Shown here one piece after another: positions 1 through 64,000 of a DNA stretch of 64,000 bases. The position numbers and the translations under genes were made by a program. The notes beneath the pieces are model-generated. The model was not told the DNA's origin and made no database searches. It saw nothing but the letters and a program-made list of their open reading frames with translations. The stretch is from contig NZ_KB890739.1 in the NCBI RefSeq assembly GCF_000373245.1, forward strand, positions 597,099-661,098. The letters run 5' to 3'. This DNA is from Echinicola pacifica DSM 19836 (lineage in GTDB: Bacteria; Bacteroidota; Bacteroidia; Cytophagales; Cyclobacteriaceae). Position 1 is the stretch's first letter, and every line of letters starts with the position of its first letter.

Positions 1-459
1 CTGGATCTTGCTTTTTCTGGCAAAAGGGAAGTCAGGATGATAGATCAAATATTGGTGACCTATCGCCCAGTATTCAGCCTTTGGGCGATAGAGGCAGGCA
101 TAGATGCCCGCTAGTAAATCATAGAAGTTGATGATCAGGTCCGGTGAGCACTCGGTGATAGTTTGGTGAATGAGCCTTAGGCTGCGCCCAAAAGTAGCCG
201 ACCTCGCTAGATTGTGGCCTATCGTTTTCTTGAGATTGATGGTTTTTCCGCCTTTATCAGTGACGAAGTTGGGGCTTTCGAAGGGGATGAGGGGGCAATT
301 GATACCTTCAGAAAAAAAATCAGGAATATTTCTGCGCTTGCTTTTGCCTATCAATACGGCCAGGACCTGGTGGCCCTCGCTCTCCAGCCAGTGGGATAGT
401 GCTAAGGCTTGGGTCATATGCCCCCGACCTTCGCCCTGAACGATAAACACAATGCGCAT
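1..459 (-). CDS. MurG-like glycosyltransferase, 3' part cut by window edge
   Basis: The reverse strand from the ATG at 459 is open for 153 codons to the window edge, so only the N-terminal part is seen. It begins MRIVFIVQGEGRGHMTQALA, where the GxGRGHxxxA loop is the N-terminal donor-side loop of MurG/GT28-like glycosyltransferases (COG1819 type). Acceptor and acidic residues of the C-terminal domain lie outside the window. It starts 3 bp after the stop of the upstream metallophosphoesterase, so the two are almost certainly co-transcribed. Pairing of a GT28-like enzyme with a UDP-diacylglucosamine-type phosphoesterase suggests an envelope lipid or polysaccharide role (inference). The substrate cannot be named. 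Confidence 0.8.
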   Translation of the reverse strand, partial: MRIVFIVQGEGRGHMTQALALSHWLESEGHQVLAVLIGKSKRRNIPDFFSEGINCPLIPFESPNFVTDKGGKTINLKKTIGHNLARSATFGRSLRLIHQTITECSPDLIINFYDLLAGIYACLYRPKAEYWAIGHQYLIYHPDFPFARKSKIQ

Positions 460-462
460 AAT

Positions 463-1320
463 CTAGAATCTAAATGGAGGAAGTTCTATGTCCTCATTTG
501 GTTTTTGGAAAGAAACTGCCGAGTAAGCTTGATGATCCTGAATAGGGATGATTTTGTCGTGATCTGAGTTGGGCTTCGCAAAATCAATTTCATTATAATG
601 GATAAGCTGCCAGTTGCCCTCATGATCCTCTGCGAGGGCACTCATGGTCTCCACCCAGTCCCCGGAATTTAGGTAATGAATGCCATCGATCATCCTTGCC
701 TCGGCCTTATGGATATGGCCACAGATGATGCCGTCACAGCCTTTGGCCTTGGCCATCTTGGCAAGCTCCTCCTCATATTTGTCAATATAACTCACCGCTG
801 ACTTTACCTTGCCTTTTACATATTGGGAAAGAGAATAATAGGGTAAGCCTCTTTTTTGTCTATAACTATTGATCTGACGGTTTAGCCATAATAAAAAAGT
901 ATAGCCAATATCTCCTAGGTAAGCGATCCATCGGAGGTTGGTGGTGATGCTGTCAAAGACATCCCCATGAAGGATATAGTATTTCTTTCCATGGGACTCG
1001 TACATCATATCCTTTTGGATGGAGAGATTGCCGACTTTTAAGGGAAGTACTTGATCCAAAAAATCATCGTGATTGCCTCGCAGGTAATACACTTTGGTAT
1101 TGTCACTGTCAATCATCTTCAGAATTCTATTAAAAAATCGCGTATGCTTCCTTTTCCAGGAGCCTGACTTTTTCAGCTGCCAGCCATCAATGATGTCCCC
1201 GTTTAGAATTAGATTTTCACAGCGGTATTTTTTAAGAAACCGAACCACTTCTTTAGCTTTTGACCCTTTGGTGCCTAAGTGGATGTCTGAGACTACGATG
1301 GTTTTGAATTGTGTTTTCAA
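463..1320 (-). CDS. metallophosphoesterase, UDP-2,3-diacylglucosamine diphosphatase-like
   Basis: 285 aa calcineurin-like phosphoesterase. All metal-binding blocks are visible: SDIHLGT near residue 12, NGDIIDGW near 40, RGNHDDF near 81, LHGDVFD near 118 and CGHIHKAE near 200. The pattern is that of LpxH-like enzymes, which cleave the pyrophosphate of UDP-2,3-diacylglucosamine in lipid A synthesis. A second, shorter LpxH homologue lies at 6633-7397 and fits canonical LpxH better, so this copy may act on another nucleotide-linked lipid. It is first in a two-gene unit with the glycosyltransferase 3 bp downstream. Family confidence is high; exact substrate is uncertain. Confidence 0.85.
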   Translation of the reverse strand: MKTQFKTIVVSDIHLGTKGSKAKEVVRFLKKYRCENLILNGDIIDGWQLKKSGSWKRKHTRFFNRILKMIDSDNTKVYYLRGNHDDFLDQVLPLKVGNLSIQKDMMYESHGKKYYILHGDVFDSITTNLRWIAYLGDIGYTFLLWLNRQINSYRQKRGLPYYSLSQYVKGKVKSAVSYIDKYEEELAKMAKAKGCDGIICGHIHKAEARMIDGIHYLNSGDWVETMSALAEDHEGNWQLIHYNEIDFAKPNSDHDKIIPIQDHQAYSAVSFQKPNEDIELPPFRF

Positions 1321-1501
1321 GAGCTTACCTGTTTTGCTAGCAATATAGGTGCTCGGAATTAATTGGTAATGAATGACTTATTAATAAAATGATATGTTTG
1401 GTAGGTCAGCGGTGGGTTTTTGTGAATGAAATGTTACTTAAACATTAAGATCGTCCATTAGACTGTGCAATAAGGCTACTGAATTGGGCAGGATTTGGGT
1501 C

Positions 1502-2845
1502 TTAAGCATTGAAAATCAGCTTGAAAGTACTGCCTTTTCCTACTGTGGATTTCACCTGAATATTGCCCTTATGGCGGCGCATGATCTGCTTTGAGAGGCT
1601 TAGGCCGATGCCAGAGCCCTTTCTTTTGGTGGTGAAGAAAGGGATAAAAATCTTCCCTAGCGCTTCCTCTTCGATTCCCTTACCCGTATCGCTGACCTCA
1701 ATGATGATTTTCCCGGCTTCATCTATAAAGGCATCGAGCTGGATAAGCTTGTCTTCAGCGTCTTCCACTGCGTGAATGGCATTTTGGATGATATTGATCA
1801 TTACCTGCTCGATAAGGGAGCGATCAGCGAAGAGCAATAATTCCTGAGGGTTGATGTTTTTGTGACATCGTATGCCTGCTTGTTCGATTTGATGTTGGAA
1901 CAGTACGGAAAGCTGATCGAAGAGCTCCTGTATGCGGACGGCCGAAAACTTAGGAACGGGAATATGGGCCAGGCTTCGGAAGTCACTGACGAAGGTGATA
2001 AGGCCCTCGCTTCTCTTTTCGATAGTGGATATGCCCATGAGGTAATCTTCCACATCGCTATATGGGACATCTGTATGCGTGTCCACATGATGCTGAATAT
2101 CTGTTTTGATAGTAGCGGCCAGGGAGCTGATAGGAGCGATGCTATTCATGATTTCATGGGTAAGCACCCGCACCAGATTTTGCCAGGCTTCCATTTCTTT
2201 TTCTTCCAGCTCACTTTGGATATTTTGAAGGGAAACAAGCTTAAATTTCACCCCTCTCATGACCAGCTCGATCACATATACTGACAGCTGCATAATGCCG
2301 TCAGGATGGGCGATTTTGATCAATTCACTGCCCCCGGTGCGCAGGGATTGCAGTGCATTATGGAGTTCTTTATTGACCTGCTCTATTTCGCGGATATTAA
2401 TGAGTTGGTCGATGCTGAGCATCCTTTTGGCAGCGGTGTTCAGAATCTGAATGCTGCCATCTTCCTCAAAGGTGATCAGGCCTATGCTGAGGTGCTGAAA
2501 TACAGATCGGAAATATTGGTAATTGGCTTCTTTTTCTGCTTGATCCTCTTTAAGTTTTGAGAGGATGGCATTGAACTCGATATGTAAATCGTCGGTTTCT
2601 GTACCATCAAATTTCACCGGATATACCGTAGCATAGTTGTTTTGCTTGATATTGTCCAGAAACTGTCGCACTTTTTTGAAGCTGCCCTCGGCATAATTGA
2701 CCAGGAAGATCAATTGGGCCAGGACCATGATGATAAATAAGGAGGTGATGAAGACCCCCGAATTGTTGAGTATAGCATATGAAAGGATAAACAGGGATAG
2801 TGTTAGCAGCACTATTCTGCCCATCAGGCCGACTTTATAATCCAT
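1502..2845 (-). CDS. sensor histidine kinase, NtrB/NtrY-like
   Basis: 447 aa. Two hydrophobic segments occupy residues 8-50, followed by a HAMP-like linker and a PAS-like region (about 105-215). The HisKA box LTHEIMNSIAPI is near residue 230. The ATP-binding domain shows an N-box (NIIQNAIHAVED), a G1 box (DTGKGI) and a G2 box (GSGIGLSL). There is almost no periplasmic loop between the two membrane segments, so the signal is probably sensed in the membrane or cytoplasm. Its start overlaps the end of the upstream sigma-54 response regulator by 11 bp, which makes that protein the obvious partner. Confidence 0.88.
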   Translation of the reverse strand: MDYKVGLMGRIVLLTLSLFILSYAILNNSGVFITSLFIIMVLAQLIFLVNYAEGSFKKVRQFLDNIKQNNYATVYPVKFDGTETDDLHIEFNAILSKLKEDQAEKEANYQYFRSVFQHLSIGLITFEEDGSIQILNTAAKRMLSIDQLINIREIEQVNKELHNALQSLRTGGSELIKIAHPDGIMQLSVYVIELVMRGVKFKLVSLQNIQSELEEKEMEAWQNLVRVLTHEIMNSIAPISSLAATIKTDIQHHVDTHTDVPYSDVEDYLMGISTIEKRSEGLITFVSDFRSLAHIPVPKFSAVRIQELFDQLSVLFQHQIEQAGIRCHKNINPQELLLFADRSLIEQVMINIIQNAIHAVEDAEDKLIQLDAFIDEAGKIIIEVSDTGKGIEEEALGKIFIPFFTTKRKGSGIGLSLSKQIMRRHKGNIQVKSTVGKGSTFKLIFNA

Positions 2846-4217
2846 ATTTCTCTAATCTTCTGTACAGCGAAGCCCGGGTGAGGCCGAGTTCTTTTGCTGC
2901 TTTGGAGATATTACCTCCGTTTTTGTCAATTGCTTTTTGGATGACATTCTTCTCCACCTCATCCAGGTTTAGGCTTACCGACTGCGGCGTTTTTTCAGCA
3001 ATAGGCTTAGAGCTTAGGAAGAAGAAATCCCGAGTGTCCAGCTCATTGCCCTCAGCCATGATGATAGCTCTCTCGATAGCATGCTGAAGCTCCCGGATAT
3101 TGCCAGGCCAGGCATAGGACTGCAATAGCTGCAGCGCTCCAGGCTTGAAACCATGAAATTCCTTGCGGTATTTTTTAGCATACACTTTCAGGAAGTGCTC
3201 TGCGAGTAGGGTGATATCATCGTGCCTCTCCCGGAGTGGAGGAAGGAAGATCTCCACCGTATTGATCCGATAGAGTAAATCCTGGCGGAAGGTGTTTTCC
3301 ATCACCATCTCATGCACGCTCATATTGGTGGCGCAGATCAGGCGGATATCCACCGAGATGGACTTATTGGTGCCTATTCTAGTTACTTCTCTTTTTTGTA
3401 GGGCAGTGAGCAATTTAGATTGTAGGGGCATGCTCAGGTTTCCTATTTCATCTAGGAATAATGAGCCCTTATCGGCCACCTCAAAGCGGCCAGCACGATC
3501 TTCTTTGGCATCGGTGAAGGCGCCCCTTTTATGGCCAAACAGCTCACTTTCAAATAGACTTTCGGTGATCGCTCCCATATCCACGCCCACGAAGATCTCT
3601 TCTTTCCGCAGGGACCTATCATGAATGGCCCTTGCGATAAGCTCCTTACCGGTGCCATTTTCGCCGAGGATAAGGATATTGGCGTCGGTCTTAGCCACCT
3701 TATCAATGATGCTAAAGATATTCTTCATAGAAGCACTATTTCCGATAATGTCCGAAAATGGCTTCTTCATATCCGCCTGCAGCTGCTTAGATTTTTGGGA
3801 TATATTGGCGACTTCCTTATAGCTTTCTTTTAGCTTGCTGGCAGAGCTGAGCGTGGCTAGCAGCTTTTCATTTTGCCATGGTTTCAAAATGAAATCCGTC
3901 GCGCCTTCCTTAAGTGCCTGAACCGCCATCTCCACATCACCAAAGGCCGTAATCAATATCACCACTGCCTTGGGGTCGATTTCCTTTATCTGCTTTAACC
4001 AATGGAAGCCCTCCTTGCCAGAGGTGGTGTCCTCCGTGAAGTTCATGTCCAGCAAGATGACATCATAACTGTTGTTGTTTACCAAAAATGGAATACGGCG
4101 TGGGTCCTTTTCTATCGTAACCTCTTTGGCGTACTTCTTAAGCAGCATTTTGGCAGCAAACAATAAATCTTCATTATCATCTATTATTAGTATTTTGCCT
4201 AGACTGGTATCTTCCAT
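2835..4217 (-). CDS. sigma-54-dependent response regulator, NtrC family
   Basis: 460 aa with three domains. The N-terminal receiver has acidic residues D13/D14 and phospho-acceptor D57 in ILLDMNF. The AAA+ sigma-54 interaction domain (about 155-385) has Walker A GENGTGKE and Walker B LFLDEIG. The C-terminal Fis-type helix-turn-helix ends AAKELGLTRASLYRRLEKYGL. The loop that normally reads GAFTGA reads GAFTDA here. It is first in an operon with the overlapping histidine kinase, and when phosphorylated should activate RpoN promoters. No target is evident in the window. Confidence 0.92.
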   Translation of the reverse strand: MEDTSLGKILIIDDNEDLLFAAKMLLKKYAKEVTIEKDPRRIPFLVNNNSYDVILLDMNFTEDTTSGKEGFHWLKQIKEIDPKAVVILITAFGDVEMAVQALKEGATDFILKPWQNEKLLATLSSASKLKESYKEVANISQKSKQLQADMKKPFSDIIGNSASMKNIFSIIDKVAKTDANILILGENGTGKELIARAIHDRSLRKEEIFVGVDMGAITESLFESELFGHKRGAFTDAKEDRAGRFEVADKGSLFLDEIGNLSMPLQSKLLTALQKREVTRIGTNKSISVDIRLICATNMSVHEMVMENTFRQDLLYRINTVEIFLPPLRERHDDITLLAEHFLKVYAKKYRKEFHGFKPGALQLLQSYAWPGNIRELQHAIERAIIMAEGNELDTRDFFFLSSKPIAEKTPQSVSLNLDEVEKNVIQKAIDKNGGNISKAAKELGLTRASLYRRLEKYGL

Positions 4218-4519
4218 GGATTAGTAAAGTTTATTAATGTACTTTGGTAAAGCTTTTTATAAAAAAAGGTGTAGAATCAATCACGACTCACCTTAATCAA
4301 ACGGGTGGCTAACCTGTTGAGCGTACCGTAATGCCTAAATAGTGCCAAGTATATTTCTGCTCAAGATAAGGGTTTTAAGCTGATTTTTAAGCATAAGGTG
4401 TGCGTATTTGAACAAAAATTGGACGCTTGCGAACGGTTTTCAAATGTATGCTTGGATTCTTTTTTTCCCTTTCCAAAAATTATTACCTTTAACTTTATTC
4501 ACAAAAAAGAAATAATTAA
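4218..4519. other. intergenic region between divergent genes
   Basis: 302 bp between the divergent starts of the NtrC-type regulator and the FKBP gene. It must hold both promoters. The only motif I can point to is TACCTTTA at 4484-4491, close to the Bacteroidetes -7 consensus TAnnTTTG, 29 bp before the FKBP start and without a convincing -33 box. No small ORF or strong hairpin was seen. Confidence 0.4.
4484..4491 (+). promoter_or_regulatory. possible -7 element for the FKBP gene
   Basis: TACCTTTA matches TAnnTTTG except at the last base and lies 29 bp upstream of the ATG. No good TTTG box is present at the expected 19-22 bp upstream, so this is a weak call. Confidence 0.3.
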
Positions 4520-4948
4520 ATGTCTGTAGCAACTAAAGGAAGTACCGTAAAAGTACATTACACAGGTAAGTTAAAAGACGGAACAGTATTCGATTCTTCA
4601 GAAAACAGAGAACCACTGGAATTTACAGTAGGTGATGGTAATATGATCAAAGGCTTTGATTCTGCTGTTGATGGCATGGAGCCAGGTCAGGACAAAAGTG
4701 TAACCATTCCTTCCGCCGAAGCTTATGGCGAAAAAAGAGAGGATATGATGATCAGTGTTCCTAAGGAGCAAGTTCCTGCCGATATCAAACCTGAAGTAGG
4801 AATGGACCTATCCATCCAAAACCAACAAGGTCAGCCTGTACCTGTAAAAGTGGTTCATGTAGATGAGGAAAAAATCACATTGGATGCCAACCATCCTCTT
4901 GCTGGTGAAGATTTGATATTCGATATCAAATTGGTAGAAGTTAACTAA
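4520..4948 (+). CDS. FKBP-type peptidyl-prolyl isomerase, SlyD-like
   Basis: 142 aa. The N-terminal FKBP half has the VHYTGKLKDGTVFDSS signature, and the flap-containing insert (about 70-120) is typical of SlyD-type isomerases. The metal-binding His/Cys-rich tail of E. coli SlyD is absent; the protein ends DIKLVEVN. It has no signal peptide and should be a cytoplasmic folding catalyst and chaperone. It is monocistronic, with a strong terminator directly downstream. Confidence 0.9.
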   Translation: MSVATKGSTVKVHYTGKLKDGTVFDSSENREPLEFTVGDGNMIKGFDSAVDGMEPGQDKSVTIPSAEAYGEKREDMMISVPKEQVPADIKPEVGMDLSIQNQQGQPVPVKVVHVDEEKITLDANHPLAGEDLIFDIKLVEVN

Positions 4949-4970
4949 GAAGGAGATCTTCTTTAAGAGT

Positions 4971-5003
4971 AAAAAGCCCATTCGAAAGAATGGGCTTTTT
5001 TTA
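4971..5003. terminator. bidirectional intrinsic terminator
   Basis: The arms AGCCCATTC and GAATGGGCT form a 9-bp perfect stem around a GAAA tetraloop, with an A tract on the left and a T tract on the right. It can terminate the FKBP gene on the plus strand and the convergent hypothetical gene on the minus strand. Confidence 0.9.
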
Positions 5004-5154
5004 TAATTCATGACTTGAATAATCTATCCTTGCTTCTTGGCTTTTGCTCAATATTTAGACGCTGGGATAAGGGTACCATTATAGGTTAAGTAAAATGCTG
5101 AAAGCACAGTAGGTAAGCGCCAAATAAGATGGAGGCGCTCTGCATTAAATGAAC

Positions 5155-5625
5155 TTAATTTTTGTCCTCCTGAGGAGTCGGCTGATTTTTTTGGATGCTT
5201 GCTGTATCCTGTTTCTTGACGCCAGGAGGGTTGGCATAGATGCTCTTGGTTTTATTGTACTTGGCATTGCCCACTTCCACCACGAATAGTTGGCTTTTCA
5301 CCTCCGAAAAATCATAATCCTTCTGCTTCCCATCCTCTGGAGAAATGGTGTCTTCCATGATTAAATTACCGATGATGTCGAAAATCTTGATGGAAGTTTT
5401 TTCCGGAATATTCTTCTCCAGAATAATTTTGAACTTCTTTGAGCCCGTAGATTTTAGGTTAAAATCCACATCCGGCTGGTTTAGATTTTTGGGAAATAGT
5501 AAGCCACTGTCCGATTTCTTGAAAAATCCCTGAGCATAGAATTCCCCCGCAAGACCAGTAGAAACTAGTAGTGCGCATATCATAAAAAAGGTGTGGAATG
5601 TCTTACTTGGTAAATGTTTTATCAT
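5155..5625 (-). CDS. secreted hypothetical protein with sorting-tail-like domain
   Basis: 156 aa from the ATG at 5625; the frame extends 6 codons further to a TTG, but the signal peptide fits the ATG start. A hydrophobic segment (FFMICALLVSTGLAG) is a likely signal sequence. The middle region (IKIFDIIGNLIMEDT ... LFVVEVGNAKYNKTKSIYA) resembles the beta-sandwich tail (Por_Secre_tail) of type 9 secretion substrates. Here it is followed by about 25 Gln/Pro/Lys-rich residues, which a true sorting tail would not have. Function is unknown; the similarity is by eye only. Confidence 0.65.
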   Translation of the reverse strand: MIKHLPSKTFHTFFMICALLVSTGLAGEFYAQGFFKKSDSGLLFPKNLNQPDVDFNLKSTGSKKFKIILEKNIPEKTSIKIFDIIGNLIMEDTISPEDGKQKDYDFSEVKSQLFVVEVGNAKYNKTKSIYANPPGVKKQDTASIQKNQPTPQEDKN

Positions 5626-5793
5626 CGGGACGCAAAATTGCAAAAATCAATCCAAATTTCGAATCAAAAAGAACTTTTTATTAGAAATATTCTAATTTAT
5701 CTTTTTATCCTGCTGAAAATAATTCATCTCCAAGACAATTGAAAGCCTTCTTTTGCTTCAGCTCGTTAAAAGAAGTTAAAAGCCCCGGGGCCA

Positions 5794-6636
5794 TCAGGGT
5801 AGGGAGGGCTTTAGCTGGCTGATTTCCTCTCGGGATAAGCGCCAAATACTTCCAGCAGTGTAATAATACATATGGTCCTGGTTTGCCGCCAATTTGAAGT
5901 TCCTGGAAAAGGAGTAGGCGTTGGATCGGGCGGTGACATAATCGGTAAATATCAATTGATCAGTCTCCAGGCTAAGGAGGTTTCTATCCATAAACGTAAG
6001 CGTATCGGCATGTACTTCGGTGAGATGCTGAACCAAATTCCCTTGATTATCGAGGATATAAACCCCTTGTTCTCCCATATTTATGAATAGCAGATTTTTG
6101 TGCTCGCGCAAGGAAAGTACTTCTGAAGACCTCTCTTCCACGATTAGGTTTAAAGGGATTTCCTGCACGGTGATTTGCTGCTGATAATCCCAGAGTAGAA
6201 GGGTATAAGAAGATTGGTCAAATAGCCAAATGCGATTATTATTGCCCAAAGAAGCGGCGGAGATATATCCAAATTGACTGTTCTCAAACCTGGAAGAAAA
6301 TAAGGGAGCCAGGAATCGATCCAGAATTTCTATCCGCTGTAAGGTCTTAGAAAAAGTAAAAATGGTGGAGGTGCGGCCCGTTTCCAGATGGCTGAGACGC
6401 CCTTGTATTGCCGGAGAATAATTATTGATCGAGTCTCCGGAGGAGTCATATTGTATGATGTTTCCCTGCAGGTCTGTCACGAATATATGGCCAGCATTAT
6501 CTGTCCCTAGCCTGTCGATAGGACGGTCGCTTAGGATCAAAGCTTCCACACTTCCCAATTCCATTGGGCTGGTCTGGCCCATGGTGCTATGCGCAATAAG
6601 AACGGTCAATAGCAGGAAAATGACGGGGATCCTCAT
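5794..6636 (-). CDS. secreted beta-propeller-like hypothetical protein
   Basis: 280 aa with a clear signal peptide (MRIPVIFLLLTVLIAHSTMGQ). The mature part repeats short units such as DNAGHIFVTDLQGNIIQYD, NNRIWLFDQSS and GVYILDNQGNL, which look like blades of an NHL or six-bladed beta-propeller. I cannot assign an activity. Its start overlaps the stop of lpxH by 4 bp (ATGA), so the two are translationally coupled and this protein may serve the outer membrane. Confidence 0.7.
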   Translation of the reverse strand: MRIPVIFLLLTVLIAHSTMGQTSPMELGSVEALILSDRPIDRLGTDNAGHIFVTDLQGNIIQYDSSGDSINNYSPAIQGRLSHLETGRTSTIFTFSKTLQRIEILDRFLAPLFSSRFENSQFGYISAASLGNNNRIWLFDQSSYTLLLWDYQQQITVQEIPLNLIVEERSSEVLSLREHKNLLFINMGEQGVYILDNQGNLVQHLTEVHADTLTFMDRNLLSLETDQLIFTDYVTARSNAYSFSRNFKLAANQDHMYYYTAGSIWRLSREEISQLKPSLP

Positions 6637-7397
6637 TTTGCAAATGATTTCAGCATGAATTTATCGTGCTCATATACTCCATAGGTGTATTGACTCACCC
6701 ATTCTCCCAAATTGATATAGGAGGATTTTTCCCCTACAGGAAGCTCCAGAGGAAGGTGCCTATGTCCAAAAATATAATAGTCAAAGTGAGTCCTTTTTTC
6801 CACCTCTTTGGTATATGCCCATAGCCATTCATCTTCACCTTTGAAGGAACCTTCATCCTTCTCCAGATTGCTGATACGGCTGCTTCCTGACCACTTCTGT
6901 GCGATCCATATCCCAATATCAGGGTGTAACCATCGGAATAGCTCCTGACAGAGTTTATTGGTGAATAGCTTTTTCAGAAGCTTGTATTTATTGTCACCAG
7001 GACCTAGCCCATCACCGTGGCCCACCAGTAGTTTGCTGCGGTTGATATGGATCTCTATGGGGTGATGGTGCACAGGGATTCCGAGCTCCACGGTGAAGTA
7101 ATCCTTCATCCATAAATCATGGTTGCCGGTAAAGAAGATTATTGGTATACCCTTTTGTCTCATTTGAGCGATTTTACTGATAAAAGGAATAAATCCCTTG
7201 GGGATAACCGTATTGTATTCAAACCAAAAATCAAAAATATCACCGACCAGAAAAATGGCTGCGGCATCATCTTCTATGCTTTCCAGCCAGCGGATGATCT
7301 TATATTCCCGCTCCTTGCTCGTTCTATAATCGGGTGCTCCCAAATGAAAATCAGAGGCGAAATATACTTTTTGGTCTGAGGCGAGGTTAATTTGCAT
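6633..7397 (-). CDS. lpxH: UDP-2,3-diacylglucosamine diphosphatase
   Basis: 254 aa. The metallophosphoesterase blocks are SDFHLGAP near 15, VGDIFDFWFEY near 50, GNHDLWM near 92, GHGDGLGPGD near 127 and FGHRHLP near 210. The family cleaves UDP-2,3-diacylglucosamine to lipid X plus UMP at the inner face of the cytoplasmic membrane. The FDFWFEY block and the central lid-like insert are typical of Bacteroidetes LpxH. It is followed without a gap by the beta-propeller gene. Confidence 0.88.
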   Translation of the reverse strand: MQINLASDQKVYFASDFHLGAPDYRTSKEREYKIIRWLESIEDDAAAIFLVGDIFDFWFEYNTVIPKGFIPFISKIAQMRQKGIPIIFFTGNHDLWMKDYFTVELGIPVHHHPIEIHINRSKLLVGHGDGLGPGDNKYKLLKKLFTNKLCQELFRWLHPDIGIWIAQKWSGSSRISNLEKDEGSFKGEDEWLWAYTKEVEKRTHFDYYIFGHRHLPLELPVGEKSSYINLGEWVSQYTYGVYEHDKFMLKSFAK

Positions 7398-7828
7398 AAG
7401 GGAGAATACTGTTGGGGCAAGTGTGAAAGCGTGGGTTCCTGGCTAAGTTTGCCGCTTAGAAGGAAGATTAAACTTAATAAGTAATCAAAATTAACAATCT
7501 TTTCTGATACTAATATAGAATATCAGGATCCAGTCTTCTTTTTTCTTCCTGCATTAATTTTATCTCTGATAATTATGCAGAAGAAACATGGATCCAGAAT
7601 TATTCATTGAGAATTATAATGAGAACTGAAGCTGCATGAACATCAGTCTGTTTGGAGGTGGAAGCATAGCGCTGCCAGGATGGACTCCAAAACAGAGGTA
7701 CAGTGTCTGATTTTGGAGAGGGTTCGGGCCGTAATAGCTTGGCTAATGCAGAATGTTGGTTTAATGGAAGGGCATAAAAAAAGGCCTCATGAATTGAGGC
7801 CTTTAAATAATAGATATTGCGAAGCTAA
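7398..7828. other. intergenic region between lpxH and ftsH
   Basis: 431 bp. The right end holds the ftsH terminator. The rest is AT-rich with two copies of GGATCCAG about 60 bp apart and only very short ORFs without supporting signals. I see no RNA gene. Confidence 0.5.
7774..7803 (-). terminator. intrinsic terminator of ftsH
   Basis: The arms AAGGCCTCA and TGAGGCCTT pair as a 9-bp stem with a 5-nt loop. On the minus strand it is followed by seven T residues, about 26 bp after the ftsH stop. Confidence 0.9.
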
Positions 7829-9868
7829 TTAGTCATTACTTTCGCTGATACTTTTCTCCACATCAGACTTATCGTCATCGTCAGAGTTTTTTTCTTCTTC
7901 TTTGATTTCCTTCACTTCTTTCTTGGTGAAGGCCTCATAGGTAGTTTCCTTATCAAAAGGACGCTTACCGATAAGTTTTTCAAGGTCAGACTGGAAGATA
8001 ATCTCTTTTTCCAATAGCTCTTGAGCTAAGGTTTCCAGCTCTGGCTTTTTGTTATTAAGCAACTCAAGCGTTCTCACATAGGTTTCAGCGATCAACTTGC
8101 GGACCTCATCATCGATAGTTTCGGCAGTGGCCTCAGAATAAGGCTTATCAAATTTGTATTCGCTGCTTTTGCTATCATAGAAGGATACATTCCCGATCTT
8201 ATCGTTCATACCATAGATAGAGACGATAGAGTAGGCCATTTTGGTTACCCTCTCCAGATCACTAAGTGCGCCAGTGGAGATCTTACCAAAGATGATCTCT
8301 TCGGCTGCCCTACCGCCTAGAGTCATGCACATCTCATCGATGAGCTGTTCTGTTTGGTAGAGGAATTGCTCCTTAGGCAAGTACTGAGCATAACCCAGGG
8401 CTGCAATACCACGAGGGACGATACTTACTTTTACCAATGGATCAGCGTGTTCCAGGAACCAGCCTGCCACGGCGTGACCAGCCTCATGGTAAGCCACGAT
8501 TTTCTTTTCTTCAGGAGAGATAATTTTATTTTTCTTCTCCAAACCACCAATGACTCTATCTACAGCATCCTGGAAGTCCTGCATATCCACTGCTGCTTTA
8601 TTTCTACGGGCTGCGATTAATGCGGCTTCGTTACAAACGTTGGCAATTTCGGCACCTGCAAATCCAGGAGTCTGGGCGGCAAGTTTTTTAGGGTCAATAT
8701 CAGAGCCTGTTTTGATAGGGGCAAGGTGAACTTTGAAGATCGCCTCACGACCTACGATATCTGGCTTATCAATACTAATCTGACGGTCAAAACGTCCCGG
8801 TCTAAGGAGGGCGGAATCAAGCACGTCAGGACGGTTGGTCGCCGCAAGGACAATCACACCGGTATCAGTACCAAAACCATCCATCTCCACCAAAAGGGAG
8901 TTTAGGGTATTTTCTCTTTCGTCGTTAGATCCTGGCATTTGGCCTTTTCCTCGGGATCTACCGATCGCATCGATCTCATCAATAAAGATGATACAAGGCG
9001 CTTTTTCTTTAGCCTGCTTAAATAAATCTCGTACCCTTGCGGCACCCACACCCACGAACATCTCCACAAAATCAGAACCTGATAGGGTGAAGAATGGAAC
9101 GCCAGCCTCACCAGCTACGGCTTTGGCAAGTAAGGTCTTACCAGTACCTGGAGGGCCTACTAAGAGGGCTCCTTTAGGAATCTTACCTCCTAATTTGGTG
9201 AATTTGGAAGGGTTTTTCAGGAATTCAACGATTTCCTGTACTTCTTCTTTCGCCTCATCCAGACCTGCAACATTGCCGAAGGTGATTTTTACCTTATTCT
9301 CAGCATCGAATAGCTGGGCTTTGGATTTTCCTACATTGAAGATCTGTCCTCCTGGTCCGCTAGGACCTGCCATACGGCGCATCATGATCCAGAATAAGAA
9401 GAAGACTAATATGAGGAAGCCAAAACTTCCAAACCAGTTGCCCCAGCTCTCTTCAGCGCGTGAGGTATAGCCGATTTGCTCGGCCTCCGGCATTTTTTTC
9501 TCTAAGACCTCAAAATCTTCAATAAACTTATCCACTGAGGCTACCGTCACTTTGAAATGAGGGCCCGCAGGATTGAAGAATGGATTTTGGGATTCTAGAT
9601 CGTCTTTATATCGCTGATTATTTAAGGCTTCCTCTTTTAAGGTGACTTCAACATAATTTTGATTATAAATGACGGCTACTTTTTTGACATCGTTGCTAAG
9701 CACCATGTCCTCAAAACGCTTCATTGTCACATCGATCATGGCACTACGCTGGTTAAACCAGGTGATGCCTATCAGGACAATTACAGCCGTTACAATCAGC
9801 CAAAGCTGGAAGTTTGGCTTTTGAGGAGGCTTAGGGATGAACTTTTTATTTTTGCTTTTTTCACTCAT
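7829..9868 (-). CDS. ftsH: ATP-dependent zinc metalloprotease FtsH
   Basis: 679 aa. The order is an N-terminal membrane helix (about 19-40), a periplasmic FtsH_ext region, a second helix (about 145-165), an AAA+ domain and an M41 protease domain. Walker A is GPPGTGKT, Walker [12 protein letters not shown], and the SRH region contains [17 protein letters not shown]. The zinc site HEAGH is at residues 461-465. The C-terminus is acidic and lysine-rich, usual for Bacteroidetes FtsH. It degrades membrane and regulatory proteins at the inner membrane. It lies 66 bp downstream of rsfS on the same strand. Confidence 0.97.
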
Positions 9869-9934
9869 CGTTTGATTATTAATTCAATAGCTTTAAGGTA
9901 CAACGAAATAAAAAAAATGAAAGTTTACGTAATG

Positions 9935-10282
9935 TTAATTTGTACTGGTGATTTTTGCATCTCCCCACAGATCTTCTAATCCGTAAAACTGACGTTTATC
10001 TTTCAAAAAGACATGGGCAACCACATCAATATAGTCAACTAACACCCAATCACAGGTGTTTTTCCCTTCACTTCTCCACGGTTTTTCTTTGTTTGATTTG
10101 AATACGTGTTCTTCGATCGAATCAGAGATGGCTTCCACCTGGGTGTCAGAGGAGCCCGAACAAACCACAAAAAAATCAGAAACAGAGTTGTTAATTTCCC
10201 TCAAATCCATCACCACTATATCGGAAGCCTTTTTATCTTCCATGCCTTTTACGATTATTTTACTCAGCTCTTCTGCTGTCAT
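9935..10282 (-). CDS. rsfS: ribosome silencing factor RsfS
   Basis: 115 aa, the usual length. It contains the DUF143 core: DIVVMDLREINNSVSDFFVVCSGSS, then WVLVDYIDVVAHVFLKDKRQFYGLEDLWGDA split around the conserved Trp and Tyr residues. The family binds uL14 on the 50S subunit and blocks subunit joining in slow growth. It is divergent from birA and upstream of ftsH, a common order in Bacteroidetes. Confidence 0.93.
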   Translation of the reverse strand: MTAEELSKIIVKGMEDKKASDIVVMDLREINNSVSDFFVVCSGSSDTQVEAISDSIEEHVFKSNKEKPWRSEGKNTCDWVLVDYIDVVAHVFLKDKRQFYGLEDLWGDAKITSTN

Positions 10283-10310
10283 ACTTTTTGTTTGTATTTT
10301 TACTTTTTCA

Positions 10311-10344
10311 TTTGGGTCTTACAATAAAAGTTTAAATATCTTTA
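10311..10344 (+). promoter_or_regulatory. probable birA promoter
   Basis: TTTG at 10311-10314 and TATCTTTA at 10337-10344 are separated by 22 bp and match the Bacteroidetes TTTG / TAnnTTTG pattern with one mismatch. The -7 box ends 27 bp before the birA ATG. Confidence 0.5.
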
Positions 10345-10371
10345 TTGTGAAACAAAATAACTAATTATTCT

Positions 10372-11136
10372 ATGCATAAAATCCTTGCCAATACGCTTTT
10401 TCTTGGTAAAGATATCAATTACATGACAGACTGTCATTCCACCAATGACATAGCCGCTGCTATGCTGAAAGAAAAGTCTGCCATAGAAGGGACCATTGTC
10501 ATCACTGACCGACAGCTCAAGGGAAAAGGCCAGCGTGGAAATACATGGTATAGCGAGCCGGGTCAAAATCTCACCTTTAGCCTTGTTCTCAAGCCTACTT
10601 TTATTACCGCTAGGAGACATTTTGACCTTAATATCATCGTTGCCCTCGCTCTTAAAGATACTTTGACTGATATAAACCACCAAATTCAAGTGAAATGGCC
10701 CAATGATATTGTCCATCCTGCTGAGGGAAAATTAGGGGGGATATTGATCGAAAATACCATTGCTGGTGCTAATATTGAATCATCCATCATCGGAATCGGC
10801 CTCAATCTGAACCAAACTGACTTCCCCTTTCCGGGTGCCAGCTCCCTAGCCCTTCTGGCAGGAAAGACCTTTGACCAATGGGAGCTATTAGAGACCTTCA
10901 TCCGCTATCTGGAAGGAAACTATATGGAGCTAAAGAAAATTGGCAATATTTCCCTTAAACAGCGATATCAGCAAGGGCTATATAGAAAGGATATCTGGTG
11001 TAAATATGAAGATGAACAGGGTGCTTTTGAGGGGATCATCCAAGGTGTGGATGAAGATGGACGATTGATCATCGAGAAAAAGGACCTTTCAATAAACTTT
11101 TATAATATCAAAGAAGTTAAGTTTATTCAGGATTAA
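10372..11136 (+). CDS. birA: biotin-[acetyl-CoA-carboxylase] ligase
   Basis: 254 aa. The biotinoyl-AMP loop reads KGKGQRGNTW (GRGRRGR in E. coli), followed by FSLVLKP, VKWPNDIV and KLGGILIE, all diagnostic of class II/III biotin protein ligases. There is no N-terminal winged helix, so it is a monofunctional enzyme that does not repress transcription. A short C-terminal SH3-like cap (about 205-254) is present. It biotinylates acyl-CoA carboxylase carrier proteins. Confidence 0.93.
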   Translation: MHKILANTLFLGKDINYMTDCHSTNDIAAAMLKEKSAIEGTIVITDRQLKGKGQRGNTWYSEPGQNLTFSLVLKPTFITARRHFDLNIIVALALKDTLTDINHQIQVKWPNDIVHPAEGKLGGILIENTIAGANIESSIIGIGLNLNQTDFPFPGASSLALLAGKTFDQWELLETFIRYLEGNYMELKKIGNISLKQRYQQGLYRKDIWCKYEDEQGAFEGIIQGVDEDGRLIIEKKDLSINFYNIKEVKFIQD

Positions 11137-11202
11137 AGACCCAAAGCATGAAATTTTCTCATTGCCCTGGCGTTTTGGCTAAAAATACCTTCTATAGGGA
11201 TA

Positions 11203-11234
11203 TTTCATAAAGTCTTTTGGATTAAGTAAATTTG
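11203..11234 (+). promoter_or_regulatory. probable ahcY promoter
   Basis: TAAATTTG at 11227-11234 is a perfect TAnnTTTG element. TTTC at 11203-11206, 20 bp upstream, is one base off the -33 consensus. The ATG follows 37 bp after the -7 box. Confidence 0.55.
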
Positions 11235-11271
11235 TATTTCGAAAAATAATCAGACTAAACATATAAAATAA

Positions 11272-12588
11272 ATGTCAGAAATTAAATCAAAGTACGTCAA
11301 GTACAAAGTAAAGGATATTTCCCTGGCTGCTTGGGGACGAAAAGAAATCAGACTTGCTGAAGCTGAGATGCCAGGATTGATGGCATTGAGAACAGAATTT
11401 GGTGAATCAAAACCATTGCAAGGCGCGCGTATTGCAGGATGTCTGCATATGACCATTCAGACTGCGGTCCTTATTGAAACCTTGGTCGAATTGGGCGCTG
11501 AGGTGACCTGGTCTTCTTGTAATATCTTCTCTACTCAGGATCACGCTGCTGCGGCCATCGCGGCTGCCGGCATCTCTGTATATGCCTGGAAGGGTCTTTC
11601 TGAGGAAGATTTTGACTGGTGCATCGAGCAGACTTTGTTCTTCGGTGAAGACCGTCAGCCTTTGAATATGATTCTGGATGATGGAGGTGACCTTACCAAT
11701 ATGGTGCTGGACCGTTACCCGGAATTGGTGGATGCCATTAAGGGCGTTTCTGAAGAAACCACCACTGGCGTGCATAGACTATATGAGCGTATGAAGAATG
11801 GCTCTCTGCCGATTCCTGCGATCAACGTCAATGATTCGGTTACCAAGTCTAAGTTTGATAATAAATATGGCTGTAAAGAATCCTTGGTAGATGCGATCAG
11901 ACGTGCCACCGATGTGATGCTTGCCGGTAAAGTGGCTGTGGTCGCTGGGTATGGTGATGTGGGCAAGGGCTCTGCTGCGTCTCTCAGTGGTGCCGGTGCT
12001 CGTGTGATAGTTACCGAAATCGATCCTATCTGTGCCCTGCAAGCTTCTATGGATGGCTTTGAGGTGAAGAAAATGATAGATGCTGCTGCTGAAGCAGATA
12101 TCGTGGTGACCGCCACTGGTAATAAAGATATTATCACAGGGGATCACTTCCAGGTGATGAAGGATAAGGCTATCGTATGTAATATTGGCCATTTTGACAA
12201 TGAGATCGACGTAGCTTGGCTAAATGAAAACTTTGGACATACCAAAGACGAAATTAAGCCTCAGGTCGATATCTATAATGTCAATGGAAATGACATTATC
12301 CTTTTGGCAGAAGGCCGACTTGTGAACTTAGGTTGCGCCACTGGCCACCCTTCTTTTGTGATGTCAAACTCCTTTACCAACCAGACACTAGCTCAGTTGG
12401 AGCTTTGGAATAATACCGACCAATATGAAAATAAGGTATATGTATTGCCAAAGCATCTTGATGAGAAAGTGGCAGCTTTGCACTTGAGCAAATTGAGCGT
12501 TGAGCTGGATGAGCTTTCAGAAGATCAGGCAAAATATATAGGTGTAGAGGTTGCCGGGCCGTTCAAGCCGGATTATTACAGATATTAA
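11272..12588 (+). CDS. ahcY: adenosylhomocysteinase
   Basis: 438 aa, the full length for S-adenosylhomocysteine hydrolase without the 40-residue insert of some bacteria. Visible blocks are [54 protein letters not shown] (catalytic Lys/Asp) and the NAD-binding [20 protein letters not shown]. The C-terminal KPDYYRY tail completes the active site of the neighbouring subunit. It hydrolyses SAH to adenosine and homocysteine in the SAM cycle. It is monocistronic with its own promoter and terminator. No SAM riboswitch is seen upstream. Confidence 0.97.
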
Positions 12589-12616
12589 TCTGTGATTATC
12601 ACCTAAACTTATTAAG

Positions 12617-12643
12617 GAGGCTGCTGAAAAGTAGCCTCTTTTT
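12617..12643 (+). terminator. intrinsic terminator of ahcY
   Basis: GAGGCTGCT and AGTAGCCTC form a 9-bp stem (one G-T wobble) with a GAAA loop followed by five T residues. Confidence 0.85.
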
Positions 12644-12860
12644 GTTTGCCGGATTTCTCCCATGCCGCTAGCCTGTAGTTTTCTCTAAATGATTCCTTTT
12701 AGAATTTATAGGGATAGCTCAGCATTAGAATCGGCAATTGGCAGACATCTCATTGGCAGCGGTTATATAGCGGGATGTTTTTAAATATTTTGGGGACTTT
12801 TTGGCTGGCTAATTCTTTAAACATTGGCTATATTCACCGAGCAACCAGAATAATATAACC

Positions 12861-13733
12861 ATGACCTATACGGAAGGAATGCTTAAGGAAGATGCCTTGT
12901 CAGGCAAAACAATCCTAATTACAGGTGGAGGAACAGGGCTGGGAAGAGCGATGGGGAAGTATTTTCTTGAACTCGGTGCCCAACTTATCATTACCAGCAG
13001 AAAAATGGAGGTGCTGGAAAAAACCGCCCATGAACTGATGGAGGAGACCGGCGGTAAGGTACTACCGCTCGCCTGCGATGTCCGAAATATAGAGGAAGTG
13101 GAGGGGATGTTTGCCAAGGCGATTGCCGAATTTGGGGCCGTCCATGCTGTGCTTAATAATGCAGCAGGCAATTTTATCAGCCCCACCGAACGGCTTTCTG
13201 CCAATGCTTTTCAGACCATTATAGACATCGTATTAGTAGGGACCTCTAATATCACCTTGACCGCAGGCAAGCATTGGATCGAGCAAAAACAAGCTGGGGT
13301 ATTTCTAAACATCGTCACCACGTATGCATGGACAGGTTCGGCTTATGTGGTGCCTAGCGCCACTGCCAAGGCCGGTGTGCTGGCACTTACCCGTTCCCTC
13401 GCCGTGGAGTGGGCCAAATACGGGATTCGTAGCAATGCCATTGCCCCCGGGCCATTTCCTACAGAAGGCGCATGGAGCAGGCTGCTGCCGGGGGATTTGG
13501 CTAAGAAATTTGACCCTGCCAGACAAGTGCCACTCAGACGGGTCGGGCAGCATCAGGAATTAGCCAACCTTGCCGCTTACCTCATGTCAGATTATTCCTC
13601 CTATGTGAATGGAGAAGTGATCACTATCGATGGGGGAGAATGGCTCCAAGGAGCAGGGGAGTTTAACCATCTGGAGCAAATCCCTCAGGAAATCTGGGAT
13701 CAGATGTACGCCTATAGGAAGAAAAAGGAATGA
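12861..13733 (+). CDS. SDR oxidoreductase, 2,4-dienoyl-CoA reductase-like
   Basis: 290 aa short-chain dehydrogenase. The cofactor loop is TGGGTGLGRAMG and the NNAAGNF box is present. The active-site region reads TTYAWTGSAYVVPSATAKAG. The spacing of Y155, S166 and K170 matches mitochondrial-type 2,4-dienoyl-CoA reductase (DECR1), where Tyr precedes Ser, and not the usual Ser-Tyr-x3-Lys SDR order. The PGPFPTEGAWSRL stretch also recalls DECR. The likely role is reduction of 2,4-dienoyl-CoA in beta-oxidation of unsaturated fatty acids (inference from residue pattern). No beta-oxidation genes are adjacent. Confidence 0.8.
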   Translation: MTYTEGMLKEDALSGKTILITGGGTGLGRAMGKYFLELGAQLIITSRKMEVLEKTAHELMEETGGKVLPLACDVRNIEEVEGMFAKAIAEFGAVHAVLNNAAGNFISPTERLSANAFQTIIDIVLVGTSNITLTAGKHWIEQKQAGVFLNIVTTYAWTGSAYVVPSATAKAGVLALTRSLAVEWAKYGIRSNAIAPGPFPTEGAWSRLLPGDLAKKFDPARQVPLRRVGQHQELANLAAYLMSDYSSYVNGEVITIDGGEWLQGAGEFNHLEQIPQEIWDQMYAYRKKKE

Positions 13734-13744
13734 GATAAATAATC

Positions 13745-13933
13745 CTATTGCTCTATGGAGCCTGCATCAAAACTCTCCAATTCCCCCTGATCCACAGAAT
13801 AGCGTACCTCAATAGGCCTGCAGCATACCTCGCAGTCTTCAATATATTCCTGACCCGAAACGCTCAGGTCTAATATCATACTTATCGGTGATAGACAGTA
13901 GGGACAGGTAAAAGGATGTTCGATCGTTAACAT
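13745..13933 (-). CDS. CPXCG-motif cysteine-rich protein
   Basis: 62 aa with an N-terminal FTCPYC pair and a central DCEVCCRPIEV block, together a likely zinc ribbon. This matches the small CPxCG-motif family of unknown function found in many Gram-negative bacteria. It converges on the SDR gene with an 11-bp gap. The ATG and length agree with the family. Confidence 0.8.
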   Translation of the reverse strand: MLTIEHPFTCPYCLSPISMILDLSVSGQEYIEDCEVCCRPIEVRYSVDQGELESFDAGSIEQ

Positions 13934-14138
13934 ATTATATTATATTATAGTGTCGTTTGGTAAATCAAGGTATTCATTTATTTGTGCAATATTGCTGCCA
14001 GGTAGGAGATAGTGCAATCAAGGATTGTGGATTAACTGCGCTTCATTCATCAGGGATTATAGCTCGTCTTTACCAGTTCTTCTGAAGGGGTTATAAAAAA
14101 TCCCTGTAATTTTATAAATCGAAACCGAGATAAAGAAT

Positions 14139-14146
14139 TATCTTTG
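14139..14146 (+). promoter_or_regulatory. -7 promoter element of the copper operon
   Basis: TATCTTTG is a perfect TAnnTTTG box 10 bp before the ATG of the HYC_CC_PP gene, which implies a 5' untranslated region of only a few bases. A clear -33 box is not visible at 19-22 bp upstream. Confidence 0.5.
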
Positions 14147-14156
14147 TCCATAAGTT

Positions 14157-14546
14157 ATGAAACGAAAGCTGATCCATATACTGCTGCTTACACTCTATCT
14201 CTGCTTCAACGCGGGCCTGAGTTATTCTATGCATTACTGTGGGGAGCAGTTTCAGAAGATCAACGTTTTTTCCAGCCAAGAGAGCTGCTGTGATGGAGAA
14301 GAAAGCATGGATGACTGCTGCAATGACGTCAGCAATCATGAGTTGAATGAGTCCAATCAGAATACCTCCAAGCTATTATCTCTACAGTTTATTCCTAAAT
14401 TATTACCTTTATTTCAAGTGGCATTTTCTGACTTCTACCAGCTTTTTGCGATAGCAGAGGAGGAGGGTCATTTTTATACTTTTGAAGAGCAATCCGGTCC
14501 TCCGGCGGTACCTATATACCTGCGGAATCAACTTTTATTGATTTAG
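14157..14546 (+). CDS. HYC_CC_PP family protein
   Basis: 129 aa with an N-terminal hydrophobic signal segment (HILLLTLYLCFNAGLSYS). The name-giving motifs appear in order: HYCGEQ near 25, two CC pairs (ESCCDGEE, DDCCNDV) near 43-58, and GPPAVPIYLRNQLLLI at the C-terminus. The Cys/His pattern suggests periplasmic copper binding. The family is typically encoded next to CusA-type efflux pumps in Bacteroidetes, as here. Biochemical role is not known to me. Confidence 0.85.
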   Translation: MKRKLIHILLLTLYLCFNAGLSYSMHYCGEQFQKINVFSSQESCCDGEESMDDCCNDVSNHELNESNQNTSKLLSLQFIPKLLPLFQVAFSDFYQLFAIAEEEGHFYTFEEQSGPPAVPIYLRNQLLLI

Positions 14547-14650
14547 CCTGAGATTTTGATTAAGGAGAATATCTGCCCCTAAAATGCTGCGATGCGGATT
14601 AATTTGGGTGTAGTTCATTGTTTCTATTTCAAAATTTTATAAAGGTTAAT

Positions 14651-17600
14651 ATGCTTAATGCAATAATCAGATTCTTTCTTGAGAATAAGCTGGTGACCAT
14701 TCTATTAGTAGTTTTACTGATCGGATGGGGCTTAGTGGTGGTTCCTTTTCAGTGGAATCTCGACTTTATGCCTCGTGATCCAGTGCCTGTGGATGCCATT
14801 CCCGATATAGGGGAGAACCAGCAGATCGTGTTCACCCAGTGGGAAGGCCAGTCCCCGCAGGATATAGAAGATCAGGTCACTTATCCGCTTACGACCAGTC
14901 TATTAGGTCTGCCGGGCGTGAAGTCCATTCGGTCGAGCTCCATGTTTGGAACCTCCAGCATTTATGTCATTTTTGAGGATGATATAGAGTATTATTGGAG
15001 TCGGTCGAGGATATTGGAGAAATTAAATGCCCTGCCCTCAGGGCTCCTGCCGGAGGAAGTGCAGCCCAAGCTGGGGCCAGATGCCACCGCCCTTGGGCAG
15101 GTATATTGGTACACTCTGGAAGGCAGAGACCAAAACGGCAAGCCCGTGGGTGGATGGGATATCCAGGAGTTGAGGTCCATACAGGATTTTTATGTACGCT
15201 ATGGCTTGTCCTCGGTGGAGGGCGTGTCTGAGGTAGCCACCGTTGGAGGCATGGAGAAGGAGTACCAGGTGGACCTCGACCCCAATGCGATGAAAGCCTT
15301 TGGGGTGAGTCTGGGAGAAGTGAGAGAGGCCCTCAGGCAAACCAACCAAGAAATCGGAGTGAGTACCCTAGAAATCAATCAGGTGGAATATTATGTCCGC
15401 GGGATTGGCTATATCGAAAAAATAAAAGACTTGGAAGAGACGGTGGTGAAATCCGTGGATTTCGTGCCTGTACGCATCCGTGATATTGCCAAAGTACAGA
15501 TGGGGCCGGCAGATCGTGCCATGAAAGGACTGCTGGACAAGGGCGGTGCTGAGGCTGTAGGCGGAGTGGTGGTGGCCAGATATGGGGACAATCCCATGAA
15601 GGTGATCCAAGCGGTCAAGGAAAAAATCAAAGCTATTGAAGCGGGGCTTCCCGAGAAAAGGCTGGAAGATGGAAGGCTTTCCAAAGTGACCATCGTGCCT
15701 TTCTATGATCGGTCCGGCTTGATCATGGAGACTCTGGGTACCTTAAATTCCGCCATAATCTTGCAGATTCTCATGACTATAATCGTGGTGATGGTCATGG
15801 TATATAATCTTCGTGCTTCTATATTGATCTCCTCGATTTTGCCACTGGCAGTTTTGACCTGCTTTATTTTCATGAAATACCTCGATGTAGATGCCAATAT
15901 TGTGGCCTTGTCTGGTATAGCGATCGCCATTGGGACCATGGTGGATCTGGGGATTATCCTCAACGAAAACATCCTCAGGCATCAGGAAGAAGCTCCCCAT
16001 GACCAGCCATTGATCAAGACCGTTTATAATGCCACCATAGAAGTTTCTACTGCGATTATTACGGCAGTAGCCACCACCATCGTGAGTTTTCTTCCGGTGT
16101 TTACCCTCCAAGCGGCGGAAGGGAAGCTATTTGGTCCATTAGCATTTACCAAAACTTTTGCCCTGGTTTCCGCCTTATTATTTACGCTGTTGGTGATGCC
16201 AGCATTTGCCCATTGGGTATTTGGGATGAGGAGTCCGGGGAACAGGTGGAAGAAACCCGCCAATATAGCCTTGCTGGTATTGGGACTTATCGCCTTATTT
16301 GTGGCGCCCCTTGCGGGAATGGTAATGATGGCCTTAGCGGCAAATAACCTTGCCCTACTCTATAAGCCTACCGATTATAGAGGCTACCATGCTCCGGTTT
16401 TGGTAGGTATTATTGTCCTGCCCATCGCCTGGCTATTGGCCGAAAGCTGGCTGCCTTTAGGAGCTTCTTATTCGGAGTTTATCAATTTCCTCTTTGTAGG
16501 GTTTATCGTCGGCTTGGTGCTCGGTGGGTTTAATCTTTTCATTCGATATTATGAGCAGCTATTGACCTGGTGTCTGGATCATAAGAAAAGCTTCCTGCTG
16601 ATACCTTTCGTCCTTATCTACCTAAGCCTTATGATATGGCTGGGCTTCGGAAGGATCTTTGGCTGGGCCGCCACAGGCTTTGATGCTTTAGGGTGGAATA
16701 TCCGCACGAGCAGTATTTATAGTACCATGGTGCATGCCTTTCCCGGTATAGGGGAGGAATTTATGCCAGCATTGGATGAGGGGGCTTTCCTGCTGATGCC
16801 CACCTCCATGCCGCATTCGGGTGTGGAAGCCAATCAGCGGATCTTGCAGCAGCTGGATTTACTAGTTAGCAGCATTCCGGAGGTCTCCTCCGTGGTGGGC
16901 AAGGCGGGACGGGCGGATACCGCCTTGGATCCTGCTCCCATGTCCATGTTTGAAAATATCATTCAATATAAATCAGAATATAAGTCAAATCAGAATGGTC
17001 AAAAGATAAGGTTTGCAGTGGATGAGGAGGGGAATTTCCTTAAAGATGATCAGGGAGCCCTAGTGGAGGACAAAGATGGGAAATATTTCCGCCAATGGAG
17101 GGATCATATTCATTCCCCAGATGATATATGGCAAGAAATCGTGCAGGTGTCCAGCCTTCCAGGGGTGACCTCTGCCCCTAAACTACAACCTATAGAAACT
17201 CGTCTGCTTATGCTGCAAACGGGCATGCGCGCTCCCATTGGCCTCAAGGTATATGGACCAGACCTGAAGACGATCGAATCCTTTAGTTTCGAGATGGAAA
17301 AAGTCCTGAAACAGGTACCCGGCGTGAAGCCCGAATCGGTCTTTGCAGATCGCTCTCTGGGCAAGCCTTATATGGAGATTACGCCTGATAGATCGGCACT
17401 GGCTAGGTATGGATTGCAGATCGCTGATGTCCATCAGGTCCTGCAGACGGCGATGGCCGGTCAGGCGCTCAGTACCACCGTGGAGGGCAGGGAGAGATAT
17501 ACCATCAGAGCGAGATATGCCCGGGATTATAGAAACCAACCGCAGTCCTTGGAGAATATCTTCCTGACCACCACCGATGGAGGACAGATTCCCTTATCAG

Positions 17601-18463
17601 AGGTGGCGAGTGTTTCGTATTCTCCCGGACCCATGATGATCAAAAGTGAGGATTCCTTCTTAGTGGGCTATGTATTGCTAGACAAAAGAGCGGATATCGC
17701 TGAAGTGACCGTGGTGGAAAATGCAAAGAACCTGATCCAAGAGAAAATTGATCAAGGAGAATTGCAGGTGCCCGCAGGGGTGAGTTTTAAGTTTTCCGGA
17801 TCCTACGAAAATCAAGTAAGAGCAGAAAAGCGCCTCGCTATAGTGATCCCACTTTCATTAGTGGTCATATTCCTAATCCTTTATTTTCAGTTTAGGTCGG
17901 TACCTATTGTATTCTTCATCTTTACCGCCATCTCCATGGCCTTTAGTGGAGGATTTATCATGTTGTGGTTATATGGGCAATCCTGGTTTATGGATTTCGA
18001 CTTATTTGGAATCTCATGGCGGGAAGTATTTCAGATACGATCATATAACCTCAGCGTGGCGGTATGGGTAGGATTTATAGCGCTATTTGGCATTGCCACA
18101 GATGATGGCGTGGTGATGGCGACCTACCTGAAGCAGAGTTTCAGTAGCCGTCGTACCAAAACCGCAATGGAGGTCCGTCGGGCAGTGACCGAGGCCGGTT
18201 TGCGTAGGGTGCGACCATGTCTGATGACCTCAGCGACCACCTTGCTGGCCTTGCTGCCAGTGCTGACCTCCACAGGCAGAGGTTCAGATATTATGATACC
18301 CATGGCTATTCCCTCCTTCGGAGGAATGCTGGTGGCACTGATCTCCTTATTTATCGTGCCGGTACTCTATAGCTGGTGGGAGGAGCGTCAGCTGCGCAAA
18401 GGGAAAGCAGTAAGTAATCCTTCGCAAGGAGAAGATGGTTTGGACGATATCACCGTAAAATGA
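14651..18463 (+). CDS. cusA: CusA/CzcA-type heavy-metal RND efflux pump
   Basis: 1270 aa from the ATG at 14651; an in-frame TTG at 14618 adds 11 unlikely residues. RND inner-membrane transporter with N-terminal helix, porter domains and twelve expected TM helices. D in IGTMVDLGIIL corresponds to the proton-relay Asp of E. coli CusA. It is about 220 residues longer than E. coli CusA because of an extra hydrophobic stretch (about 525-680) and an acidic insert near 770-810. Metal-ligand Met candidates lie in PAPMSMFENII and RLLMLQTGMRAP, matching M573 and M623 of E. coli CusA. The third position (M672, in GGAMVGETVEG) reads AGQALSTTVEG. Cu(I)/Ag(I) export is likely. Confidence 0.9.
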   Translation: MLNAIIRFFLENKLVTILLVVLLIGWGLVVVPFQWNLDFMPRDPVPVDAIPDIGENQQIVFTQWEGQSPQDIEDQVTYPLTTSLLGLPGVKSIRSSSMFGTSSIYVIFEDDIEYYWSRSRILEKLNALPSGLLPEEVQPKLGPDATALGQVYWYTLEGRDQNGKPVGGWDIQELRSIQDFYVRYGLSSVEGVSEVATVGGMEKEYQVDLDPNAMKAFGVSLGEVREALRQTNQEIGVSTLEINQVEYYVRGIGYIEKIKDLEETVVKSVDFVPVRIRDIAKVQMGPADRAMKGLLDKGGAEAVGGVVVARYGDNPMKVIQAVKEKIKAIEAGLPEKRLEDGRLSKVTIVPFYDRSGLIMETLGTLNSAIILQILMTIIVVMVMVYNLRASILISSILPLAVLTCFIFMKYLDVDANIVALSGIAIAIGTMVDLGIILNENILRHQEEAPHDQPLIKTVYNATIEVSTAIITAVATTIVSFLPVFTLQAAEGKLFGPLAFTKTFALVSALLFTLLVMPAFAHWVFGMRSPGNRWKKPANIALLVLGLIALFVAPLAGMVMMALAANNLALLYKPTDYRGYHAPVLVGIIVLPIAWLLAESWLPLGASYSEFINFLFVGFIVGLVLGGFNLFIRYYEQLLTWCLDHKKSFLLIPFVLIYLSLMIWLGFGRIFGWAATGFDALGWNIRTSSIYSTMVHAFPGIGEEFMPALDEGAFLLMPTSMPHSGVEANQRILQQLDLLVSSIPEVSSVVGKAGRADTALDPAPMSMFENIIQYKSEYKSNQNGQKIRFAVDEEGNFLKDDQGALVEDKDGKYFRQWRDHIHSPDDIWQEIVQVSSLPGVTSAPKLQPIETRLLMLQTGMRAPIGLKVYGPDLKTIESFSFEMEKVLKQVPGVKPESVFADRSLGKPYMEITPDRSALARYGLQIADVHQVLQTAMAGQALSTTVEGRERYTIRARYARDYRNQPQSLENIFLTTTDGGQIPLSEVASVSYSPGPMMIKSEDSFLVGYVLLDKRADIAEVTVVENAKNLIQEKIDQGELQVPAGVSFKFSGSYENQVRAEKRLAIVIPLSLVVIFLILYFQFRSVPIVFFIFTAISMAFSGGFIMLWLYGQSWFMDFDLFGISWREVFQIRSYNLSVAVWVGFIALFGIATDDGVVMATYLKQSFSSRRTKTAMEVRRAVTEAGLRRVRPCLMTSATTLLALLPVLTSTGRGSDIMIPMAIPSFGGMLVALISLFIVPVLYSWWEERQLRKGKAVSNPSQGEDGLDDITVK

Positions 18464-18470
18464 TACTAAG

Positions 18471-19781
18471 ATGAGATTTATCATAAACAATAAACTAAAA
18501 ATGCTTGCCGTGCTGATGATGGGATTTACGCTCCTCTTCAGCAGGCCGCTGGATGCCCAGACTCTGGAGGATTACCTCTGGGAAGCGGCGGAAAATAATC
18601 CGGGGCTTCGGGCGGACTATACCCTATATCAGGCAAAAATGGAGGAGGTCGATCGCCGAGGCACTTTGCCAAATCCTGAGCTGAGTACTGGCTTTTACTT
18701 GATGGATATGCGAAGCCTCATGGGAAACCAAAAGGGCAATTTAAGTGTGATGCAGCAGTTTCCTTGGTTTGGCACCCTGAAGCTTCAAAAGGATATGGCC
18801 AGTAAGGAAGCCATAAGTTCATTTTATAGATTTCAGACTAGCAAGGAGGATTTGTTTTTTGAGGTGAAGACCACCTATTACCAAATCTATCTAATCCATC
18901 ACCACCTCACTGAAGTCAAAAGAAGCTTGGAACTGCTCAGTCAGATGGAGCAGCTTGCGCTGGAGCGGTTCAAAGGTGCCGCCCCAGGGGTGTCAGGGAA
19001 GCTTACGGATGTGCTGCAAGTGCAGTCTGCCCGGAAGGCTAAAGAAACCAAGGTGGCACAGCTTGAGGATGAGTTGCAGCTGGCGCAGTTGACCTTTAAC
19101 CTGCTGCTAAACCGAGCGGAGGACTCTCCAGTCACCATGGATCATAGCTTTATTAACAGCAGTATCTCTTACGAAAAGGAAGCCGTGCTGGACTCTGTCT
19201 TGGTGTCCAATCCCGGCCTTAAAGAACTTCAGGCCGATGGGGAAGCCTATAAGCTCCAAGGCGAGCTCGCCGCAAAGCAAGGCTTGCCGAATTTTGGCTT
19301 AGGCTTAAATTATATGATCAATTCAGCCCGTGCTCCTCAGGGTGCGATTGGCGAACCTGGAGGCTATGTGCCGGGCGGAATGGGACATAATATGGTCATG
19401 CCAATGGTGAGCATTTCGATACCTATTTATCGCAAAAGTATCAAAGCCGCAAAGAATCAAAGTGACCTGTATCGCCAATCATCGATGTCTAAGCAAGAAA
19501 ACCTGAAGCTTGGATTGAAAACAGAGGTGGAGGAGGCTTTTCTGGAATGGCGTACCGCTAATAGAAATGAGGAATTGTACCGTACTCAAGTGGAACTGTT
19601 GGAGAAAACCCGTGAACTGATGTTCGCGGCATATAGTGCCGGCGAGGAGGATTTTGAAAATTTACTTACTGTCCATGATCAGCTAATTGAATTTGTCATG
19701 AAAATGGCCGAAGAAAATGTGCGTGGCTTAAATGCCCTCGCTAAAATAGAAAAGATGATGGCCTTAAACCTGGAGCAATGA
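18471..19781 (+). CDS. TolC-family outer-membrane efflux protein (CusC-like)
   Basis: 436 aa with an N-terminal signal peptide (MLAVLMMGFTLLFSRPLDAQ). Two long heptad-rich helical regions (about 95-235 and 315-430) and the repeated NPxL-type motifs (ENNPGLRADY, PNPELSTGF) are typical of TolC-family channels. It starts 7 bp after cusA and overlaps cusB by 4 bp. It should provide the outer-membrane exit duct of the metal pump. Confidence 0.88.
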   Translation: MRFIINNKLKMLAVLMMGFTLLFSRPLDAQTLEDYLWEAAENNPGLRADYTLYQAKMEEVDRRGTLPNPELSTGFYLMDMRSLMGNQKGNLSVMQQFPWFGTLKLQKDMASKEAISSFYRFQTSKEDLFFEVKTTYYQIYLIHHHLTEVKRSLELLSQMEQLALERFKGAAPGVSGKLTDVLQVQSARKAKETKVAQLEDELQLAQLTFNLLLNRAEDSPVTMDHSFINSSISYEKEAVLDSVLVSNPGLKELQADGEAYKLQGELAAKQGLPNFGLGLNYMINSARAPQGAIGEPGGYVPGGMGHNMVMPMVSISIPIYRKSIKAAKNQSDLYRQSSMSKQENLKLGLKTEVEEAFLEWRTANRNEELYRTQVELLEKTRELMFAAYSAGEEDFENLLTVHDQLIEFVMKMAEENVRGLNALAKIEKMMALNLEQ

Positions 19782-21481
19782 AAAAGCAAAATATAAAAGT
19801 GATTGTATATATAGCCAGTGCTTTTTTGCTTGGCGCAATACTGAGCAGGGCAATGATAAGCTCCTCCACTCCGGAAGATGAGATCAGTCATCAGCATGAG
19901 GAAGGATCGGAATATACCTGTTCCATGCACCCACAGATCAGGCAGGAAACCCCTGGCAGCTGCCCCATATGTGGGATGGCACTGATTCCCGTGGGTGGCC
20001 AAAACCAAGGTACTAGCTCAAATGGCCCTCTAAATATTTCCCTGACTGCCGAAGCAGCAGCCCTAGCCAATATCAGTACCCTTGAGGTGGGCACGGAGAC
20101 AGGAGCGGTATCCAAAAGCCTGACTGGTAAAATCGAAGCCGATGAAAGAGCCGTAAGGACCGCTACCGCCAACTTTGAAGGGCGGGTGGAAGAGTTGTTT
20201 GTGGCCTTCACAGGGCAGACCGTAAGCAAGGGGCAGCGCTTGGCGACCCTATATGTGCCTGCGCTTATATCTGCCAAAAAAGAACTAGAGGAGGCCAAAA
20301 AGATGCAAAGCTCCAATCCGGAAATCTATCAAGCCGCCAGGCAGAAGCTGAAAAACTGGCAGCTTAGTGAGAAGCAAATAGACAGACTGGAGCAGGAGGG
20401 ATATCAGGCCACCTTTGAGGTTTATGCCAATAGTAATGGCGTGGTCACTGAAAAGAAAGTGGCTCCCGGCGATTATGTTTCCAAAGGGCAGGTGCTCTAC
20501 GAGATCACCGACCTGACCAAGGTTTGGGCCGTCTTAGATGTCTTTGAAAATGACGCACAGGCTTTTCAGGAAGGTGATAAAATTGAATTTACAATCCCTT
20601 CCTTACCTCAGGAAACATTTGAAGCCACAGTGTCATTTGTAGGGCCGGTCTTGACGGGGAACTCCAGAAGCATAAGAGTCCGTGCCGAGCTGCCCAATAA
20701 GGACAAGCTGTTGAAGCCGGGGATGTTTGTCAATGCCACTATTGCCCGGAAGCAGCGTGAAAAAGTGGAGCAATATTTGTCCGTTCCTTCTTCTGCCATA
20801 CTATGGACAGGAAAGCGATCCGTCGTTTACCTAGCGGTAGGCACAGCGGAGGATCCTGTCTTTGAGCTGAGGGAGGTAGTATTAGGTTCCACTTCCGGCG
20901 ACCAGCAGGAGGTGCTTAAAGGGCTGAAAGATGGCGATAGAATTGTCTCCAACGGGCTATTTGCAGTGGATGCTGCTGCTCAGTTGGCTGGAAAATACAG
21001 CATGATGAAGCCTCCTTCCAGTGAACTGGTAGCACTTCCGCAGGAGCAGAAACTGGCCTTTGATGGCCTGTTAGAAGATTATTTTACTATCAAAAACAAA
21101 TTGGCTACCGATCAGTCTGCCAGTAGCGAGGCCAAGGTCATGGGGGCACACCTCGCAGCATTTGCAAAAGATGGAATGAATGAGAAAGCTAAAAAAATCT
21201 GGGTGGAGCAGGCTGCAGCCATTCAGCAGGCTGTGGAGAATATCTCCGCCAGCTCCGAATTGGCTAAGCAACGAGATGACTTTTATAACTTGTCCACTTC
21301 TATGATCGAATTATTAAAGACCTATGGTACCTCCAAGGAGGTTTACCAGGATTATTGCCCGATGGCGGATGAGGATGAAGGAGCTTTCTGGCTGAGTGAG
21401 TTTAAAGAAATCAAAAATCCCTATTTTGGAGAGTCCATGCTCCGCTGTGGGGAAATCAAAAAATCATGGTTAATTGACTGA
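19778..21481 (+). CDS. cusB: efflux periplasmic adaptor CusB with metal-binding and DUF3347 domains
   Basis: 567 aa. An N-terminal membrane anchor (IKVIVYIASAFLLGAILSRAM) is followed by a heavy-metal-binding motif YTCSMHP...CPICGMAL (about 47-70). The adaptor core covers about 95-405 and includes a lipoyl-like half-motif (SNGVVTEKKVAPGDYVSKGQ). The C-terminal about 150 residues are a DUF3347 domain ending in YCPMADEDEGAFWLS ... NPYFGESMLRCG. The same domain is encoded again as the next gene. It joins the RND pump to the TolC channel and probably loads Cu/Ag. Its ATG overlaps the previous stop (ATGA). Confidence 0.9.
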   Translation: MKKQNIKVIVYIASAFLLGAILSRAMISSSTPEDEISHQHEEGSEYTCSMHPQIRQETPGSCPICGMALIPVGGQNQGTSSNGPLNISLTAEAAALANISTLEVGTETGAVSKSLTGKIEADERAVRTATANFEGRVEELFVAFTGQTVSKGQRLATLYVPALISAKKELEEAKKMQSSNPEIYQAARQKLKNWQLSEKQIDRLEQEGYQATFEVYANSNGVVTEKKVAPGDYVSKGQVLYEITDLTKVWAVLDVFENDAQAFQEGDKIEFTIPSLPQETFEATVSFVGPVLTGNSRSIRVRAELPNKDKLLKPGMFVNATIARKQREKVEQYLSVPSSAILWTGKRSVVYLAVGTAEDPVFELREVVLGSTSGDQQEVLKGLKDGDRIVSNGLFAVDAAAQLAGKYSMMKPPSSELVALPQEQKLAFDGLLEDYFTIKNKLATDQSASSEAKVMGAHLAAFAKDGMNEKAKKIWVEQAAAIQQAVENISASSELAKQRDDFYNLSTSMIELLKTYGTSKEVYQDYCPMADEDEGAFWLSEFKEIKNPYFGESMLRCGEIKKSWLID

Positions 21482-21515
21482 AAATCGATAAATTAAATTT
21501 CTAAATTATAATAGC

Positions 21516-22079
21516 ATGAAAAATAACCAATTTATTTCAGGAGCATCTGTATTCATTTTAGCCATGGTCATGATGGCCTGTGGCGGGAATACCACCAATG
21601 ACAATGGCCACGACAATCACGAAAACCATGAAATGCATGAGGAGACAGCCAGTCCGTCTGAGGACGAGATGTCACATGCAGAGGTTAAGTTTTCGGATGA
21701 AACAGTGAGTGCTGTTTTTGCTGATTATGTGGCCCTAAAGACCGCCCTGGTGCAAGGAGATGCTGATGCCGCCAAATCCTACGGCCAGAAGATAGAAGGC
21801 CATGCAGCTGCGGGCTTTGAAGGACAGGAAGCCGCAAAAGCGATTGGCTCCTCTTCGGATATCGCCTCTCAGCGTACCGCTTTTGTGGACCTTACCACTG
21901 CGGTGGAGAAGCTTATTGATACTCAGGTCACTGAGGGAGTGGTCTATAAGCAATATTGCCCAATGGCATTTGACGGAAAAGGCGGATACTGGCTCTCAGA
22001 CCAGAAAATGATCAGAAACCCATATTATGGGGATAAAATGCTGAAATGTGGTCGTGTAGAAAAAGAAATAGGAGTATAA
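21516..22079 (+). CDS. DUF3347 lipoprotein with His/Met-rich N-terminus
   Basis: 187 aa. A lipoprotein signal peptide ends at MMAC22. It is followed by a His/Asp/Met-rich linker (HDNHENHEMHEE ... MSHAE), then a DUF3347 domain ending YCPMAFDGKGGYWLS ... RNPYYGDKMLKCG. The last 50 residues closely resemble the end of CusB. I infer a periplasmic copper-binding lipoprotein that may pass metal to the pump. It closes the efflux operon before a strong terminator. Confidence 0.85.
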   Translation: MKNNQFISGASVFILAMVMMACGGNTTNDNGHDNHENHEMHEETASPSEDEMSHAEVKFSDETVSAVFADYVALKTALVQGDADAAKSYGQKIEGHAAAGFEGQEAAKAIGSSSDIASQRTAFVDLTTAVEKLIDTQVTEGVVYKQYCPMAFDGKGGYWLSDQKMIRNPYYGDKMLKCGRVEKEIGV

Positions 22080-22087
22080 TGAAGATA

Positions 22088-22128
22088 TGCCCCCAGATAG
22101 TTTAATACTTCCTGGGGGCATTTTTTTT
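22088..22128 (+). terminator. intrinsic terminator of the copper operon
   Basis: TGCCCCCAG (22088-22096) and CTGGGGGCA (22112-22120) make a 9-bp GC-rich stem with a 15-nt loop, then eight T residues. Confidence 0.92.
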
Positions 22129-23422
22129 AGCTTACGGGATGATTTATAGCGCCAAATCGATTGATGATTTCTTGCTCTAGTTCCTCCCGATGTTCTGGGG
22201 CAGCGATATTCATTAATTCAATGGCTCGTTGACGAAGATTTTTACCGTAAAGATAGGCCACTCCATATTCTGTCACCACATAATGCATATGCGCCCGCGT
22301 GGTGACCACCCCAGCACCTTGCTTGAGGAAGGGAACCAGTTTTGATTGTCCTTTACGGGTGGTGGCAGACAGAGCCATGATAGGCTTTCCTCCTTCGGAT
22401 AATGCCGCCCCTCTCATGAAATCCATTTGACCACCTACCCCAGAATAGTGATAAGTACCAATGGAATCGGCACATACCTGCCCGGTGAGATCCATTTCCA
22501 GACAGGAATTTATTGAGATTACCTTTGGATTTCTTCGGATCACCGCGGTGTCATTGACATAGGCCGTTTCATGGAAGCCCATTTCTGGATTATCATGAAT
22601 ACGATCATATAGAGCTCTGTTACCCACAGCAAAGGAACTGACGATTTTCCCTGGATGCTTGGCCTTAAATCTATTCGTCACAGCACCGCTGTCCAATAAG
22701 CCCAATACACCATTGGAGAACATTTCGGTATGTATGCCGAGATCCTTATGCTGGTGCAGGGCATCGAGCACAGCATCTGGAATAGCGCCAATCCCCATCT
22801 GAAGGGTACTGCCATCCTCTATCAAGCTGGCAATATGATCCCCAATCTTACGTTCATTCGGCCCAATTTTGGTAGAATAATCCACCTCTGGCAGGGGATC
22901 ATTTGCTTCCACCACATGTGCAAATTTGCTAATATGGATCATCCCATCCCCATGGGTGCGGGGCATATGGGGATTGATCTGGGCGATCACCAGCCGAGCA
23001 GTTTCCACCGCTGGCTTAGCCACATCTACCGAAACACCCAAAGTGCAAAACCCATGGCTATCGGGCGGGGAGACATTGACGATGGCCACATCCAAGGGCA
23101 ATATGCCACGGCGAAAGAGAATTCCTATTTCACTCAGAAAAATGGGTACATAGCCTCCCTGACTGGAGTTGACCGCCTCGCGGACATTAGCAGATACAAA
23201 TAAGCTATTGATATAAAAACTTTTGGCGTAATCCGGTGAGGCTAGGGGCATATCTCCCAGGGTCGTTATTGATACGATTTCCACATTGGATAGCTCTTCA
23301 TGCCGGTCAGCCAGCGCTTGAAGTAAGGTGGATGGGGTGGCGGCACTGCCATGCACAAAAACTCTGGTATTGCTCTTGATGACTTTTACCGCCTCGGAGG
23401 CAGTACTATATTTGGTCTCCAT
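22127..23422 (-). CDS. acetyl-CoA hydrolase/transferase family protein
   Basis: 431 aa, the usual length for Cat1-like class I CoA transferases. It contains GSAATPSTLLQAL near the N-terminus, the catalytic glutamate block HTEMFSNGVLGL near 230, and GGQMDFMRGA with KSKLV-like GQSKLVPFL downstream. It probably moves CoA between acyl donors and acetate or propionate, or hydrolyses acetyl-CoA. It is divergent from icmF, which suits acyl-CoA metabolism, but a joint role is inferred. Confidence 0.88.
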   Translation of the reverse strand: METKYSTASEAVKVIKSNTRVFVHGSAATPSTLLQALADRHEELSNVEIVSITTLGDMPLASPDYAKSFYINSLFVSANVREAVNSSQGGYVPIFLSEIGILFRRGILPLDVAIVNVSPPDSHGFCTLGVSVDVAKPAVETARLVIAQINPHMPRTHGDGMIHISKFAHVVEANDPLPEVDYSTKIGPNERKIGDHIASLIEDGSTLQMGIGAIPDAVLDALHQHKDLGIHTEMFSNGVLGLLDSGAVTNRFKAKHPGKIVSSFAVGNRALYDRIHDNPEMGFHETAYVNDTAVIRRNPKVISINSCLEMDLTGQVCADSIGTYHYSGVGGQMDFMRGAALSEGGKPIMALSATTRKGQSKLVPFLKQGAGVVTTRAHMHYVVTEYGVAYLYGKNLRQRAIELMNIAAPEHREELEQEIINRFGAINHPVS

Positions 23423-23942
23423 ATTAATGATAGGGATTAGGTAAAAATGTATTTAAATATACCTTATCTGTTACTTATTTGAAATGATTATGTGCTAAAC
23501 ATGATTTTAATCATATCCAATGAAATAAAAGCTAGGGTTTATATTGGCCCAGGATGATTTAGATAAGGTTATCCATTTTGAGCTTATGCCTATCGAGGTA
23601 CTCAGCTGGCGGATGGCTTTGTGCTAGATTTATAGGAATGCTTTTGCACCGTGGTGCTAAATAAAAATATCCATTTATTCCTGCCAAAAGTCAAAGACCT
23701 TAGTGGTCTGGACACTGCCTTTTCCGCCCTAAATTTCCTATATTCGCCTCATCCCAAAAAAGAATAATGTGAGGCATATCTCCTTAGAACGGAGTGATTT
23801 TAGACCATTATTATCTGTGCTTGGAAGATTAAGAGATAGTGTATTGGGTAAGAGCGCATTCTTTATGGACTGAGATACTGGCAGGTGAATGTTATAATTA
23901 TTGAAAAAGAAGAGCAATTTATAAGTAATAAAAATATCCCTA
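23423..23942. other. intergenic region between divergent CoA genes
   Basis: 520 bp separating the acyl-CoA hydrolase/transferase and icmF starts. It should contain both promoters, but I see no full consensus pair. TATATTCG near 23730-23740 is a one-mismatch -7 candidate, far from icmF. No conserved ORF, hairpin or RNA was recognised. Confidence 0.4.
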
Positions 23943-26900
23943 ATGGAAATATATAAACCCAAAAACCCAATTAGAATAGTAACTGCGGCCTCTTTATTTG
24001 ATGGACATGATGCGGCCATCAATATAATGCGGAGGATCATCCAGTCCACCGGCTGCGAGGTGATTCACTTGGGCCATAATCGTTCGGCGCAGGAGATAGT
24101 GGACTGCGCCATTCAGGAGGATGTGCAGGCGATTGCGATCACCTCCTATCAGGGAGGGCACCTTGAATTTTTTAAGTACATCAGGGATTTGCTGGCGCAA
24201 AGAGAGGCTAGCCATATCCGGATCTTCGGTGGCGGCGGCGGAACCATTCTAGAGGAAGAAGCCCGGGAATTGCAAGAGTATGGGATTACCAAAATTTATT
24301 CTCCGGATGATGGCCGGCGGATGGGACTGCAGGGGATGATCAATGACCTAGTCGAGCAGTCAGATTTCTCTGTAGAGGAAGCACCTATAGCTAGGGATGC
24401 TCCGAACGAGGGGTTTGCCTATGGGCGGCTGGCTAGAGCGCTGACCCTTATTGAGAATGGCCATGAAAGTGAATTACCAGCTGCTGAGGCTGGCAAGGGG
24501 ATTCCAGTGGTGGGAATCACGGGAACTGGAGGAGCTGGGAAGTCAAGTTTAGTTGATGAGCTGCTTCGTCGTTTTCTGGCAGATTCGCCAGAGGTGAAGA
24601 TTGGCGTTCTATGTGTGGATCCCACGAGGAGGAAGAGTGGAGGTGCTTTATTGGGGGATAGGATTCGGATGAATGCCATCCATCATCCTCAGGTATATCT
24701 GCGGTCCATGGCGACGCGGCAGGCCCATCAGTCAGTATCCTCAAGTCTTGAGGCATGTGTGAAGCAGATGAAAGCGGCCGATTTCGATTTTATTATCCTG
24801 GAAACGGCGGGCATTGGTCAGTCTGATTCGGCGGTTGCCGAATTGTCCGATTTATCGGTATATGTGATGACACCGGAATTTGGGGCTGCTAGCCAATTGG
24901 AAAAGATAGATATGTTGGATTTTGCCGATTTCGTGGCTATCAATAAGTTTGACAAAAAAGGAGCCGAAGATGCCTTGCGAGATGTGCGAAAGCAGTTTGC
25001 CAGAAACAAAGGGTTATGGCATGATGCCCCGGAAAGTATGCCGGTTTTTGGAACTATGGCCAGCCAATTTAATGATCAAGGCCTGGAGGATTTATACCAA
25101 AGCTTAGCCAAAAGGCTCAAGCTGGCAGGGTTAGAGTCACTAGTATTATCGAATAAGAAAATTGATGGCTCAAAGGAGAGTTTTGGAATTATACCTCCTT
25201 CGCGGGTGCGGTATTTGGCAGAAATAGCCGAAAGCCATCGCCAGCACCTGGACTGGGTGGAGGATCAGATCCAAGCCGCCCAGCAGCTATATGCCGCTGA
25301 AAAGGTGAAGGAAGGGATGAAATCACACAATATGGCGGGGGAGGAGATATTGCAGCCCCTGCTGAAGCTAGCTCAGGAACAGCTGAGCGAAGAAAATCTC
25401 AAATGGATCCGTCAGTGGCCTAACTTATCTGCTCAGTACAGGGAGGAGGAGTTTTCCTTTTGGGTGAGGGAGAAAGAAATTAAAATCAAGACAAGACATA
25501 AGTCTCTTTCAGGAACGCAAATACCAAAAGTTTCCCTTCCTCGCTTCGAGGCTTATGGCGATCTTTTACGGTGGAAGCTCAGGGAGAATTTACCGGGAGA
25601 GTATCCCTTTACTGCCGGTGTATTCCCTTTTAAGCGCCAAGGTGAAGACCCAACGCGGATGTTTGCTGGAGAGGGTGGGCCAGAGCGGACCAATAGGCGC
25701 TTTCATTATATCTCCAGAGAAGTTCCTGCAAAGCGGCTCTCTACGGCCTTTGATTCGGTTACCTTATATGGTGAAGACCCAGATTGGCGTCCGGATATTT
25801 ATGGTAAAATCGGGAATTCGGGGGTGAATATTTGCTGCCTCGATGATATGAAAAAACTCTACTCTGGCTTTGACCTTGCTGACCCGCTGACCTCAGTATC
25901 CATGACGATCAATGGGCCTGCGGCGATCATGACTGCGTATTTTATGTTATCGGCTATTGATCAACAGTGCGAAAAGTACATTCTTTCCCATGGAATGAAA
26001 GAAGCGGTGGAGGAAAAGATCAAGAGCCTATTTGCTGAAAAAGGTGAGGAGCAGCCTCGCTATAACGGCAAGCTTCCTGAGGGGCATAGTGGCTTAGGCT
26101 TACTGTTGCTGGGGCTTACCGGAGACCAGGTACTGCCAAAAGATATCTATGAAAATATCGCAAAGGAGACCCTGACCCAGGTGCGGGGAACAGTCCAGGC
26201 GGATATCCTTAAGGAAGATCAAGCGCAGAATACCTGCATATTTTCGACCGAATTCTCCCTCAAATTAATGGGGGACTTGCAGCAATATTTCATCCTTCAT
26301 GGGGTCAAAAACTTCTATTCAGTCAGTATCTCGGGCTATCATATTGCGGAAGCAGGTGCCAACCCGATCACCCAGCTGGCATTTACACTTGCTAACGGCT
26401 TCACTTACGTGGAATATTACCTCGCCAGAGGCATGAAGATAGATGATTTTGCAGGCAATTTATCATTCTTCTTCTCCAACGGCCTCGACCCGGAATATGC
26501 GGTGATCGGAAGAGTGGCCAGAAGAATATGGGCCAGCGCCATGAAGGAAAAGTATGGCGCCAATCGCCGATCACAAATGCTGAAATATCATATCCAGACC
26601 TCGGGCAGATCGCTGCATGCGCAGGAGATCGATTTCAACGATATTCGGACCACCTTGCAGGCACTTAATGCCGTGTATGACAACTGTAATTCTCTCCATA
26701 CCAATGCTTTTGATGAGGCGATTACCACTCCTACGGAGGCTTCTGTGAGGCGTGCGATGGCCATTCAGATGATTATCAATAAAGAACTGGGGCTAGCGAA
26801 AAATGAAAATCCACTTCAAGGAGCTTTTATTATTGAGGAATTGACCGACTTGGTAGAGGAAGCCGTGTACCATGAGTTTGAGCGGATCAGTGACCGTGGA

Positions 26901-27284
26901 GGAGTAACCGGAGCCATGGAGACCATGTACCAGAGAGGGAAGATTCAGGAGGAGAGCATGTACTACGAAGGTCAAAAGCACTCCGGGGAATACCCCATCA
27001 TCGGAGTAAATACCTTTCTGTCAGACACAGGTTCGCCCACCGTGGTGCCTGGAGAGGTGATCCGCGCAGAGCAGTCTGAGAAAGAATTGCAGATCCATCA
27101 GGTAAATAGCCTTAGCAAGCAAAATGCGGGGAATAGCAAAGATTTATTAAATGAATTGAAAGAGGCTTCGGTAAGAAACGAGAATGTGTTTTCTTTGCTT
27201 ATGAAAGCCGCAGCCAGATGCAGCTTGGGCCAGATCACCCATGCCTTATATGAGGTGGGGGGCCGATATAGGCGCAATATGTAA
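23943..27284 (+). CDS. icmF: fused isobutyryl-CoA mutase IcmF
   Basis: 1113 aa with three fused parts. The N-terminal B12-binding domain has the cobalt ligand H22 in FDGHDAAI. The middle G-protein chaperone has a P-loop [12 protein letters not shown] from residue 191 and a G4-like motif NKFDKKG. The C-terminal mutase barrel (about 525-1113) contains [25 protein letters not shown] split by TIM-barrel strands. This order is specific to IcmF, which interconverts isobutyryl- and n-butyryl-CoA (some also isovaleryl/pivalyl-CoA) using adenosylcobalamin, with the G domain for cofactor editing. It is not the methylmalonyl-CoA mutase, whose domains are arranged differently. Confidence 0.93.
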
Positions 27285-27414
27285 TGGTGACCTGGCGAAA
27301 AGTAAAAAATAATGATAAGTTTATTTATGTCAATTTCACCCCTTTCGATGACATAAGTGAATTTATAAAGTGTAAAATTGTTCTATTTCAAATAAATTAA
27401 AACATAAAATAGCG

Positions 27415-27828
27415 ATGGCTAAGAGAAATGTAACAGTCACCATGAAGGCTGACTATGAATATGAGGCGGTAAATCCTCAGGGAAATAAGGTCATGATCGA
27501 TATGTATGATGCAGACAAGAAACAGGCACAATCTCCTATGGACCTGGTGCTGTCGGCTGTCGCCAGTTGTGCTTCAGTGGATGCAGTACAGATGATGAAG
27601 AAGAAGCGAAAGACGGTGGAAGCCTTCCAAGTGGAAACGGAAGGAGATCGAAACGATGGCGTTCCTGCCTTTTATACAAGTATTCATATGAAGTTTATCC
27701 TGACTTCTCCCGATGCCACAGAGGAGGAATTTGCCAAGGTGATCAAACTTTCGGTGGATAAGTACTGCTCAGTATCCGCTTCCCTGTCTGCTGAGATTTC
27801 TTATAGCTCAGAAGTGAAGCGCCCATGA
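27415..27828 (+). CDS. OsmC family protein
   Basis: 137 aa. The conserved active-site cysteines of OsmC/Ohr folds are visible: VASCASVDAVQMM near 55-65 and DKYCSVSASL near 118. The family reduces organic hydroperoxides or is of unknown function in the YhfA branch, which this more closely resembles. It overlaps the next small gene by 4 bp (ATGA). Confidence 0.88.
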   Translation: MAKRNVTVTMKADYEYEAVNPQGNKVMIDMYDADKKQAQSPMDLVLSAVASCASVDAVQMMKKKRKTVEAFQVETEGDRNDGVPAFYTSIHMKFILTSPDATEEEFAKVIKLSVDKYCSVSASLSAEISYSSEVKRP

Positions 27829-28064
27829 GAGTAGTCAAAGAGCTCTCCTCAGGCTTTACCAAAATCACCGTTTTCTCCTGGAATAATAAGTATCTTATTA
27901 AGTATGAGCAGGGTATGCTGGAGCAGACTTATAAGGTGAATGAGATGGATATATTGGAGGAGTCTGACCTGGAGATATTTTATTCTGAGGACTTCGTTTC
28001 AGAAATAAATAAAAAATTCGAAGAGATGGGGCAATTACTTAGAATTCAATTAGAAAATATTTAA
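27825..28064 (+). CDS. small hypothetical protein coupled to OsmC
   Basis: 79 aa, no signal peptide or membrane segment. It has alternating hydrophobic beta-strand-like residues (KITVFSWNNKYLIKYEQG) and an acidic C-terminal helix. Its ATG overlaps the OsmC stop as ATGA, good evidence that it is translated. I do not recognise a family or function. Confidence 0.7.
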   Translation: MRVVKELSSGFTKITVFSWNNKYLIKYEQGMLEQTYKVNEMDILEESDLEIFYSEDFVSEINKKFEEMGQLLRIQLENI

Positions 28065-28091
28065 ATTTAAGATCTATTTAAATATTTATAG

Positions 28092-29102
28092 ATGAAATAT
28101 GTTTATTCTGTAATAATTCTTGTCTTTTTGGTCTATTCGTATGGCTGTACTTATGAAGGTACAGAGGTTTATACCGATGAGTTTTCTTCTTTAGACTCGA
28201 TTATACAGGATATGGAATCGGATTTAGCTCCTTTGGAGGTGGTAATAGCTGATTTAGCGGCTCATACCGCCTCTATTTATGATATGAAAGAGGATTTGGC
28301 TAGTCGGGCTCAGCATGATCAGTATTCTGAGTCGAGCACTGGGGTGATCTTTCGAGACACATTGGATCCTAATTTCAGCTCTGTGCATGTGTCTTCCATC
28401 AGTCCAAATAAGGAAGAGGCATTGCAGCAGGTGTATTATACGGAGTACCTTGATTCAGCTTTTAGATATACCTATGCCAGCGCACCTTTTGTGGCTCAGG
28501 TCTATTATAATACTCCCTTACAGATGTGTAGGATATTTCCTGCCTTGGATGTGCTGAATGTATTCGATGCCGAAATGAATTTGCCTTTATATAATTTTTA
28601 TTATATGGCAGATGAGGTACGGAATCCTCAGCGAAAAAGTAAGTGGTTAGAAGATATTTATGTGGACCCCGCAGGTAGGGGCTGGATATTATCATTGATC
28701 CACCCTATCTATGAAAATGAAAAGTTAGCGGGGGTTTTAGGGATAGATATTACCATTAATGATATTATTAAGAGATACCTAAATCTCAAAAACCGGAAAT
28801 TATTGATCATCGATGGATCTGGGAATATTGTGGCAGGAACCAATGAGGCAATAGAATTGCTGAATTTGCCTCCCTTAAGAAATCACACTTATGTCCAGAC
28901 CATCAATAGTGATAATTTCAGGAAAGGGGATTATAATTTGTTTAAATCTAAAAGTAAAGAAGTGAGGAAAATGGTTGCCAAATTCCTATTAGAAAAAGAT
29001 AATTTTTATCAGATAGACGATGAACTTTCTAATAATTTGTATCGCGTTTTTTGTCGGCAAATGAACCTGCTGAATTGGTATATCCTTGAAATTAAAGCTT
29101 AG
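28092..29102 (+). CDS. Cache/PDC-domain lipoprotein
   Basis: 336 aa. A hydrophobic N-terminus ends at SYGC19, a plausible lipobox, so the protein is probably anchored on the periplasmic side. The mature part fits a double Cache (PDC) ligand-binding fold: a long N-terminal helix, then FRYTYASAPFVAQVYYNTPLQ, and WILSLIHPIYENEKLAGVLGIDITI, the typical end of the membrane-distal Cache subdomain. It has no output domain. A hybrid kinase with its own periplasmic region starts 15 bp downstream, so this looks like a dedicated sensory accessory protein (inference). Confidence 0.75.
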   Translation: MKYVYSVIILVFLVYSYGCTYEGTEVYTDEFSSLDSIIQDMESDLAPLEVVIADLAAHTASIYDMKEDLASRAQHDQYSESSTGVIFRDTLDPNFSSVHVSSISPNKEEALQQVYYTEYLDSAFRYTYASAPFVAQVYYNTPLQMCRIFPALDVLNVFDAEMNLPLYNFYYMADEVRNPQRKSKWLEDIYVDPAGRGWILSLIHPIYENEKLAGVLGIDITINDIIKRYLNLKNRKLLIIDGSGNIVAGTNEAIELLNLPPLRNHTYVQTINSDNFRKGDYNLFKSKSKEVRKMVAKFLLEKDNFYQIDDELSNNLYRVFCRQMNLLNWYILEIKA

Positions 29103-29117
29103 TCATACTAGAGGGGC

Positions 29118-31970
29118 ATGAAGTACAAAGAAGAATTAAAAAAATTCAAATTACTTACTTTGGTGACTGTCACCTCGGTAATTTTGATTCTTTCTCTGGC
29201 TTATTTGTTTTATAATACCCTGACAAAGAACTTGTTAGGTAATAGCAAAGAGTTTCTAAGTAAGCAAACGGAGATTGCTGCTAATGAAGTCCAGAGGCGT
29301 TTCAATACATTATACGAGGATTTGAGCTATTTCTCAAGTAGCCATCAGGGTGGAGGCACGATGAGTTCTGAGCAGTCAGCCATCCAATATTCCCGAACAC
29401 GCCAATTGCTAAATTCGTATGGCACGCTCATCGATACCTTATTTGTAAGGACCGACACAGAGGTGACGGCTTACTTTTTAAGGGATAATAATTATTTTGA
29501 ATCAGCACCTGTACCCTCCACACGTAATTTCAAAGATCCCAGTCGCTATGTTTTGGTAAAGAATCTCAAAAGCCCCGTCACGGTAATTGCCTCCGTGGAT
29601 TTGGATCGTTTTATGGATTATTATGCCTCTAATCATTTCCTTGGGCCTGGTGGATACAAGTTTTATCTTCAGGATAATGAGCTTACCAATATTACAGAAA
29701 ACCCACAGTACCCCTATATAAGGTTCTCAGAGCAGTCACTTTCTGTACTAAAAAATGAATATCAAGGAGGCTTAAGAGGGGTATATGATGGGGTTTTTGT
29801 CACCGCTGATGATCATGCGATTAGCTCTATCGTCGCCCAATACCCATTTAGCTTATACCCTCTGGAGGGTAAATTTGCATTTGTTTTTTCTCAGGATAAA
29901 AGCATTATCGTATCCAGGCTCTATAATACTTACTTTTTGATATTTGCGGGATTGCTGGCTTTATTGCTTTTGGTGATATTTCTGATGATGAAGCACTCCT
30001 TAAGTATTGATGAGAAAAACTTACAGCTGGAACGCAAATCAAATGAGGTAAATCAGCTATTTGAGCAGCAAACGATGCTACTTCAGGAAACCAATGGTTT
30101 CGTATATTATCATAATTATAATGGGGAGGTATCCCAGGTAAGTGACAATGTGTTTGATGTCCTGGGTTATACTCCAGCGGAGTTTCTGAAAAAAAATAAA
30201 TCCTTAATCGGGCCAAAGGACCTTGGTAAGATTCAGGAAAAGGCAGCAAAAGCCATTAATTCCCAAGCCCCTTTCTTAGGTTTTGAGGTGAGTTTTATCA
30301 AGAAAAATGGAAGTACTATTCGTACTAAGCTTTTCGAAAAACTCTTTTATGATGAGGAAGGGAATTTTACAAGTAGCATTGGAATAGGAACCGATATCAA
30401 TGAGAAGTTTCTCGCAGAAAGGGAATTGATCAAGAGTGAAAATAGACTCAGGTCCGTGCTAAATAGTCTTCCTGATATCATCTTTATTTACGATTATAAC
30501 GGAACCTATCTGGACTATTATGTTCAGGATACTGATATGCTGGTATCTCCTCCGGATGAGTCCCTAGGCAAAAACATCCGCGATATCATCCCTGCACCAT
30601 GGGGAGAGAAAATGGAAAATGCCCTGCATCGAGCCGTAAAAACGGGCAGGATACAGACAGAGCAGATGGTGCTCAACCTTCCCGCAGGGAAGAAGTTCCT
30701 GGAAGTGCGCTTCTTTAAGTTGGATGATGAGCGGATGATTTCTGTGGGTAGAGATATCACCGAGCAGCGACTATGGGAAAAGGGCCTGAAGGAGGCCAAA
30801 GAAATGGCGGAGGGTGCCAATAGGGCCAAATCCGAATTCCTGGCAAGCATGAGTCATGAAATCCGAACTCCAATGAATGGGCTATTGGGAATGATAGGTC
30901 TTTTGGAGAACACCAAATTGACAGATGAGCAGATTAGCATTGTGGACGTGATCAAAGACTCTGGGGAATCTTTACTATCTATAATTAAGGATATTCTTGA
31001 TTACTCCAAGATAGAAGAGGGGAAGCTCGAGTTGGATCTCTCCAGTGTGAGATTGCAGGAGGAGTTGAATAAGGTGATCAATATTTTCTCCGGAATGGTC
31101 CTCAAAAAGGACATGCACCTTAACCTCACGGTGTCTCCAAATGTCCCTAAGTGGCTTATTTTGGATAAGGAAAAGCTGAATCAGATACTATTTAATATCA
31201 TTGGCAACGCTATCAAATTCACCCCAAGGGGTGGAGAGGTAAATATAAAAGTGTCAGGAGAGCCTTTCATGGACAAGAATTTTATGATTTATTTCATAGT
31301 TCAGGATACAGGAGTGGGCATTCCTAAATCCAAGGTTCATAGCCTCATCAATCCATTTACGCAAACGGGAAGTGGTACGGCAGAGGAAAAGAGTGGTAGT
31401 GGTCTGGGGCTTGCCATAGCCAATAAGCTCATAGAGCTGATGGGTGGGAGTCTGCAGATCGAGAGTGAAGTGGACAGGGGTTCTGAGTTCTCATTTACTG
31501 TTTTTGCTCGAATCGCCGAAGGTGCGGAAGTGGAGCAGGGAGAGTTGGATAAGTATGCCACCAATGAATATAGTTTATCAAATATCGCAGACAAATACCC
31601 TGTGAAGATTCTTTTGGCGGAGGATAATGATATTAACCTTAAATTCATGAAGCTTCTCATGAAGCAATTGGGCTATGAGGTGGATACTGCGGTCACCGGA
31701 AAAGAAGCCGTGGAGGCGATCGCTCAGGGAAATTATGATATGGTATTTATGGACTATCAGATGCCTATAATGAATGGACTGGAAGCATCCACAAAAATCA
31801 AAAGCACGAAGAAAGGCAAGGAAGTACGGATCATCGGCTTGTCAGCCAATGTGTTCAAGGAAGATATTGAAAAAGCCTATGCCGCAGGAATGGATGACTA
31901 CCTCACCAAGCCTATAAAAATCCAGGACCTCGTCGCCAAAATAAAAGAATGCTACGGCCTGAATGTCTGA
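29118..31970 (+). CDS. hybrid sensor histidine kinase with two PAS domains and receiver
   Basis: 950 aa. TM1 (about 14-34) and TM2 (about 272-293) flank a Cache-like periplasmic domain. Then come a coiled linker, two PAS regions (about 320-440 and 445-555), HisKA with H580 in MSHEIRTPMNG, HATPase_c (N-box NIIGNAIKF, G1 DTGVGI, G2 GSGLGLAI) and a C-terminal receiver with phospho-acceptor D879 in VFMDYQMP. No DNA-binding output is fused or adjacent, so the partner phosphotransfer protein must be elsewhere. It is co-oriented with the Cache lipoprotein 15 bp upstream. Confidence 0.92.
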   Translation: MKYKEELKKFKLLTLVTVTSVILILSLAYLFYNTLTKNLLGNSKEFLSKQTEIAANEVQRRFNTLYEDLSYFSSSHQGGGTMSSEQSAIQYSRTRQLLNSYGTLIDTLFVRTDTEVTAYFLRDNNYFESAPVPSTRNFKDPSRYVLVKNLKSPVTVIASVDLDRFMDYYASNHFLGPGGYKFYLQDNELTNITENPQYPYIRFSEQSLSVLKNEYQGGLRGVYDGVFVTADDHAISSIVAQYPFSLYPLEGKFAFVFSQDKSIIVSRLYNTYFLIFAGLLALLLLVIFLMMKHSLSIDEKNLQLERKSNEVNQLFEQQTMLLQETNGFVYYHNYNGEVSQVSDNVFDVLGYTPAEFLKKNKSLIGPKDLGKIQEKAAKAINSQAPFLGFEVSFIKKNGSTIRTKLFEKLFYDEEGNFTSSIGIGTDINEKFLAERELIKSENRLRSVLNSLPDIIFIYDYNGTYLDYYVQDTDMLVSPPDESLGKNIRDIIPAPWGEKMENALHRAVKTGRIQTEQMVLNLPAGKKFLEVRFFKLDDERMISVGRDITEQRLWEKGLKEAKEMAEGANRAKSEFLASMSHEIRTPMNGLLGMIGLLENTKLTDEQISIVDVIKDSGESLLSIIKDILDYSKIEEGKLELDLSSVRLQEELNKVINIFSGMVLKKDMHLNLTVSPNVPKWLILDKEKLNQILFNIIGNAIKFTPRGGEVNIKVSGEPFMDKNFMIYFIVQDTGVGIPKSKVHSLINPFTQTGSGTAEEKSGSGLGLAIANKLIELMGGSLQIESEVDRGSEFSFTVFARIAEGAEVEQGELDKYATNEYSLSNIADKYPVKILLAEDNDINLKFMKLLMKQLGYEVDTAVTGKEAVEAIAQGNYDMVFMDYQMPIMNGLEASTKIKSTKKGKEVRIIGLSANVFKEDIEKAYAAGMDDYLTKPIKIQDLVAKIKECYGLNV

Positions 31971-32043
31971 TAATGGACCTAAATCGGCTTAGATAATTTT
32001 TTATAATCTTTAATACCCATTGGGGTGATAAGCGTTAAAAAAG

Positions 32044-32122
32044 AAGAGATTGCCTCAGTGGATGGCTTCACCAGATATGCCCAACTGGGGCGATGATGAA
32101 GGCAATTCTAAAGCAATCTCTT
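32044..32122. terminator. long hairpin between convergent genes, possible terminator
   Basis: AAGAGATTGC (32044-32053) and GCAATCTCTT (32113-32122) are a perfect 10-bp inverted repeat. Within it GGCTTCA faces TGAAGGC and GCCC faces GGGC, so about 79 nt can fold as one extended stem. Read on the minus strand it is followed by TCTTTTTT and starts about 25 bp after the E2 stop, so it may end that transcript. It is larger than an ordinary terminator. Confidence 0.55.
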
Positions 32123-32147
32123 AAGATGTTTTATTAAGCCAGGGAAT

Positions 32148-33443
32148 CTATACCTTGGTATTGAGGTCAAATGCTTCCAGGTATTCAGCGACTCTTTTGA
32201 CAAACATTCCTCCAAGGGAGCCATCCACGACGCGGTGATCATAGCTATGGGATAGGAACATCTTATGTCGAATGGCGATCACATCGCCAGTGGGTGTTTC
32301 CACCACCGCAGGCTTTTTAGTAATGCTTCCTACCGCCAATATGGCGACCTGAGGTTGCATAATGATGGGAGTGCCCATTACATTGCCAAAAGACCCTACA
32401 TTGGAGATAGTATAAGTGCCACCAGACAGTTCATCCGCACTTAGCTGATTGGCACGAGCTCTGCTGGCGAGGTCATTCACTTTTTTGGAGATGCCCGTTA
32501 GGTTCAGCTCATTGGCTTTTTTGATTACAGGGACGATGAGATTGCCAGAAGGAAGGGCGACAGCCACCCCGATATTAATATTTTTCTTCTTGATAATCGT
32601 GTCTCCATCCACCGAGATATTGATCATAGGGAAATCCTGAATGGCCTTGGCCACGGCTTCTATGAAAAATGGTGTGAAGGTAATCGGCTCGCCGTTTTTC
32701 TTTTTATAGTCTTCTTTTACCTTATTTCTCCACAGCACGATATTGGTCACATCAGCTTCCACAAAGGAGGTGACATGAGGGGAGATTCGCTTAGACTCCA
32801 GCATCCTTCCGGCGATCATCTTCCTCATACGGTCCATTTCGATGATCTCATCACCGGCACTTACGCTTGCGGATACTTTCTGACTAGGGATATGGTTTTC
32901 TGATGGGGCAGATTTGGCTTTTAGATAAGCCAGCATATCATTTTTGGTGACGCGGCCTTCTTTGCCTGTGCCTGCTATGCGGGCGAGCTCGTCTTTGCTT
33001 ATGCCTTCTTCCTTGGCGATACTCTGCACCAAAGGACTATAAAATCGATCGTCCTTAATGGCACTGCCGGAATTAGATAATAAGGAAGCGGTCTGAGCTG
33101 GCGCTACGCTGAGCAGCTCTTCATTTTCCTGTATAGATGGATCTTCGTTTGTTTTTTTAGGCTCCTGAGAAGTAGGACTATGGCTGGTTTTTTCTTCTTC
33201 GTCCTGCGTTTCTATTAATGCAATGGGGGTACCAACGGCCACCACATCGCCCTCTTTTACTAGGATTTCTTTCAAAAGGCCAGCATGAGAACTAGGGACT
33301 TCTGTGTCCACCTTATCCGTGGCCACTTCCAGTACTGATTCGTCTTGATCGATTTGGTCGCCTTCTTTTTTGAGCCAGGTAAGGATGGTTCCTTCAATAA
33401 TGCTCTCACCCATTTTGGGCATTACCATTTCTATAATTGCCAT
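32148..33443 (-). CDS. 2-oxo acid dehydrogenase E2 (dihydrolipoamide acyltransferase)
   Basis: 431 aa. The lipoyl domain has its lysine in EVATDKVDTEVPS (about residue 43). An acidic/Ser/Pro linker follows, then a peripheral-subunit-binding domain (SPLVQSIAKEEGI ... GTGKEGRVTKNDMLAYL, about 137-175), and the catalytic acyltransferase domain with SHSYDHRVVDGSLGG, containing the HxxxDG motif, near the end. The single lipoyl domain and the sequence pattern fit branched-chain or generic 2-oxo acid dehydrogenase complexes. E1 and E3 are not in the window. Confidence 0.9.
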   Translation of the reverse strand: MAIIEMVMPKMGESIIEGTILTWLKKEGDQIDQDESVLEVATDKVDTEVPSSHAGLLKEILVKEGDVVAVGTPIALIETQDEEEKTSHSPTSQEPKKTNEDPSIQENEELLSVAPAQTASLLSNSGSAIKDDRFYSPLVQSIAKEEGISKDELARIAGTGKEGRVTKNDMLAYLKAKSAPSENHIPSQKVSASVSAGDEIIEMDRMRKMIAGRMLESKRISPHVTSFVEADVTNIVLWRNKVKEDYKKKNGEPITFTPFFIEAVAKAIQDFPMINISVDGDTIIKKKNINIGVAVALPSGNLIVPVIKKANELNLTGISKKVNDLASRARANQLSADELSGGTYTISNVGSFGNVMGTPIIMQPQVAILAVGSITKKPAVVETPTGDVIAIRHKMFLSHSYDHRVVDGSLGGMFVKRVAEYLEAFDLNTKV

Positions 33444-33535
33444 ATGATATTTCCTTTAATTGGGCTATTTTCTATAATTTAAAATTATATTTTAATTTTC
33501 TATTTGCAAAACCATGTTTGCAAAATTATATGTCT

Positions 33536-34786
33536 TTACTGCTTTTTGATCACCTTGCGGAGGAGATTTAATACTGCCGTGGCGGTGTGTTCTATATTCA
33601 ACTGTCGGTCGTAAGCCAGCTGGAGTTTTCTGGTGACCAGCCCATCTGCGGAGGCGATGGCTATCCATACGGTGCCCACCGGCTTGTCCTTGCTGCCCCC
33701 GGCAGGTCCAGCGATGCCGCTACTTGCAACCCCATAATCTGACTGGAATCGCTTACGCGCTCCGTTGGCCATTTCTGCCACCGTTTCTTCGCTCACTGCT
33801 CCATATTGACGGAGGGTTTGGGAGCTTACATCCACCAGACTTTCCTTAAACTGATTATGATAAGGGACGATAGCCCCATTAAAATAAGAACTGCTTCCGG
33901 GTATGCTGGTGAGCAAGTGCGCTATATATCCTCCGGTGCAGCTTTCTGCTAGGGATACCGTTTTGCCCTCACTCTTTAGCAAGCGACCTACAGCCTCTTC
34001 CAGGGTGTCCTGATCATATCCGTAGATATAGTTTTTTATCAGTGGACAGACTTTCTTTACCTCCATCTGTACCTCATCACTCAGCTGCTGGTGATCCTCT
34101 CCAAAGGCCGTCAGTCGCAGCTTTACCTGACCTAAGGAAGGTAGATAAGCCAGCTTAATATGTTCTGGAAGCTGGTCCTCCCAGGTCGCGATCAGGTCAG
34201 CAAGCCAGCTTTCCCCTATGCCCACTGTGCGGATGACTTTATGATAGATGACAGGAAGGGAAAATTGCTCTTTTATTTTTGGAAGGACAAAGGCCTCCAT
34301 TAGGTATTTCATCTCATGGGGGACACCCGGCATTGACATCCATTTTGCACCGTTCTCCTCAAACCACATTCCGGGAGCCGTCCCCCGTTCGTTGGGTACA
34401 TAAGTACACTTGCTAGGAAGGTGCCCCTGCAGTTTGTTGAGCGGGGTGAGCTCACGCCCACGCTTGGCAAAGAAGGTTTCCACATCCTTTATTGCCTGCT
34501 CATTGGGTACTATCTCGCATTGGAAATATTTAGCCATCAGGGGTTTGGTAAGGTCATCTTTGGTGGGACCTAGACCGCCAGTGATCAGGATGATATCTGC
34601 ACGGACCTCAGCCTTCATGAAGGCCTCTAAAATATCCCTTTCATTATCCCCAACCGTGGTTTTGCGAACCACACGAACGCCAATCTGATCCAATTGCTGG
34701 CTGATCCAATGACTGTTGGTATCCATGATTTGCCCATACAAAAGCTCATCTCCAATAGCAATTATTTCTGCATTTACTGCTTTCAT
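33536..34786 (-). CDS. cinA: CinA family nicotinamide-nucleotide amidase / competence-damage protein
   Basis: 416 aa, the full two-domain length. The N-terminal MoCF-like domain has EIIAIGDELLYGQIMDTNS and ITGGLGPTKDDLTKP. The C-terminal PncC-type deamidase domain has LAESCTGGYIAHLLTSIPGS and GIAGPAGGSKDKPVGTVWIA split around the catalytic Ser. It converts NMN to NaMN and may hydrolyse ADP-ribose. It starts 12 bp after folA, forming an operon with it; the E2 gene follows 92 bp downstream. Confidence 0.93.
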   Translation of the reverse strand: MKAVNAEIIAIGDELLYGQIMDTNSHWISQQLDQIGVRVVRKTTVGDNERDILEAFMKAEVRADIILITGGLGPTKDDLTKPLMAKYFQCEIVPNEQAIKDVETFFAKRGRELTPLNKLQGHLPSKCTYVPNERGTAPGMWFEENGAKWMSMPGVPHEMKYLMEAFVLPKIKEQFSLPVIYHKVIRTVGIGESWLADLIATWEDQLPEHIKLAYLPSLGQVKLRLTAFGEDHQQLSDEVQMEVKKVCPLIKNYIYGYDQDTLEEAVGRLLKSEGKTVSLAESCTGGYIAHLLTSIPGSSSYFNGAIVPYHNQFKESLVDVSSQTLRQYGAVSEETVAEMANGARKRFQSDYGVASSGIAGPAGGSKDKPVGTVWIAIASADGLVTRKLQLAYDRQLNIEHTATAVLNLLRKVIKKQ

Positions 34787-34798
34787 AGTTATACTTGA

Positions 34799-35281
34799 TT
34801 AGGCTCTCTGATAATGAACAAATGTATAGTCGAATTGGTTTTTTTCGTCCTTATGATGCACTTCCTCTGTCAGCTTTCTCCAGTTTTCCTCTTTAAATTC
34901 TGGGAAAAAAGCGTCTCCTTCAGGCTGACAGTTCACCTCGGTGATCAATAATTCGTCTGCTATGGGTAAGGCTAGCTTGTAGATCTCCGCTCCCCCAATT
35001 ATATAGACCTTCTCCTGCTGGAGTTTTTCTGCCAAGGTGATGGCCTCCTCGAGACTATGAACCACGTAATGGCCGTCAGGGAGGCTGTAATTAGGATTTC
35101 GAGTGATCACCACAGAGGTGCGATTGGGAAGTGGCTTCCCCATGGACTCGTACGTCTTCCGCCCCATCAGGATGAGGTGCCCCGTGGTATGTCTCTTGAA
35201 ATGTTGTAGGTCCGCTGATAATTTCCAGATTAACTGGTTATTCCTGCCGATTACATTATTGGTAGCTTTTGCTACGATCAT
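34799..35281 (-). CDS. folA: dihydrofolate reductase
   Basis: 160 aa from the ATG at 35281 (MIVAKATNNVIG). An in-frame TTG at 35293 (giving LTISMIVAK) would supply the full first beta-strand and is a serious alternative, and the open frame extends to a TTG at 35320. The conserved blocks are NVIGRNNQLIWKLSADLQHFK, of which the Asp/Glu position reads SADLQ, then HLILMGRKTYESMGKPLPNR and VYIIGGAEIYKLAL. It reduces dihydrofolate to tetrahydrofolate. It is first in an operon with cinA. Confidence 0.9.
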   Translation of the reverse strand: MIVAKATNNVIGRNNQLIWKLSADLQHFKRHTTGHLILMGRKTYESMGKPLPNRTSVVITRNPNYSLPDGHYVVHSLEEAITLAEKLQQEKVYIIGGAEIYKLALPIADELLITEVNCQPEGDAFFPEFKEENWRKLTEEVHHKDEKNQFDYTFVHYQRA

Positions 35282-35627
35282 GGATATAGTCAAAACCTTG
35301 GAATTTTTAGGATTCCACAAGATACCAAGGTTTTTTCAAGTGGTGAAGAATGAATTTGAAAAATGTAGGCTATATCTTTAGATATAATGAAATTTCTTCC
35401 CGAAAACTTATTGCAGCTCCTTCAGGTTTAATTTTAGCCATAAATTGATGGCTGCTTTTTAGTAGCATATCCCCCAAGAAAATGCAAGGAGAGCGAAGCC
35501 CTTTTGGGGTTATAATTATTGCATTAGCACTCAAAAAAAATGGGATGAATATAAAATTCATCCCGAAATTTGATTCTGCTCAATAAAAAATAGTCAAACC
35601 AATACGCTGATATTTTGTTGGTCAATA
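35282..35627. other. intergenic region upstream of folA
   Basis: 346 bp. It contains the terminator of the DUF4412 gene at its right end and should contain the folA promoter. A 63-codon minus-strand frame (35370-35561) starts inside the terminator hairpin and is not believed. Confidence 0.5.
35533..35564 (-). terminator. intrinsic terminator of the DUF4412 gene
   Basis: GGGATGAAT (35542-35550) and ATTCATCCC (35556-35564) form a 9-bp perfect stem with a 5-nt loop. On the minus strand it is followed by eight T residues, 63 bp after the stop at 35628. Confidence 0.85.
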
Positions 35628-36566
35628 TTATTCGGTGCTCATGCCGTTTTTGTATTCAGATAGGATGAAGTCGGTAGATTGTCTGGTATTGATTTCCACG
35701 ATTTTCATCCATGTTTCGCCTTTGTCTTCCTTAGATACATGGTGGATTTCCATCACATCGCCCTCCGGTAAGTCCTGATATAAGTTGCCATGCTTTTTGG
35801 CCATCTTGCCACTAAACATAAAGTTGTTTTTGGACCAAAATGATGCATAACCCTCCACTGGAGTTTTACTTACCCAATAGTTGATCGTCGCCTCTTCATT
35901 CTCCATTCTGTATTCTTCACAGGTGACACCTAGTACCGTCTTGGAATTACCTGTTTTCTCGATCTTATAGGCTTCTTCTATGCCTTCCACATCCGGAGCA
36001 TCTCCCTCTTTTACATCGGCAGATTCGATCATTTTGTTCCAGTCAGCACCATAGGACATATAGATTTTCTCTTTCTCCTCATTTTCCATGAGGATCACTG
36101 TGGAATTATTTTTTCCATCAAAAATCATCACTGCATTTTCCATCTCACTTTCCTTACTATCCATCTTGATTCCCCAATAATGCTCCTCAGCGCTCAGGTA
36201 GGTCCTGAAAACCGTGTTCTCTATGTCCTTACCCTTTTCGTCGGTACCCGAAATCTCCATATCTGTATATCCCGAAAAATGATAACTATCTTCCGTTGGG
36301 GCATTTAGGTTTACACTGCTGAAGATCTTTCCGTAATCATAGTCGCTTCCCTCATATTCCGATGCTGGACCAAAAATAGACTCTAGGGTCTTGTCCACTT
36401 GCTTTTGAGTGGCCGTTTCTACTTCTTTGGTCACCCTTCTTTCCACCGCTTTTTCCACCCCATCTTGGGCTGCTCTCTTTAGTTTATTCAAAAACTGAGC
36501 ATGAGCAAGTCCAGAACTGCTCACTATCAAAATGGAAATGCCTAAGAGTATTTTAAATGATTTCAT
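35628..36566 (-). CDS. secreted DUF4412 protein
   Basis: 312 aa with a signal peptide (MKSFKILLGISILIVSSSGLAHAQ). A charged helix (about 27-65, rich in Lys/Glu) precedes a beta-rich domain with MIFDGKNNSTVILMENEEKEKIY and TVLGVTCEEYRMENEEATINYWVSK split across strands. This fits DUF4412, a periplasmic or outer-membrane-associated Bacteroidetes family of unknown function related in pattern to GLPGLI/LolA-like folds. It is monocistronic. Confidence 0.8.
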   Translation of the reverse strand: MKSFKILLGISILIVSSSGLAHAQFLNKLKRAAQDGVEKAVERRVTKEVETATQKQVDKTLESIFGPASEYEGSDYDYGKIFSSVNLNAPTEDSYHFSGYTDMEISGTDEKGKDIENTVFRTYLSAEEHYWGIKMDSKESEMENAVMIFDGKNNSTVILMENEEKEKIYMSYGADWNKMIESADVKEGDAPDVEGIEEAYKIEKTGNSKTVLGVTCEEYRMENEEATINYWVSKTPVEGYASFWSKNNFMFSGKMAKKHGNLYQDLPEGDVMEIHHVSKEDKGETWMKIVEINTRQSTDFILSEYKNGMSTE

Positions 36567-36747
36567 GGTTAGAGTAGGTTAATATCAACTATTCAAGGTA
36601 ATAAATGCCCCAATCATTTACTATAGGCATATAGTATTTGGGAGTTTATAGTTAGTATTTTGAATGTGGCAATTAGTTAATGCAGAAAAAACAGGGAATT
36701 GGATGAACTCAATCGGGCCTTTCAGGGAGGAAATCAAGTAGGTGATG

Positions 36748-36804
36748 AAAAAAAATAGATAAAAATAGATGACATCAAACTTGCCCTGAGCACATGATGT
36801 CATC
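36748..36804 (-). terminator. probable fmt terminator
   Basis: GATGACATCA (36768-36777) and TGATGTCATC (36795-36804) form a 10-bp perfect stem with a 17-nt loop. On the minus strand a T-rich run (TATTTTTATCTATTTTTTTT) follows. It begins 42 bp after the fmt stop. Confidence 0.7.
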
Positions 36805-36846
36805 TTTGCCAATCAGAAGAAAATTTATGATTTAGCGTTTGAGCTA

Positions 36847-37767
36847 TTATAGCGTATTGCCACGAAGGAAGTCATCGATGGCCATTCGTTTTTTACCTTG
36901 CAGCTGTAGCTCTTTGATAGCGATGATACCTTCACCGGTTTGTAGATGGAGGTAGGTTTTATTATCGGTTTTATATTTCCCGGCTTCTAATCCTAATGTG
37001 CCGGGAAGGCTTTCCGTTTGGAAGATCTTGCAGAGTTTATCATTGAGATTTGTCCATGCAGCAGGGTAGGGGGACAGGCCTCTTACCAGGTTATGTATTT
37101 TCTCAGAAGGCTGATTCCAATCTATTTCACAGGTCTCCTTATAGATTTTTGGGGCATGATTTAAGGCTTTACTTTCATCCTGCACCTTGGTTTCCACTGG
37201 CCCTTGGGAGATTTCTTCGATGGTTTTTAGCACGAGTTTAGCGCCTCTGTTCATCAGCTTTTCGTACATCGTTCCGATATTGTCCTCAGGAAGGATGGGT
37301 TCTTTTTCCTGAAAAATAATACTTCCGGTGTCGATTTCATGACGAAGAAAAAACGTGCTTACCCCGGTTTCCTTTTCCCCATTGATGATGGCCCAGTTGA
37401 TGGGGGCTGCACCGCGATAATCTGGAAGTAGGGAAGCATGCAGGTTGAAGGTGCCTTGGGCTGGCATATTCCAAACCATCTCAGGAAGCATGCGGAAAGC
37501 GACGACCACCTGAATGTCAGCATTGAAGCTTTTAAGCTCTTCTATAAATTCCGGAGACTTTAGGTTTGTGGGCTGGAGTACTGGGATATCATGTTGGAGG
37601 GCGGCTTCCTTGACTGGAGATGGTACCAGTTTCTGGCCCCGGCCTCTTGGCTTGTCAGGAGCAGTGACCACTGCGATCACATTCCATCCGTTATGCACTA
37701 ATATTTCTAAGGAGGACACAGCAAATTCCGGCGTGCCCATATAGATTATCCGAAGATCTTTATTCAT
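36847..37767 (-). CDS. fmt: methionyl-tRNA formyltransferase
   Basis: 306 aa. The N-terminal formyltransferase domain has IYMGTPEFAVSSLE, the catalytic HASLLPDYRGAAPINWAI segment (the SLLPxxRG motif) and ETGVSTFFL. The C-terminal OB-like tRNA-binding domain covers about 205-306. It formylates Met-tRNAi for translation initiation. No def gene is adjacent; it appears monocistronic. Confidence 0.95.
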   Translation of the reverse strand: MNKDLRIIYMGTPEFAVSSLEILVHNGWNVIAVVTAPDKPRGRGQKLVPSPVKEAALQHDIPVLQPTNLKSPEFIEELKSFNADIQVVVAFRMLPEMVWNMPAQGTFNLHASLLPDYRGAAPINWAIINGEKETGVSTFFLRHEIDTGSIIFQEKEPILPEDNIGTMYEKLMNRGAKLVLKTIEEISQGPVETKVQDESKALNHAPKIYKETCEIDWNQPSEKIHNLVRGLSPYPAAWTNLNDKLCKIFQTESLPGTLGLEAGKYKTDNKTYLHLQTGEGIIAIKELQLQGKKRMAIDDFLRGNTL

Positions 37768-37916
37768 GATATATTTTTTTTACCCTAATAGATCGTGTTC
37801 ATCCTGGCTCAGTCTCCAAGGGAAATCCTAATTTCTTTTCAAGTAACTCCTACGTATTTCTTATACGGTATTGAGGAATAGCTGTATTATTTGCCATAGA
37901 GTAATGGCAAATAATT

Positions 37917-39128
37917 TTATTTATACAATAAATATTTTTGCCTCATGGTCTTGTATTTATCTAAGGCCGGTTTCCAGCTTGCTTTAATTTCCGCAGCGGA
38001 TTTTCCAGCCAAGATATCCTTCCTCAATTGGTCAGTACCTGCGAGTTTGTCGAAGAAATTATTGAAGAACTTCTCTTTTTTGCCAGACTTTTGGTACATC
38101 TCCAGAAGGTAGGAAAGGGTGAATTGATGTGAAAGCGGCTCCTCTCTGAGATCCGTCCCATAGCAGAGCTGATCCTCATGTGGTGGATGTTTGCTCATGC
38201 CCTGAATACTCTTTGGGGTGAAGGTAAATTCTCCATATTTAGGGTCTGGAGCACCATAGACTTGAAATGGGAAATAAGTCCCTCGCCCCACGCTAATGTC
38301 TGTTCCTTCAAAGAAGCATAAGGAAGGATATAGGCGGATTGAGATATCATTTGGAAGATTTGGAGACGGCTTTACAGGCAGGGAGTAGGGCATACTATGA
38401 TCCCAATTGGCCACAGGGATCACCGTGATATCAGCTTTGACCTTGTTTTTTAGCCATCCTTCGCCATTGATCATTTGGGCTAGCTCGCCCATGGTCAGGC
38501 CATGGATTACAGGGATTTCATGCATTCCCACGAAACTCCTATACTTGGGGTCCAGCATGGGACCATCGATATAGTCAGCATTTGGATTGGGGCGGTCAAG
38601 GATAATTAATGGTTTTCCTTGCTCTGCACAAGCCTCCATGACATAGTGCATGGTGCTGATATAAGTGTAAAATCTCAATCCTACGTCTTGAAAATCAAAA
38701 ATCAAAACGTCTACATCCATAAGTGCTTCCGGAGAAGGCTTCTTATTGGACCCATATAGAGATACCAAGGGAATACCTGTTTCCTTATCAATATCATTTT
38801 TTATAACCTCCCCAGCATCTGCATTTCCTCGGAACCCGTGTTCGGGTACAAAAATCTTTTGGATGGTAATATCGTTTTCCATCAGGAAATCCACCAAATG
38901 CAAATTGTTCTTTTGGGTCAGCACCCCGGTTTGATTAGTGATCAAGGCCACTTTTTTCCCTTTCAGGAGAGAAAGATAGAGCTGCCCCTGGTCGGCTCCC
39001 GGGAGGATGGCTGCGCTCTCCGTACCAAAGCTTGTTCCCTTCACGACGATTTTGTGTTGGGCAAGCAAGGAATGATGAGCGAGGGTGCATAAAAATGTAA
39101 TTAGAAATATTAATTTTACCTGCTTCAT
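37917..39128 (-). CDS. DUF1343 exo-beta-N-acetylmuramidase (NamZ-like)
   Basis: 403 aa from the ATG at 39128 (MKQVKLIFLITFLCTLAHHSLLAQ, a signal peptide); upstream ATG 39140 and GTG 39164 are alternatives. The mature protein has GKKVALITNQTGV, FVPEHGFRGNADAGE, IFDFQDVGLRFYTYISTM and the catalytic-face segments FEGTDISVGRGT and PFQVYGAP of DUF1343. Members cleave terminal N-acetylmuramic acid from peptidoglycan fragments, so a periplasmic recycling role is likely. It is divergent from the permease gene with only 40 bp between starts. Confidence 0.88.
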   Translation of the reverse strand: MKQVKLIFLITFLCTLAHHSLLAQHKIVVKGTSFGTESAAILPGADQGQLYLSLLKGKKVALITNQTGVLTQKNNLHLVDFLMENDITIQKIFVPEHGFRGNADAGEVIKNDIDKETGIPLVSLYGSNKKPSPEALMDVDVLIFDFQDVGLRFYTYISTMHYVMEACAEQGKPLIILDRPNPNADYIDGPMLDPKYRSFVGMHEIPVIHGLTMGELAQMINGEGWLKNKVKADITVIPVANWDHSMPYSLPVKPSPNLPNDISIRLYPSLCFFEGTDISVGRGTYFPFQVYGAPDPKYGEFTFTPKSIQGMSKHPPHEDQLCYGTDLREEPLSHQFTLSYLLEMYQKSGKKEKFFNNFFDKLAGTDQLRKDILAGKSAAEIKASWKPALDKYKTMRQKYLLYK

Positions 39129-39168
39129 TGTAATTTGCATTTGAGTCTTAACAAAATAAAACACTTCA

Positions 39169-40389
39169 TTGAACCTTTCCTACTTCATTGCCAAAAGAAT
39201 TAGTTTTAAAAGGACCGGCGGTTTCACGGGCACCATTCATGGCATTGCGGTAGCGAGCATAGCCATTGGTCTTTCTATACTTATTATTGCTTTTCTGATT
39301 CAGGGCGGGTTTAAAGAAGTCGTGGCCAATAAGGTTTTTGCGTTTACTGGGCATTATCAGGTCCATAAGTTTTCGTCACATAATGGATATGAGGACATTC
39401 CCTCCAGTAAGAATAGCCAATTTTATACCAATTATAAGGATTATGGTTTTGTGAAGCATATCCAGGAGTATGCGTTCAAGCCAGGGCTGCTAAAAGGGGA
39501 CGATGAGGTGCAGGGGGTACTGCTAAAAGGTATAGGGCCAGATTTCGATTCGGTAGCCTTTCAGCCCGCATTGCATGAAGGACGCTTGATAAATTTCAAT
39601 GAAGATGGCAGCGCTGCCAATGAGGTTTTGCTAAGCCGTAAGATAGCCAATAAGCTGCTGCTCGGTCTGGGGGATAAGGTGATTATGTACTTTGTCCAGG
39701 ATCCACCCCGGTATAGACGCTTTGAAGTGGTGGGGATTTACGAAACTTATTTGGAGGATTTTGATGACAAAATGGTCCTTGGCGATATCCAGACCATACG
39801 AAATCTCAATGGCTGGAATCCCGACCAGGTGGGAGGCTTTGAGGTGTTTATCAATGATCCAAAACAGATTAATGAGTTTGAAGAAGCCCTTTATGACAAA
39901 ATTGATTATGATCTGAAAGTTGATAATTCTACCATAAAATTTATTCAAATATTTGACTGGCTCAAACTACTAAATAATAATGTATATGTATTCCTGGCTT
40001 TAATTCTCTTCGTAGCGGCTTTTAATATGGTGTCTATTTTGTTTATCCTCATTATGGAAAGAACCCAGATGATAGGGATGCTCAAGTCCATGGGAAGCAG
40101 TAATCGCCAGATTCGACGGATTTTTGTGTGGAATGGGATTAGGATTATCGGGCGGGGTACCCTTCTGGGAAATGCCATTGGCTTAGGACTATGTGCTTTT
40201 CAGTATTGGACACAGGCTTTGACCTTGGACCCTGAAAACTATTATATGACCTACGTGCCCATAGAGTGGAACTGGCCCGTGATTATAGCTTTGAATTGTA
40301 TCGTGTTGGTGGTGACCACCTTGGTGTTGTTTATTCCAGCGATGCTGATCAGTAATGTCCAGCCTATCAAAGCTATTCGCTTTGATTAG
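39169..40389 (+). CDS. FtsX/LolC-like ABC transporter permease, TTG start
   Basis: 406 aa. It must start at the TTG at 39169. An in-frame stop lies at 39157-39159, and the next Met would remove the N-terminal cytoplasmic stretch (NLSYFIAKRISF) and the first TM helix. That helix (IAVASIAIGLSILIIAFLIQGGF, about 24-46) is followed by a periplasmic MacB-type core and three TM helices (about 270-300, 318-340 and 365-395). ERTQMIGMLKSMGSSNRQIRRIF is the cytoplasmic coupling-helix region typical of LolC/LolE. Lipoprotein release or a related export is likely. The ATPase is not in the window. Confidence 0.85.
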   Translation: MNLSYFIAKRISFKRTGGFTGTIHGIAVASIAIGLSILIIAFLIQGGFKEVVANKVFAFTGHYQVHKFSSHNGYEDIPSSKNSQFYTNYKDYGFVKHIQEYAFKPGLLKGDDEVQGVLLKGIGPDFDSVAFQPALHEGRLINFNEDGSAANEVLLSRKIANKLLLGLGDKVIMYFVQDPPRYRRFEVVGIYETYLEDFDDKMVLGDIQTIRNLNGWNPDQVGGFEVFINDPKQINEFEEALYDKIDYDLKVDNSTIKFIQIFDWLKLLNNNVYVFLALILFVAAFNMVSILFILIMERTQMIGMLKSMGSSNRQIRRIFVWNGIRIIGRGTLLGNAIGLGLCAFQYWTQALTLDPENYYMTYVPIEWNWPVIIALNCIVLVVTTLVLFIPAMLISNVQPIKAIRFD

Positions 40390-41122
40390 CCCTCTTAAAA
40401 GGTCTAAATAAACTGATCACTTTCATATAAATGACACCCATTACGGCTTCTCTAAAAATATGCTTGGACATCTTTGAGGTGCCTTTGGTGCGATCGGTGA
40501 AGATGATCGGTACTTCAATGATACTATAGCCAAGCTTCCATGAGGTAAACTTCATTTCTATCTGGAAAGCATATCCCACAAAGCGAATTTTGTCCAATTT
40601 TATTCCTTCAAGCACTGATCTATGGTAGCATTTGAACCCTGCTGTGCTGTCTTTTATAGGTAATCCGGTGATGAACTGCACATAGACACTCGCGAAATAA
40701 GACATCAGTACCCTTCCCATGGGCCAGTTGACCACATTTACCCCTTTGATATACCGAGAACCTATGGCCATATCAAAGCCTTGCTCTGCGCAGGCTTGGT
40801 ATAAGCGAATCAGGTCGTGAGGATTATGGGAGAAGTCAGCATCCATCTCAAAAATATAGTCGTAACCTTCTTTTAGCGCATGCTTAAAGCCCTCTATATA
40901 GGCAGTGCCCAATCCTAATTTTCCAGAGCGTTGGATAAGATGGACCTTTCCAGGATGAAGGCCCTGAGCTGCTTTTGCTAATTCGGCCGTACCATCAGGG
41001 GAATTATCGTCAATAATCAGGACCTCAAAATTCCCCTCCAAAGCCAGCACCGCGTAGATGATGTCTCGGATATTCTCCTTTTCATTATAGGTGGGGATGA
41101 TGACGAGTTTCTTGTGATTCAT
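40373..41122 (-). CDS. polyprenol monophosphomannose synthase-like glycosyltransferase
   Basis: 249 aa from the ATG at 41122 (MNHKKLVIIPTYNEKENI); the frame extends to a TTG at 41137. GT2 fold with IIDDNSPDGTAELA and the metal site MDADFSHNP. The later blocks IGSRYIKGV, DSTAGFKCYHRSVLE and RTKGTSKMSKHIFREA are typical of Dpm1-like enzymes. It transfers mannose or another sugar from a nucleotide donor to polyprenyl phosphate at the inner membrane. There is no C-terminal GtrA-like membrane domain. Its 3' end overlaps the convergent permease gene by 17 bp. Confidence 0.9.
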   Translation of the reverse strand: MNHKKLVIIPTYNEKENIRDIIYAVLALEGNFEVLIIDDNSPDGTAELAKAAQGLHPGKVHLIQRSGKLGLGTAYIEGFKHALKEGYDYIFEMDADFSHNPHDLIRLYQACAEQGFDMAIGSRYIKGVNVVNWPMGRVLMSYFASVYVQFITGLPIKDSTAGFKCYHRSVLEGIKLDKIRFVGYAFQIEMKFTSWKLGYSIIEVPIIFTDRTKGTSKMSKHIFREAVMGVIYMKVISLFRPFKRANQSE

Positions 41123-41664
41123 AATTTCGAAACCCAAAATTAGAATTTAAAGCGGTTTTTTTTATACCAACTGACAAAAAATGATGAGTTTATGAGCTTA
41201 ATAATAAATATATCTAAAATATTTCGGCCCGCTCTAGGCTATATGCCACCTATTTTATCCTTCATAATCCAGTGCAGGTAAGATGAAAATGTTCCTACCT
41301 TATCCCTCAAGTGGATAAAGTGAGCAATTGAAGTCCTTGAATACCAGCCTTAACCATCCCAACCCTATATTGTAGTGTCTAGTCAGTATTATAGTATATT
41401 GGGAGCAAGTTCAAACAAAAAGCTAAAGGTAGATCTTAAGTCGATTCGGCTGAGAAAAAGCGTAAGGCGCCAGTAAAAATAAACATAGCCGCTTGACGAG
41501 ATAGACGAAAATCTTAAATTAGTACCCGCTGACCCCTCCAAAAACTATGGTTAATAGTGTTAAAGATTCAATAGGTTGCTGGGGCTGATGGAACCTTGAC
41601 TAGTGGCGGATAGTAAATTAACTGCATCTTATAAGTGATTAAGTTATGGCAAAAGAACTAAAAA

Positions 41665-41696
41665 TAGAATCATAGCCTATTAGAATCATAGCCTAA
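41665..41696 (+). repeat. two-copy 16-bp tandem repeat
   Basis: TAGAATCATAGCCTAT at 41665-41680 is followed directly by TAGAATCATAGCCTAA at 41681-41696, with 15 of 16 bases identical. It lies in non-coding sequence. Confidence 0.85.
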
Positions 41697-41730
41697 TAGG
41701 ATTTAGCATTTCCTATATTACTTCAGATGA

Positions 41731-41856
41731 TTGCTAAGGCTGGAGGAGTATTATGAATCTGAAGAAAATGATACTCTTAAAAGTACAGGCTTGGAATGGA
41801 AAGTCGTTAGGCTAAATAATAGTAAATTAATGATTTTTGTGGCGAATAAAACATGA
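41731..41856 (+). pseudogene. possible gene remnant
   Basis: A 41-codon stretch (TTG at 41731 to TGA) reads with protein-like composition, for example LRLEEYYESEEN and GLEWKVVRLNNSKLM, ending FVANKT. Stops at 41728-41730 and 41704-41706 block the frame upstream. It could be the C-terminal piece of a lost gene or chance. I do not recognise a family. Confidence 0.25.
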
Positions 41857-41942
41857 TGCTTGACGGAAAATTTAGTTCTTAGGAACCGCCTACTTTTCTT
41901 AAACCAGATGCATTATATTCCTCAATAAATGGTGAATTATAG

Positions 41943-42758
41943 ATGAACTATCATACATTTCAACCAAGTTCTGATTTGAAAGCTCTTATCAGCTGTTATT
42001 GGACTTTAGAAGTTCCTGTTGGACCTGAGTCACAAAGGCAGCGAATAATCCCAGATGGAACCATTGAAATGGCTTTTATACTTGGGGATGACATAAAGCG
42101 ATACACCTCGGAAACTGAATTTATTATTCAACCTCGTGCAATGGTGCTAGGCCAGATAATCGATCCATTTTATATTGAGCCTACAGGCTATGTGAATACC
42201 TTTGCAATTCGTTTTTATCCTTATGGCTTTGCTAATTTCGTGTCAGGGTCGATTAAGAGCTTGGAAAATAATGAAACACCACTAGGTGAGTTGCTTGGAG
42301 AAAAAACAGCATTGGGATTGGAGCAAAAAATTATAGAGGCCAAAAATAGTACTGAACGAATTGAAATAATTGAAAATTTCCTTTCGGGAAAGTTACACGA
42401 AAAAACTACTATCGATACTATCGTAAAATCTACGATTGATGCCCTTTTGGAAACAAAAGGAAGTGCCTCTGTGAAGGAAATCCTTAGAGATGATTTATCC
42501 AAACGGAGACAACTTGAGCGAAAGTTCAAAAAACAAATTGGCCTTAGTCCAAAACAGCTAGGTAAAGTAATCCGATTACAGACCGCTTTAAAAATGTTAT
42601 TGAACAAACAGGAAGAAAACCTGACGGACATAGCGTATGAAAGTGAATATTTTGACCAGGCCCATTTTATAAAAGACTTTAGAGAATTTACAGGAATCAA
42701 CCCCAAGGAGTTTTTAGGTAATGAAAATATGGCACTTTCTGCCCTTTTCTATAAATAA
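41943..42758 (+). CDS. AraC family transcriptional regulator
   Basis: 271 aa. The N-terminal effector domain (YHTFQPSSDLKALISCYWTLE ... RIIPDGTIEMAF, about 1-135) is the DUF6597-like type common in Bacteroidetes regulators. The C-terminal AraC DNA-binding domain (about 165-260) has two helix-turn-helix units, the second with the signature SEYFDQAHFIKDFREFTGINPKEF. It is followed 75 bp later by a VOC-domain gene that it may control. Base composition is more AT-rich than the flanking core genes. Confidence 0.9.
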   Translation: MNYHTFQPSSDLKALISCYWTLEVPVGPESQRQRIIPDGTIEMAFILGDDIKRYTSETEFIIQPRAMVLGQIIDPFYIEPTGYVNTFAIRFYPYGFANFVSGSIKSLENNETPLGELLGEKTALGLEQKIIEAKNSTERIEIIENFLSGKLHEKTTIDTIVKSTIDALLETKGSASVKEILRDDLSKRRQLERKFKKQIGLSPKQLGKVIRLQTALKMLLNKQEENLTDIAYESEYFDQAHFIKDFREFTGINPKEFLGNENMALSALFYK

Positions 42759-42833
42759 TTAAGGTGTCGCATTTTTACAATTTTTGTGGATGTCCCTAAG
42801 CTAAATTTGACTAATCAAATAAAGCAGGACGAT

Positions 42834-43322
42834 ATGAAATCATACATTTTTTATATAGCCATATTCCTATGCCACGGTTGTACTGCATATAGCAGTCAAA
42901 GGGCATCAAAAACCAAATCGAATTCAGTTGTATCTAATCTAAAAACAAAAGAAATGAAGAGTCATATTTCGATTTTTGAAATTCCTGCAAGGGATATTTC
43001 ACGAGCTGTCGATTTTTATCAAGCGATTTTGGGCATTAGCATTGAGAAAATGGAAATGCCTGAAATGGAAATGGGAATATTTCCCTATGAAGATCAATTG
43101 ATAACAGGGGTTATAGTAAAAGCTGAAGGGTATATTCCTTCGGCAGATGGGGTGACCATTTATTTAAATGGAGGAGAGGATCTTCAAATCATTCTTGGTA
43201 AAGTTGAGGAAAATGGTGGGGAAATCCTGATGAAGAAAACAGCGCACGCAGATGATAGTGGGTTTTTTGCATTGTTTTTAGATACGGAAGGTAATAGACT
43301 GGGGCTCCATTCCCCCAATTAA
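42834..43322 (+). CDS. VOC family protein with lipoprotein-like N-terminus
   Basis: 162 aa from the ATG at 42834. The C-terminal 122 residues (from an internal ATG at 42954, MKSHISIFEIPARDISRAV) are a complete glyoxalase/bleomycin-resistance (VOC) domain with FLDTEGNRLGLHSPN at the end. The extra N-terminal 40 residues hold a hydrophobic stretch ending at HGC16, a weak lipobox, then a Lys/Ser-rich linker. Either a lipidated VOC protein or a cytoplasmic one starting at 42954 is possible. A GTG at 42786 is less likely. Follows an AraC regulator. Confidence 0.75.
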   Translation: MKSYIFYIAIFLCHGCTAYSSQRASKTKSNSVVSNLKTKEMKSHISIFEIPARDISRAVDFYQAILGISIEKMEMPEMEMGIFPYEDQLITGVIVKAEGYIPSADGVTIYLNGGEDLQIILGKVEENGGEILMKKTAHADDSGFFALFLDTEGNRLGLHSPN

Positions 43323-43573
43323 ATAGAATAATGGAAACACATACCTATGATTAAAGACAATAGTGCTCCGACTCTATTTTCCAATTTAGCCGGAGCACTT
43401 TCTTCCGATAATGCTACGCAGGTATCTTTTGGGTCAATTCCTGTGAAGAGTTTAGGAGGTTTGTCTGAAAGATAGGATAGCTTGTGATTTCTCCATTCAA
43501 AGTACCATCCTTGTAATTTTTTTTCTCTGATAGGAAGGGAAGCAGGAGGTGAAGAAGTTGGATTCATCGACAT
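43319..43573 (-). CDS. small hypothetical protein coupled to TPR lipoprotein
   Basis: 84 aa from ATG 43573, or 82 aa from ATG 43567, which overlaps the upstream TGA as ATGA. The N-terminus is Pro/Ser-rich (MNPTSSPPASLPIREKK), the middle is Trp/Tyr-containing (LQGWYFEWRNHKLSYLSDKPP), and the end is hydrophobic (GALLSLIIGMCFHYSI), so a C-terminal membrane tail is possible. It overlaps the VOC stop convergently by 4 bp. No family recognised. The coupling supports translation, but it may be a truncated gene cut by the accessory patch. Confidence 0.5.
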   Translation of the reverse strand: MSMNPTSSPPASLPIREKKLQGWYFEWRNHKLSYLSDKPPKLFTGIDPKDTCVALSEESAPAKLENRVGALLSLIIGMCFHYSI

Positions 43574-44349
43574 AATTTCAAATGTTCTTTGGCGAATTCA
43601 CTGCCTTTATTGGCTGCTAGCTGGAGGTCTGCGCAAGCTTTACCGGGATTGCTGCTCATGATGCATACCGCGTGCCGCGCCAAGGCCTCATGATGCTTAG
43701 GATTATGCTTTAATACAAATTCAAAATCCTCTCTAGCCCAGTCGGTCATGCCCATCGAGAGCATAGCAAAGCCGCGATTATAATATGCCTTGATATTGTC
43801 CTCAGCATACATCAAATACATATTGAACTGAGAGGCACTTCCCATCGCATCGCCAAGATGAGCTTGCACTATTCCCCGATAAAAATAGGCTTTTGCCAAC
43901 TTTGGCTCCAGCTCCGTTGCTTTTAGCAAAAAGAGATCTGCAGATTGGAAATTCTTATTTTTGATCATCGCTCGTCCAAGTAGAATCATAAGTTCCGCAT
44001 CATCATCACGGTACCTGGCCGCCAGTAGCAAATTCTTTTCTGCCAAAATATAACTTCCCTGCTCCCAATATACCTTGCCGATCCCTGCATATGCAATGCC
44101 ATCTTCAGGCTTCATTTGTAGTATTAACTTATAATCCATCAATGCATTATTCCAATCCTTCAATTGCTCATAAGCCATCGCCCTGAGCTGCAAAGCCTCG
44201 GTATTAGACATTTTCATAAATAACACCCAGTTGAGCTCCGAAATGGTTTTATAATATTGGCCCTGCGCAAAATGCCGCTCGGCTTCCTGCAGGCTGTGCC
44301 CACATGAACTCAGACTTAAAACCAGTACAACTAAAAACAGCTTTCTCAT
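43564..44349 (-). CDS. TPR-repeat lipoprotein
   Basis: 261 aa from the ATG at 44349 (MRKLFLVVLVLSLSSC16); a TTG at 44397 extends the frame but would bury the signal peptide. The lipobox SLSSC indicates a lipoprotein. The rest is at least six tetratricopeptide repeats, such as ALMDYKLILQMKPEDGIAYAGIG and AKAYFYRGIVQAHLGDAMG. It is probably a periplasmic protein-interaction scaffold. Its stop overlaps the next small gene. Confidence 0.85.
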   Translation of the reverse strand: MRKLFLVVLVLSLSSCGHSLQEAERHFAQGQYYKTISELNWVLFMKMSNTEALQLRAMAYEQLKDWNNALMDYKLILQMKPEDGIAYAGIGKVYWEQGSYILAEKNLLLAARYRDDDAELMILLGRAMIKNKNFQSADLFLLKATELEPKLAKAYFYRGIVQAHLGDAMGSASQFNMYLMYAEDNIKAYYNRGFAMLSMGMTDWAREDFEFVLKHNPKHHEALARHAVCIMSSNPGKACADLQLAANKGSEFAKEHLKLCR

Positions 44350-44707
44350 ATCGTAAAGTTTAGTTATAAAACTAAATAAATAGTATCTAAAATGCAATAG
44401 TCTTTAATTATTTGTTTATCAGGATATTGCGTGCTGTGTCTGTTTTCCTTCTGCTTGGCCAGTCTTTTAGGGTTGGATTAGTTATGACTTGAAATTTTTA
44501 TGGGGAAGGGGGAAAGACCGCTAGGAGATCGGATGGGATTAGCCTGGTTTGGAGAGATTTTATCCGGACTTTAGGCTAAGCCTATTTTTCATGTCAACTA
44601 TCAAATGCTAATGGTAGAATCTGAATTTTTGGAAAATTTTATAGCATAGCAATCCAAAAAGCATTCAGGCCTCGTACATAGCCCAAACAACGTAAAAGAA
44701 ACGAGCC
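44350..44707. other. intergenic region between divergent genes
   Basis: 358 bp between the TPR lipoprotein and the small membrane protein gene. It contains no ORF with supporting signals and no full promoter consensus. It must hold promoters in both directions. Confidence 0.4.
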
Positions 44708-45130
44708 ATGATCAAAAAAATAATTATCGGAATCGGACTGATGGTCATCTTATTGGTGTCCATCCTTGCAGTCCATATATATATGGTGACCAGCAGCAAG
44801 CCCTCGGGGCCAAATTGGGCGATGAGCCAGATAGATTTTAATGAGGATATAGACAGCCTCAAGTCCGTGGCGGTGAGCGCGGGATTTTTGGATATGGATG
44901 GGCTTAAGGATGCTCGCGTCAACAGGGTTTCGGATTATATGGTGGTCTTATACGATCGTCAAAAACACAGTCCCCATGAACTAGTGAGCCAGATGAATTC
45001 CAAGTTTGACATGAAGGCCTCACTTTTTCAACCTAGTGAGTCGGAATTGGCTGCCAGCTGCCCCGCCATTGACAAGAGTTCCCTGACCTACCAGCTGGGC
45101 GGGTTCTTCCAAAAGATTTTTACTAACTAA
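44708..45130 (+). CDS. small membrane-anchored hypothetical protein
   Basis: 140 aa. One N-terminal TM helix (IIIGIGLMVILLVSILAVHIYMV, about 4-27) anchors a periplasmic domain of about 110 residues. The segment GLKDARVNRVSDYMVVLYD followed by SPHELVSQMNSK has the strand-helix rhythm of an HMA-like ferredoxin fold, but the CxxC metal site is absent. There is one Cys (ASCPAID). Twenty-five bp downstream lies the two-globin lipoprotein, so the two are likely an operon. Function unknown. Confidence 0.75.
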   Translation: MIKKIIIGIGLMVILLVSILAVHIYMVTSSKPSGPNWAMSQIDFNEDIDSLKSVAVSAGFLDMDGLKDARVNRVSDYMVVLYDRQKHSPHELVSQMNSKFDMKASLFQPSESELAASCPAIDKSSLTYQLGGFFQKIFTN

Positions 45131-45155
45131 TAAATTTCACATAAACCTTTACAAC

Positions 45156-46217
45156 ATGAAAAAACTAAATCAATTTTCAATTTATCTCTTACTGATGACG
45201 GTGGTACTTTTCGCCTCATGTAATGATGATGATAAGATGGCCCAGCAGCCGGTGGATGATTCATTTTATGCGACCAAGCTTGGGGGAGAAATGAAGGTGG
45301 AAGATCCAGATATGCCTGGTCAGAAGATCGAGCAGGGCTATTTGAATCTTCGTACTGTGGTAGGAGGGACGGTAATGCTTGTTGCTTCCGACGAAAAATA
45401 TACTGAGCTAAAGCCGTATTTCAATGTGCTCTTAGCCGAGGTAGGGGCCAATGATCTCTCTGGTTACACTGCATTGGTCAAGGATTTTACAGATTTGCTA
45501 GCAGTATCTACAGGAGCCGAAAATTTCGAATATTCAGGGATGAGCATGGTAGATGCGCATAATCCGGTGGCGAATGAGCGCATGAACGGTCTTATTGATA
45601 ATGAAGATTTTGACCTGTTTATAGAGGCAGTGGTGCAGTCCGCTACAGAAGCGGGATTTGGAACTGCTGATATTCTGGGCCCAGTGGGTGACCTATTAGA
45701 AGGAACGCGTGAGGCCATCGTGCAGCGGCAAGATGAAACTATGGTGGATCTATATACCCGATTGGGAGGAACCGTAATGGTCACTGATCCCACGGATGAT
45801 TCGCAAATGGTGGAGGCCGGATATGCTCCACTAAAAGCCGTGGTCACTGAGACCGTACTTTTGGTGGCTTCTGATCCAGAATTCGCTGATTTAAAACCTT
45901 ATTTCCCTGTTCTCCTCGCTGAAGTAGGGGCCGGAGACTTATCAGGTTTCAATATATTAGTAGAGAACTTCAGCGACTTGCTGGCCCAATCCATAGGATC
46001 AACTAACTATAAATATGAAGGAATGAGCATGGCCGATGCCCATAATCCCGCCGTCAATGCGCGTATGACAGGCATGATTACCGACGATGATTATGATCTC
46101 TTTGTGCAGGCTATTGTAAAAGCCGCCACCAATAAGGGTGTGCCAGAGTCTGTCATTGGGGAGTTTGGCGCGCTGCTTAATAGTGCAGGCCTCCGTGGAG
46201 CAATTATCCAAGCTTAA
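45156..46217 (+). CDS. lipoprotein with two tandem truncated-globin-like domains
   Basis: 353 aa with a lipoprotein signal ending FASC22. The mature part is an internal duplication: unit 1 (about 38-190) and unit 2 (about 198-350). Each opens with LGG, contains PYFxVLLAEVGAxDLSG, and has SMxDAHNPxxNxRM followed by DxxDFDLF or DDDYDLF. The pattern matches group 1 truncated hemoglobins (LGG...AH...F). The proximal-His equivalents are H135 and H296, 161 residues apart. The usual distal-pocket Phe-Tyr of the B helix is not evident. I infer heme-binding periplasmic domains; the duplication is seen directly. Confidence 0.8.
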   Translation: MKKLNQFSIYLLLMTVVLFASCNDDDKMAQQPVDDSFYATKLGGEMKVEDPDMPGQKIEQGYLNLRTVVGGTVMLVASDEKYTELKPYFNVLLAEVGANDLSGYTALVKDFTDLLAVSTGAENFEYSGMSMVDAHNPVANERMNGLIDNEDFDLFIEAVVQSATEAGFGTADILGPVGDLLEGTREAIVQRQDETMVDLYTRLGGTVMVTDPTDDSQMVEAGYAPLKAVVTETVLLVASDPEFADLKPYFPVLLAEVGAGDLSGFNILVENFSDLLAQSIGSTNYKYEGMSMADAHNPAVNARMTGMITDDDYDLFVQAIVKAATNKGVPESVIGEFGALLNSAGLRGAIIQA

Positions 46218-46237
46218 TTATAGATGAGACAAAAAAG

Positions 46238-46272
46238 TAAAAAGGCTTTCCATATTTGGAAAGCCTTTTATA
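46238..46272. terminator. bidirectional terminator between globin and his genes
   Basis: AAAGGCTTTCCA (46241-46252) and TGGAAAGCCTTT (46257-46268) form a 12-bp perfect stem with a 4-nt loop, with A/T tracts on both sides. It serves the globin lipoprotein on plus and hisB on minus. Confidence 0.88.
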
Positions 46273-46351
46273 TAAATGCCTTAGTCTGGAAAAACCTGCT
46301 CACCTAGTAATTTGTAGATTAAAGGTGGGGAAAGCCTGAGCTTGCGGCGAT

Positions 46352-47452
46352 TTAAAGCACTCCCTTAGTACTTGGAAGTTGATTTAGCGCTGCTATATCT
46401 CTTTTGACAGCCATTTTTATTGCTCTCGCCAGTGCTTTAAAAATAGCTTCTATTTTATGATGTTCGTTTTGACCTTCAGCTTTGATATTCAGATTGCATT
46501 TGGAAGTGTCACTGAAGCTTTTGAAGAAGTGATAAAACATCTCTGTGGGCATATCACCGATTTTTTCACGCTTAAATTCTGCCTCCCACATGGTCCAGGG
46601 TCTCCCTCCAAAATCGATGGCTACCTGAGCCAATACATCGTCCATTGGCAATAAGAACCCGTACCGATAGATTCCTTTTTTGTCACCTAAGGCTTTGAGA
46701 TAGGCTTCGCCCAAGGCCAATGCCGTGTCCTCAATGGTGTGATGCTCATCGATATGCAGATCACCCTTTACCTTGATTTCCAGGTCTGTTCCACCGTGCT
46801 TACCGAGCTGCTCCAGCATATGGTCAAAGAAAGGTAAACCGGTGTCAATATCACATTTTCCAGAGCCATCAAGGTTTACACTGATTTGGATTTGAGTCTC
46901 TGAAGTGCTTCTTTCTACGCTAGCTTTACGGGCTGGAAGACGAAGGAATTCATAGATTTCATCCCAAGAAGTGGTGGAAAGTGAAGCTCCTTCAGCGGCT
47001 TCTTCTCCAATAAATATCGCCTTTGCACCTAGGTTTTGGGCTAGTTTTATGTCCGTATGACGATCACCAATGACGTAAGAATTGGCCATATCGTAATCGC
47101 TGCCCGCCATATATTCAATAAGCAAGGCAGTGCCAGGCTTCCGTGTAGGTGCATTTTCATGCTCAAAAGTCTTATCAATATGGATAGCAGAAAAAATCAC
47201 CCCTTCCTGCTCCAGCGTTTTGAGCATTTTGTATTGGGCGGGCCAAAAGGTGTCCTCTGGAAAGGAGTCTGTACCCAGACCATCCTGATTAGTCACCATG
47301 ACCAATTCATAGTCCGTTTCCTCAGCGATTTTTCTGAGATTAGAGATCGCTTTAGGTAGAAATTCTAGTTTTTCGAGGCTGTCCACTTGGAAGTCCACCG
47401 GTGGTTCCTTGATGATGGTGCCATCTCTATCTATAAATAATACTTTTTTCAT
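46352..47452 (-). CDS. hisB: bifunctional histidinol-phosphatase / imidazoleglycerol-phosphate dehydratase
   Basis: 366 aa from the ATG at 47452 ([17 protein letters not shown]); an upstream TTG at 47503 in the hisC end is unlikely. The N-terminal HAD phosphatase (about 1-165) has DRDGT and [16 protein letters not shown]. The C-terminal IGPD domain (about 175-366) has [17 protein letters not shown] and [14 protein letters not shown], the Mn-binding His motifs. It catalyses steps 6 and 8 of histidine synthesis. It is last in hisGDCB, followed by a terminator, so hisH, hisA, hisF and hisI are not in this operon. Confidence 0.95.
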
Positions 47453-47495
47453 TGCTGTAAAATGGTTTTGTGGTGTTAGCTTGATAGGGTTAGGA

Positions 47496-48557
47496 TTAGT
47501 CAAATTGCTTAGAAATAAGACTCATCTCCTCCAGAAATCGCTCGTTTTCGGCTCTGGTGCCCACCGTAATCCTTAGGCAATCCGCACAAAGTGCCACTTT
47601 GGATCGATCTCGGATTATAATTCGCTTTTCGATGAGCGTTTCGTAGGCTTTCCTCGCGGCGGGTACTTCCACCAAAAGGAAATTGGCATGACTAGGATGA
47701 ATTTTTTTGACGAAGGCCAATGCTAATAATCTGGATTTCAAATATTCTCTTTCTTCCAGAATTTCTTTTACCATCTTATCTTTTTTGGCCGTATTGTCCA
47801 AGGCCTCCAAAACCGTGTCCTGCGTAAGGCCACTGATATTATAAGGAGGTTTTATTTTGTTGAGAATAGCGATAATTTCCTCCGAGGCAAAAGCCATTCC
47901 TAATCGTAATGAAGCTAGTCCCCAAGCTTTGGAGAAGGTCTGCATTACCAATAAATTAGGCGAATGCGGCAGCTCCTCGATGAAGCTAGGCTCATCACTG
48001 AAGTCAATATAAGCCTCATCTACTACCACTAATCCATCATAGTTGGACAAGATGGTCATGATATCCGCTCGCTTGACCTTATTCCCGCTAGGGTTATTAG
48101 GTGAGCAAATGAAGATGATTTTCGTATCCTCATTTACCTCTGCCAGGATCGCATCCGGGCGGAGCTGATAGTCAGGGCTGAGCTCCACCTTTTTGATTTG
48201 GATATCATTGATATCCGCACTTACCTCATACATCCCGTAAGTAGGAGGTAGGATGATGATATTGTCTTTGCCGGGACGGCAAAAAGCCCTCATTAAAAGG
48301 TCTATCGCTTCATCACTACCATTTCCCAGGAATATCTGAGAAGGGGAAATATCCTTAATAATGCTGAGTTTGGCTTTGATCGCATACTGATAGGGGTCAG
48401 GGTATCGATTAAAATTCCCCTCGGTAATTGATCCGTATGGGTTTTCGTTGGCGTCCAGGAATACACCTTCTTTACCGGTATATTCATCTCTAGCAGAGGA
48501 GTAAGGTTTCAGCTCTGCTATATGTGGACGCAGGAGTTTTTTTAGATCAAAGGCCAT
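47496..48557 (-). CDS. hisC: histidinol-phosphate aminotransferase
   Basis: 353 aa fold-type I PLP enzyme. It shows DANENPYGS near the N-terminus, [24 protein letters not shown] and the PLP-lysine region [16 protein letters not shown]. It converts imidazole-acetol phosphate to histidinol phosphate. It begins 2 bp after the hisD stop. Confidence 0.95.
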
Positions 48558-48559
48558 CG

Positions 48560-49852
48560 TTACGCGTTGTCTTTTAAGTATTTTAAGCGAAGGCTTACGG
48601 CGTTTTTGTGCGCTTCCAGCTGCTCATTTCCTGCCATTACCTCTATAGTTGGACCTAGGTTTTGGATGCCTCGAGGGCTGATTTTTTGATAAGTAATTTT
48701 CTTAACAAAACTATCTAAAGAAACCCCGCTATAGTTTCGGGCATAGCCGTAAGTAGGTAGGGTATGGTTGGTGCCTGAGGCATAGTCTCCGGCGGATTCG
48801 GGAGTATAATTACCGATGAATACAGAGCCTGCATTCACGATATTTTTTATTATCTCATCCTCATTTTTCACCGCTATGATCAGGTGCTCAGGAGCATATT
48901 CATTGATCAGATCTATGGCTTGCTGCTGGTCGGGCATGATGACGGCGACACTATTGCTTAGTGCTTTGGCCGCAATGACCTGCCGAGGCAGTTTCTCCAG
49001 CTGCATTTCCACTTGTCGGAGTGCTTTTTCTGCCACCTCCTTGGTGTTGGTGACCAGGATCACCTGACTGTCCACGCCGTGTTCGGCTTGAGAAAGCAGG
49101 TCTGCGGCCACGAAAGCCGGTATAGCGGTCTCATCAGCATATACGAGTACCTCAGATGGTCCCGCAGGCATATCGATCGTGATTCCTTTCTTGGTTGCCA
49201 GTTGCTTAGCAGCCGTCACATATTGGTTTCCCGGTCCAAAGATCTTATCCACCTTAGGGACCGTTTCGGTTCCATGAGTCATGGCAGCGATGGCTTGCGC
49301 CCCGCCCACTTTGACGATTTTGGTGATGCCGATAAGATCCGCCGTATAGACGATGGCAGGGTGGATTTTCCCTTCCTTATTCGGTGGGCTGCAGAGTACG
49401 ATTTCTTTACATCCCGCAAGGTTGGCAGGAATGCCCAGCATCAATACCGTGGAAAATAAGGGCGCCGTTCCTCCAGGGATATAAAGCCCTACTTTTTGGA
49501 TGGCCACACTTCGCCTCATACAGGTCACGCCTTCCATCACCTCCATACTGAGGTCCTCGGTGGCTTGAGCCTTATGAAACTTCTCAATATTCACTCGAGC
49601 GATTTGAATGGCGGCCTTTAGCGAGTCATCCACCTTGGCCTTGGCCTCGGCTACCTCCTCAGGGCTTACCAATAAATCACGGATTTCCACATGGTCATAC
49701 TCCAAAGCAAATTTGATAAGAGCCTTATCGCCTTGCCTTTTCACCTTTCGCATGATAGGCTTGACGATCTTTTGGATCTCTTTCATCTTCTGAACTGGCC
49801 TGGCCAGTTCTTTTTTCCATTCGCTCTGACTGGGATTGGTGATTACTCTCAT
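48560..49852 (-). CDS. hisD: histidinol dehydrogenase
   Basis: 430 aa, the typical full length. Characteristic blocks are YIPGGTAPLFSTVLMLGIPA, KVGGAQAIAAMTHGTE, FGPGNQYVTAAKQ, IDMPAGPSEVLVYAD and the zinc-site stretch DLLSQAEHG, with GTNHTLPTYGYARNYSGVS near the end. It carries out the two final NAD-dependent oxidations to histidine. Confidence 0.96.
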   Translation of the reverse strand: MRVITNPSQSEWKKELARPVQKMKEIQKIVKPIMRKVKRQGDKALIKFALEYDHVEIRDLLVSPEEVAEAKAKVDDSLKAAIQIARVNIEKFHKAQATEDLSMEVMEGVTCMRRSVAIQKVGLYIPGGTAPLFSTVLMLGIPANLAGCKEIVLCSPPNKEGKIHPAIVYTADLIGITKIVKVGGAQAIAAMTHGTETVPKVDKIFGPGNQYVTAAKQLATKKGITIDMPAGPSEVLVYADETAIPAFVAADLLSQAEHGVDSQVILVTNTKEVAEKALRQVEMQLEKLPRQVIAAKALSNSVAVIMPDQQQAIDLINEYAPEHLIIAVKNEDEIIKNIVNAGSVFIGNYTPESAGDYASGTNHTLPTYGYARNYSGVSLDSFVKKITYQKISPRGIQNLGPTIEVMAGNEQLEAHKNAVSLRLKYLKDNA

Positions 49853-49875
49853 TCGTATAGTTTTTGGAAAATCAA

Positions 49876-50736
49876 TTATAAAACCATCTTCTCGATGGGC
49901 ACTACCAGGATACCTTCTGCGCCTGCTGCTCTGAGCTCTTCAATGTTTTCCCAGAATTGGTCTTCATTGAGTACAGAGTGCACGGAGGACCAGCCGTCTT
50001 GCGCCAATGGCAGGATGGTAGGACTGCGCATTCCTGGGATCAAGGAGATGATCTTGTCTAATGAATCATTAGGAGCGTTCAAAAGCACGTACTTATTGCT
50101 TTTGCCAGTCTGAACGGCGTTGATGCGGAAGAGAAGCTTCTCCACGATCGCCATTTTTGCGGCGTTTAGTCCCTTATGGCTGATGAGGACAGCTTCAGAT
50201 TTGAAGATTTCCTCCACTTCCTTCAAGCCATTCATCATCAAGGTGGAGCCAGAGCTCACAATATCACAGATGCCTTCTGCCAAACCAATGCTTGGTGCAA
50301 TCTCTACAGAGCCACTGATTTCATGGATTTCTGCACTGATATTATTGGCGTTTAGATAGTCTCCGAGAATTTTGGTATAGGAAGTTGCAATGCTCTTGCT
50401 CTGAAAATAAGACAGCCCAGGATACTCTTCACCCTTTGGAATGGCCAAGGAAAGACGACATTTAGAAAATCCCAGTTTCTTCTGGATATCGACATCTTTG
50501 TCTTTCTCTACCAGCTCATTTTCTCCCACGATACCAAGATCAGCGACCCCATCAGCGACGTATCCAGGGATATCATCATCTCTCAGATATAAAAACTCAA
50601 TTGGGAAATTGGTAGAAGTGGATTTTAGTTTTCCGGTGCCATTATAAAATTTGATGCCACACTCTTTAATCAGACGCAAGGAGTCTTCACTCAAACGACC
50701 GCTTTTCTGTACGGCAATGCGAATTATATTTTCCAT
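49876..50736 (-). CDS. hisG: ATP phosphoribosyltransferase, long form
   Basis: 286 aa, which is the long HisG type with a C-terminal ACT-like regulatory domain, so no HisZ is needed. Visible are IAVQKSGRLSEDSL, DLGIVGENELVE, EISGSVEIAPSIGLAEGICDIVSSGSTL split by the PRPP loop, and the C-terminal segment from about 210. It catalyses the first, histidine-inhibited step. It is the first structural gene after an attenuator leader at 50791-50937. Confidence 0.96.
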   Translation of the reverse strand: MENIIRIAVQKSGRLSEDSLRLIKECGIKFYNGTGKLKSTSTNFPIEFLYLRDDDIPGYVADGVADLGIVGENELVEKDKDVDIQKKLGFSKCRLSLAIPKGEEYPGLSYFQSKSIATSYTKILGDYLNANNISAEIHEISGSVEIAPSIGLAEGICDIVSSGSTLMMNGLKEVEEIFKSEAVLISHKGLNAAKMAIVEKLLFRINAVQTGKSNKYVLLNAPNDSLDKIISLIPGMRSPTILPLAQDGWSSVHSVLNEDQFWENIEELRAAGAEGILVVPIEKMVL

Positions 50737-50790
50737 GAAATAAAGATACGAATATGAATAGTTCTTTTAAGAAATTCTTTGAATCAATCG

Positions 50791-50865
50791 GGCTGCATCA
50801 TAGCGGAATGCACAGCCACTGGGGCGATATGTATTTGTCCTTCCTCCTTAAGAGGAATGATGCAG
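50791..50865 (-). promoter_or_regulatory. his operon transcription attenuator, competing stems
   Basis: On the minus strand the leader His-codon segment CTGCATCAT (plus coordinates 50857-50865) is perfectly complementary over 9 bp to ATGATGCAG (50793-50801). The latter is also the 3' arm of a second hairpin whose 5' arm GGCTGTGCAT lies at 50808-50817. The two pairings are mutually exclusive. This is the layout of amino-acid attenuation: ribosome position on the His codons decides which stem forms. The T-run after the second hairpin is weak, so the downstream effect could be termination or another block. Confidence 0.75.
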
Positions 50866-50937
50866 GTGATGAACAGTCACAGTAGTCTGAACTGTAAAAA
50901 GTGGTTGTGATTTGCTATGTATTGCGTTGCTGTTCAT
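50848..50937 (-). CDS. hisL: his leader peptide
   Basis: 29 codons from the ATG at 50937, too short for routine gene calling. It starts MNSNAIHSKSQPLF and its tail reads VHHLHHSS before the TAA, with four His codons in a five-codon window. It lies on the hisG strand 111 bp upstream of hisG. A consensus promoter ends 10 bp before its ATG, so the leader transcript is nearly leaderless. The role expected from other his operons is to sense charged tRNA-His by ribosome stalling. Confidence 0.85.
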   Translation of the reverse strand: MNSNAIHSKSQPLFTVQTTVTVHHLHHSS

Positions 50938-50947
50938 GATAGTGATA

Positions 50948-50978
50948 CAAAATTAAGCAGCTATCCTAATTATCCAAA
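50948..50978 (-). promoter_or_regulatory. his operon promoter
   Basis: On the minus strand TTTG (50975-50978) and TAATTTTG (50948-50955) are separated by exactly 19 bp, a perfect match to the Bacteroidetes TTTG-N19-TAnnTTTG consensus. Expected transcript start is near 50942, a few bases before the leader ATG. Confidence 0.85.
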
Positions 50979-51014
50979 AAATGATAAACTTTTTTCCTAA
51001 AGCTTAATAATTTA

Positions 51015-52256
51015 TTAAAGAAAGGTCTGGTGGATTACCGAATTGAAATTCTCCCTTTCCTGCTCATTAGGGATGGATTTTAGGGAGATTACCGTTTTTT
51101 TGATAATCTTTTGGATCATTGAGTCCATTATTGTTTCATAATACCCTGAGGATTGATTTTCTATTTCCTTTCCAAATCGACTCAGTTCCTCCGTTTTTAT
51201 TTGCTCCAAAGCCTTTTTTAAAAGTCGTACACTTCCCAGATTTTTATTGTGAGCGATCCATTGTAAATATTCCTGCTGATAGATTGCCAGAATCTCCTCC
51301 ACCTGATAGATACATGCGGACTTCTGCTCCATCGTGGATTGAGTGACCTTGCTGATGTCATCCATATCATAGAGTACCATTCCCGGAGTCTGAGAGACGG
51401 CCGTCTCCACACTGCGAGGGATGGAGATATCCACGATGACCTTAAAGGGCTCTTTCCATAATAGGCTGTCGGCAGCACTGATTAAGGGGCTCTCCACCGT
51501 GGGCGTGGAGATGATAATATCAAAATCCGCAAGGCTGCTGGCTAGGTTCTCTAATGAGCGATACCTAAGTTTCGATCTATTCTTATTATTAAAATGATCC
51601 ACCCGGCCTCTGGACCTATTGAAAATCTCAAGCTCGGTATGGCCCTTAGACATGAGGTGACGGCAGACCTTCTGTCCCATATCCCCAAAACCAATGATGG
51701 CGATTCTGGGGTTTTTGATCATAGAATAATACTCTTCGATCATATCGACCGCTGCGTAGGATGCCGAGCTGATTCCATTGCGGAAGGCCGTTTCCTGACT
51801 GATTTTTTTGTTGGCGCAGAACACCATCTGCATCAGGCGGTGAATGAAGGTCCCCGCTGTTGCGGTACTTTGGCTAAGCTGATAGGCAGCCTTCAACTGA
51901 GAGATGATTTGGGCGTCTCCTAGAATCTGTGACTCTAAGCCTGCGGATACCCTGAATATATAGTGAAGGATTTCATCCTCCTTTTCCATGAACAAAAATA
52001 ATTCCCGAGCCTGATGGAGGTCTTGCCTCTTGAGCTTGCAGAGGATCTCAAGAGCTTGCATGGCCGCATGTTCCTCCCCGATAAGGAGAATCTCGGTTCG
52101 ATTGCAAGTGGATAGAATCAGAATTTCCTGAATACTGGGATCAGCCTTTGCCCGCTCCAACACCGTCTGAGTTTCTGATGGGGTAAGTGCAAAATTTTCT
52201 CGATCAGAGATTGTGGTTCGTTGATGAGAAAGGCTCAAAAGTCGAAATTGCATCAT
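51015..52256 (-). CDS. hemA: glutamyl-tRNA reductase
   Basis: 413 aa. The catalytic cysteine is C51 in LILSTCNRTEI. Then come GLESQILGDAQIISQLKAAY, the NADPH-binding IAIIGFGDMGQKVCRHL and a C-terminal dimerisation helix. It makes glutamate-1-semialdehyde from Glu-tRNA for tetrapyrrole synthesis. The family's SHxxxxLxxRE motif reads SHQRTTISDREN. No hemL or hemC adjoins. Its 3' end is 36 bp from the his promoter. Confidence 0.94.
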   Translation of the reverse strand: MMQFRLLSLSHQRTTISDRENFALTPSETQTVLERAKADPSIQEILILSTCNRTEILLIGEEHAAMQALEILCKLKRQDLHQARELFLFMEKEDEILHYIFRVSAGLESQILGDAQIISQLKAAYQLSQSTATAGTFIHRLMQMVFCANKKISQETAFRNGISSASYAAVDMIEEYYSMIKNPRIAIIGFGDMGQKVCRHLMSKGHTELEIFNRSRGRVDHFNNKNRSKLRYRSLENLASSLADFDIIISTPTVESPLISAADSLLWKEPFKVIVDISIPRSVETAVSQTPGMVLYDMDDISKVTQSTMEQKSACIYQVEEILAIYQQEYLQWIAHNKNLGSVRLLKKALEQIKTEELSRFGKEIENQSSGYYETIMDSMIQKIIKKTVISLKSIPNEQERENFNSVIHQTFL

Positions 52257-53001
52257 TTTTCTCTCTTTAAATTTTGAAGCTAGCCCTTTTCGTACGCTTC
52301 AGGCTTCTTATAGCATTACCTACGCATTGCAGGCCATTTTTGGATTGATAGACTTTTGAAATAAGTGATAAAATAGTTTTAGCGAAGCTCAGGAATGAGG
52401 GTTCTACCTTAAAAAATAAACCCTCTCCATAGGCTACTGCATTAATTTCGCAGGACGTAGGAGTCGTAGGATCGGAAATGATAATAGAGTTTTGTACCGC
52501 TCAAAAAATAGCGCTGAGCTGATTTAGTCTAAAGGGTAAAAGCGTATACTATTCCCATTCTGCTAAGTCATTTGAAAGCCGGTAGTTTCTTTCAAGTTAT
52601 GAGGATGAAATTATGTGCTATTCAAATACAAAATTCATATAGAAATTTCAAATTGATGGAAAAAATGTGGAAAGTCTGAAAGTTTATTTTTCATCCAGAT
52701 AATAATTGCGGTTATCCTCCTTAACAGGTTATAAATTAGGTATTTATGGTTTGTTGATCGGCAAGATTATGGACTAGGGAAATTGGTGTTTTCTTTTTTA
52801 GGAAGTCTATAAAGCTATTAATTCGCGCTTATGGGAAATAATTTGGAGAAAGGCTAAATCCATTTTCGGTCCTCGATTCGTAAATGCTGGTAAGTTCACA
52901 CGGTGGTGTGTGGTCTTGCCTGCGCAAGTAGGTTAAACAAAGTTTGTGGTTCCATTTTTTAAATTAAAAAAGGAGTGGCTTATTGGGCCACTCCTTTTTA
53001 G
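52257..53001. other. intergenic region upstream of hemA
   Basis: 745 bp of low coding potential between hemA and the SUI1 gene. Its right end is the terminator of the USP-SUI1 unit. A small hairpin (CACACGGTGGTGTG near 52898-52911) and AT-rich runs are present, but I recognise no RNA family, ORF or complete promoter. Confidence 0.4.
52966..52999 (-). terminator. intrinsic terminator after SUI1 gene
   Basis: A 13-bp perfect stem (left arm 52967-52979, right arm 52987-52999, core GGAGTGGC/GCCACTCC) with a 7-nt loop, flanked by A and T tracts, lies right at the stop of the SUI1 gene. Confidence 0.9.
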
Positions 53002-53358
53002 TTATCCGCCAGATTTTTTGGCTTTATACTTATTGCTTTGCAAGACTTGGAGGATCTTATCTCTATGATCCCCTTGGATGATGATTTCACCATCTTTGAC
53101 GGTACCCCCAACGCCACATTTGGTTTTGAGCAGTTTGCCGAGGTCTTTGAGGTCATCTTCTGATCCGACAAATCCCGTGACGAGGCTTACTTGTTTGCCT
53201 CCTCGGGCTTTCTTGTCCAGCATTACTTTCAGGTTTTGCTGCTGAGGAGGGAGGGTTTCGGCATCTCCATCCTGCCCCTCTTCAAACTCAAAGTCATCAC
53301 TGGTGGAATATACCACCCCATCTCTTTTTTTCCAGTCGTTGCTATTCTTTTTAGCCAT
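53002..53358 (-). CDS. SUI1/YciH-like translation factor
   Basis: 118 aa. The C-terminal SUI1/eIF1 domain (about 45-115) includes [28 protein letters not shown] and [15 protein letters not shown], split by the basic loop. The N-terminal 40 residues are charged and probably flexible. The bacterial homologue YciH influences start-codon fidelity. It begins 7 bp after the USP gene and forms an operon with it. Confidence 0.9.
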
Positions 53359-53365
53359 TATACTA

Positions 53366-54214
53366 TTATTTTATTTTCATGGTCCATACGGGGCGCTTGG
53401 CGTGGTTTACGACATCCTCCGCTATGCTGCCGCTGAGCAAATGCATGAAGCCTGTTCTTCCATGTGTCGCCATGGCGATAAGGTCGATATTATGGTCTTC
53501 AGCATATTCGGTGATTCCTTCTTCCTCCGTATCACTATTATAAATGTCAAAAGTAACATGTTCTAAGTGATTTTTGGCAATGAACTCCTGAACTTTGGTT
53601 CTGCTTTGGCGTGTGGTCTCGAAGGAGCTGGAAGTATTTATTTTCACCAAATGAAGTTCAGCATTCAGGCTGACCTGAAGTTTCTTTAATTGAGTGAAAA
53701 TCGGCTGGTTTTCTTCGCTGAAATCACTGGCAAATAAGATGTTTTTGATATAACGAGGGTCGGACAGTCCCTTTATAGTAATTACGGGACACTTAGCATG
53801 TCGCACCACTTTTTCCGTATTGGAGCCTATTAGTAACTCTTCTAAACCGCTGCTGCCCTTGGAGCCCATTACGATCAGGTCTGCTTTGGTTTCAGAGATC
53901 TCGTTTGAAATGCCCGCATAGGGATTGCCAAAAATCATTTTGGTGGTAAACTTAAAAGGAAGATCAATATTTTCCTCTTTAAGTTCAGCCATCTGCACCT
54001 TTCGCTGCTCGATAAGCTCCATCATGAAGACATTTTGCATTTCATTGGAGCCGATGCCCACTTCGCCCATAGTGTTGAAAGTTTGCCCTGTTGGGATCTC
54101 TATCACATGGAGGAGTTTTAGATGGCTTTGATTGATAGTGGCAAGACCTTTTGCAAATGCGAGTGCGTTTTTGGACTCGGGAGAAAAATCATAAGGTACT
54201 AAAATGGTTTTCAT
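53366..54214 (-). CDS. tandem universal stress protein
   Basis: 282 aa made of two USP domains. Domain 1 (about 1-150) ends [23 protein letters not shown], with the G2xG9xG nucleotide-binding pattern. Domain 2 (about 155-282) ends [23 protein letters not shown], also with that pattern. It is likely an ATP-binding cytoplasmic stress protein. It is first in a unit with the SUI1 gene. Confidence 0.92.
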
Positions 54215-54592
54215 GGCTGTTAGTTTAAAATTTCAATTGATATATGCTTAATAGACTACGGCATTTTCTATGCGTGTACTTTTTCTTAGGTTGACTTGAA
54301 TTATCAGTCACGCAGAAAACTGTCAAAAGCTTAATTTCTACTCGCTGTCGAAGAGCAATTTTCCTTGTCCCAAGATCGATAGCTTTCCCTAAATTAAAGT
54401 ACGAAAAAGAAGTAGTAAAGGCCAGTCTATTTTCATATAATAACTACCAAAATCAGGCCTAAATTATCTGATTGAAAGCATATTTTTGAAATCTCAAATA
54501 ACACAGCCCTATAGAGCTCTTATTTTAGTATATAGGATTTGGTTTTTAGAAGGGTGGATAAAGTCCAAAGAGGCCTGAGAGCCTGTTTTGTC
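54215..54592. other. intergenic region upstream of USP gene
   Basis: 378 bp between menA and the USP gene, both on the minus strand. It should contain the USP promoter and the menA transcript end. No clear terminator or consensus promoter was found. Confidence 0.4.
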
Positions 54593-55504
54593 CTAGAGGA
54601 GGATAAGTCCCGCGCCAAAGATCATGACCCATAGTAAGGTAGCAAGGGCCATTTTTTTAAGATAGGGATCTAGCTCTTCCGAGCTGGTTTTTGCCTGCAC
54701 TTGATAGGCAATATAAAACATCCTGGGAAAAACTACCAAGGCCCACAGGGCTCCAGGAGCAGATTCCAGCCAAGCAAAGCCAATCAGGGCGAGGTTGCCT
54801 ATGATCACTAGGGACCAATTATATATCACCGCTTTAGTGCGGCCAATGCGCACTGGAATGGATTTCTTTCCCGCTTTTGCATCTGAATCTATATCCCTGA
54901 TATTATTGATATTCAGTACGGAGGCGCTAAACAGTCCCAAGGAGATGGCGGGCAAAATAACGCTGGTAGAGAAGGACATCGTGTGGAGATAATACACGCC
55001 AAACACACCCACCAAGCCGAAAAAGATAAATACCGAAATGTCTCCCAGGCCCATATATCCGTAGGGATTGGAGCCAGAAGTATAGTTGATAGCAGCGATA
55101 ATAGAAAGTATGCCTATAGCGAGAAAAGCGAAGAAAGTGGTCCAGGTGTTGATGGCAAAATACAATAGAGCAAGGCCGCAAAAAAAGGATATTACCGCCA
55201 ATAGGATCATGGCTTTTTTCATTTCCTCGGGCTTGATCACACCAGACTGTACCGCTCGTATTGGCCCTTTTCGATCTGCACTATCTGCCCCATGGATGCT
55301 GTCCCCATAGTCATTGGCGAGGTTAGATAGGATCTGAATCAACGTGGTGGTGAGGGCTGCCAAAGCGGCCACTTCCCAGCGAAATAAACCGTGAAAATAG
55401 GCTATAAAGCTGGCCATAAATATACTGGCAAGCGCCAGAGGAAGGGTGCGCAGCCTGATCGCATGTAGCCAAGCCTGACTTTTTGTTTGAAGAGTAATGT
55501 CCAC
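54593..55504 (-). CDS. menA: 1,4-dihydroxy-2-naphthoate prenyltransferase
   Basis: 303 aa from a GTG at 55504 (VDITLQTKSQAWLHAIRLRTLPL). The frame runs to a TTG at 55534, but that start would lie inside the hairpin at 55521-55589; no ATG precedes the first TM helix. UbiA-family enzyme with eight to nine TM helices. The first Asp-rich motif is NLANDYGDSIHGAD and the second is NNIRDIDSDAKAGKKS. It prenylates DHNA to make demethylmenaquinone in the inner membrane. Other men genes are not in the window. Confidence 0.9.
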   Translation of the reverse strand: MDITLQTKSQAWLHAIRLRTLPLALASIFMASFIAYFHGLFRWEVAALAALTTTLIQILSNLANDYGDSIHGADSADRKGPIRAVQSGVIKPEEMKKAMILLAVISFFCGLALLYFAINTWTTFFAFLAIGILSIIAAINYTSGSNPYGYMGLGDISVFIFFGLVGVFGVYYLHTMSFSTSVILPAISLGLFSASVLNINNIRDIDSDAKAGKKSIPVRIGRTKAVIYNWSLVIIGNLALIGFAWLESAPGALWALVVFPRMFYIAYQVQAKTSSEELDPYLKKMALATLLWVMIFGAGLILL

Positions 55505-55520
55505 TGATAAGGAAATAAAT

Positions 55521-55589
55521 AAAGGCAGCCTCAAAATTTAAGATGTGAGCAATTTCCCCTCCATCTTAAGGTGTTCTGAGGCTGCCTTT
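55521..55589 (-). terminator. long hairpin between glutathione peroxidase gene and menA
   Basis: AAAGGCAGCCTCA (55521-55533) pairs perfectly over 13 bp with TGAGGCTGCCTTT (55577-55589). Inside it TTAAGATG (55538-55545) pairs with CATCTTAA (55562-55569). A T-rich TTTATTTATTT follows on the minus strand. It lies just after the peroxidase stop and ends 16 bp before the menA GTG, so it may end the first transcript or act in the menA leader. Confidence 0.65.
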
Positions 55590-55601
55590 AGCCATACAAT
55601 T

Positions 55602-56201
55602 TTATGATTCAATCACCGAAATAATTTCTTCGTCCATCGGTTTTACGGAGGATTGGAAGAACTTCTTCAGCTCTCCATTCTCGTCAATATAGTATTTGCA
55701 GAAATTCCATGTTGGCTCTTCGTTATTCCAGCCGTTCAGGTCCTTATCTGATAACCAACGGTAAAGAGGATGCTTATCAACGCCCTTTACGGATACTTTC
55801 TGAAACATCGGGAAGGTCACTCCATAATTTCCAGTACAGAATTTCTTGATATCATCATTCGTCCCCGGTTCCTGACCTCCAAAATTGTTGGCAGGAAAGC
55901 CCAGGATGGCGATTTTATCCCCATACTTTTCATTGAGTTCCTGAAGCCCTTCATACTGCGGGGTATAGCCACATTTAGAAGCTACATTCACGATCAGTAC
56001 TTTTTTGCCCTTATACTTGCTGAAATCCACCAAATTGCCATCGATATCTTCGACTTTGAAATCATAGAATGATTGTTCGTCCTGCATAGTTGATTCTTCT
56101 TGAGTGCTGAGACCCGCGATGCCTGCGGATTGCGTGTTTTTATTTTCGCCACTGCATGCTGCTAATAGCACCGCGGTCATAAGAACTAATACTTTTTTCA
56201 T
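55602..56201 (-). CDS. glutathione peroxidase-like lipoprotein
   Basis: 199 aa from the ATG at 56201 (MKKVLVLMTAVLLAAC16), a lipoprotein signal; a 27-codon upstream extension is not credible. The thioredoxin-like domain has the peroxidatic cysteine C77 in NVASKCGYTPQYEGL, the Gln block LGFPANNFGGQEPG and WNFCKY with the conserved Trp. It is a Cys-type (non-selenium) GPx, which usually uses thioredoxin-like reductants. The lipobox places it in the periplasm. Confidence 0.9.
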   Translation of the reverse strand: MKKVLVLMTAVLLAACSGENKNTQSAGIAGLSTQEESTMQDEQSFYDFKVEDIDGNLVDFSKYKGKKVLIVNVASKCGYTPQYEGLQELNEKYGDKIAILGFPANNFGGQEPGTNDDIKKFCTGNYGVTFPMFQKVSVKGVDKHPLYRWLSDKDLNGWNNEEPTWNFCKYYIDENGELKKFFQSSVKPMDEEIISVIES

Positions 56202-56357
56202 GGTATGGTATATTTTCAGGTGAAAATTATTTTTCGTAAATATCAAATCTGCTAAAAGCTCTGAACATTCACTTTTAATCATTCATTATTGGCCTTTGCT
56301 GCTTAGCTCGATGCTTTAAATGAATAGGGGATGTTCTGAAAGCTACAGACAAACCAT

Positions 56358-58148
56358 TTACATTTTTTCGGGAACCTTTATCCCTAACAACTTCATCCCT
56401 GCCTTTAAAGTTCTCGCCACCTGGCTGCTTAAAGCCACGCGGAAAGCTCTTACTTTTTCGTTCCCCTCACTAAATATAGGAAGTTCTGCATAAAATCGGT
56501 TGTACTCTTTCGCCAAATCAAACAGGTATTGTGCGATGATGCTTGGAGAAAGTTCCTCTCCGGCCTGTGATATTTTCTTCTCAAAACCATTCAGCGCCAT
56601 GATCAGCTCCTGCTCAGCAGTCTCTATATGCTCCAGTCCCTCAAATCCCGCAGGGGAATAATCCACTCCTATTTGGTTTGCTTTGCGGAGAATAGAAGAG
56701 ATCCTCGCATGGGAATACTGAATGAATGGACCTGTATTTCCCTGGAATTCTATGGATTCCTGAGGATTAAATAGCATTCGTTTTTTAGGATCTACTTTCA
56801 GCAGGAAGTATTTTAAAGCTCCTAAGCCCAGCATTTCGTATAGTTGATCGGCTTGCTCCTGGGAGAATCCCTCGATCTTGCCCAATTCCTTGGTGTGACT
56901 GGCTGCCGTATCGATCATTTCCTGGATGAGATCATCCGCATCCACCACTGTACCCTCGCGGGATTTCATTTTGCCGGTAGGCAGATCCACCATCCCATAG
57001 GAGAGGTGGTACAAGCCATCTCCGTAAGGTCGATCTAGTTTTTTCATTATTTTGAACAATACATCGAAGTGATAATCTTGCTCATTGCCCACCACATATA
57101 CTGATTTGCTGATATTGAAATCCTGGTATTTAAGGTCTGCGGTGCCCATGTCTTGGGTGATATAGACGGAGGTGCCGTCTCCGCGAAGGACGAGTTTCTC
57201 GTCCAAGCCTTCCTGCGTAAGGTCTGCCCAGACGGAGTTATTGTCTTTTTTGAAGAAAACCTTCTTCTCCAAGCCTTCTTCTACGATATCCTTACCTAAT
57301 AGATAGGTGTCTGACTCATAATAATATTGGTCAAAGCTCACCCCCATTTTTTCATAGCTGCGATCAAAACCTTCATATACCCAGCTGTTCATGGTTTTCC
57401 ATAGGCTCACCACTTCTTCATCTCCTGCTTCCCACTTACGTAGCATTTCCTGGGCTTCTAGGATGAGTGGTGCCTGCTTCTTGGCCTCTTCTTCAGTGGC
57501 GCCTTCAGCCATCAATGCGGCGATTTCTTTCTTATACGCTTGGTCAAAAAGCACATAATACTTGCCAGCAAGGTGATCACCTTTCAGACCTGAGCTTTCG
57601 GGAGTCTCTCCATTGCCAAAGTGCTGATAGGCCACCATGGATTTGCAGATATGGATTCCGCGGTCATTTACCAGGTTGGCTTTTACCACTTCATAGCCAT
57701 TCGCCGCTAAGATCTCAGCTACTGAGAAACCCAAAAAGTTGTTTCGAAGGTGTCCCAGGTGCAAAGGCTTATTGGTGTTGGGAGAGCTGAATTCTACCAT
57801 TACCTTTTCGCCCTTGGCAGGAAGCTGCCCTATATTTTCGTTTTTATAAAGCTTCTCAAAAACCGATAACCATGATTGCTCATTGACGGAGATATTCAAG
57901 AATCCCTTGACGACATTAAATGCACTGACCACTTCACAATTTTCCAATAGATAAGCGCCGATCTTTTCGCCGCTTTCTTCGGGTTTCATCCTAGTGAATT
58001 TCAAGAAGGGAAATAATACAAAAGTATAGCTACCCTCAAATTCCTTGCGGGTGGGCTGCAGCGCCAGGTCCTCAGCACTTACTTGATGGTCAAAGGTGTC
58101 TGCAAATGCCTTGCTTATTGAATGAAGTATTTGTTCTTGAATGGTCAT
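56358..58148 (-). CDS. argS: arginyl-tRNA synthetase
   Basis: 596 aa. The HIGH motif reads HLGHLRN in FSSPNTNKPLHLGHLRN. The KMSKS loop reads GKMKSREGT, a normal ArgRS variant. The N-terminal Add1 domain and the C-terminal anticodon-binding DALR domain (about 470-596, ending GIKVPEKM) are present. It starts 21 bp after the arginase gene and probably shares its transcript. Confidence 0.96.
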   Translation of the reverse strand: MTIQEQILHSISKAFADTFDHQVSAEDLALQPTRKEFEGSYTFVLFPFLKFTRMKPEESGEKIGAYLLENCEVVSAFNVVKGFLNISVNEQSWLSVFEKLYKNENIGQLPAKGEKVMVEFSSPNTNKPLHLGHLRNNFLGFSVAEILAANGYEVVKANLVNDRGIHICKSMVAYQHFGNGETPESSGLKGDHLAGKYYVLFDQAYKKEIAALMAEGATEEEAKKQAPLILEAQEMLRKWEAGDEEVVSLWKTMNSWVYEGFDRSYEKMGVSFDQYYYESDTYLLGKDIVEEGLEKKVFFKKDNNSVWADLTQEGLDEKLVLRGDGTSVYITQDMGTADLKYQDFNISKSVYVVGNEQDYHFDVLFKIMKKLDRPYGDGLYHLSYGMVDLPTGKMKSREGTVVDADDLIQEMIDTAASHTKELGKIEGFSQEQADQLYEMLGLGALKYFLLKVDPKKRMLFNPQESIEFQGNTGPFIQYSHARISSILRKANQIGVDYSPAGFEGLEHIETAEQELIMALNGFEKKISQAGEELSPSIIAQYLFDLAKEYNRFYAELPIFSEGNEKVRAFRVALSSQVARTLKAGMKLLGIKVPEKM

Positions 58149-58169
58149 TCTCTTATATAATATAATGTG

Positions 58170-59153
58170 TCAAAAGTTGCTAACAAGCGATTGGGTCGTG
58201 GACTCCAATATATCAAAAGCGGTCTCCGCCATGACGTTCTCAGAATCCAGGGTTGGGTTTACCTCCACAATTTCCCAGCAACATACTCTTTTATCTTTTA
58301 TTAAAGTCTCATTGAGGTGTAAGGCCTCCTCCACCGTAAGCCCATCGGGCACAGGAGTGCCAGTGCCGACCGATATGGAGCTGTCCAGGCTGTCCACATC
58401 AAAGGAGATATAGATCTGATCACAGTCCTTAAGGATAGCCAATGCCTCGGCAGCGATTTTTTCTATTCCTTTTTGCCTCACCTCTGCGGTCCTGAAATTC
58501 TTTATCCCATGTTTCTTTATCAGATGCTCTTCGGGGGATTCGGTGTCGCGAACCGCAATATAAATGATGTCCCCGGCCTTGATTTTGGGGAAGTCTCCGC
58601 CGATGGCCTTGATCTTTTCCCAATATTTTTTTTCTTCCTCCGAAGGTGATTTTACTTGGCATTCCAGATTGTCCTCCTGAAGGCACATGCCGAGCGGCAT
58701 TCCATGCATATTGCCGGTGGGGCTGGTGTATGGGCTATGAATGTCTGCGTGTGCATCGATCCATATGACGCCTAGGCGCTTGTCCGGGTCGGCAGCTTTA
58801 ATGCCCATGATGGTGCCAGCCGCCGTGGAATGATCACCAGCCAGGACGATGGGGAATTTCTTTTTAAGCCTTAAGGCTTTTATCGCATCATGGACGCTGG
58901 ATAATACCTCATACACGCCGTCGATATATTTGGCATTCGGGAAAGCGTTGCCTTTCCAGAGGTAATTATTAGAATCCTTGACGCTGATCGGGTCAAACTT
59001 CGTGAAAAAGTCGGATTTTTTGTCCAAGCTGGCGACTTTGAGCGCATCGATGCCCAAGCTGGCGCCACGGGTGCCTGCGGCCAATTCTGATCGTACTTCT
59101 ACTAGTTTGATGTCTCTCATAGATTTTCGATTCACTACATGAATTTGGGGCAT
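58170..59153 (-). CDS. rocF: arginase family hydrolase, probably arginase
   Basis: 327 aa ureohydrolase. The Mn ligands are visible in LAGDHSTAAGT, IDAHADIHSPYTSPTGN and SFDVDSLDSS. The SPTGNMHGMPLG loop and RSELAAGTRGASLG N-terminus favour arginase over agmatinase. It splits arginine to ornithine and urea. MPQIHVV is the called start; M12 is an alternative. It lies upstream of argS, and arginine decarboxylase is 1.2 kb away on the other strand, so this region handles arginine. Confidence 0.87.
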   Translation of the reverse strand: MPQIHVVNRKSMRDIKLVEVRSELAAGTRGASLGIDALKVASLDKKSDFFTKFDPISVKDSNNYLWKGNAFPNAKYIDGVYEVLSSVHDAIKALRLKKKFPIVLAGDHSTAAGTIMGIKAADPDKRLGVIWIDAHADIHSPYTSPTGNMHGMPLGMCLQEDNLECQVKSPSEEEKKYWEKIKAIGGDFPKIKAGDIIYIAVRDTESPEEHLIKKHGIKNFRTAEVRQKGIEKIAAEALAILKDCDQIYISFDVDSLDSSISVGTGTPVPDGLTVEEALHLNETLIKDKRVCCWEIVEVNPTLDSENVMAETAFDILESTTQSLVSNF

Positions 59154-59190
59154 ATCGTTTTCAGCATTTCCTCAAATCCCATTGGTGGTA

Positions 59191-59198
59191 CAAAAGTA
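59191..59198 (-). promoter_or_regulatory. -7 promoter element for arginase-argS
   Basis: On the minus strand the sequence reads TACTTTTG, a perfect TAnnTTTG element 37 bp before the arginase ATG. No TTTG box is at the ideal 19-bp distance. Confidence 0.45.
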
Positions 59199-59326
59199 GT
59201 CAAAAAACTACATTTTTTTTCGGTATTATAATAATTGGATTTTCAGCGATTTTTCGGGCTTTAAAGCCATTTGCCAAGGGGGAGATTTAGAAGGAGAAAT
59301 AATTCCCTACAAAATCTATAGGGAAA

Positions 59327-59357
59327 TTAGTTTTTGAAAAAATATATTGTACCTTTG
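59327..59357 (+). promoter_or_regulatory. promoter of the SAM-riboswitch transcript
   Basis: TTAG (59327-59330), 19 bp, then TACCTTTG (59350-59357). The -7 element is a perfect TAnnTTTG, and the -33 element has one mismatch at the canonical 19-bp spacing. Transcript start is expected near 59363, about 30 nt before the riboswitch. Confidence 0.65.
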
Positions 59358-59393
59358 AAGAAGTTATTAGTGAGCGGCGCAAAAGCAATTCAC

Positions 59394-59499
59394 TGATTTA
59401 TACCGAATAGGGGAGAGAACAGGCTCATAGATCCTATAGCAACCTATCCAAAGAAAAGGTGCTAAATCCTGCCTAAATCATTTAAGGAACTATAAATTA
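59394..59499 (+). promoter_or_regulatory. SAM-I (S-box) riboswitch
   Basis: P1 is TGATTTATA (59394-59402) with TATAAATTA (59491-59499), 9 bp with one G-T. P2 starts ATAGG (59407-59411) and closes with CCTAT (59433-59437) around GAGAGAACAGGCTC. P3 pairs ACCT with AGGT around AGCAACCTATCC and AAAGGTGCTAAATCC, the near-invariant S-box core. P4 is CCTAAATCATTTAAGG, then GGAAC leads into P1. All four helices of the three-dimensional core are therefore present. It binds S-adenosylmethionine. The P1 helix ends 8 nt before a 21-codon ORF. Confidence 0.9.
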
Positions 59500-59507
59500 A
59501 AAATGCC

Positions 59508-59573
59508 ATGAAGATGTTTAAAGCCTTTCGAATGCAAGTTTTTGCCACTAATGTTCGCCGCTGCTGTTGTTGA
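59508..59573 (+). CDS. leader peptide ending in three cysteines
   Basis: 21 codons from ATG 59508, starting MKMFKAFRMQVF and ending NVRRCCC before TGA. The last three sense codons are TGC TGT TGT. The ORF begins 8 nt after the riboswitch P1 helix and ends 52 nt before the next gene. GCTGT inside the Cys codons (59563-59567) can pair with ACAGC (59581-59585), followed by CTTTT, a weak terminator-like element that a ribosome on the Cys codons would cover. I infer a cysteine-sensing leader peptide whose translation is gated by SAM. Confidence 0.7.
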   Translation: MKMFKAFRMQVFATNVRRCCC

Positions 59574-59625
59574 AATTGACACAGCCTTTTAAACAAAAAC
59601 TAATAATTATTAAAATCTAAGAATC

Positions 59626-60114
59626 ATGACAGCTATCGCTTCAAATTATAAAGTATCACAAAACGAAACCATCTTCAGCTTCCAATCCGTAATCAGAAAT
59701 AATAATAAGGAAGTCAATGAGCTAAATGTAAGAGAGTATTTGGCTTCTAGATCCGATGTGGAATTGGAAGGTCAGGGCACTTTTTCATTTGGTAATTATG
59801 CAGGTGTGAACAAGGAGTTTAATGCGGTGTATTTTAACCTTAAAGGAAATCTGTCGGAGCATTATGCTTTCTTCAGAGGCTTGGTTCTGGCAGGACAGCC
59901 CAATGAATTGTTTTTGGAAAGTGTCCACGAAACTAAAAGCTTCACTCTGAAATTTTATAATAAAAATGAGGCAGTCGCAAAAAAATACCTCGAAAAGTTA
60001 TTCAAAATCGTAGAAGATGAACTGAGATTCAAACAAGTACTAAGAAAAGTCCTTGTGAATCAAGAAAGACATAAGCTGGAAGAAAAGCTGCTTTTCAATG
60101 AGCTATCTAATTAA
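59626..60114 (+). CDS. hypothetical protein under SAM riboswitch control
   Basis: 162 aa, not recognised. No signal peptide, TM helix or Cys cluster. The N-terminal two thirds look beta-rich (ETIFSFQSVIRNNNKEV, VELEGQGTFSFGNYAGV, FNAVYFNLKGNL) and the C-terminal third is a charged helix (about 112-162). It is the only protein-coding gene of substantial size between a SAM-I riboswitch plus Cys leader peptide and a strong terminator, so its regulation implies a role in methionine, cysteine or SAM metabolism. Next to arginine decarboxylase, a polyamine link is also conceivable. Confidence 0.8.
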   Translation: MTAIASNYKVSQNETIFSFQSVIRNNNKEVNELNVREYLASRSDVELEGQGTFSFGNYAGVNKEFNAVYFNLKGNLSEHYAFFRGLVLAGQPNELFLESVHETKSFTLKFYNKNEAVAKKYLEKLFKIVEDELRFKQVLRKVLVNQERHKLEEKLLFNELSN

Positions 60115-60149
60115 ATACAATGATAAACCACTAATAATGACCATAGTAA

Positions 60150-60188
60150 AACTCCTTTCTCATCTGCAGAAAGGAGTTTTTGTTTTTT
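60150..60188 (+). terminator. intrinsic terminator of the SAM-regulated gene
   Basis: AACTCCTTTCT (60150-60160) and AGAAAGGAGTT (60168-60178) form an 11-bp perfect stem with a 7-nt loop, followed by a long T-rich tract. It isolates the riboswitch unit from arginine decarboxylase. Confidence 0.9.
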
Positions 60189-60311
60189 ATAAGCAGGCAT
60201 GAATTTTGGAAGAGCTGGTAATAGTTACTATTTTATGAAAAATAGCTGTTTGAATTTTAAAGAATTGAATGCAACTTTCGATCCTAAAACACTAAATCTT
60301 TTCAGTGCCTA

Positions 60312-61703
60312 ATGAACAAATACATTGATTTAATTCAGCAAACCTTTGATTTCCCCACGAGAGAATTCAAAGTGGAAGATGAAAAGCTTTTTTTTAATGG
60401 CGTAGATCTCATGGATATCATTGAGACGTATGGAACTCCGCTAAAACTAACTTACCTTCCTAAAATCAGTGAGAGCATACAAAATGCGAAAACTTACTTT
60501 AATAATGCGATGGAAGCCCATGATTACCATGGTAAGTACACCTATTGTTATTGTACCAAATCATCCCATTTCAAGTTCGTTCTGGATGAGGCACTGAAAA
60601 ACGACATCCATATCGAAACCAGCTCGACCTTTGACATTCCACTCGTGAGAAGCTTGTACGAACAAGGCAAAATCACCAAGGATACGCACATCGTCTGCAA
60701 CGGTTTCAAAAGGGATCTGTACAAGCAGTATATCACCGAGCTCCTCAATGATGGATTCAAAAACTGTATTCCTGTTTTGGACAACCTCACTGAAATTGAT
60801 TATTATCTGGAGCATGTGAAGGTGCCTTTTCAGGTCGGCATACGTATCGCCGCCGATGAAGAGCCTAAGTTTGGCTTCTACACTTCCCGTCTGGGCGTGA
60901 GATATAAGGATATAATCGACCTGTATGAGACCAAAATAAAGGATAATCCAAATGTGAGCCTGAAAATGCTCCATTTCTTTATCAATTCGGGCATTCGTGA
61001 TACTGCCTATTACTGGTCTGAGCTTACGCGATTTATACAGAAATATGTGGACCTCAAAGCCATCTGCCCCGAATTAGACACTATGGATATTGGTGGTGGC
61101 TGGCCCATCAAGACCAATGTATTCTTTGATTATGATTACCAATATATGGCGGATCAAATCATCAAGAATATCAAGTGGATGTGCGCCAAGAATAATACGC
61201 AGGAGCCCAATATCTTCACGGAATTTGGAAGCTATACTGTTGGAGAAAGTGGAGCGGTTCTCTATTCTATCTTGGAAGAAAAACTCCAGAATGACAAAGA
61301 GCTTTGGTATATGATCGATGGGTCCTTCATCACTCAATTGCCAGATAGCTGGGGACTGAATCAAAAGTATATTATGCTGGCGGTAAATAACTGGAAGGAA
61401 GAATATCATAATATCAACCTAGGTGGCCTGACCTGCGATAGTATGGATTACTATAATTCGGAGGCTCACCAATATAATATTTACCTCCCAAAGAAAGAGG
61501 ACAAAAAGACACCTCAGTACATTGGGTTCTTCCATACGGGGGCCTATCAGGAGTCTCTAGGTGGATATGGAGGGATTCAGCATTGCCTGATTCCTGCACC
61601 CAAGCACGTCCTGATCGATAGAGATACAGATGGGTCTGTCACTCATAGGCTGTTTGCAGAGGAACAAAATAGTGCGAGTATGCTAAAAACCTTGGGCTAT
61701 TAA
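60312..61703 (+). CDS. speA: PLP-dependent arginine decarboxylase
   Basis: 463 aa, fold-type III (alanine-racemase-like) PLP barrel plus C-terminal beta domain. The PLP lysine is K83 in YCYCTKSSHFK. The phosphate-binding stretch is TMDIGGGWPI near 259 and the active-site Cys/Asp block is GLTCDSMDYYN near 378. The length matches the short Bacteroidetes arginine decarboxylase and is well below the 630-660 aa of E. coli SpeA. It makes agmatine for polyamine synthesis. Carboxynorspermidine or diaminopimelate decarboxylase are weaker alternatives. Confidence 0.85.
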   Translation: MNKYIDLIQQTFDFPTREFKVEDEKLFFNGVDLMDIIETYGTPLKLTYLPKISESIQNAKTYFNNAMEAHDYHGKYTYCYCTKSSHFKFVLDEALKNDIHIETSSTFDIPLVRSLYEQGKITKDTHIVCNGFKRDLYKQYITELLNDGFKNCIPVLDNLTEIDYYLEHVKVPFQVGIRIAADEEPKFGFYTSRLGVRYKDIIDLYETKIKDNPNVSLKMLHFFINSGIRDTAYYWSELTRFIQKYVDLKAICPELDTMDIGGGWPIKTNVFFDYDYQYMADQIIKNIKWMCAKNNTQEPNIFTEFGSYTVGESGAVLYSILEEKLQNDKELWYMIDGSFITQLPDSWGLNQKYIMLAVNNWKEEYHNINLGGLTCDSMDYYNSEAHQYNIYLPKKEDKKTPQYIGFFHTGAYQESLGGYGGIQHCLIPAPKHVLIDRDTDGSVTHRLFAEEQNSASMLKTLGY

Positions 61704-61731
61704 GACCAGAACTGCACTTACCTAATCATAA

Positions 61732-61767
61732 AAAAGGGTTTACTTATTTCGATAAGTAAACCCTTTT
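61732..61767. terminator. bidirectional terminator with TTCG loop
   Basis: A 16-bp perfect stem (arms 61732-61747 and 61752-61767) closes on a TTCG tetraloop, with A/T tracts on both sides. It serves arginine decarboxylase on plus and can also serve the convergent gene at 61898 on minus. Confidence 0.93.
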
Positions 61768-61897
61768 CTTATTTTATAGGATTGTTGATCATGAAGTTAT
61801 AGGCCTATTAGTGACTATAAAGCACCGAGAATGCGATGTACATACTGATTCAACCTTCCACTTTTCCTCCTCATTAAATGAGGAGGATTTGTCTATT

Positions 61898-63028
61898 TTA
61901 GAGATTTCGGTAGAAGCTGTTTTGGCCCTTAAAGTGATCCACTTTTTCGCCTTTTAGATTCATATATCCGCCCATACAGTCTGCCGTCATGCAGCTATGA
62001 ACGGGCAGGATCCCAATGAGTTCTCCCAGATGTACTCGATCGATAATGGCCTTAGGTGCCTGCAATACCCCATGTTCTTGGCTGATGCTTTTTACGATGG
62101 CAGGCTCTTCTAAAATCTCCCATCCATCCTCATGAATAAAGACCACTTCACCATAGGATTTTTGACCATTAGGTAAGATCAGAACATCCTTGGATAAGTG
62201 TACTCCTCCGCCATGAACGAGGATTTCATTTTTATGCTTTTTGATATCCACGATAGGTGCTGCCAAAGCCACAGCAATATCCTCCTTGGTACAGCTGCCT
62301 AAAGCGGCTTGTGTAAGGTCATAAAAAATAAAGTTTCCCGGACCTACCTCATCTATTCCTGCAAAATCCTGCTGAATAGAACAGCTAGGGGTATCTCCTA
62401 GACGGATTACGAGATCTGGAAATTCAGAATTATATTTGTCCTTCAGCATGGTCAGGGCCGAGGTAGTTTGATGATAGATGGCTTGGATTTCCTCAGGGCT
62501 GCTATGGTAAGTATGTCCGGCATGAATATAAAAGCCTCTGAACTTAAGTTTATTCGTTTTGAGAGAGGTTCTAAGAATGGCCTCTATCGTCCCAAAATCA
62601 CTGACTTCCACTCCTGTACGGCCATATCCGGCATCTATCTCTATGAAATACCCTACCTGCTGTAGCAAGTTATCTGCTAGCAGACCTGCGGTGGCGGCAT
62701 TGACGAGTTGGACCGAGATGGACTGCTCCGCAGCGAGGCGATTGAGCTTGGTGATCTCCAGCGGGTTAAAGGGAAAGGCAATATGGATATTTTCCCATAA
62801 CTGAGGCAGGAAATATTCGGCAGCATATATGCTGGAAACGGTGATTTCTGTGACCCCATATTCCTTATACCATTCGCCAATATGCCTGGATTGATGGGTT
62901 TTGAAGTGGGGGACGAGGCGAGTGTGAGACTTTTTGGCCTTTTCACTCATTTTTTTAAGATTATTTAATGCTTTCTTTTCATCCAGAAATAAGGTGGGTG
63001 CGGTAATGATTGGATAGGGTAAAATCAT
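61898..63028 (-). CDS. DSD1/D-threonine aldolase-like PLP enzyme
   Basis: 376 aa, alanine-racemase-like N-terminal barrel with PLP lysine K43 in RLVPHFKTHQS. IEIDAGYGRTGVE and HAGHTY line the active site. The C-terminal metal site reads VHSCMTAD. In D-serine dehydratases of this family (chicken DSD) His and Cys spaced as HxC bind Zn, whereas D-threonine aldolases use HxD. The HSC pattern favours a D-serine-type ammonia-lyase, but D-threonine aldolase is not excluded. It starts 10 bp after the upstream hydrolase gene. Confidence 0.85.
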   Translation of the reverse strand: MILPYPIITAPTLFLDEKKALNNLKKMSEKAKKSHTRLVPHFKTHQSRHIGEWYKEYGVTEITVSSIYAAEYFLPQLWENIHIAFPFNPLEITKLNRLAAEQSISVQLVNAATAGLLADNLLQQVGYFIEIDAGYGRTGVEVSDFGTIEAILRTSLKTNKLKFRGFYIHAGHTYHSSPEEIQAIYHQTTSALTMLKDKYNSEFPDLVIRLGDTPSCSIQQDFAGIDEVGPGNFIFYDLTQAALGSCTKEDIAVALAAPIVDIKKHKNEILVHGGGVHLSKDVLILPNGQKSYGEVVFIHEDGWEILEEPAIVKSISQEHGVLQAPKAIIDRVHLGELIGILPVHSCMTADCMGGYMNLKGEKVDHFKGQNSFYRNL

Positions 63029-63038
63029 TTATAGGTTA

Positions 63039-64000
63039 TTAGTGGGTACTTGATTTCTGTGAAGCACTAGGGTCTTCCAGAAGCTGACCTTCAGCATCAG
63101 ATGGTGCTGGGATGTGTAGGGTGTTTTGTAAATAAGCAATACTGGCTTCGAGTACCTTATCCCAGTTTGGGTTGGTGATGGAAGAGCCGATTACATGGTC
63201 TCCCGCATCTGGGAAGGCTTTCTTTGCCTTTAGGTTTTCTGGACTGTTGACTTCCTGGTACATTTCTATCATTGCAGGGACAGATACCACCTGGTCTTGG
63301 TGCTCCTTATCCTTGAAATAATAACCTAGAAATAAAGGCTGTTTTATATTGGTAAAGGTCTCCTCATTCATTCGGCTATAAACCAGCTGAGCGAGGGTTT
63401 TGTAGGCATTGATATGATACTGTTCCGACCAGTATTTTGCCTTATCGCCTGTGCGTGGACTGAGGACCACCTGGTCATCATTGGTGCCAAATTGCTCAAA
63501 AAGCCATCCCTGCCATGGGCTAAAGAAGGCTTCAAGCTGATTTCCGTAATCTCTAATGCATGGGGAGTAGAGGATGATCGCCTCGATATCCTCACGCTCG
63601 GAGGCCACCAAAGTCGTCAATGCTCCGCCCATGGAAGTACCTATGATTATGACTTTTTTACCTAGGCTCTTACCTATCATAAAAGCCTCCCGTGCCCCAT
63701 CTGCTAAGATATCAGCAGTTAGGTATTCGAAGGCATTGGGCCGGTCTATACCGTGCTCAGGCAATCGCGTCAGGTAAAGGTTGGCTCCAAAATGGGCGGC
63801 AAGCTTCCGGTGGACCGGATCTCCTTCCATCTGGCTGGCGCCAAATCCATGAATATATACGAATGAGTATTCTGTAACCGCTGGATTTAGACTGTCAGCC
63901 CAGACGATCCTTGCCTCATTATTGGGTTTGAGTCCTTTTACTGTATCTTCTTTATGAGTGACATACTGCTCGAGCGCTGTCAAATCTGTCGGCACGCTTG
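63039..64000 (-). CDS. alpha/beta hydrolase, 5' end cut by window edge
   Basis: The reading frame is open to the window edge (codons continue beyond 63995), so the N-terminus, probably with a signal sequence, is missing; 320 residues are visible. The fold signatures are VYIHGFGASQMEG (oxyanion loop HGFGAS), the nucleophile elbow IIIGTSMGGALT with the catalytic Ser, and a late His in DAGDHVIGSS. Substrate is unknown. The C-terminus is Ser/Pro-rich. It is in a unit with the DSD-like enzyme 10 bp downstream. Confidence 0.82.
   Translation of the reverse strand, partial: SVPTDLTALEQYVTHKEDTVKGLKPNNEARIVWADSLNPAVTEYSFVYIHGFGASQMEGDPVHRKLAAHFGANLYLTRLPEHGIDRPNAFEYLTADILADGAREAFMIGKSLGKKVIIIGTSMGGALTTLVASEREDIEAIILYSPCIRDYGNQLEAFFSPWQGWLFEQFGTNDDQVVLSPRTGDKAKYWSEQYHINAYKTLAQLVYSRMNEETFTNIKQPLFLGYYFKDKEHQDQVVSVPAMIEMYQEVNSPENLKAKKAFPDAGDHVIGSSITNPNWDKVLEASIAYLQNTLHIPAPSDAEGQLLEDPSASQKSSTH

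Follow-up and report, generated by a model that had tools for sequence, protein, structure and literature searches.

A stretch of 64,000 nt of Echinicola pacifica DNA (the window; positions are numbered from its first nucleotide) carries a SAM-I riboswitch that is followed by a short open reading frame (ORF) ending in cysteine codons, and only then by the gene for a 162-residue protein. The question raised by this locus is whether the riboswitch and the ORF are two sensors that act on one gene and, if so, how their signals are combined. The original prediction, made from the sequence of the window, proposed AND-type control, in which the gene is expressed only if SAM is scarce and Cys-tRNA limits. 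The features on which our analysis turns are collected in Table 1.

Table 1. Features of the riboswitch-leader locus in the window
Feature	Position	Strand	Basis or remark
17-bp palindrome CCTACAAAATCTATAGG, candidate operator	59306..59322		upstream of the promoter
Candidate -7 box TACCTTTG	59350..59357	+	seen in the sequence and in genus alignments
5' strand of possible long-range helix (AGTTATTAGT)	59362..59371	+	hypothesis
SAM-I riboswitch aptamer (RF00162)	59395..59498	+	cmscan, 68.6 bits, E 6.5e-14
Leader ORF MKMFKAFRMQVFATNVRRCCC plus stop codon	59508..59573	+	ORF list; frame and Cys end conserved in the genus
Hairpin with the Cys codons as 5' arm and RNA just past the stop as 3' arm	59560..59585	+	two registers predicted
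Three consecutive Cys codons (TGC TGT TGT) adjoining the stop	59562..59570	+	sequence
Leader-gene spacer, AU-rich, 52 nt	59574..59625	+	C minus G fraction 0.096
3' strand of possible long-range helix (ACTAATAATT)	59599..59608	+	ends 17 nt before the start codon; hypothesis
Gene for the 162-aa protein, the controlled gene	59626..60114	+	orthologs in 11/11 genus genomes
Intrinsic terminator after the gene	60148..60188	+	hairpin -15.6 kcal/mol, z -4.35, T run

The aptamer match spans the entire SAM-I model (positions 1 to 108), scores well above the gathering score of 44.4 bits, and is the sole Rfam match above its gathering score in the whole 64-kb window. A complete SAM-I aptamer had been claimed, and the covariance-model search bears this out; SAM binding and switching by this aptamer are predicted. 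Upstream, TACCTTTG fits TANNTTTG, which we take to be the Bacteroidota -7 box, so that the proposed promoter with a perfect -7 box holds with respect to that box. The E. pacifica genome contains four SAM-I riboswitches, located before metH, metX, a metZ/metB-like gene, and the gene for the 162-aa protein, as named by motifs in the translations. The metX riboswitch is also followed by a leader, which ends in MCFCMC.

The 21-codon ORF with three terminal Cys codons and the 52-nt spacer that separates it from the gene are present as originally described, the 3' end of the ORF reading CGC CGC TGC TGT TGT TGA. The close spacing of aptamer and leader was also recognized correctly, but the distance from the end of the aptamer match to the leader ATG measures 9 nt rather than 8 nt. 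A decoy ORF of two codons (ATG CCA TGA) begins at 59503, ahead of the leader ATG.

Comparison with related leaders had been proposed beforehand as the trial of this idea: the Cys codons should be conserved while the other residues drift. The order aptamer-leader-gene was found in all 11 genus genomes searched, and RF00162 matched above its gathering score at all 12 loci tested, i.e., the 11 genus loci and one locus from a second genus (L042, genome G050). An in-frame leader is present at 11/11 genus loci and ends in two or three Cys codons at 10 of them; the leader of L065 has one Arg after its terminal Cys codons, a single Cys codon is left at the end of the L070 leader, and in L042 a Cys-Cys pair lies in mid-leader. 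Among the 10 distinct genus leaders, Cys occupies 26/40 of the last four codon positions and 1/160 elsewhere, and the other two frames have no Cys in the same terminal stretch. From a shared CGAATGC to the stop codon, alignment gaps are multiples of three, and the start codons vary among genus members. TGT and TGC replace each other among the Cys codons, which argues for selection on the encoded residue, or on its tRNA, and not on the nucleotides as such. These 10 leaders thus show what is expected of an attenuator, a conserved run of regulatory codons in a drifting remainder, and the trial came out in favor of the original prediction; leader translation and ribosome stalling at the Cys codons would follow if the run is read as such.

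We then consider whether the arrangement extends beyond this gene. The first set comprised 113 SAM-I riboswitches, the best 111 of a score-ranked list plus two lower-scoring ones from E. pacifica, with downstream genes classed by short motifs. For metY and metH, the same rule was applied, accepting any ATG within the first 40 nt after the aptamer. By this rule, a leader ORF was present at 35/36 metY loci and 1/47 metH loci, with a Cys-rich end at 25/36 and 0/47, respectively. When only the first ATG was accepted, a stricter rule, two or more Cys were found in the leaders of 24/36 metY loci (P = 2.7e-12 versus metH). The 11 remaining metY loci of the 36 lacked a Cys-rich leader end. Cys leaders also precede other genes, namely, metX (1/5), metZ/metB-like genes (1/8), and ferredoxin genes (2/2), and at one further locus with a Cys leader the downstream gene lies beyond the contig end. 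Upstream of the E. pacifica matches to cysK-like genes and to the gene for cystathionine beta-synthase (four loci, two of which are the same gene), no Cys leader was detected by the rule used. At L072 and L074, the leader that follows the SAM-I riboswitch and precedes the ferredoxin gene ends in ...CCYRVMCCCC.

The second set consisted of 80 metY loci from other records, with members from Mucilaginibacter, Pedobacter, Sphingobacterium, Pontibacter, Hymenobacter, Chryseolinea, and metagenome bins. RF00162 was found upstream of metY in 73 of these loci, and 69/73 had a leader ORF, 61 with at least two Cys. A Cys-rich end, here at least two Cys in the last 12 codons, was present at 58/73 riboswitch loci, compared to 10/1460 shuffled gaps judged by the same rule, and at 51/64 once the nine loci common to the first set were removed; 15/73 lacked it. 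Cys codons numbered 376, 135, and 88 of 2786 codons in the three frames of the second-set leaders. The last 12 codons of these leaders are 39.5% Cys and 9.8% Met, versus 2.6% Cys and 1.6% Met in the rest of the leader. The possibility that the window ORF is a chance ORF behind an ordinary riboswitch is refuted by the excess over shuffled gaps together with the conservation within the genus; we found nothing to support it and give it a negligible probability. That the riboswitch, the leader frame, and the Cys end are conserved, and that the arrangement recurs before metY, indicates more than chance. As judged from these alignments and searches, the window locus is one member of a pattern widespread in Bacteroidota before sulfur-amino-acid genes.

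Seven of the 80 metY loci had no RF00162 match upstream, and two of these (L257 and L265) have less than 140 nt of upstream sequence. Among the other five, a Cys-ending upstream ORF was seen in four, by a loose rule to which no control was attached. L274 and L283 are metY loci that combine the lack of an RF00162 match with a Cys-rich upstream ORF, suggesting that such leaders may also occur on their own. Leader ends also vary in composition. The metY leaders examined from the genus (L028, L087, L092, and L208) carry one Cys codon and a number of Met codons close to their 3' ends, and two metY leaders behind SAM-I riboswitches (L126 and L140) have Phe/Tyr-rich ends with no Cys run. Such Met- or Phe/Tyr-rich leaders suggest that the amino acid being monitored may change over time, and even members of a single genus may differ in this respect, as the CCC end in the window and the Met-rich ends before metY would imply.

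If the Cys codons work as an attenuator, they are expected to take part in RNA structure. In the window, the hairpin that includes them has a predicted energy of -7.4 kcal/mol, a modest excess (z = -2.05) matched in stability by 7/200 shuffles. Across the 11 genus loci, pairing of the Cys tail with RNA past the stop averaged -10.74 kcal/mol, compared to -8.70 when partners were permuted (0/500 as low) and -7.75 when they were shuffled (0/300). For 57 metY leaders, the corresponding values were -14.39, -13.27 (0/300), and -13.20 (1/200), and a control segment located farther upstream, available for 56 leaders, displayed no pairing excess (180/200 shuffles as good). The regulatory codons are thus part of an RNA structure in both collections, as the permutations indicate. 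This pairing also bears on the possibility that the Cys-rich peptide itself is functional, for example in binding metal or heme or in redox chemistry, and that its codons sense nothing. Some leaders do have very long Cys runs, with up to nine Cys in a row in L259, as a functional peptide might; on the other hand, leader sequence, length, and Cys number all drift, the Cys residues are concentrated at the end, base pairing links their codons to the RNA that follows, and the ORF is found before metY and not before metH. We therefore consider a functional peptide highly improbable. Together, these results make the presence of two sensors well supported by sequence comparison.

How the two sensors could act on the gene depends on where the RNA or its translation stops. 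A classical attenuator of the trp/his type, which ends in an intrinsic terminator, is not supported: a hairpin followed by a T run was found between aptamer and gene at 1/40 leader-type loci in the first set and 2/69 in the second, and runs of six T are absent from the window spacer. In the first set, such signals were seen at 12/25 other riboswitches, a group that includes, via a decoy ATG, the window itself and the metY loci L118 and L128, and at 0/47 metH riboswitches; the latter value indicates that absence of a terminator is not special to leader-type loci. The leader-gene spacers have an unusual composition. For spacers of at least 40 nt (32 in the first set and 66 in the second, six of them in both), the median C minus G fraction was 0.099, compared to 0.010 in 159 gene-upstream control regions (P = 2.6e-22); the controls were drawn from the window and 16 neighborhoods of one family, and many spacers come from other families. 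A C-rich, G-poor composition is that expected of Rho sites. Because terminators are rare and the spacers are C rich and G poor, the default stop in the wider family is probably Rho dependent. The spacer in the window, short and AU rich, makes a poor Rho site, and at this locus control of translation initiation is equally possible.

We suggest the following model, which we consider somewhat more probable than its alternatives taken together: the SAM-I riboswitch gates a ribosome-based Cys sensor, and the gene is on when SAM and charged Cys-tRNA are both low. With SAM bound, P1 would be stable; since it ends 9 nt before the leader AUG, it would lie within the footprint of an initiating ribosome and leave the leader untranslated. 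When SAM is low, the leader would be translated, and the position of the ribosome at the three Cys codons before the stop would report the supply of charged Cys-tRNA. Without a ribosome, or after normal termination, the Cys codons would pair with RNA past the stop, and the hairpin would stay open solely while a ribosome is stalled on these codons. RNA polymerase or ribosomes would proceed into the gene in the open state but not in the closed or ribosome-free one, so that the output would be the AND of two shortages.

The arrangement of aptamer and leader is consistent with the first step. In the second set, the leader ATG lies 7 to 10 nt after the aptamer match in 58/69 leaders, which places P1 inside the footprint of the initiating ribosome. 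An effect of SAM on translation of the leader had been part of the original prediction; it is this spacing that agrees with it, and SAM may control leader translation. The near-constant distance also bears on a quite different arrangement, in which the two switches are independent: the aptamer would act on the gene through a long-range helix, and the leader would be a separate Cys attenuator. The two strands of such a helix are complementary over 10 bp in the window and over 8 to 11 bp in 11/11 genus members, 98.9% of the alignment cells are paired, and the helix forms when the complete leader of the window is folded to minimum energy. Covariation in the helix was, however, not above that of shuffles (139/500), an equally long match arises in shuffled spacers at a frequency of 0.06 (window) or 0.42 (second genus), and the fact that P1 and the leader are almost always the same distance apart suggests that the aptamer acts on the leader. 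We regard independent switches as quite unlikely. A competing local hairpin at the 5' end had 100% of its cells paired and also did not exceed shuffles (180/500). At 36 leader-type loci, pairing between the 5' untranslated region and the spacer gave -11.3 for a leader's own partner and -10.1 for permuted partners (standard deviation, 0.37), in a region that included promoters.

The second step, the response to Cys, could have the opposite sign. In that case the same two sensors would be present, but translation of the leader would protect the transcript, stalling at the Cys codons would uncouple the ribosome and RNA polymerase, and the gene would be active at low SAM as long as the Cys supply suffices, so that sulfide is kept for cysteine first. 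MetY competes with cysteine synthase for sulfide, which would provide a rationale, and six CysK-like proteins were matched in the E. pacifica genome, none of them reaching the family cutoff (the best with 319.6 of 350.95 bits). Simple uncoupling would not, however, require the Cys run to adjoin the stop codon and to pair with downstream RNA above controls, as it does. We hold this alternative to be unlikely but far from negligible. The AND reading of the preferred model is favored because high SAM, which would leave no ribosome on the leader, and plentiful Cys, which would release it, lead to the same closed state. It also has a possible metabolic basis, since the E. pacifica genome encodes a cystathionine beta-synthase scoring above its cutoff and extra homocysteine can therefore serve the cysteine supply. 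A metabolic reason thus exists for either sign, through cystathionine beta-synthase or through competition with CysK-like enzymes, and sequence does not fix the direction of the Cys response. The AND sign of the logic, the direction of that response, and the step at which expression is stopped are inferred.

A third layer of control is conceivable at the promoter. The palindrome CCTACAAAATCTATAGG is a candidate operator, and 12/12 riboswitch-bearing ortholog loci have, at the matching place, a palindrome whose outer arms agree with it at 11/12 arm positions or more. In the E. pacifica genome, the copy in the window is the only exact match to the pattern. As a genome-wide regulon, CCTACAAAATCTATAGG did not hold up: with up to two mismatches, 31 matches were found versus 28 in the control, showing no regulon. 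Weaker copies occur upstream of the E. pacifica metX riboswitch and of two metY riboswitches of the genus. A similar palindrome (e.g., CCTATAAAATCTATAGG) lies between leader and metY in L106, L133, and L139 and is perhaps an internal operator.

We turn to the controlled gene. Orthologs of the 162-aa protein were found in 35/148 genomes of the family Cyclobacteriaceae, with E. pacifica and the other genus members counted. The protein had been described as unplaceable, in agreement with our finding of no Pfam match over the cutoff, no NCBIfam match, and no sequence relative in an alignment-based search of PDB. A hit to PF21788 (E 0.0081, 17 of 24.8 bits) was taken as chance. The predicted terminator behind the gene is also confirmed, its hairpin being matched in stability by 0/200 shuffles and followed by a T run on the 3' side. 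Outside the genus, we fetched 26 ortholog loci: L042, 20 that were tested with Rfam, and 5 that were scanned by motif. None of the 20 has a riboswitch within 1.5 kb, and the other five have no aptamer-core motif within 330 nt, as judged by the motif scan rather than by Rfam. The result for the 20 loci indicates that the device was acquired recently by this gene.

The neighborhood of the gene offers indirect clues to its role. In motif scans of 37 ortholog loci, with one example of each confirmed by Pfam, genes for an Rrf2-type regulator, a TauE/SafE permease, and an arginine-decarboxylase-like protein lay within 1.5 kb at 10, 6, and 22 loci, respectively. The first two lend indirect agreement to the sulfur-metabolism role put forward in the original prediction, for which the evidence is weak. 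Three genomes of one other genus (L165, L166, and L179) encode a homolog some 8 kb past a metY-metX pair that has a SAM-I riboswitch and the same orientation. In the window, a gene for a pyridoxal-dependent, arginine-decarboxylase-like protein (60312 to 61703) is located directly 3' of the gene for the 162-aa protein.

Each part of this leader has known counterparts. The window aptamer is a full-length, above-threshold member of the SAM-I (S-box) family, RF00162, but differs from the usual SAM-I arrangement in that, the two-codon decoy aside, the first ORF behind it is not the gene but a leader ending in Cys, with no terminator seen between aptamer and gene. In mycobacteria, polycysteine short ORFs that are leaderless are reported to act as cysteine-responsive attenuators of downstream genes (Canestrari et al. 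2020, as described in passages of PMC13236596 and PMC9031893). They share with the window ORF a run of contiguous Cys codons; the window ORF, however, begins about 150 nt past the candidate -7 box and behind a SAM-I aptamer, and those passages mention no riboswitch. The candidate Cys-codon attenuator uORFC-8-2 of cysS in Rhodobacterales resembles the window leader in that two tandem Cys codons of a short ORF lie inside an RNA stem, but unlike it ends in an intrinsic terminator, with no riboswitch mentioned in the relevant passages (PMC8632094). For the B12 riboswitches of Mycobacterium tuberculosis, the corresponding passages of PMC11260477 describe interplay between a riboswitch and a translated upstream ORF (uORF), state that the effect of riboswitch-associated uORFs had previously not been addressed, and, in contrast to the window, describe no run of Cys codons. 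SAM-I/T box logic gates, predicted to compute NOT A AND B, likewise pair a SAM sensor with a sensor of amino acid charging before the same class of genes; their second sensor is a T box RNA, whereas that of the window is a translated leader. Tandem riboswitches are defined by two known aptamers, T boxes included, and in the window RF00162 stands alone.

Leader peptides are not foreign to the phylum, as passages of two reports indicate: clues to leader-peptide attenuation were described before amino acid operons of Flavobacterium (PMC9723704), and short ORFs resembling leader peptides occur in long 5' untranslated regions of Bacteroides (PMC7366714). In the accessible portions of the open-license PMC literature, we found no description of a SAM-I riboswitch combined with a Cys leader, which may still be published elsewhere. 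The relevant passages of PMC2258182, PMC2211319, PMC6429828, and PMC9373788 contain no such case, and the term "leader peptide" does not occur in the main text of a review of tandem riboswitches (PMC9481103). Thus, SAM-I aptamers, Cys-codon attenuators, interplay of riboswitches and uORFs, and SAM-I/T box gates are known, and as far as these partial sources reach, what is new is the placement of the riboswitch in series with a Cys leader.

Control by riboswitches and control by leader-peptide attenuation are commonly regarded as distinct mechanisms; here they appear joined in a fixed order. The joined device occurs in Cytophagales, Sphingobacteriales, and other Bacteroidota before genes that bring sulfur into homocysteine, and its wide spread, with metY, metX, metZ/metB-like, and ferredoxin members, goes beyond what the original prediction expected. 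In this genus, the device marks the 162-aa protein behind it as a candidate part of sulfur metabolism. We lean, by a narrow measure, toward the view that these leaders represent a widespread type of RNA-based regulation in Bacteroidota: instead of acting on its gene directly, the riboswitch would determine whether the ribosome is admitted to an amino-acid-sensing leader, the metabolite sensor and the tRNA-charging sensor in series forming a natural AND gate. Bacteroidota largely lack Shine-Dalgarno sequences, and wiring in series, if true, would explain how SAM-I riboswitches act without terminators in such a phylum; it would also constitute a natural two-input gate that is directly testable by reporters.
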